Source: a virus. From it: a stretch of 22,361 bases of DNA. The translations under genes were made by a program, and so were the position numbers. Shown here piece by piece: positions 1-22,361 of the stretch; position 1 is the first letter of the stretch; each line of letters begins with the position of its first letter. Where the stretch lies: IMG/VR virus record IMGVR_UViG_3300025880_001152, positions 1-22,361 of that record; one strand, 5' to 3'. The notes under the pieces are model-generated. The model did no database searches, was not told the origin of the DNA, and saw only the letters and a program-made list of their open reading frames with translations.

Positions 1-16
1 CGGCAGGAGTTATATA

Positions 17-730
17 ATGGGCCTTAGAGAAAACGATTTAAAACACATGGTACACAATGTATTTGAAATTGATTCGTTTAAATCTAAGATGGGCGAGGAC
101 GAAGATATTGTTACGCTTAGTTTCAGTATTAGAGATAAAGCACCAGCAGACGATTTAGTAAAATTTCTTGAAGGTGGTTACAGTTTTATATTAGATGCAG
201 ACTCTACTGCTGGCGAACAGTCAGACGGAACATACAAGGTCTTTATTGAACTAGAAAGAAACCGTCACATACACGAACATATATTTGAAGTCTTAGATGG
301 CATTAAAAAGATATCAGGCATAGATGATTTAAAGTTTAGATACTACAAAAATTTTAAAAGTAAAGATGCTACAATGGAAAATTTAGATGCACACATTCCG
401 AAAGATCCTAATAATTACGGAATGACTAGAAATCAAACTACGATGGAAAATTATAAAAACTTTTTCAATAACAGTTATTTAGAAAGCATAGATATGCTAG
501 ATGATAATTTGTTAATAAAAAAAGTATATGCTGATCCTATTGCATTTGAATTTATACAAATAGGTGATAAAAAAGAAATCCTAGAAAGTATCGATAGTAG
601 TTTTAACATTGACGCCTATCCAGAAATACTATTTCTAACTAAGTATCTTGGTAACTACAATATTAGCAAATACGGCGACAAACTTATTTTTGAAAACGAA
701 GGGTTGGCGCTAGTAGTAAAAAGGAAATAA
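17..730 (+). CDS. Conserved T4-like phage protein of unknown function
   Basis: The 237-residue product matches no enzyme family I can name. It is acidic, has no signal peptide or membrane segment, and looks soluble: a mixed alpha/beta N-terminal part (residues 10-115, with repeated Phe/Val beta strands such as VTLSFSI) and a helical C-terminal part. It resembles, from memory, a conserved hypothetical protein of marine T4-like phages. The start at 17 is supported by an AGGAG ribosome-binding site at 5-9. It sits directly before the endolysin (3 bases between them), so it is probably co-transcribed with the lysis genes, but nothing in the protein indicates a lysis role. I am confident that it is a gene and have no functional call. 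Confidence 0.85.
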   Translation: MGLRENDLKHMVHNVFEIDSFKSKMGEDEDIVTLSFSIRDKAPADDLVKFLEGGYSFILDADSTAGEQSDGTYKVFIELERNRHIHEHIFEVLDGIKKISGIDDLKFRYYKNFKSKDATMENLDAHIPKDPNNYGMTRNQTTMENYKNFFNNSYLESIDMLDDNLLIKKVYADPIAFEFIQIGDKKEILESIDSSFNIDAYPEILFLTKYLGNYNISKYGDKLIFENEGLALVVKRK

Positions 731-733
731 ACT

Positions 734-1582
734 ATGGCTAAAGAACACTTTAAATTTGATTTCGAAGAATGGATGGCTGAAGAGTTAATCCATAGAGATG
801 ACTGGAAAGATTGGTACGAAGCAATGTGTGAAATTCTTCCTTTATGGGAAGTAAACACAGCAGAGCGTGTAGCAATGTTTGTAGCACAGTGTGGACATGA
901 AAGCGGAGGCTTTAGAGTGCTAAGTGAAAACTTAAACTATAGCGCCAAAGCACTAAACACAATTTTCCCTAAATATTTTAGGAGGGCAGGTAGAGATGCA
1001 AACCCATACCATAGAAAACCAGAAAAAATCGCAAACGTTATTTACGCTTCACGTATGGACAATGGCGACACCGATAGCGGTGATGGCTGGCGTTTTAGAG
1101 GTGGCGGCATATTACAACTAACTGGTAGATACAACTACACAAAATTCGCAGAAGAAATGGACATGTCTCCAGAAGCGGCAGTAGACTATGTACGCACTAA
1201 AAAAGGCGCACTAGACTCAGCATGTTGGTTCTGGGATAGTAACGGTTTAAATAAGTATTGCGATAACATGGATATTGTAGGTGCTACAAAACGTATTAAC
1301 GGCGGCACAATTGGCTTAGATGATCGTAAGAAACATTACCTACATGCAATGGATGTATTAGGTGGCGACTTTGAAGAACCAGAAACAGATTATAATCAAA
1401 CAATTAGACAAGGATCACGTGGTCCATTAGTAGCAGAAGTACAAGAAAAACTTAATATTGCTCCTGCTGATGGAATCTTTGGTCCTGGTACTGCACGTAT
1501 TGTTAAAGAATGGCAGAGTTCAAACGGACTTACTGCTGACGGTATTGTAGGACCAAAAACGCTGGGAAAGTTACTAGGGTAA
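734..1582 (+). CDS. Endolysin: GH19 lysozyme/chitinase-like domain plus C-terminal peptidoglycan-binding domain
   Basis: This 282-residue enzyme should cleave the glycan strands of host peptidoglycan at the end of infection. Residues about 40-210 are a glycoside hydrolase family 19 domain: the GHESGGF motif at 54-60 places the likely catalytic acid at Glu56, followed by the ENLNYS stretch (65-70), the RFRGGGILQLTGRYNY substrate-cleft segment (120-135) and the NGG motif near 189-191. Residues about 226-282 form a PG_binding_1 repeat (RQGSRGPLVAEVQ, then DGIFGPGT and DGIVGPKT). There is no signal peptide or N-terminal membrane segment, so export should depend on a holin. The C-terminal wall-binding domain is not universal in GH19 phage endolysins. 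It lies immediately upstream of the spanin pair, completing a lysis cassette. Confidence 0.93.
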   Translation: MAKEHFKFDFEEWMAEELIHRDDWKDWYEAMCEILPLWEVNTAERVAMFVAQCGHESGGFRVLSENLNYSAKALNTIFPKYFRRAGRDANPYHRKPEKIANVIYASRMDNGDTDSGDGWRFRGGGILQLTGRYNYTKFAEEMDMSPEAAVDYVRTKKGALDSACWFWDSNGLNKYCDNMDIVGATKRINGGTIGLDDRKKHYLHAMDVLGGDFEEPETDYNQTIRQGSRGPLVAEVQEKLNIAPADGIFGPGTARIVKEWQSSNGLTADGIVGPKTLGKLLG

Positions 1583-1590
1583 ATTCGAAT

Positions 1591-1977
1591 ATGTTTAGTG
1601 GATTAAAAATTGCATTAGTTTTTATAGTTCTAGCCGCGGCTGGAGGAGGATTGTTTTATGTAAAACAGTTACAATCCAATTTAGAAATTGCCCGACTTAA
1701 CAATGCTAAATTAGAAAGTGCTATTGAAACAAGCGAGCAAAGTTTAGCAACACTTAAAGCAGATAATATCAGACTAAACACGTTATCCGATCAACTTAAC
1801 GCAGACTTAAACAAATCAGAGCAGTACGGAGATGAACTTCGTGCTACTCTAAACAAGCACAATTTGACACACTTGGCTAATAAGAAGCCAGGTCTAATTC
1901 AAAACAGAATGCAAGGTAAAACAGATGAACTTTGGAAAGATCTCGAGTCTATTACTAGCGATACTCCTACTGAGTAG
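1591..1977 (+). CDS. Inner-membrane spanin subunit (Rz-like i-spanin)
   Basis: The 128-residue product has one N-terminal membrane anchor (residues 4-24, KIALVFIVLAAAGGGLFYV) followed by a long polar coiled coil (about 27-95). This is the standard design of a periplasmic i-spanin. The C-terminal segment around residues 95-120 (LANKKPGLIQNRM) looks like the end of other marine T4-like phage Rz proteins. Its last 53 bases overlap the next gene, whose product is a lipoprotein in another frame, and that architecture is diagnostic for Rz/Rz1. The pair is expected to span the periplasm and fuse the two membranes in the last step of lysis. The spanin pair shows that the host is Gram-negative. Confidence 0.88.
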   Translation: MFSGLKIALVFIVLAAAGGGLFYVKQLQSNLEIARLNNAKLESAIETSEQSLATLKADNIRLNTLSDQLNADLNKSEQYGDELRATLNKHNLTHLANKKPGLIQNRMQGKTDELWKDLESITSDTPTE

Positions 1978-2305
1978 TTGTAGTAGCTTTTATAAAGAAC
2001 CAGAAATTAAAGTAGTTACTAAGTTAGAAAAAACTGTAGTACCTATTGTTCCTATGCCCAAGCCTGTGCAAATGAACGACATAAAAATTTATGTTGTATC
2101 ACCTGAAGAAAACTTAGAAGAATTTAAAAAAGAGTTTGAGGCAAAGAACGGCGGCGATTCATACATTGCTATTAGTGTTAAAGACTACGAAAACCTATCA
2201 AAAAACTTTGCCGAACTAAGACGCTATATAGAACAGCAAAAAGCAATTATATTATATTATGAAAACGCTGTTTCACCTCTCCCAGAAGACAATAAATCCG
2301 AATAA
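1925..2305 (+). CDS. Outer-membrane spanin lipoprotein (Rz1-like o-spanin)
   Basis: The 126-residue product begins with a lipoprotein signal: MNFGKISSLL, a hydrophobic core, then the lipobox LLSSC with the lipidated Cys at residue 19. The mature part starts with a Val/Pro-rich extended stretch (about 28-50) and continues with a helical C-terminus containing VKDYENL and ELRRYIEQQ. The ATG lies 53 bases inside the upstream i-spanin gene in a different frame, so the signal peptide is encoded by DNA that also encodes the i-spanin C-terminus. Partner: the i-spanin encoded at 1591-1977. At about 107 mature residues it is larger than lambda Rz1, so the periplasmic bridge may be shared more evenly between the two subunits. 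Confidence 0.88.
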   Translation: MNFGKISSLLLAILLLSSCSSFYKEPEIKVVTKLEKTVVPIVPMPKPVQMNDIKIYVVSPEENLEEFKKEFEAKNGGDSYIAISVKDYENLSKNFAELRRYIEQQKAIILYYENAVSPLPEDNKSE

Positions 2306-2308
2306 ATA
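2301..2308 (+). promoter_or_regulatory. Possible T4-type late promoter (AATAAATA)
   Basis: AATAAATA differs in one base from the T4 late promoter box TATAAATA. It overlaps the stop of the o-spanin gene and lies 25 bases before the next ATG, which has its own GAGGG ribosome-binding site. The spacing would put the transcription start in the short leader. In an AT-rich genome such octamers also occur by chance, so this is tentative. Confidence 0.3.
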
Positions 2309-2333
2309 CATACATAATAATTGAGGGATTAAT

Positions 2334-2615
2334 ATGTGGGAAATGATTGAACAAATGGCGAGCAATCGCTTATGGATTTATACAGCATTAGCTGGATCAG
2401 TATTTGGTGCAGGATTTTTATTTTGGTTCAAAGACACAAGAATGGCAACATGGGCAGTTCGTAAGTTTGATGCCACACTAGAATATCTAGCAATACGTTG
2501 GGGTTGGACATGGTTACAAAATGATCCAGATGCTTGGCGTGTAAAATATCCTAAAATAACAAGTAAAATAGATGAGCTTGAAAAGCGTATCAAACATCTT
2601 GAGGGGAAAAGATAA
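2334..2615 (+). CDS. Small single-span membrane protein of the lysis region
   Basis: This 93-residue protein has one hydrophobic segment (about residues 13-32, LWIYTALAGSVFGAGFLFWF), a Trp-rich amphipathic middle (WGWTWLQNDPDAW, about 56-68) and a charged helical tail (about 75-93, KIDELEKRIKHLEGK) likely to form a short coiled coil. A GAGGG ribosome-binding site precedes the ATG. Its stop overlaps the start of the putative holin gene (TAATG). Placed between spanins and holin, it could be a lysis regulator or an accessory holin, but the family is not one I can name. The single-span topology is visible; the lysis role is inferred from position only. Confidence 0.75.
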   Translation: MWEMIEQMASNRLWIYTALAGSVFGAGFLFWFKDTRMATWAVRKFDATLEYLAIRWGWTWLQNDPDAWRVKYPKITSKIDELEKRIKHLEGKR

Positions 2616-3004
2616 TGCCAAGAAAAAAGCCAGAAGATTTAAATAAACCAGCAGAGGCACCTGCTCCTGCTCCGGTAGCAGAAACAAAGCCAGATGCAGT
2701 AGTAGTTGCTACACAAGATACAACAACACGCAAAGTTAAACTAGACTTAGAAGTAGATACAAGTGTAAGAGACTTGGGGCCTAATCCATACCAACGTGTA
2801 ATACATTTAGCAAAAGCAATTGATGCTTGGAGAATTTTTCCAAGATTGTTTTTAACTGTTTATATTGTATTGTTATACAAGTGTGTTATTTGGTATATGG
2901 ATTTACCAAATCCTACATTAGAACAATCAGGTTTGATTAGTATTGTTGTAGGTGCTGGTGCGGCATGGTTTGGTCTTTACACCGGAACTGACAAATCTAA
3001 GTAA
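2615..3004 (+). CDS. Putative holin (two membrane segments)
   Basis: The 129-residue product has a Pro/Ala/Lys-rich cytoplasmic-type N-terminus (1-45), a linker, and two hydrophobic segments: about 78-93 (FPRLFLTVYIVLLYKC) and about 104-122 (LISIVVGAGAAWFGLY). The segment ending in GAAWFGLYTGT is typical of small holin-like proteins found beside endolysins in marine phages, as I recall them. Location directly after endolysin, spanins and another small membrane protein supports a holin, which would form the inner-membrane lesion that releases the endolysin. An alternative is an antiholin or a membrane-anchored accessory protein. No holin family signature is strong enough to be certain from sequence alone. 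Confidence 0.6.
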   Translation: MPRKKPEDLNKPAEAPAPAPVAETKPDAVVVATQDTTTRKVKLDLEVDTSVRDLGPNPYQRVIHLAKAIDAWRIFPRLFLTVYIVLLYKCVIWYMDLPNPTLEQSGLISIVVGAGAAWFGLYTGTDKSK

Positions 3005-3024
3005 CCTATACAATAAGTAATAGT

Positions 3025-3873
3025 ATGGACTACTATTCTACTTTAGGTGTTTCAAAAAATGCTTCTCCCGAAGAGCTTAAAAAAGCATACAAAAAATTAA
3101 GTATGCAACACCATCCTGATCGAACAGGCGGTGATGATTCTAAGTTCAAACAAATTAACGAAGCATATAGCACACTAAAAGATCCACAGAAACGTGCAGA
3201 ATATGACAATCCTCAACCACAATATTCGCAAGGGTTTGGCCCAAATGGATTCCAGGGTATGGGCGGATTTGAAGATGTATTTGCACAATTTGGATTTGAT
3301 AAGTTCGGACATATCAATAGACAGCAACAAAGACCAGTACGTAATAAAGATATACGCATAAACTATAGAATGAACTTTACAGAAGTTTATACAGGAATAG
3401 GTACTAGTATTTCTTTCAACACACCTAGCGGTAGGCATGAAATAATTGATGTTAAAATTCCGCCGGGTATGAAAAATAATGATGTTGTACAATTTCCAGG
3501 TTACGGAGACGATAGTATAAAAGGGTTGCCGCGAGGAACTTTACAAGTAAAACTAGATATTGCTACACCACAAGGGTGGCGAAGAGAAGGCGAACAACTT
3601 TACACAGAAATTACGATTGATGTATTTGACTTGATCTTGGGAAAAACTGTTATTTTAAATACTCCGGAAAAGAAACAAATTTCTTTACAAATTCCGCCTG
3701 GCACAAATAATGGTGTCACCATGAATATAGCACATCACGGTGTACCTCGTGTAAATACAAATAACAGAGGTAACTTATATGTAAAAATAAGAGCTACTAC
3801 TCCTAAATTAAGTACTGATGAACTAAGAAAGATACAAGAGATTAAAAATGGAATTAATTTACGCACCGAGTGA
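3025..3873 (+). CDS. dnaJ: DnaJ/Hsp40 co-chaperone, class II (no zinc finger)
   Basis: The 282-residue protein has a complete J domain at residues 2-62 with the HPD tripeptide at 30-32, which stimulates DnaK ATPase. A Gly/Phe-rich linker follows (about 70-95, GFGPNGFQGMGGFEDVF), then the two C-terminal beta-barrel substrate-binding domains (about 108-270, with IPPGMKNNDVVQFPGYGDD and a second IPPGTNNG). The CxxCxGxG zinc-finger region of DnaJ is absent, so it resembles CbpA-type class II proteins. It should recruit host DnaK, since no Hsp70 is visible here. No clear ribosome-binding site precedes the ATG. Its last 26 bases overlap the peptide deformylase gene. A full co-chaperone, not just a J domain, is uncommon in T4-like phages. 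Confidence 0.92.
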   Translation: MDYYSTLGVSKNASPEELKKAYKKLSMQHHPDRTGGDDSKFKQINEAYSTLKDPQKRAEYDNPQPQYSQGFGPNGFQGMGGFEDVFAQFGFDKFGHINRQQQRPVRNKDIRINYRMNFTEVYTGIGTSISFNTPSGRHEIIDVKIPPGMKNNDVVQFPGYGDDSIKGLPRGTLQVKLDIATPQGWRREGEQLYTEITIDVFDLILGKTVILNTPEKKQISLQIPPGTNNGVTMNIAHHGVPRVNTNNRGNLYVKIRATTPKLSTDELRKIQEIKNGINLRTE

Positions 3874-4357
3874 ATGGCTTAGTAAAGCTGTAAAACCTTT
3901 TGACTTTGATAAACATAATGCAGTAGAAATTGCACAAAATATGGTAGACATTATGGATGCACATAAAGGCATAGGTATTAGTGCAAATCAAGTTGGTATA
4001 GATGCACAAATATTTGTTATGCAACCTACACAGCATGACGAGCTAAAAGAAGCATTTGCAATAATTAATCCTGTAATAGAAAAGATATCAGAAGAGACTG
4101 ATTTAAGATACGAAGGATGTTTAAGTCATCCAAATTTGTTTTTAAAAGTACAAAGACCGGTGAAATTGGTAACAAGATTTCTTGACGCAGACGCAAAAGA
4201 GTGTATAATAGTACTTAACAATTATGATGCAAGAGTATTTTTACACGAGTATGACCACTTGCAAGGCATAGAATTTACAGATAGGGTTTCTAAGTTAAAA
4301 TTAGAAATGGCTAAGAAAAAGAAAACTAAAAGAGAAAAAAGGTATATAAATGGTTGA
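3848..4357 (+). CDS. def: Peptide deformylase
   Basis: The 169-residue enzyme removes the N-formyl group from nascent proteins. All three metal and active-site motifs are visible: GIGISANQ (41-48, motif 1, normally GxGLAAxQ), EGCLSHP (89-95, with metal ligand Cys91) and HEYDHLQG (133-140, ligands His133 and His137, catalytic Glu134). The His after CLS is unusual, as Val or Ile is typical there. The C-terminus is a very basic tail (about 149-168, rich in KKKK and KR) instead of the hydrophobic end of many bacterial enzymes. Deformylases are known in marine T4-like phages, where they are thought to support maturation of proteins made during infection. The gene overlaps dnaJ upstream by 26 bases and the Clp gene downstream by 8, suggesting coupled translation. 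Confidence 0.93.
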   Translation: MELIYAPSEWLSKAVKPFDFDKHNAVEIAQNMVDIMDAHKGIGISANQVGIDAQIFVMQPTQHDELKEAFAIINPVIEKISEETDLRYEGCLSHPNLFLKVQRPVKLVTRFLDADAKECIIVLNNYDARVFLHEYDHLQGIEFTDRVSKLKLEMAKKKKTKREKRYING

Positions 4358-6590
4358 GCCAGGCGAAGAACTAAAATTAGTATTTGATAAAGCAATAGCT
4401 GATGCAAAAAAGCTAAAGCATGAATACATTACTATTGAACATATTTTGTTTAGTATGTTATGTAGTGATAACTTTTTTAATATTATAAAAGGTTATGGTG
4501 CAGATGCTGATTATATAAAATCTAATTTAGAACACCACTTAAAAGAAAAGTGTCACGAACTAAAGATAGAAGGAAAGTTTAAGCCTAAAAAAACACAGGC
4601 AGTAGAACGTGTGCTTAATCGTGCGTTTACACAAGTGCTGTTTGCTGGTAGAAACACTATAGAACTTTCAGATGTAATCCTAAGTATTTTATCTGAAAAG
4701 AAGAGTATTAGTAATTTTTATCTTGAGCAAGGAGGGTTATTGAAAGATCCGTTTGCAGAGTATATCAACACAGAACTTGAAACTACAATTGAAGACGAAG
4801 AACTATCAGGAGAAGGCCAACGTGCTTTACGGCAGTTCACTACAGACCTTAACCAAGAAGTTAAGAAAGAAAAAATTGACCCTGTTATAGGCCGCAGTGA
4901 CGAATTAGATACTATTGCACTTGCATTGGGAAGACGTAATAAAAATAACTGTTTGTTAGTTGGTGATCCTGGCGTTGGTAAAACTGCTATTGCAGAAGGA
5001 CTTGCTTGGAATATTGTCAATGATAATGTACCGAAGTTTTTGAAAGAATATAATGTGTACATGCTTGATATTGGTAGCATGTTAGCAGGTAGTAAATATC
5101 GCGGCGACTTTGAAGAACGTTTTAAACTTGTACTAGCAGGCTTAAAAACCAAAGGTAAAACGATTATGTTTATTGATGAAGCACATATGATTAGTGGTGC
5201 CGGTTCAGGAGGTGGCAGTAATAGTGCAAATGATCTTGCAAATATGTTAAAGCCAGCATTAGCAAAAGGTAATATTAAAGTTGTTGCATCAACTACTTGG
5301 GACGAATACCGCAAGTACTTTGAAAAGGATCGTGCATTAATGCGTAGATTCCAACGTGTAACAGTTGACGAACCAAGTGCAGAAGTAACAAATGACATAT
5401 TGCATGGCATTAAAAAATATTATGAAGACTATCATGCTACAGTTATCACTGATGAAGCTATCGCAGAGGCAATAAAATTAAGTGTTAAATACCAAAGCGA
5501 TAAAAAATTACCAGACAAGGCAATTGACTTAATTGATCTTGCCTGTAGTAGATTTAATTTGAAAGAAGTTACCGGCGATAAAATTGTAAGCGATGCAGAA
5601 ATACAGTTTGAACTTTCCAAAGTTGTTAACTTGCCTGCAGAGCAAGTTGCAGAAAAAGAAACAGATAATCTAAAAAATCTTGAAAAGAATATCAAAGGAG
5701 ATGTTTACGGCCAAGATGAAGCAGTTGAAGAAATTGTTGACAAAATATTAGTAGCTCAAGCAGGACTTAAAGCTGACGATAAACCTATTGGATCGTTTGT
5801 GTTTATGGGTCCAACTGGTACAGGTAAAACTGAAACTGCAAAACAACTTGCAAAACAACTTGGTGTAAAACTTGTAAGATTTGATATGAGTGAATATCAA
5901 GAGAAGCACTCAGTTGCAAAATTAATTGGATCTCCTCCAGGCTACGTAGGCTACGAAGAAAATAACGGAATACTTATTACGAAGTTGCAAGAAAATCCTA
6001 ACTGTGTATTGCTTTTAGATGAAATTGAAAAAGCACATCCAGACGTTTCACAAATTCTATTACAAGTAATGGACAATGGTAAACTAATGGGCAGTAACGG
6101 AAAAGAAGCAGATGCAAGAAATAGTGTTTTAATTCTTACTACAAACTTAGGTGCAGCTGATGCAGAAAAGAACACAATTGGTTTTGGAGACGAAGTTGAA
6201 AATGACTACGAAGACACAGAATTAAAACGTTTCTTTGCACCAGAGTTTAGAAATAGACTTGATGGTATAATTACATTTGGTAGCCTTGGTAAAGAAGTAA
6301 TGATGAAAATTGTTGGTAAGTTTTTAGTTGAACTAAAAGCACAAGTTAAAGATAAAAAAGTTGACATAACTATTAGTAATGAAGCACTTGATTATCTAGT
6401 AAATAAAGGCTTTAACAAAAAGATGGGTGCGAGACCTTTACAACGTGTAATTGATAAAGAAATCAAGCGTCCATTGTCAAGACAATTATTGTTTGGTAAG
6501 TTGAAAGACGGAGGCAAATGTAACATTGATGTAGTTAAGAAAGAACTGGTACTTGCATATGACACAAATGAAGAAACTGTTAAAGTATGA
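4350..6590 (+). CDS. ClpA-like AAA+ unfoldase with ClpP-docking-type IGF loop
   Basis: The 746-residue protein is a two-ring Clp/Hsp100 ATPase. An N-terminal Clp_N double repeat (about 5-130) is followed by D1 (Walker A GDPGVGKT 205-212, pore loop KYRG 249-252, Walker B FIDEAH with Asp276/Glu277) and D2 (Walker A GPTGTGKT 487-494, pore loop GYVGY 531-535, Walker B LLLDEIE with Asp557/Glu558, sensor 2 GAR 693-695). D1 runs into D2 without the long coiled-coil M domain of ClpB, so it is ClpA-type. Between D2 Walker B and the PEFRNRLD motif lies IGF at 610-612, where ClpA has IGL and ClpX has IGF, the loop that docks on ClpP. It could therefore redirect host ClpP. Overlaps the deformylase gene. 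Confidence 0.93.
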   Translation: MVEPGEELKLVFDKAIADAKKLKHEYITIEHILFSMLCSDNFFNIIKGYGADADYIKSNLEHHLKEKCHELKIEGKFKPKKTQAVERVLNRAFTQVLFAGRNTIELSDVILSILSEKKSISNFYLEQGGLLKDPFAEYINTELETTIEDEELSGEGQRALRQFTTDLNQEVKKEKIDPVIGRSDELDTIALALGRRNKNNCLLVGDPGVGKTAIAEGLAWNIVNDNVPKFLKEYNVYMLDIGSMLAGSKYRGDFEERFKLVLAGLKTKGKTIMFIDEAHMISGAGSGGGSNSANDLANMLKPALAKGNIKVVASTTWDEYRKYFEKDRALMRRFQRVTVDEPSAEVTNDILHGIKKYYEDYHATVITDEAIAEAIKLSVKYQSDKKLPDKAIDLIDLACSRFNLKEVTGDKIVSDAEIQFELSKVVNLPAEQVAEKETDNLKNLEKNIKGDVYGQDEAVEEIVDKILVAQAGLKADDKPIGSFVFMGPTGTGKTETAKQLAKQLGVKLVRFDMSEYQEKHSVAKLIGSPPGYVGYEENNGILITKLQENPNCVLLLDEIEKAHPDVSQILLQVMDNGKLMGSNGKEADARNSVLILTTNLGAADAEKNTIGFGDEVENDYEDTELKRFFAPEFRNRLDGIITFGSLGKEVMMKIVGKFLVELKAQVKDKKVDITISNEALDYLVNKGFNKKMGARPLQRVIDKEIKRPLSRQLLFGKLKDGGKCNIDVVKKELVLAYDTNEETVKV

Positions 6591-7251
6591 AACTACAAAA
6601 CTTTTCTATAACAAGTATCTGTATTCTCTAAGTGTTAACAGTGAACTAACACCTATATTTAGAAACAAGAATTTTAAGTATGCTTGTACTGTTTTAGATA
6701 AACTACAAGCAGACTTTGAAGCTGGTAGGCCGTTGATCAGGAGTTTCGGTAGGTATGAAGCTCCTATTCTACTTGAACACTTTTTAGATGCAAGAACTAT
6801 TTACAATGAATTAACTAGATATAAAAATTCTTATTTACTAAGATGCGAAAATAGACACTTAAATTTGTACACTAATGATATTAGTTTTTTACATAAACTA
6901 TCAAATAAATGTAAACATGCAAAATCATTGTACCAACCTGCTAAAAAGCATTTAGAATTTATAAAAAACAATACAAATACTATTATTGTTAAAAACAGCA
7001 AATATGGCTACAAAATAACATTTGGCAGTAATCTTGTTCCTGACACATTAGGCTCGTGGCTTGAAGCAAACAGAGATAAAGTGAAATTTTCAAATATGTT
7101 ATTAGAAGATCTAAAAAAAAATCAAAAGTATATGAATGGCAGATATATTTATATTACAAATGATAAGGTTTTAATACTATTTAAGATACTTGCAGGCGAA
7201 TGTATTCAGCGTATCGACAAATTAGTATGTGCTTCAGATATTGATAAATAA
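6568..7251 (+). CDS. Conserved phage protein of unknown function
   Basis: This open frame overlaps the 3' end of the Clp gene. I place the start at the ATG at 6568 (227 residues, MKKLLKYETTKLFYNKY). Upstream in-frame alternatives are ATG 6559 and TTG 6553, and none has a good ribosome-binding site. The product is basic, rich in Lys, Asn, Tyr and Leu, largely helical by eye, with no membrane segment or Cys motif. It includes the short motif SFGRYEAP near residues 59-66. It resembles from memory a conserved hypothetical protein of T4-like cyanophages and pelagiphages. The basic character would fit nucleic-acid binding, but that is only a guess. Its stop at 7249-7251 is 4 bases before the next ATG. 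Confidence 0.75.
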   Translation: MKKLLKYETTKLFYNKYLYSLSVNSELTPIFRNKNFKYACTVLDKLQADFEAGRPLIRSFGRYEAPILLEHFLDARTIYNELTRYKNSYLLRCENRHLNLYTNDISFLHKLSNKCKHAKSLYQPAKKHLEFIKNNTNTIIVKNSKYGYKITFGSNLVPDTLGSWLEANRDKVKFSNMLLEDLKKNQKYMNGRYIYITNDKVLILFKILAGECIQRIDKLVCASDIDK

Positions 7252-7255
7252 CAGT

Positions 7256-7645
7256 ATGCCAGTAAGTAGTGAAAATTTTGAATTTACAGTAAGCGGAACA
7301 GACGTAGTACAGTTGACACATGACAACGACAGTTCTACATTATCGCGTACTTCTAATAAACTAAAAGGTGACGGTTATTATGGCCGTGCTGACGGTTTCC
7401 ATACGGTGCAATATAATATATCCGGTAATGCAGATAACACATTTACAGGTGTTATAGAAATACAAGCAACTTTAGCAGTAGAACCTGCTGAAGCTGACTG
7501 GTTCATTATAACAAGTACACAGCAAACATACACTGGAAGCTATGGTAGTTATATGTTTAATTTTACAGGCAATTATGTATGGCTTAGGGCCAAAGTATAT
7601 GACTGGACTGACGGGACAGTAGGTTCAATAGCATTGAATCATTAG
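7256..7645 (+). CDS. Small beta-rich protein, possibly virion-associated
   Basis: I place the start at ATG 7256 (129 residues, MPVSSENFEFTVSG). An in-frame GTG at 7229 would add nine residues that overlap the previous gene. The product is Thr/Ser/Gly/aromatic-rich with alternating hydrophobics and almost no predicted helix, consistent with a beta-sandwich. The end, NYVWLRAKVYDWTDGTVGSI (about residues 105-124), is a pattern I associate with small beta-structured proteins in T4-like marine phage structural regions. It could be a head or tail decoration or a neck component, but the neighbours are not classical structural genes. Function unknown. Confidence 0.75.
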   Translation: MPVSSENFEFTVSGTDVVQLTHDNDSSTLSRTSNKLKGDGYYGRADGFHTVQYNISGNADNTFTGVIEIQATLAVEPAEADWFIITSTQQTYTGSYGSYMFNFTGNYVWLRAKVYDWTDGTVGSIALNH

Positions 7646-7649
7646 GAGG
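7644..7649 (+). promoter_or_regulatory. Strong ribosome-binding site AGGAGG
   Basis: A full AGGAGG lies four bases before the ATG at 7654 and overlaps the stop codon of the preceding gene. It is stronger than almost all other ribosome-binding sites in the window and predicts high translation of the acidic/basic protein that follows. Confidence 0.8.
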
Positions 7650-7653
7650 AATA

Positions 7654-8241
7654 ATGGAACATTTTGTAAGAATAACAATGGAAAAGCAAGAAGAACAAAA
7701 GTCACTTGACGAAAGTATTTTTGCAGAACAGGAAATGTACGAAACTGATCAAGGCGGTACAGTTTATCAGATTCCACTAGCTAGAAACTTATCTGAACAA
7801 GAAGCAGACGAATATGCAAACAAATTAGCAAATTATATGTTTGAACAAGGTTACCAAGATTTTGATATAGATATTAGTGCTGAAGGATTAGAAGAGAGCG
7901 ACGAAATAACATACGACGATGACGATGATTTTTATGAAGACTATGGTGTTATGTGGTATAACGATGATGATGTTATCGACGAAGCAGAATATCAAGGACG
8001 TAAAGTTAAACTTGGTAAGCCAATGGCAGGCGATGTTAAGAAGTTTAAAGTCTATGTAAAGAATCCTAAAGGCAATGTAGTTAAAGTTAACTTTGGACAC
8101 GGCGGAAGTAGTGTTAAAGGTAAGTCTATGCGTATTAGAAAAAATAATCCGGCAGCAAGACGTTCTTTCAGAGCAAGACATAATTGTGATAATCCAGGGC
8201 CAAGACATAAGGCACGTTACTGGAGTTGCAGAAAATGGTAA
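7654..8241 (+). CDS. Bipolar protein: acidic N-terminal half and basic Cys/His/Trp C-terminal module
   Basis: The 195-residue product has two halves of opposite charge. Residues 1-112 are very acidic, with five consecutive Asp at 88-92 and NDDD at 103-106. Residues about 114-195 are strongly basic, starting with GRKVKLGKPMAGDVKKFKV and ending with RSFRARHNC, NPGPRHKARYWSCRKW. His176, Cys178, His185 and Cys192 could bind a metal. I recall this C-terminal module at the end of otherwise different proteins in marine phages, so it is probably a portable domain with no assigned function. The gene has the strongest ribosome-binding site in the region. A DNA- or head-associated role is plausible from charge, but unproven. 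Confidence 0.85.
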   Translation: MEHFVRITMEKQEEQKSLDESIFAEQEMYETDQGGTVYQIPLARNLSEQEADEYANKLANYMFEQGYQDFDIDISAEGLEESDEITYDDDDDFYEDYGVMWYNDDDVIDEAEYQGRKVKLGKPMAGDVKKFKVYVKNPKGNVVKVNFGHGGSSVKGKSMRIRKNNPAARRSFRARHNCDNPGPRHKARYWSCRKW

Positions 8242-8567
8242 TGGTTAGAGAAATTACAGAAACTATGGACGTAGGTTTTGATTTAGTTGATGATACGTGT
8301 ATGCATATGCGTAATGATCCTAATTTTTACCGCAGAGAATACTTTCCTACTATTTCAAAAATTGCTGATATGCAACGTGAAGGTAGTAATGATAATCCTC
8401 AAAAAACAATAATGCCTATGATAGAAAAGGGCATGACAGATTATTGTAGTAAATATAATATTGCTGGACATCCAGACGATGTTTATAATAACGATCATCG
8501 TACTGCTATATACGATAAGATATATCAAGAAGAGATGAAAGCAATAGAAGAAGGCGACTATGCATGA
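8241..8567 (+). CDS. Conserved phage protein of unknown function
   Basis: I choose the ATG at 8241, which overlaps the preceding stop as TAATG, giving 108 residues (MVREITETMDVGFDLVDD). An ATG at 8235 is also possible. The protein is helical, Met-rich and soluble, with several charged aromatic motifs (FYRREYFPTISKIADM, DYCSKYNIAGHPDDVY). Its stop overlaps the next gene as ATGA, so the two are probably translationally coupled. I recall similar sequences in T4-like cyanophages and pelagiphages without a function. No catalytic motif is recognisable. Confidence 0.8.
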   Translation: MVREITETMDVGFDLVDDTCMHMRNDPNFYRREYFPTISKIADMQREGSNDNPQKTIMPMIEKGMTDYCSKYNIAGHPDDVYNNDHRTAIYDKIYQEEMKAIEEGDYA

Positions 8568-9919
8568 AACTCAGACACTTATTTGAAGAACGTAAAAAGA
8601 AAGTTGTTGCGGTTATGCCGGGAGGATTTCATCCCTTCCATCCTGGACACAAAAGTTTATACGACTGGGCAGTTGACACGTTTGGAAAACCTAATGTTTA
8701 TGTAGCTGCTACTGACGACACTAAGTCTCGACCCTTTCCGTTTGCTATAAAACAAAAATTAGCCGCTATGGCTGGTGTACCAACACAACGCTTTATACAA
8801 GTTAAAAGTCCTTTCAATGCGTTGTCGTATACAGGATTACTAAGTGATCCAGAAAATACTGCATTAGTATTTGTACGTAGCGAAAAGGATCAAACCAGTC
8901 ATCCTAAGCCAGATCAAATAAGAAAAAGCGATGGGCAAATGGGCTATATTATAAGCTACAATGGCGAACTAGAACACGGTGCAGATATGCATGGTTATAT
9001 GACATATGGTCCTACAATTGATTTTAACTTTAGTGGCATGGATATCAAAAGTGCTAGTGAACTTAGGGCAGCGTGGCCTGAAATGGATGAGGAGAAAAAA
9101 ATGAAAGCAGCAGAATTAATGTATCCGGGTAACGGCGACACTGCTAGTAAGTTGCTTAATAATGCACTCGGAGATCCAGAAGCACCTATAGGTGAAGCAG
9201 ACGAACAACCTGCTGAATCATATATAGTAAAACCAGGTGATACTATTTGGGCAATAGCTACTAGATTTGCTGATAGTAATTACGATGGTGACGTAAAAGC
9301 AGGTGCTAAAGATATTTTAGAACTTAACGGTATTAAAAATCCAAAATCTTTGCGCCCAGGACAAAAGTTAGAAATAGGGTATTTTATGGGGGGTATGAGT
9401 TCAGGAGCAACTAGAGGACTTCCGCCAGGTGGATTTAAGGCATATGAAGCAGAAGTAACACCAGGACAATCATTACCTAAACAAATTAAAGTAATTAAAA
9501 TGCCTACACCACCACAAGCACCTACTGGTCCAGATGGCACAGATGAAAATGGTACTCGAATTGGCACTACTCCAAAAGGCAATAGAAGTGTTGCAAGTGG
9601 AGCAGGAACATATATCTTTACGCCAAAAGGAAAATTAATGTTGTATATGACTCCAAAGATAGGTGGGTTACAACAAACACATAACATTGCTAAACAAACC
9701 GTTACTGTAAACTTTGGCACATCAGCACAAGGTACAACTATAGATCAAAAAGCAACTTATGATATGAGTGGCAAACTTATAAGTGGTGATAATACGTCAA
9801 TCAGAAGTGGTAATATGGGGGTAAGCATTGACAAAGACAAAGGATCAACAGTAGATTATAAAGTAGATGCAAATACAAAAGTTTCAGCAAACAGTAAAAC
9901 CGGTATAAAGGTAAATTAA
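8564..9919 (+). CDS. Mosaic protein: capsid-targeting-like leader, nucleotidyltransferase domain, LysM domain, beta-rich tail
   Basis: The 451-residue product is a fusion. Residues 1-9 (MKLRHLFEE) resemble the T4 capsid-targeting leader. Residues about 13-170 look like a cytidylyltransferase-fold domain: GGFHPFHPGH (20-29) carries the HxGH-type signature (HPGH 26-29), and SASELR (163-168) sits where the ISSTxLR motif is expected. After a linker, residues 219-271 form a LysM peptidoglycan-binding motif (SYIVKPGDTIWAIATRF to LRPGQKLEI). The remaining ~180 residues are Gly/Thr/Pro-rich and beta-repetitive, without a family I know. A nucleotidyltransferase joined to a LysM in a phage is unusual. 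It may act in the virion or periplasm during entry, or the enzymatic fold may be only a carrier. The start overlaps the preceding stop (ATGA). Confidence 0.85.
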   Translation: MKLRHLFEERKKKVVAVMPGGFHPFHPGHKSLYDWAVDTFGKPNVYVAATDDTKSRPFPFAIKQKLAAMAGVPTQRFIQVKSPFNALSYTGLLSDPENTALVFVRSEKDQTSHPKPDQIRKSDGQMGYIISYNGELEHGADMHGYMTYGPTIDFNFSGMDIKSASELRAAWPEMDEEKKMKAAELMYPGNGDTASKLLNNALGDPEAPIGEADEQPAESYIVKPGDTIWAIATRFADSNYDGDVKAGAKDILELNGIKNPKSLRPGQKLEIGYFMGGMSSGATRGLPPGGFKAYEAEVTPGQSLPKQIKVIKMPTPPQAPTGPDGTDENGTRIGTTPKGNRSVASGAGTYIFTPKGKLMLYMTPKIGGLQQTHNIAKQTVTVNFGTSAQGTTIDQKATYDMSGKLISGDNTSIRSGNMGVSIDKDKGSTVDYKVDANTKVSANSKTGIKVN

Positions 9920-10134
9920 TGTATTCAAGTATTGATGAACTTAAGAAACTTGCTGGTGTAAACGAATTTAAAGGTTACACAGAGTATACTCTTGAGAACA
10001 TAAGCGATGCTGCTAATTCAAACGCAAAAAAGATGCGTGATAAAAATATTAAGCCAGGTGACAAAGAATGGTTTGAACTTTGGTTCAGTTTGCCAGGTAT
10101 GACCGGCGTACCATTTAGAGGTCGTAAAAAATGA
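9919..10134 (+). CDS. Small protein with LAGV leader motif and a conserved WFxLWFSLP module
   Basis: The 71-residue product starts on a TAATG overlap with the previous stop. Residues 3-17 (SSIDELKKLAGVNEF) form a short amphipathic helix ending in a possible protease site (VNE), and the motif recurs as SDFAKLAGVTE in the protein at 12723-13490. The rest contains KPGDKEWFELWFSLPGMTG (about 47-65), a compact module I recall fused to various marine phage proteins, followed by a basic RGRKK end. No known fold can be assigned. Its stop overlaps the next start (ATGA). Position and motif sharing suggest that it belongs to the same protein set as its neighbours. Confidence 0.8.
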   Translation: MYSSIDELKKLAGVNEFKGYTEYTLENISDAANSNAKKMRDKNIKPGDKEWFELWFSLPGMTGVPFRGRKK

Positions 10135-11555
10135 GATTTTATGAACTAAATGAAGATGGCAGAATAGTAAAAGGTGTCAATACTACAGTTGATGTAGGAC
10201 CTAATGAAATACCAAAACAAGCAAAAAAGTTTGGTAACAGTGTTTCAAAAGACGGAGTTCCACCTACCTTAAGCAAAAAAACAAAAGGTAAATCTACAAA
10301 TGTTTTGTTCAATTTAGGTTTAGCAGAAAATATTTCAGTTGACACACTATATGAAAATGTGTTATACTATAGGCAAATGAAAGAAGACTTAGGCGAAATA
10401 GCACAGGCAACTGAAATATATATTGACATGGACGGCGTACTTGCAGACTTTTTTGGTGAGTGGGCTAAACTAATGGATAAAAAGCATTGGACAAAGATTG
10501 ATGATTTTCCAAATGCACTACAAAAAATTAGAGATACAGAACAATTTTGGTTAGAACTGCCAATACTTCCTCAAGCAAAACAATTACTTGCTCTTGTAAA
10601 ACAAGTAAAAGGTGAATACAATATATGTAGCACACCTTTAGCAGATGATCCAAAATCTGAGCCGCACAAGCGTGAATGGATTAAAAAGAACCTAGCATTT
10701 TTTCCGCCAAAAAATATACACATAACACATGACAAACCACAGTATGCAACACAGCAAGACGGCACACCTAACATATTAATTGACGATTACGGCAAAAACG
10801 TAGAAGCATGGGATGCCGCAGGAGGTACAGGGTTTAAATACAAAGATCATAAGTTTGAGCGTACAGCTAAAGATATTAAACAGCATATGCAAGAGCCAGT
10901 TAAAGAAGCATTTGATACACAGATTGATTGGGAAAAAGATCCTGAAGACCATGGCGATGGTGATGCATATATTGCATACATTGGTCGCAAAGAAGTAGGG
11001 ATTCAATATTTCTTTGAACCTATTAATGCAGGAGGCGTTATTCTACCTGGTTTAGATATAACATTTGAAGTGAATGGTGCTACTAAGAAAACCGGTGGTG
11101 GAGATGCAAGTACAATATTTGGTGCAGTAATCAATCACATTAAACAATTTATAGAACAACACAGTGAAATTGATGTTATACAATTTAGTGCAAGTAAAGA
11201 ACAAGGACTTTCACGTACACGATTATACAGTGCTATGGTAGATAAATTATCAAAAGGAACTGATTGGATAAATGCTAAAACCATATCTAAAGCAGATAAA
11301 AGTATAAAAGATGCAGACATGTTCAAACTTGTAAGAAGAAATGCTGTAAATGACAAAATGACGGGCATAGAAGAAAACTTTGCTGACGGTAAAAAAAAAG
11401 GTAAGAGTAGGCCCGGACGTGTTAAAAAGTCTGGAGCAAGCTGTAATGGCAGCGTCACAAGCCTAAGAAAAAAAGCAAAAAAAGCAAGTGGTGAGAAGGC
11501 TAAAATGTATCACTGGTGTGCTAACATGAAGAGCGGAAAGACGAAAGGTAAATAG
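10131..11555 (+). CDS. Mosaic protein with HAD-type 5'-nucleotidase-like domain and C-terminal Cys/His module
   Basis: The 474-residue product begins MRFYELNE, a candidate capsid-targeting leader with an LNE cleavage site. A basic linker (9-65) and a short helical segment lead to a HAD phosphatase domain at about 95-250: motif I DMDGVLADF (Asp99, Asp101), STP at 167-169 in the motif II position, and LIDDY (Asp218, Asp219) as motif III/IV. The layout is that of the deoxyribonucleotidase (NT5C) family. Residues about 262-400 are a second alpha/beta domain (DAYIAYIGRKEVGIQYFF) unknown to me. The tail (417-474) is highly basic with Cys438 and MYHWCANMK (459-467), a module I recall on many marine phage proteins. 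It may dephosphorylate nucleotides, but the packaging signals point to a virion or early-infection role. Confidence 0.85.
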   Translation: MRFYELNEDGRIVKGVNTTVDVGPNEIPKQAKKFGNSVSKDGVPPTLSKKTKGKSTNVLFNLGLAENISVDTLYENVLYYRQMKEDLGEIAQATEIYIDMDGVLADFFGEWAKLMDKKHWTKIDDFPNALQKIRDTEQFWLELPILPQAKQLLALVKQVKGEYNICSTPLADDPKSEPHKREWIKKNLAFFPPKNIHITHDKPQYATQQDGTPNILIDDYGKNVEAWDAAGGTGFKYKDHKFERTAKDIKQHMQEPVKEAFDTQIDWEKDPEDHGDGDAYIAYIGRKEVGIQYFFEPINAGGVILPGLDITFEVNGATKKTGGGDASTIFGAVINHIKQFIEQHSEIDVIQFSASKEQGLSRTRLYSAMVDKLSKGTDWINAKTISKADKSIKDADMFKLVRRNAVNDKMTGIEENFADGKKKGKSRPGRVKKSGASCNGSVTSLRKKAKKASGEKAKMYHWCANMKSGKTKGK

Positions 11556-11559
11556 TATT

Positions 11560-11838
11560 ATGAGAATATTAGAAATTTTATCTGAGAAAAAAGTTGAAAT
11601 GTGTCCTAAGGCTTGTTGCGGTGTTCCTGTAACAGAATGTACATGTGGACCTGACTGCAAACACTGTGATTGCCATGCTAAGAAAAAAGCAATGAAAGAA
11701 ACTACTATGGCTTCTAGTATTGCAACTAGTATTGGTGGAGGAAACGGCTTTGCTAGTGGCGGAATTGGTAGCGAACCTATAAAACGTGTAAACAGTGATA
11801 AACCGAAATCCAAGAAGAAAAAGAAAACAAAAGCATAA
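11560..11838 (+). CDS. Small Cys-rich protein with capsid-targeting-like leader
   Basis: The 92-residue product starts MRILEILSE, very like the T4 Alt and IPIII leaders with a possible LSE cut. Immediately after it come eight cysteines within 24 residues (Cys15, 19, 20, 27, 29, 33, 36, 38) plus His35 and His39, a density similar to metallothioneins and small zinc-binding proteins. The remainder is a Ser/Gly-rich stretch (SSIATSIGGGNGFASGGIG) and a Lys-rich tail (KSKKKKKTK). Removal of the leader would leave the Cys cluster at the new N-terminus. No known family is assigned. Metal binding is inferred from composition. Confidence 0.8.
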   Translation: MRILEILSEKKVEMCPKACCGVPVTECTCGPDCKHCDCHAKKKAMKETTMASSIATSIGGGNGFASGGIGSEPIKRVNSDKPKSKKKKKTKA

Positions 11839-11841
11839 ATA
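11834..11841 (+). promoter_or_regulatory. Possible T4-type late promoter (CATAAATA)
   Basis: CATAAATA differs from the T4 late box TATAAATA only in its first base. It overlaps the stop of the preceding gene and lies 17 bases before the ATG at 11859, which has a CGGAGAG ribosome-binding site. The leader would be very short, so the call is tentative. Confidence 0.3.
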
Positions 11842-11858
11842 TATATACGGAGAGTATA

Positions 11859-12350
11859 ATGCGGCACAATGAAATAAACAAAAAAGTTAATGAAGGCGGA
11901 CTAGGTGATTTAGCCCAAATGGCGGAACGAGATCACGAAGTGCAAATGGCACGAGCTGACCTATACAAAATAGCAAAATATGCAATCAAATTACACGAAA
12001 TGCTTAAAACTGTTTCTGAAGCAGAAGGCATAGAAGGATGGCAACAGAGTAAAATAACTAAGGCCGCAGATTATATTGGCTCTGTATATCATGCAATGGA
12101 TTATGACATGAAGTTTGCAGAAACTGCTGTTGCAGAGGCTAAAAAATCTTCGTACAAAGATGGGCTAAATGCTATGCTTGAGTCAAAAACTAAATCTAAA
12201 GTATGTAGCGAATGTGGTAAACCAAGTTACACTACACTTGACGAAGAAAAGCAAAAAGGCGTTGACGGCAAAGTATGCTGGAAAGGCTACAAGCGTATGG
12301 GCACCAAGAAAAAAGGTGGCAAAACAGTAGACAACTGTGTGAAGATGTAA
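11859..12350 (+). CDS. Modular protein with helical DHEVQMAR domain and Cys-containing basic tail
   Basis: The 163-residue product starts MRHNEINKKVNE, a weaker candidate leader. Residues about 23-88 are a helical domain (ERDHEVQMARADLYKIAKYA, then EGWQQSKITKAADYIGSVYH) that I recall repeated in many marine phage proteins of unrelated overall make-up. The C-terminal part has CSEC (Cys116, Cys119) followed by VCWKGYKRMGTKKKGGKTVDNC (Cys140, Cys160), another recurring basic module that may bind zinc through its four Cys. A CGGAGAG ribosome-binding site precedes the ATG. The function is unknown. The domain is widespread in T4-like phage accessory regions. The stop overlaps the next start as TAATG. 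Confidence 0.83.
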   Translation: MRHNEINKKVNEGGLGDLAQMAERDHEVQMARADLYKIAKYAIKLHEMLKTVSEAEGIEGWQQSKITKAADYIGSVYHAMDYDMKFAETAVAEAKKSSYKDGLNAMLESKTKSKVCSECGKPSYTTLDEEKQKGVDGKVCWKGYKRMGTKKKGGKTVDNCVKM

Positions 12351-12721
12351 TGCTTGTCCACGAAATATTTGACATTTTCAAAGGTAAAGAAAAAACTATC
12401 GGCGATGATCCACAATATAAAGGCTGGTTAAAAATTTATCTTAAGAATCCTGATGCCGCAGAAATGCACAAGGATCATAAAAAGTTTTTACAATATTTCA
12501 AACAAACCAATACTAATGAAAATTTTTTAGATAAAGTAAAGGGCGCATTTAGCTCTATGATGCCTGCAGATATGAATGACCTTGTTGCATGGGTGAACAA
12601 AAATTTACGAAGTAAAGGCACTCAGTGGATTTACAAAAATGTAGGTGAAGAATTTGGATCTAAACATTTTACTAAGTTTGACGTAGACAAAGCTATAAAC
12701 ATTGTGATGAAAAGAGGTTAA
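12350..12721 (+). CDS. Small helical protein with Alt-like leader
   Basis: I choose the ATG at 12350, which overlaps the preceding stop (TAATG) and gives 123 residues. An upstream in-frame ATG at 12275 would add 25 residues read through the previous gene. The new N-terminus, MLVHEIFDIFKGKE, is close to the first residues of T4 Alt (MELITELFDE). The rest is charged and helical, with no Cys pattern: KGWLKIYLKNPDAAEMHKDH near 24-43, a Trp-containing segment VAWVNKNLRSKGTQW near 79-93, and a basic end. No recognised family. It lies in the middle of the mosaic gene set and ends one base before the next ATG. Confidence 0.75.
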   Translation: MLVHEIFDIFKGKEKTIGDDPQYKGWLKIYLKNPDAAEMHKDHKKFLQYFKQTNTNENFLDKVKGAFSSMMPADMNDLVAWVNKNLRSKGTQWIYKNVGEEFGSKHFTKFDVDKAINIVMKRG

Positions 12722-12722
12722 T

Positions 12723-13490
12723 ATGACTGACTTTTATAAAATGAGCTCAATGATGAAGGACTTATTTCCTTCAACTCCTGAACAGGATAAACAAGCTCTT
12801 TTAAATATGGCAAACAATGCTCCTGCAGATATACCCCCAACTAAAGATTATATAAACGAAAGTACATCAGTACCTGAAGGATCAATGCCATTAGGTATTG
12901 ACAGTGTAAGCGACTTCGCAAAATTAGCTGGTGTCACAGAAACACAGAAAACAGGTAGTGCAGGACAAGCAAAAGGCAAAGATCCAATGCCTAAATTAAG
13001 CAAGCCTACAGCAGGAAATGAAACACCTCATCCTTTAAAAGATAAACTAGTAGGCGAAGCCGATATAGATATAACAGCTCTTACACCTGCTGCAACTACA
13101 TTAGGTGGAGCAATTGATCCTGACATGGATCCTAGTGCTTTAATTGCAAGAGGCTTAAAGAAAGCCGGTGAAGGCGAAATATTAAACGACAAAGAACGAG
13201 CAGCAATACAACCGTATATAGCATTGTTTTCTGAATTAATGTCTAATCCAGCATTTAGAAACAATCTTATTGCTATGCAGAAGATATTAGCTAAAAAGAA
13301 TAAAAAGAAAGAAGAAGATGCTCCTCCAGGCAGAGAGAAGCAAGTCAAAAAACTGAAAAAGAAATTTGACGATCCTGGTGCACCCTATGCCATTGCGTGG
13401 GCACAGCACAATAAACATGGCAAGCCCAACAAAAAGACAGAATCGATCAAAGAAGAACTATATAAAGCACTCGCAAAATATAAAAAATAG
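12723..13490 (+). CDS. Low-complexity modular protein with internal LAGV motif
   Basis: The 255-residue product is rich in Pro, Ala, Lys and Asp and mostly disordered to the eye. Residues 61-73 (SVSDFAKLAGVTE) repeat the leader motif of the small protein at 9919. About 135-190 is a helical segment (DPSALIARGLKKAGEGEI, then SELMSNPAFRNNLIAM). Residues about 201-237 (PPGREKQVKKLKKKF, PYAIAWAQHNKHGKP) are a short basic module that I recall on other marine phage proteins. The tail is basic and helical. Possible IxE or LxE protease sites occur at several points. This could be a scaffold-like or internal head protein processed during maturation; no function is certain. Confidence 0.8.
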   Translation: MTDFYKMSSMMKDLFPSTPEQDKQALLNMANNAPADIPPTKDYINESTSVPEGSMPLGIDSVSDFAKLAGVTETQKTGSAGQAKGKDPMPKLSKPTAGNETPHPLKDKLVGEADIDITALTPAATTLGGAIDPDMDPSALIARGLKKAGEGEILNDKERAAIQPYIALFSELMSNPAFRNNLIAMQKILAKKNKKKEEDAPPGREKQVKKLKKKFDDPGAPYAIAWAQHNKHGKPNKKTESIKEELYKALAKYKK

Positions 13491-13500
13491 TTAGGTAAAA

Positions 13501-13692
13501 ATGTCCGACGTTAGTTTCAAAGAAAAATGCAGACTATTCTACATAGTAAAAGGACATATTGCACCAAACGATCAAACTGTCATAGATTCCTACGATGGAT
13601 ACTTTAGACGTATGTGGAATAATCATGAAATGATTTACCGTGAAGACGGTTTTGAAGAAGCATACAAAAAAAGACTTGACAAGCAACAATAA
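13501..13692 (+). CDS. Small hypothetical protein
   Basis: The 63-residue product (MSDVSFKEKCRLFYIVKGH) is charged and aromatic-rich, with a helical C-terminus (FEEAYKKRLDKQ). It has no recognised domain. A TAGGT sequence a few bases before the ATG is a weak ribosome-binding site. Its coding end contains the -35 element of the next promoter, and its stop lies just before the -10, so it is probably the last gene of the preceding transcription unit. Confidence 0.65.
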   Translation: MSDVSFKEKCRLFYIVKGHIAPNDQTVIDSYDGYFRRMWNNHEMIYREDGFEEAYKKRLDKQQ

Positions 13693-13704
13693 ATCCTATA
13701 TAAT
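13676..13704 (+). promoter_or_regulatory. Consensus sigma-70 promoter (TTGACA-17-TATAAT)
   Basis: TTGACA at 13676-13681 and TATAAT at 13699-13704 are separated by exactly 17 bases. Both hexamers match the bacterial housekeeping consensus perfectly. It lies at the end of the preceding small gene and just before the dsbA-like gene, whose AGGAG ribosome-binding site starts at about 13718. The host polymerase should read it without phage factors, so it is best taken as an early promoter for the genes from 13729 onwards, possibly through DNA polymerase. Confidence 0.85.
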
Positions 13705-13728
13705 ATAACTTAAACTAAGGAGAAACTT

Positions 13729-13989
13729 ATGAGTGACCGTACCTATGGTGCTGAAGAAAAAGCGAAACTTGAAAGACTAGTAAACGAAGGTGTTACAGTA
13801 TTACAAGAAATTGAAGACCTAAATGCAGGATTAAAAGATACTGTAAAAGCAGTAGCAGAAGAACTTGATATCAAACCATCAATGATTAATAAAGCAATTA
13901 AGATTGCACAAAAAGGTGACTGGGAAAAAGTTGCTGACGAGTTTGACGATTTAGAAACACTAGTTGTTACAGTTGGTAAGGACAAGTAG
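13729..13989 (+). CDS. dsbA: DsbA-like double-stranded DNA-binding protein
   Basis: The 86-residue acidic helical product resembles the T4 DsbA family, a small dsDNA-binding protein linked to late transcription. Visible are a helical N-terminus (KAKLERLVNEGVTVLQEIEDL, about 12-32), the DTVKAVAEELDIKPSMINKAIKIA stretch (37-60), which looks like a helix-turn-helix, and a short acidic end. Homologues in marine T4-like phages have this same central part in my recollection, whereas T4 DsbA itself is only distantly similar. It should not be confused with the thiol oxidoreductase of the same name. A consensus sigma-70 promoter and AGGAG ribosome-binding site precede it, so it is likely well expressed early. 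Confidence 0.75.
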   Translation: MSDRTYGAEEKAKLERLVNEGVTVLQEIEDLNAGLKDTVKAVAEELDIKPSMINKAIKIAQKGDWEKVADEFDDLETLVVTVGKDK

Positions 13990-14270
13990 TGCAAAAAATA
14001 AAAGACTTTTGGATCAACAGTTACAAAAGTGATAAGATTGCATTTGCATTTGAACTTATCAGCTTTATATTTACAGTTGGTGCTAGTATGACACTGGCAC
14101 TAACAGCAAGAGACCCTAATATGTTAATTGTTTACCCTGCATTTTTTGTAGGAAGTGTAACACAATGCTATGCGGCTACACGTAGAGGTGCGGCTTGGGT
14201 AATGTTACTAACAGGTTACTTTGCTGTTATTAATGTATTTGGATATGGGGTTGCAGCACTATGGTGGTAA
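13989..14270 (+). CDS. Small integral membrane protein, three predicted helices (first of a pair)
   Basis: The 93-residue product uses a GTG start sharing a base with the previous stop (TAGTG). Three hydrophobic segments are visible: about 17-37 (AFAFELISFIFTVGASMTLAL), 45-63 (MLIVYPAFFVGSVTQCYAA) and 69-92 (AAWVMLLTGYFAVINVFGYGVA). A positive ATRR loop lies between the second and third. The layout of three helices, with a conserved Asn and Gly in the last (VINVFGYG), resembles the half-unit of SWEET/PnuC-type transporters, but that is inference only. It overlaps the next small membrane protein gene by 10 bases, suggesting that the two act together. Confidence 0.7.
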   Translation: MQKIKDFWINSYKSDKIAFAFELISFIFTVGASMTLALTARDPNMLIVYPAFFVGSVTQCYAATRRGAAWVMLLTGYFAVINVFGYGVAALWW

Positions 14271-14479
14271 AACCCTATCAACCACTAGCATGGTTTAGTA
14301 CAGCATGTTTGTTGGTTGCGGCAACAATGGCCGCATTTAATATATACCCTTGGTACATTTATGCATTTATTGCAAGTAATGGACTTTGGGTATTAATTGG
14401 TATCCTGTGGAAAGAACGTAGTCTTATTGTTCTTAATGCAGGATTAACCGTAATTTATGTTGCAGGACTTGTCTTGTAA
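14261..14479 (+). CDS. Small integral membrane protein, three predicted helices (second of a pair)
   Basis: The 72-residue product has three short hydrophobic segments: about 8-27 (PLAWFSTACLLVAATMAAFN), 31-49 (WYIYAFIASNGLWVLIGIL) and 55-72 (LIVLNAGLTVIYVAGLVL). The stretch NGLWVLIGILWKERSLIVLNAG recalls the LW...G...K..LI..N pattern of SemiSWEET and PnuC membrane proteins. The overlap with its upstream neighbour points to a heteromeric pair. A transport role, for example for a nucleoside, vitamin or sugar, cannot be shown from the sequence, and an entirely different small membrane function is equally possible. Confidence 0.68.
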   Translation: MVVKPYQPLAWFSTACLLVAATMAAFNIYPWYIYAFIASNGLWVLIGILWKERSLIVLNAGLTVIYVAGLVL

Positions 14480-14489
14480 TAAGTACTAT
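14460..14489 (+). promoter_or_regulatory. Possible sigma-70 promoter (TTGCAG-18-TACTAT)
   Basis: TTGCAG at 14460-14465 and TACTAT at 14484-14489 are 18 bases apart (4/6 and 5/6 consensus matches). Transcription would start near 14496, in the only long leader of this region (73 bases), and serve the gene at 14553 and DNA polymerase. It overlaps the end of the upstream membrane protein gene. Confidence 0.4.
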
Positions 14490-14498
14490 TAACGCCAA

Positions 14499-14510
14499 TG
14501 GCAATTGCCA
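14499..14510. promoter_or_regulatory. Perfect 12-bp palindrome TGGCAATTGCCA (operator-like)
   Basis: TGGCAATTGCCA is identical on both strands and lies in the only non-coding leader of appreciable length in the window. It sits a few bases after the start predicted from the promoter at 14460-14489. There is no T tract, so it is not a normal terminator. Binding by a dimeric repressor, host or phage, is possible. It is also flanked by GCC and GGC with slightly uneven spacing. Confidence 0.45.
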
Positions 14511-14552
14511 GGCAAGATTAAGGTTAAGTTGGCCACAAGCAACGGAGAATGA

Positions 14553-15275
14553 ATGTTTAAAAAAGAAAAGAAAGTCAAATTGACTTTTCATACCTATCAC
14601 ACAAAACAATTGATAGATATGTTTCCCCCAAAACTAGCAGGACAACTTGTTCCAGACTGGTTTAAAACTTTAAAAGTTTCAAAAGATAAATTATTTCCCA
14701 ATATGAATAGTTGTCCCGGAATGGTCGACTTATTTAAAAATACAATTAATATTCCACTATGGCAAGACATACGTATCAAGTACGATAAAGGCCAAATTAT
14801 TGATGTTGATGTACCAGGAGTTCCTAAAGGTGAAGAACAACATTTTATTCAACAACATCATCCTGATCAATGGAACAGTGCTTTTAAAGGTTATACACAT
14901 GTAAAATTAATGAGTCCGTGGCTAGTTACAGCAGAAGGTCCTTGCAGAGATATTCCTTTTTTAATGCATAATCCAAGTTGGCATCATACGGAACAATTAG
15001 GACAATTTAATTTATTACCAGGAGAATTAAATTTTGCGTACCAATCAGCAACAGCAGTTAATATGTTTATAGCACCTTCTTTAGGACCAAGTGAAATAAC
15101 ACTTGAAGCAGGAAATGTAATTGCGTACTTGACTCCGTTGCAACATGATGTTAAAATAGAATTAGAAACAAAATGGGTACCAGAAGAAGAATGGCGAAGT
15201 CTTATGAAGCATCACTTTACTTTTGACGGATTTTATAGAAAAACAAAAAAATGGTTAGACAGGAATAAAAAATGA
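14553..15275 (+). CDS. Conserved phage protein of unknown function upstream of DNA polymerase
   Basis: The 240-residue product has a basic start (MFKKEKKVKLTF), then a mixed, probably beta-rich body with Pro- and Trp-containing motifs: PDWFKTLKVSK (34-44), SCPGMVDLFKNT (53-64), HNPSWHHTEQLGQ (139-151) and PLQHDVKIELETKWVPEEEW (195-214). There is no signal peptide, membrane segment or known catalytic motif. It has a CGGAG ribosome-binding site and a leader of over 70 bases. Its stop overlaps the polymerase start (ATGA), so the two are translationally coupled. I recall similar proteins in marine T4-like phages without function. Confidence 0.8.
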   Translation: MFKKEKKVKLTFHTYHTKQLIDMFPPKLAGQLVPDWFKTLKVSKDKLFPNMNSCPGMVDLFKNTINIPLWQDIRIKYDKGQIIDVDVPGVPKGEEQHFIQQHHPDQWNSAFKGYTHVKLMSPWLVTAEGPCRDIPFLMHNPSWHHTEQLGQFNLLPGELNFAYQSATAVNMFIAPSLGPSEITLEAGNVIAYLTPLQHDVKIELETKWVPEEEWRSLMKHHFTFDGFYRKTKKWLDRNKK

Positions 15276-17941
15276 GTTATGTAGATGCACATTTTGACAG
15301 AGATCAAGATATTATTCGTGTAGTAGAGCGCAAAGACGGCAAGAGACAATATCACGAGTATAACGCAAAATATACATTTTATTACGAGGATTCTAGGGGA
15401 AAATACAAAAGTGTTTATGGTGATCCCCTTACACGAGTTGTTTGTAAGAGTACAAAAGACTTCCGCAAAGAAGTTGCTATTAACAAAGGCAAAAACTTAT
15501 TTGAAAGTGATATCAATCCAATCTTCCAGTGTTTGAGCGAAAACTATCTTAATCAAGATGCACCTAAACTAAACATTGCGTTCTTTGATATTGAGACTGA
15601 CTTTGATCCAGAGCGTGGCTTTGCTGATCCTAGTGATCCGTTTATGCCGATTACAAGTATTAGTGTATACTTGCAGTGGCTAGAAACAATGGTATGTTTG
15701 GCTGTGCCGCCTAAGACACTTACTATGGACGAAGCAAAGAAAACACTTGAAGGTATTGACAACGTAATGTTGTTTGAAAAAGAAGGTGACATGATTGACA
15801 CTTTCTTAACATTAATTGAAGATGCTGATATTTTGTCAGGTTGGAACAGTGAAGGATATGATATTCCATATACTGTAAACAGAACTAGTCGTGTACTAAG
15901 CAAAGACGACACAAGACGTTTTTGTTTGTGGGGACAACTTCCTAAGAAACGTGAATATGAGAAGTATGGTAAATCAGCTGTAACCTTTGACCTAATAGGC
16001 AGAGTGCATTTAGATAGTTTGAATTTATATCGTAAATACACATATGAAGAAAGACATACATATAGACTTGATGCCATTGGCGAAATCGAAGTTGGTGAAA
16101 ATAAAGTTCCTTATGAAGGCACTTTGGATCAACTGTACAACAATGACTTTAGAAAGTTCATTGAATACAACATTCAAGATACCGCACTACTGGACAAGCT
16201 GGACAAAAAACTAAGATTTATTGATCTCAGTAACGAACTAGCTCATGCAAATACTGTTTTGCTACAGACCACTATGGGTGCTGTTGCTGTTACAGAACAA
16301 GCGATTGTTAACGAAGCCTGGAATAGAGGATTACAAGTTCCTAATCGTAAAAGATATGATGATGAATCAACACAAGCCGCAGGTGCTTATGTAGCATTTC
16401 CGAAAAAAGGTTTGCACAAATGGATTGGTTCAATGGATTTGAATTCACTATATCCTAGTGTTATTAGAGCCCTTAACATGGCACCTGAAACAATCATAGG
16501 ACAAATACGCCCGGAGGTATCTGAGGGGCGTGTGCATGAAGATATGACGCTTAAAAAGAAGAGTTTTGCGGGTAGTTGGGAAGGACGTTTTAGTACAGAA
16601 GAATACGAAGCTGTTATGGAGCAACGCAGAGATATTTCTCTTACAATTGACTGGGAAAACGGTGGCAGTGATGTACTAAGTGGTGCTGAAATATACAAAC
16701 TAATATTTGACAGCAACCAGCCTTGGATGCTTAGTTCAAACGGTACAATTTTTACAACCGAATTTGAAGGTGTTATTCCAGGTATTCTAAAGCGTTGGTA
16801 TAGTGAACGTAAAGAACTACAGTCACACCTTAAAAAAGCCAAAGACGCAGGCAATGCTGTAGAGATTGAGTACTGGGACAAGCGACAGTTGGTTAAGAAG
16901 ATTAACTTGAACAGTTTGTATGGTGCTATTCTTAATCCAGGCTGTAGATTCTTTGATAAACGTATTGGACAGTCAACTACACTAACAGGACGTACTATTG
17001 TTAAGCACATGAGTGCAGAAGTAAACAAAGTTATTACAGGTACATATGATCATGTAGGCGAAGCAATGATTTACGGTGACACTGATTCTTGTTACTTCAG
17101 TGGATATCCTACTCTCAAAGAACAAATTGATGCAGGACAACTTCCGTGGGATAAAGATAATGTGATTACACTTTATGACCAAGTATGCGAAGCTGCAAAC
17201 GAAACATTTCCAAAGTTTATGTTAGAGGCATTTCATTGTCCAAAGAGTAGATCAGACGTTATTGCCGCAGGTAGAGAAATTGTTGCTGAAAGTGGATTGT
17301 TTATTACTAAGAAACGTTATGCGGCACTAGTATATGACATTGAGGGCTTTAGAAGCGATACTGATGGCAAAGCAGGCAAAGTAAAAGCAATGGGCTTGGA
17401 CTTGCGTAGATCAGATACTCCAGTATTCATGCAACAATTCTTAAGCGAGTTATTGCTTATGGTACTTACAGATGTTCCGCAGAAAGATGTACTTGAGCGT
17501 ATTACAGAATTCCGTAAAGAATTTTCAGAACGCCCTGGTTGGGAAAAAGGTAGTCCAAAACGTGCAAATAAAATTGGACATTATCAACGTCTTGAAGAAA
17601 AGCAAGGTAAAGCAAACATGCCTGGACATGTAAGAGCAAGTATCAATTGGAATACATTGAAACGTATGAATGGTGACAAGTACTCGCAGGAAATTGTAGA
17701 TGGTATGAAAGTTATTGTTTGTAAACTTAAACAGAATCCGTTAGGCTATACTAGTGTTGCGTATCCTACAGACGAATTACGTATTCCGGACTGGTTTAAA
17801 GAACTTCCGTTTGATGATACAGCAATGGCTGAAACTATTATTGATAACAAACTAGATAACCTAATTGGAGTGCTTAATTATCCACTAGAGGATACAAAAC
17901 AAAATACTACATTTGGTAGTTTATTTGAATTTGGAGAGTAA
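15272..17941 (+). CDS. 43: T4-type family B DNA polymerase (gp43)
   Basis: The 889-residue protein is close to T4 gp43 (898). The 3'-5' exonuclease has Exo I FFDIETDF (104-111, Asp106/Glu108), Exo II GWNSEGYDIPY (190-200, Asp197) and Exo III YNIQDTALL (299-307, Asp303). The polymerase domain has motif A SMDLNSLYPSVIR (387-399, Asp389), motif B KKINLNSLYGAI (542-553) and motif C YGDTDS (601-606, Asp603/Asp605), followed by a KKRYA segment. All catalytic residues are present and there is no intein or intron. It starts on an ATGA overlap with the unknown gene upstream and is followed by MazG, not by regA as in T4. It acts with the clamp encoded at 21211-21939. Confidence 0.97.
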   Translation: MSYVDAHFDRDQDIIRVVERKDGKRQYHEYNAKYTFYYEDSRGKYKSVYGDPLTRVVCKSTKDFRKEVAINKGKNLFESDINPIFQCLSENYLNQDAPKLNIAFFDIETDFDPERGFADPSDPFMPITSISVYLQWLETMVCLAVPPKTLTMDEAKKTLEGIDNVMLFEKEGDMIDTFLTLIEDADILSGWNSEGYDIPYTVNRTSRVLSKDDTRRFCLWGQLPKKREYEKYGKSAVTFDLIGRVHLDSLNLYRKYTYEERHTYRLDAIGEIEVGENKVPYEGTLDQLYNNDFRKFIEYNIQDTALLDKLDKKLRFIDLSNELAHANTVLLQTTMGAVAVTEQAIVNEAWNRGLQVPNRKRYDDESTQAAGAYVAFPKKGLHKWIGSMDLNSLYPSVIRALNMAPETIIGQIRPEVSEGRVHEDMTLKKKSFAGSWEGRFSTEEYEAVMEQRRDISLTIDWENGGSDVLSGAEIYKLIFDSNQPWMLSSNGTIFTTEFEGVIPGILKRWYSERKELQSHLKKAKDAGNAVEIEYWDKRQLVKKINLNSLYGAILNPGCRFFDKRIGQSTTLTGRTIVKHMSAEVNKVITGTYDHVGEAMIYGDTDSCYFSGYPTLKEQIDAGQLPWDKDNVITLYDQVCEAANETFPKFMLEAFHCPKSRSDVIAAGREIVAESGLFITKKRYAALVYDIEGFRSDTDGKAGKVKAMGLDLRRSDTPVFMQQFLSELLLMVLTDVPQKDVLERITEFRKEFSERPGWEKGSPKRANKIGHYQRLEEKQGKANMPGHVRASINWNTLKRMNGDKYSQEIVDGMKVIVCKLKQNPLGYTSVAYPTDELRIPDWFKELPFDDTAMAETIIDNKLDNLIGVLNYPLEDTKQNTTFGSLFEFGE

Positions 17942-17942
17942 T

Positions 17943-18218
17943 ATGGAAGATAGTCCTATTAACAAACTACAACAATTAATGATTATCACAGCAGAAGAAT
18001 GTGGTGAGCTTACACAACGTTGTTCGAAAGTTGTTCGTAAATTTAAAAATATCGAAGATATCACAGATGCCGAACGTGAAAAACTATTAGAAGAAGTAGG
18101 TGATGTCTATTGTATGATCAATTTAATGACACAACACGGTGTGTTAGATTGGAAACACATCTATGCACGTAGTAGTGCAAAAGAAGAAAAACTAAAGAAG
18201 TGGAGTACCTTAGTATGA
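17943..18218 (+). CDS. mazG: MazG-like nucleotide pyrophosphohydrolase
   Basis: I place the start at ATG 17943 after a GGAG ribosome-binding site. An upstream TTG in frame at 17913 is inside gp43. The 91-residue product is a single MazG-type all-alpha unit: EECGEL (18-23) supplies the ExxE pair and EEVGDVY (50-56) the ExxD pair that bind Mg2+ for cleaving NTP or dNTP to NMP and PPi. Small MazG proteins are common in marine phages, where proposed roles are clearing modified nucleotides or changing the host ppGpp/NTP balance. Placement just after gp43 fits nucleotide-pool control. The stop overlaps the next start (ATGA). Confidence 0.88.
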   Translation: MEDSPINKLQQLMIITAEECGELTQRCSKVVRKFKNIEDITDAEREKLLEEVGDVYCMINLMTQHGVLDWKHIYARSSAKEEKLKKWSTLV

Positions 18219-18817
18219 TTGATGGTAGAGATTTATGGTTTCCTAATTATGTATGGACTGGACAACTAGATGTTGACAACGAAGCACTTAAAGTATATAG
18301 TGACTACAAAATAAAAGACAAATGGGATAATGATAGACTACTAGGCGATGATCGTCCTTGGTCTAGTGTTGATTTTGTACTAGAAGAATGTGAAGCTGTA
18401 GTAGATATGGTTAAACTTTTAGACGAAGTTTACGCAAAGATATGCGAAGAAATTGGATTTCGTCAGGTACAGTTATATAACATATGGGTAAACAAAAATC
18501 CGCCCGGAGTTGAAAATCCATCACATACACATATACATCATGCAGGCATAATGGGTGCATTGTTCAGCGGAGTTTATTACTTAGAAGCAGATAAAGATTT
18601 AGATCAAGGTGATATTGTTTTTGAGAGAAATGATCAAAGTGCTATGCATATACCTCAACAGTTAAAAACACAGAATACACCTTACAACATATCAGAAGCA
18701 AGATACAAAAGTGCAACAGGAGACTTATATTGTTTTTCTAGTTGGATACCGCATAGAGTAACAAAGAATAATTCAGACAAAAATCGATATAGCATCAGTT
18801 TTAATTACGGAGTATAA
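18215..18817 (+). CDS. Putative 2-oxoglutarate/Fe(II)-dependent oxygenase (TIGR02466-like)
   Basis: Start at ATG 18215, overlapping the MazG stop. The 200-residue product has the layout of the 2OG-FeII_Oxy_5/TIGR02466 family: NIWVNKNPPGVENPSHTHIHHAG (89-111) carries the His cluster that should give the proximal iron ligands, followed by SGVYYLE (118-124), GDIVFER (132-138), and GDLYCFSSWIPHRV (169-182) with the distal His180. RYSISFNYG (191-199) should bind 2-oxoglutarate through Arg191. The usual HxD appears as HxH, so one ligand may be replaced. Such enzymes in marine T4-like phages have no confirmed substrate; proteins, lipids or sugars are possible. The neighbouring sugar genes suggest a role in tailoring a surface or virion glycan. 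Confidence 0.82.
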   Translation: MIDGRDLWFPNYVWTGQLDVDNEALKVYSDYKIKDKWDNDRLLGDDRPWSSVDFVLEECEAVVDMVKLLDEVYAKICEEIGFRQVQLYNIWVNKNPPGVENPSHTHIHHAGIMGALFSGVYYLEADKDLDQGDIVFERNDQSAMHIPQQLKTQNTPYNISEARYKSATGDLYCFSSWIPHRVTKNNSDKNRYSISFNYGV

Positions 18818-18818
18818 C

Positions 18819-19226
18819 ATGAAAGTAGGATTTACTTGTAGTACATTTGATTTGTTACACGCAGGACATATTATTATGTTGCGTGAAGCAAAAGAACAGT
18901 GCGATTATCTAATATGCGGATTACAAATTGATCCAAGTGTAGATCGTGCAGAAAAAAACAGACCAGTGCAAAGTATTGTAGAAAGATACACACAATTAAA
19001 AGCAGTTGGTTATGTAGATGAAATTATCCCATACAAATATGAAGAAGATCTAGAAGACATTCTAAGCATGTATCCAATTGATGTACGTATACTAGGTGAA
19101 GAATACAGAGACAAAACATTTACAGGTCGAGCGATTTGTAATAAACGGGGTATAGATCTTTATTTTAACAAACGAGAACACCGTTTTAGTAGTAGCGATT
19201 TAAGGAAAAGAGTCTGTGATGAATAA
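18819..19226 (+). CDS. Cytidylyltransferase of the TagD (glycerol-3-phosphate) type
   Basis: The 135-residue protein begins GFTCSTFDLLHAGH, with HAGH at 14-17 (HxGH motif). The second signature SSSDLR (124-129) matches the ISSTxLR motif near the end. The centre has RPVQSIVERYTQLKAVGYVDEIIPY, the usual TagD-family segment. Length matches glycerol-3-phosphate cytidylyltransferases. It would transfer CMP from CTP to a phosphorylated alcohol or sugar and give a CDP-linked building block. The real substrate is unknown, and ethanolamine-phosphate or sugar phosphates are alternatives. It overlaps the phosphomannomutase gene by 8 bases, so they are probably coupled. Confidence 0.9.
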   Translation: MKVGFTCSTFDLLHAGHIIMLREAKEQCDYLICGLQIDPSVDRAEKNRPVQSIVERYTQLKAVGYVDEIIPYKYEEDLEDILSMYPIDVRILGEEYRDKTFTGRAICNKRGIDLYFNKREHRFSSSDLRKRVCDE

Positions 19227-19920
19227 ATTTATTTTTGATGTAGACGGAACACTTACACCTAGTAGACAACAAATTGATAACGACTTTGCTGTGTTCTTTA
19301 GCAACTTCTGTGCTGAAAATGATGTATATCTTGTAACAGGAAGTGACAAAGAAAAAACAATAGAACAAATAGGCGAAGAGATATATAGTCTTGCCAGACG
19401 TGTTTATAACTGTTCAGGAAGTGATGTTTGGCAAGGTGAGACACATATTAGATCTGATAATTGGAGAATTCCAATACATGTTAAGGCTTGGTTAGAAGAT
19501 AAACTAGAAGAAAGTAGTTTTCCGTTACGTACAGGACTACACATTGAAGAACGCCCTGGCATGGTTAACTTTAGTGTTGTTGGTCGCAATGCTACAATGG
19601 GCGAGCGAAAACTTTATGTGAAACATGACACACAGATTGGCGAAAGAAATATTATTGCTGATTTATTTAACAAAGAATTTAAAGAACTAATTGCAAGACC
19701 GGGCGGCGAAACAGGTATTGATATTAGTCCTAAAGGTGCAGACAAAAGCCAAATAGTAAACGACTTTGATCCTAATGATGTATTACATTTTTATGGTGAC
19801 AGGATGGATCTACAAGGTAACGACTATCCTTTAAAGAAAGTTATAATCGATAATGATTTAGGATTTGCTATTGAAGTAAATGGATGGAAAGATACATGGA
19901 GTAAGTTAAAATGCTTGTAG
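19219..19920 (+). CDS. Phosphomannomutase, eukaryotic (PMM) type, HAD superfamily
   Basis: I take the ATG at 19219 (233 residues); a GTG one codon earlier is less likely. Signatures of the PMM/HAD-IIB family are present: FDVDGTLTPSR (6-16, Asp7 and Asp9), LVTGSDKEKTIEQIGEE (38-54), ERPGMVNFSVVGRNATMGER (111-130), GGETGIDISPKGADKSQ (162-178) and YGDRMD (192-197). These are the family's catalytic and substrate-binding segments. The family interconverts mannose-6-phosphate and mannose-1-phosphate for GDP-mannose synthesis. Bacteria usually use the unrelated phosphoglucomutase-type enzyme, so this is a horizontally moved gene. It lies between the cytidylyltransferase and an oxygenase in a glycan cassette. 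Confidence 0.88.
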   Translation: MNKFIFDVDGTLTPSRQQIDNDFAVFFSNFCAENDVYLVTGSDKEKTIEQIGEEIYSLARRVYNCSGSDVWQGETHIRSDNWRIPIHVKAWLEDKLEESSFPLRTGLHIEERPGMVNFSVVGRNATMGERKLYVKHDTQIGERNIIADLFNKEFKELIARPGGETGIDISPKGADKSQIVNDFDPNDVLHFYGDRMDLQGNDYPLKKVIIDNDLGFAIEVNGWKDTWSKLKCL

Positions 19921-20468
19921 TATCTAATCCGCATCCAGAAATAACTATATATGATAATGTCTTTGACTGGGACTTAAACAAAAGTATAATGCTAAATTGT
20001 ACTAAGATTCCATATTTCATAGGTTGGCAAGATAGTTTTAATGAAGATGAATCATTTTTACACAGTCGTATTACAAAAGACATGTGGATTAATAGAACAA
20101 AAGATCAAAGTTTAAATGATTTTTTAGATCCTCTTATTACTAGTGAGCCATTCAAAGACATTAACGAAAATAAAATTGTACAAACTGTTGTTAACTGTGA
20201 TACAACTTATGATACACATACTATACATACACACAACAACCAAGATGTAATTTTATATTATGTTAATAACGAATGGAAAGATGGTTGGGGTGGAGAAACA
20301 TTCTTTTACGACAAATATGGGAAAGAAATAATATATACTTCTCCGTATACTCCAAATAGAATGATTAAATTTAATGGAGAACTAGTTCATAGATTTAATG
20401 GTCCAAGTAGAACAGGTCCTAAATTTCGATTTTCTATTTCAACATTTATAGAAAAGGAAACACAATGA
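19911..20468 (+). CDS. Putative 2-oxoglutarate/Fe(II)-dependent oxygenase (prolyl-4-hydroxylase-like)
   Basis: The 185-residue product carries the double-stranded beta-helix pattern of the P4H-like oxygenase class: HTIHTHNNQDVILYYVNNEW (103-122), GGETFFYD (127-134), TPNRMIKFNGELVHRFNG (147-164) with distal His160, and KFRFSISTFI (171-180) with Arg173 for 2-oxoglutarate. The proximal iron site is within HTHNN, not the textbook HxD, a variation I recall in other phage and marine bacterial proteins, some fused to glycan enzymes. It has no sequence similarity by eye to the oxygenase at 18215 beyond the fold. It likely modifies a sugar, lipid or protein. It overlaps both neighbours, so it belongs to the cassette. 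Confidence 0.8.
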   Translation: MLVVSNPHPEITIYDNVFDWDLNKSIMLNCTKIPYFIGWQDSFNEDESFLHSRITKDMWINRTKDQSLNDFLDPLITSEPFKDINENKIVQTVVNCDTTYDTHTIHTHNNQDVILYYVNNEWKDGWGGETFFYDKYGKEIIYTSPYTPNRMIKFNGELVHRFNGPSRTGPKFRFSISTFIEKETQ

Positions 20469-21214
20469 AAATTATGTTAACAGGCCATAGAGGCTTTATA
20501 GGAAGTACACTGTTACGTAAACTAACTAAAGAACATAGTGTAGTTGGATTTGATTTACAAGACGGACAAGACTTATACGATATTGATCTTAAAGAAGAAT
20601 TTGACTTAATTATACATCTAGCAGGCAAAAGTGGAGTACGTGAAAGTATTAACGATCCTGCAGGATATTGGCGTAATAACGTAGAAGTAAGTAAACGCTT
20701 GTTTGCCCGCTATCCTGATACAAGAGTGCTTTACGCAAGCTCTAGTAGCGTCTATGAGCCCGATTTAAACCCATATGCAGCATCAAAGTATTGCGTAGAA
20801 GAAGCTGCAGAGCGTTATCCAAACACACTTGGTATGCGTTTTCATACTGTATATTCTAGCACTCCTAGACCAGGAATGTTTTTACAAAAACTAATTGATA
20901 ATGAACTAGAATATACTACAACTCATTACAGAGACTTTGTACACATCGAAGATTTATGTAATGCTATACAGCTATGTATGAATAGTAAATATTTAGGTAC
21001 TATTGATATTGGAACAGGACATCCTTATAAGGTGTCAGACTTTGCTCCAAATCTTCCTGTCCGCCTAAATACACCATATGAACGCAATTGGACTTGTGCT
21101 AATATGGAAAAAATTAAGTCATTAGGCTTTAAACCTAAATATAGTGTAGAAAAGTACTTGACTTCTTTGACAAATGATAATATAATAAAACTTGAAATAG
21201 GAGAAACTTTATGA
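20465..21214 (+). CDS. NAD-dependent epimerase/dehydratase (extended SDR)
   Basis: The 249-residue product opens with a Rossmann dinucleotide site, LTGHRGFIG (5-13, GxxGFIG pattern). Further signatures are HLAGKSGV (51-58), ASSSSVYEP (91-99) and YAASK (104-108), giving the catalytic Tyr104 and Lys108, with a Ser near 93-95. The family acts on nucleotide sugars (epimerases, 4,6-dehydratases, reductases). It is shorter than GalE (about 340), with a reduced C-terminal substrate domain. The exact substrate is unknown; with a phosphomannomutase and a cytidylyltransferase upstream, a nucleotide-activated sugar or polyol is likely. Its start overlaps the oxygenase gene and its stop overlaps the clamp gene. 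Confidence 0.88.
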   Translation: MKIMLTGHRGFIGSTLLRKLTKEHSVVGFDLQDGQDLYDIDLKEEFDLIIHLAGKSGVRESINDPAGYWRNNVEVSKRLFARYPDTRVLYASSSSVYEPDLNPYAASKYCVEEAAERYPNTLGMRFHTVYSSTPRPGMFLQKLIDNELEYTTTHYRDFVHIEDLCNAIQLCMNSKYLGTIDIGTGHPYKVSDFAPNLPVRLNTPYERNWTCANMEKIKSLGFKPKYSVEKYLTSLTNDNIIKLEIGETL

Positions 21215-21939
21215 AAGACATTTTACAAGACATCGTTGCACACACACATTCGCTAGGATTTTTATCACTAGTAAAAGTAAGTAATGATGAAGGAACAGCT
21301 ATTGATTCAATGGCAGAAGATCGTTCAGTTATTTTAAGTGCAGAAACACATGCGCCTGTAGCAGAATTTACAGGTACGTTTGGTATGCCTAACTTAGATA
21401 AACTAGCATTACATTTAAAAAATCCAGAGTATCAGAAAGATGCAAAGATTGATGTAATACAAGCAGAACGCAACGGCGAAACTATTCCAACTCACATTCA
21501 CTTTGAAAACGCAGCAGGTGACTTTGAAAATGATTACCGCTTTATGAACAAAGCAATCATTGAAGAAAAACTTAAGACTGTTAAGTTTAAAGGCGCAAGT
21601 TGGTCTGTAACATTTAAACCAAGCATGGCAAGTATTGCACGTATGAAACTAATGAGTGCGGCGCATACTGAAGAGCCTACGTTTAATGTAAAGACTACAG
21701 ACGGTAACTTAGTATTCAGCTTTGGTGATGCAAGTACACACGCAGGCGAATTTGTTTTCCAACACGGTGTAGAAGGTACATTAACACACACTTGGAGTTG
21801 GCCTGTAGCACAAGTACAAGCAATTTTAGGCTTAGATGGTGATGCTACAATGAGCATTAGTGACCAAGGTGCTATGATGATTAGTGTTGATAGCGGTATG
21901 GTCAAATACGATTATATTCTTCCAGCACAGAGCAAATAA
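21211..21939 (+). CDS. 45: Probable sliding clamp (gp45-like polymerase processivity factor)
   Basis: The 242-residue product is close in length to T4 gp45 (228) and has no catalytic motif. It shows the alternating strand pattern of a clamp: AEFTGTFGMPNLDKLALHLK (50-69) is in the place of the DFDVAIYDLNGFL segment of gp45, and a second half begins with TFNVKTTDGNLVFSFGDAS and ends in YDYILPAQSK. The middle section NDYRFMNKAIIEEKLKTVKF also matches marine T4-like clamps that I recall. As trimers these proteins encircle DNA and tether gp43. The gene follows the epimerase on an overlap and overlaps the next gene by one base (TAATG). The similarity to T4 itself is weak, so this is a family-level call. 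Confidence 0.65.
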   Translation: MKDILQDIVAHTHSLGFLSLVKVSNDEGTAIDSMAEDRSVILSAETHAPVAEFTGTFGMPNLDKLALHLKNPEYQKDAKIDVIQAERNGETIPTHIHFENAAGDFENDYRFMNKAIIEEKLKTVKFKGASWSVTFKPSMASIARMKLMSAAHTEEPTFNVKTTDGNLVFSFGDASTHAGEFVFQHGVEGTLTHTWSWPVAQVQAILGLDGDATMSISDQGAMMISVDSGMVKYDYILPAQSK

Positions 21940-22361
21940 TGAATAAGGATTTAACAGCGACACAGAACGACTACGCACATTTTTTGCCAGCATTAAGCGG
22001 CTTCTATGCGACATATGTAGGCAAGCAACGCTTTCCTGATCCTGTTAAAGGTCCTTATATCGAAGATGCTCGTATTCCTGCTAACTGGAACAACGGTGTA
22101 GAAAGTCTTAACTATCTCAACAAGCAAGAAGGAGCGTTCACTTATAAGTGGACACTCTATTCTGCAGGACATGCTGACTTAGATACAAATAAGATTGTAC
22201 CTAAAGAAGATATGGTGCGTAATAGAGATAGGGCAAACACTTGGTTACTAGGTGACTCAGGTGGTTTCCAGATTGGTAAAGGTGTTTGGGAAGGCGATTG
22301 GAAAGATCCTAATTGTCCTAAAGCACAAAAGAAAAGAGATGGCGTTCTTCGTTGGATGGAC
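21939..22361 (+). CDS. TGT/DpdA-like tRNA- or DNA-guanine transglycosylase, 5' part (cut by window end)
   Basis: This frame starts on a TAATG overlap with the clamp gene and runs open to the last base, giving the first 141 residues. WLLGDSGGFQIGKG (103-116) holds the DSGGFQ motif (106-111) that in tRNA-guanine transglycosylases carries the active-site Asp and substrate-pocket residues. The segment RDGVLRWMD at the edge is where the family continues into its barrel. In phages, related TGT-fold proteins named DpdA insert 7-deazaguanine bases into DNA to escape restriction; other homologues modify tRNA with queuine. The nucleophilic Asp would lie outside the window, so activity cannot be judged. 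The position beside replication genes favours a role on phage DNA. Confidence 0.72.
   Translation, partial: MNKDLTATQNDYAHFLPALSGFYATYVGKQRFPDPVKGPYIEDARIPANWNNGVESLNYLNKQEGAFTYKWTLYSAGHADLDTNKIVPKEDMVRNRDRANTWLLGDSGGFQIGKGVWEGDWKDPNCPKAQKKRDGVLRWMD

Follow-up and report, generated by a model that had tools for sequence, protein, structure and literature searches.

A gene island with probable variant capsid-targeting leaders on unrelated proteins in a marine T4-superfamily phage

Introduction

In bacteriophage T4, the internal proteins IPI-III and the enzyme Alt carry a short N-terminal leader on unrelated bodies, which the S77 protease gp21 cuts after [LI]-x-E, and their cargo is basic and can include enzymes, as with Alt (PMC9026906). 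Within this capsid-targeting sequence, positions 4 and 7 are used for targeting and positions 8 and 10 for processing (PMC9026906). The gene island described here is alike in its short leaders, unrelated bodies, predicted cut site and basic cargo with enzymes. It differs from the T4 system in that the leaders of its clade are 8-12 residues long with the core motif shifted by one residue, in that it forms a conserved multi-gene island encoding multi-domain cargo with internal sites, and in that the N-terminus of the capsid protein is mimicked in relatives. The ejection proteins of phiKZ and SPN3US are also packaged with the DNA and ejected, and their propeptides are cut by a gp21-like protease (gp175/gp245), but many of these propeptides exceed 100 residues and most are unlike the short shared T4 type (PMC5694885). 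Polyvalent proteins of tailed phages (mentioned in PMC7824862) are likewise multi-domain effectors delivered with the DNA; they are described as single large proteins, whereas the island encodes many smaller cargoes that share a leader.

Enzymes have been found in purified cyanophage virions, namely the NMNAT/cytidylyltransferase T4-GC190, a SAM hydrolase and a kinase (PMC10665884, PMC9602691, PMC3037559). The presence of such enzymes (NMNAT, kinases, SAM hydrolase) in marine phage virions has been an open puzzle with contamination as the alternative. The authors could not rule out co-purified contaminants and, in the text consulted, do not link the virion enzymes to capsid-targeting leaders. 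No open-access paper that we found makes this link, and in that literature the terms 'capsid targeting sequence' and cyanophage co-occur only in a T4 review. The cyanophage proteins share with the island a homologous nucleotidyltransferase, tail modules and the presence of a leader, but their own leaders (MKxFxxFLTE) are of the full 10-residue T4 type.

Results

The window, which is the whole stretch of DNA analysed here, is a 22,361-base virus contig from a marine phage of the T4 superfamily. The nearest named-phage matches of its family-B DNA polymerase are the jumbo T4-superfamily phages Sinorhizobium Phosso and Atu_ph07, and megablast of the window against known phages gave no nucleotide-level match to any named phage. 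The window was also checked as a possible assembly chimera; a contig from another sample is a near-perfect match up to ~13,840, beyond the end of the region discussed. The genes and elements of this region are as follows, with a slash marking a candidate cut.

7654..8567, plus strand: two upstream island genes, a phrog_7595 tail protein (RARHNCDNPGP...YWSCRKW) and a 108-110-aa gene.
8564..9919, plus strand: 451-aa gene with leader MKLRHLFE(E), HxGH nucleotidylyltransferase (NadD/NMNAT-like), LysM and C-terminal beta domain.
8564..8590, plus strand: leader MKLRHLFEE, a candidate for cutting behind E8 or E9; the model shows it as disordered, with the fold from residue 13.
9176..9214, plus strand: disordered linker between nucleotidyltransferase and LysM, candidate internal cut PIGE/ADEQP (E211).
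9431..9469, plus strand: FKAYEAE/VTPGQ, putative fused leader relic; a separate gene in relatives, starting MKAYEITEAEVTPGQ.
9919..10134, plus strand: 71-aa gene with a LAG box at its start, SIDELKKLAGVNE/FKGY; the motif is also at the C-terminus of the clade gp22 scaffold.
10131..11555, plus strand: 474-aa gene with leader MRFYELNE, NT5C deoxyribonucleotidase domain and basic two-Cys tail.
10131..10154, plus strand: leader MRFYELNE, candidate cut preceding DGRIV.
11364..11552, plus strand: swappable tail module, its junction TGIEE/NFADG a hydrophobic-x-E site that unrelated fusions also retain.
11560..11838, plus strand: 92-aa Cys-rich gene with leader MRILEILSE/KKVEM.
11859..12350, plus strand: 163-aa helical gene with leader MRHNEINKKVNE/GGLGD and tail CWKGYKRMGTKKKGGKTVDNCVK.
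12350..12721, plus strand: 123-aa gene with weak leader MLVHEIFDIF.
12723..13490, plus strand: 255-aa gene with internal LAG box DFAKLAGVTE/TQK and no N-terminal leader.

The original prediction held that five of these genes, at 8564, 10131, 11560, 11859 and 12350, begin with T4-like leaders on unrelated proteins. All five N-termini are present at these positions. For the last gene the mechanical ORF start is 12275, but the ATG at 12350, which shares bases with the stop codon before it, agrees with the homologues; relatives have MRIKELTNEGIFDF and MRVSEGIFDW. The bodies are indeed unrelated, comprising an HxGH nucleotidylyltransferase with LysM and beta domain, an NT5C/HAD nucleotidase, a Cys-rich protein and helical proteins, and none of the bodies has a Pfam or PHROGs match to IPI, IPII, IPIII or Alt. 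Each leader was scored by the fraction of 629 unrelated-family starts scoring as high, with a model trained without the tested family. The fractions were 0.003 (8564), 0.006 (10131), 0.003 (11560), 0.025 (11859) and 0.057 (12350), and these held-out scores therefore make the leader likeness strong for the first three, moderate for 11859 and weak for 12350. The [LI]-x-E end is present as LFE, LNE and LSE in the first three leaders, 11859 has VNE, and the 12350 leader has no E at the site and does not meet the gp21-site pattern. The neighbouring genes at 7654, 8241 (MVREITE), 9919 and 12723 do not fit the leader. The window copies of both upstream island genes have no clear leader, and orthologues of the 108-110-aa gene start MKIFEVTE or MKLFEFVED. 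The genes at 9919 and 12723 contain LAGVNE and LAGVTE boxes that resemble the scaffold tail. The predicted set of leader genes thus stands, yet the island is larger than was foreseen.

In the AlphaFold model of the 8564 protein, residues 1-11 are of low confidence and the first strand begins at residue 13. The nucleotidyltransferase has the NadD/NMNAT fold and aligns with clade homologues. Two further low-confidence linkers contain PIGE/ADE and KAYEAE/VTPG, and the latter looks, from its sequence, like the fused relic of the gene that stands alone in a relative. The 11560 protein has an internal AMKE/TTMASS related to the capsid-mimic module described below. In several cases the cargo looks like a fusion protein whose domain joints hold additional cut sites. 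For the 11859 protein, the AlphaFold model was of insufficient quality. Island proteins are basic (p=7e-7), and several contain LysM and PG_binding_1 domains.

Among the window's 34 genes alone, leader similarity was within chance and a motif-free pairwise comparison of gene starts was negative; related contigs were therefore collected for testing. About 100-110 marine contigs were gathered via the nucleotidyltransferase and the nucleotidase. The island was defined by synteny around the nucleotidase with N-termini ignored, which gave 881 genes in ~140 families, and 136 families mostly confined to the island were compared with 629 other families from the same contigs. A position matrix was built from island starts, excluding every member of the tested family's homology group, and its consensus is M-[RK]-[IF]-[FRY]-E-[ILF]-[IT]-E-E. 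Held-out island families outscored the others (AUC 0.73, p=4e-18), and they also outscored the internal Met positions within their own families (p=1e-31), with only 43% of island families above the 95th percentile of the other families. The p-values are only indicative because the families are partly interdependent and include singletons. The proposed check, an enrichment of the leader pattern in this genome and its relatives, thus failed to rise above chance in the window and succeeded clearly across the relatives, where a short N-terminal leader shared by unrelated proteins is confirmed to be clearly beyond chance.

Other versions of the search delimit this result. Loose leader patterns were only ~2-fold enriched genome-wide within single genomes, and a cut-site-anchored matrix from unfiltered, and so diluted, seeds gave 17 families at p<0.05 against 8 expected. 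A separate leader of Flavobacterium phage immuto did stand out strongly in the motif-free pairwise test, which is unsuited to 8-residue leaders in one genome. The strict T4 10-residue pattern was not enriched in the clade (3/136 compared with 3/629, p=0.07). As the T4 layout (hydrophobic at 4, 7 and 8; E10) is not met in the clade, whose motif is one residue shorter, the leader was classed as a variant of the T4 capsid-targeting sequence. Within the nucleotidyltransferase family, residues 2-9 are 54% identical where the bodies are 24% identical, and every sequence of the aligned sample has E8. In the 11859 family an invariant E stands just ahead of the body; P3 is hydrophobic in 20 of 24 variants, and the length of the leader preceding this E is variable. 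The nucleotidase of phage Melnitz lacks a leader and begins at the catalytic motif.

Absence of a gp21-type protease would have refuted the original prediction. No S77 protease was found in the window, which is a fragment, but protease and island occur on one contig in two close relatives (G045 and G043, with DNA polymerases 90% and 82% identical to that of the window). The S77 protease of these relatives has GE-x-x-HP and GVSSRG motifs in common with T4 gp21, and its gene adjoins gp22 and gp23. A conserved LxE site occurs in each of the 44 distinct gp23 propeptides of the clade, as YL[SA]E/ compared with FLTE/ in T4. The clade gene in the position of T4 gp67 starts MILRELF. The LAG box that ends the clade scaffold gp22 recurs in island proteins and, judged by this recurrence, may be a second address for cargo.

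Two tests did not depend on the leader. In the first, all other proteins (553,826 positions) were scanned with a matrix built from the 16 residues that follow the gp23 cut site. The 19 best matches all lie directly after Glu and all are in island-type proteins; two of the matches, in L202 and L207, are in proteins of the same type but outside the formal island set. Among the top 40 matches, 23 are preceded by [LIVMF]xE, for which the background is 2%. One example is MLIREIFNRKVDE/TATAGATSAGAIATVV, compared with gp23 YLSE/TATAGATSAGNVATLN. When the 33 residues around the gp23 site of cyanophage S-SM2 were used as a query against its whole genome, the only matches were gp23 and SSM2_108, which begins MKTLKQFLKE/TPTNSVGNGGYTS in register with the S-SM2 gp23 site (E=8e-12). 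This mimicry was not found in phage immuto or in the T4 stretches examined.

The second test concerned the joints between modules. The tail module NFADG...YHWCANMKSG stands behind dozens of unrelated sequences, and pairwise identity per column rises from ~0.07 before the junction to ~1.0 from the E onward. This E is present in 84/84 junctions. In 45 of 58 contexts, against an expected 30%, the residue at P3 is I, V, L, M or F (p=1e-13), with neighbouring positions free. On sequence evidence alone, the junction bears the mark of a protease site retained where the modules meet. The NFADG module was not found in named phages.

Published mass spectrometry places homologues of island proteins, and modules shared with them, in purified cyanophage virions. 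In S-CREM2, mass spectrometry of CsCl-purified virions detected a SAM hydrolase, an APH/ChoK-like kinase, an NMNAT-related cytidylyltransferase and several unknown proteins (PMC10665884). In GenBank these three enzymes start MKDFDSFLEE, MKRFDAFLTE and MKNFSSFLTE, and detected unknown proteins start MKDLHSFLTE and MQTFSMFFSE, all with the layout of T4 IPII/IPIII MKTYQEFIAE. The strict T4 pattern is met by 5/19 detected non-tail proteins and 0/127 undetected proteins (p=2e-5), as read off the listed N-termini in two 50-kb stretches. The virion NMNAT of S-SCSM1 starts MKSFLQFLKE. The S-SM1 virion contains the T4-GC190 cytidylyltransferase (PMC3037559), and orthologues of this protein start MKSFSQFLTE in P-SSM2 and MKSFFQFLSE in S-SM2. 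The virion-detected S-CREM2 gp160 combines the window's CW-GY...NCVK tail, that of the 11859 protein, with another tail that has 71% identity to an island protein, and by eye it contains a gp23 mimic, GFTGAAAPEGPVAGYDPLM. The clade member L197 and S-CREM2 gp154 have homologous catalytic domains behind a leader (E=9e-18); the window's 8564 protein is more distant from gp154 (pairwise E=0.004).

Discussion

The protease, the gp23 LxE site and the leader-bearing virion homologues of cyanophages support the central claim of the original prediction, that the leaders are capsid-targeting sequences of the T4 type. We consider it highly probable that the window holds a cargo island of unrelated leader-bearing proteins that are packaged in the head, with targeting, cleavage and injection in this phage being inferred. 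In the proposed mechanism, the 8-12-residue leader with which the unrelated proteins start (~M[RK][IF]xE[ILF]xE), a variant of the T4 sequence, would bind the prohead core during head assembly, and the S77/gp21 protease would then cut after [LIVM]-x-E. The mature cargo would remain inside the head alongside the DNA and would probably enter the host together with it. In relatives, the cut would give some cargoes the same exposed sequence as that of the mature major capsid protein.

Several other explanations were weighed. The leader proteins might be core or scaffold-like assembly proteins of the prohead, degraded by gp21 or retained in the head and not injected as effectors. The gp67-position gene with its MILRELF start, the LAG box in common with scaffold gp22 and the many basic or helical bodies without a known domain fit this possibility, but several bodies are enzymes with intact catalytic motifs and homologues are detected in mature virions, so that we regard it as unlikely. 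It invokes the same targeting as packaged cargo and differs only in fate. A role of the island in lysis, or as tail-associated peptidoglycan-binding factors, is suggested by the LysM and PG_binding_1 domains and by endolysin and spanin-like genes upstream in the window. We rejected this role and give it little credence, as the enzyme, capsid-mimic and scaffold-type modules do not fit and homologous genes in immuto and S-SM2 are located close to head genes; immuto has an annotated NadR-NT5C pair, with the order preserved, ~9 kb from terminase and head genes.

In AT-rich genes, K, R, I and E tend to be common close to the start, and the ~2-fold enrichment of simple patterns within single genomes and the negative pair tests in the window are what chance or start-codon context could produce. 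The 629 control-family starts from the same contigs nonetheless score far lower, and the junction and capsid-mimic tests are independent of N-termini; chance is largely refuted by these results and we consider it scarcely credible. It is very unlikely that the leader ends and tail junctions are mere recombination seams, with E and a hydrophobic P3 having no protease role. The shuffling of bodies and tails is plain and its borders are sharp, but seams do not explain a hydrophobic P3 with P2 and P4 free, an invariant E after variable upstream sequence, or the reappearance of the gp23 post-cut sequence in island proteins, and this reading was rejected on these grounds.

Returning to packaged cargo, a more elaborate version is possible but tentative. 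Here the cargo would be modular, addressed by leader and/or LAG box and cut as a polyprotein at every [LIVM]xE joint, and its exposed N-terminus would copy that of the mature capsid protein, perhaps for docking on the inner shell. There are no virion data for the clade, and virion presence, cleavage and host delivery are inferred for this phage. As far as the open-access literature shows, the new features are how large and how conserved the island is, its fused cargoes bearing several candidate sites, the mimicry of the capsid N-terminus and the link to unexplained virion enzymes.

The NMNAT-like and nucleotidase enzymes suggest, by inference, a role in early nucleotide/NAD metabolism or in counter-defence. 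The shared leader offers a mechanism for the enzymes in marine phage virions, together with a sequence test able to predict injected proteins from the genomes of uncultured phages. The leaders provide a set of natural packaging tags, and the delivery of counter-defence or NAD-metabolism enzymes becomes testable.

Two distinct repeated leaders, MKKSQLRxIIKEEL and MENFDLKKFLVENKLTxNS, were observed in the Flavobacterium phage immuto_2-6A on unrelated genes surrounding the head cluster. The gp22 scaffold protein of this phage ends in WQKLAGIIK, and RMQKLAGI stands at the start of another of its genes. A relative carries a second run of leader-like genes (G011:84975-92639; L044). One of the proteins encoded there combines a KWDG motif of the ligase type with a nucleotidyltransferase motif of the polymerase-beta type. 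In cyanophage S-CREM2, the virion-detected gp12 (L255:7704-10313), which carries the annotation Cas9-like nuclease, contains a leader-like stretch, RFASFMAE|AAVD, that is internal but close to the N-terminus. The island of another relative encodes an 871-residue protein (L158:11426-14038) with a Pfam Annexin match (E=7e-12) alongside a peptidoglycan-binding domain, a pairing that is unusual for a phage.

The window is nearly identical to contig L001 until ~13,840, just past the island, where the two diverge abruptly; beyond this point the DNA polymerase genes share 84% DNA identity. Either a recombination border or a chimeric assembly would account for the break.

Basic C-terminal tails with two Cys residues recur on unrelated proteins, including three in the window:

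8120-8238, RARHNCDNPGP...YWSCRKW
11364-11552, YHWCANMKSG
12270-12344, CWKGY...NCVK

One of the three is also present in S-CREM2 gp160, which was detected in virions. The basic two-Cys tails, whose role is unknown, are a second class of tag.
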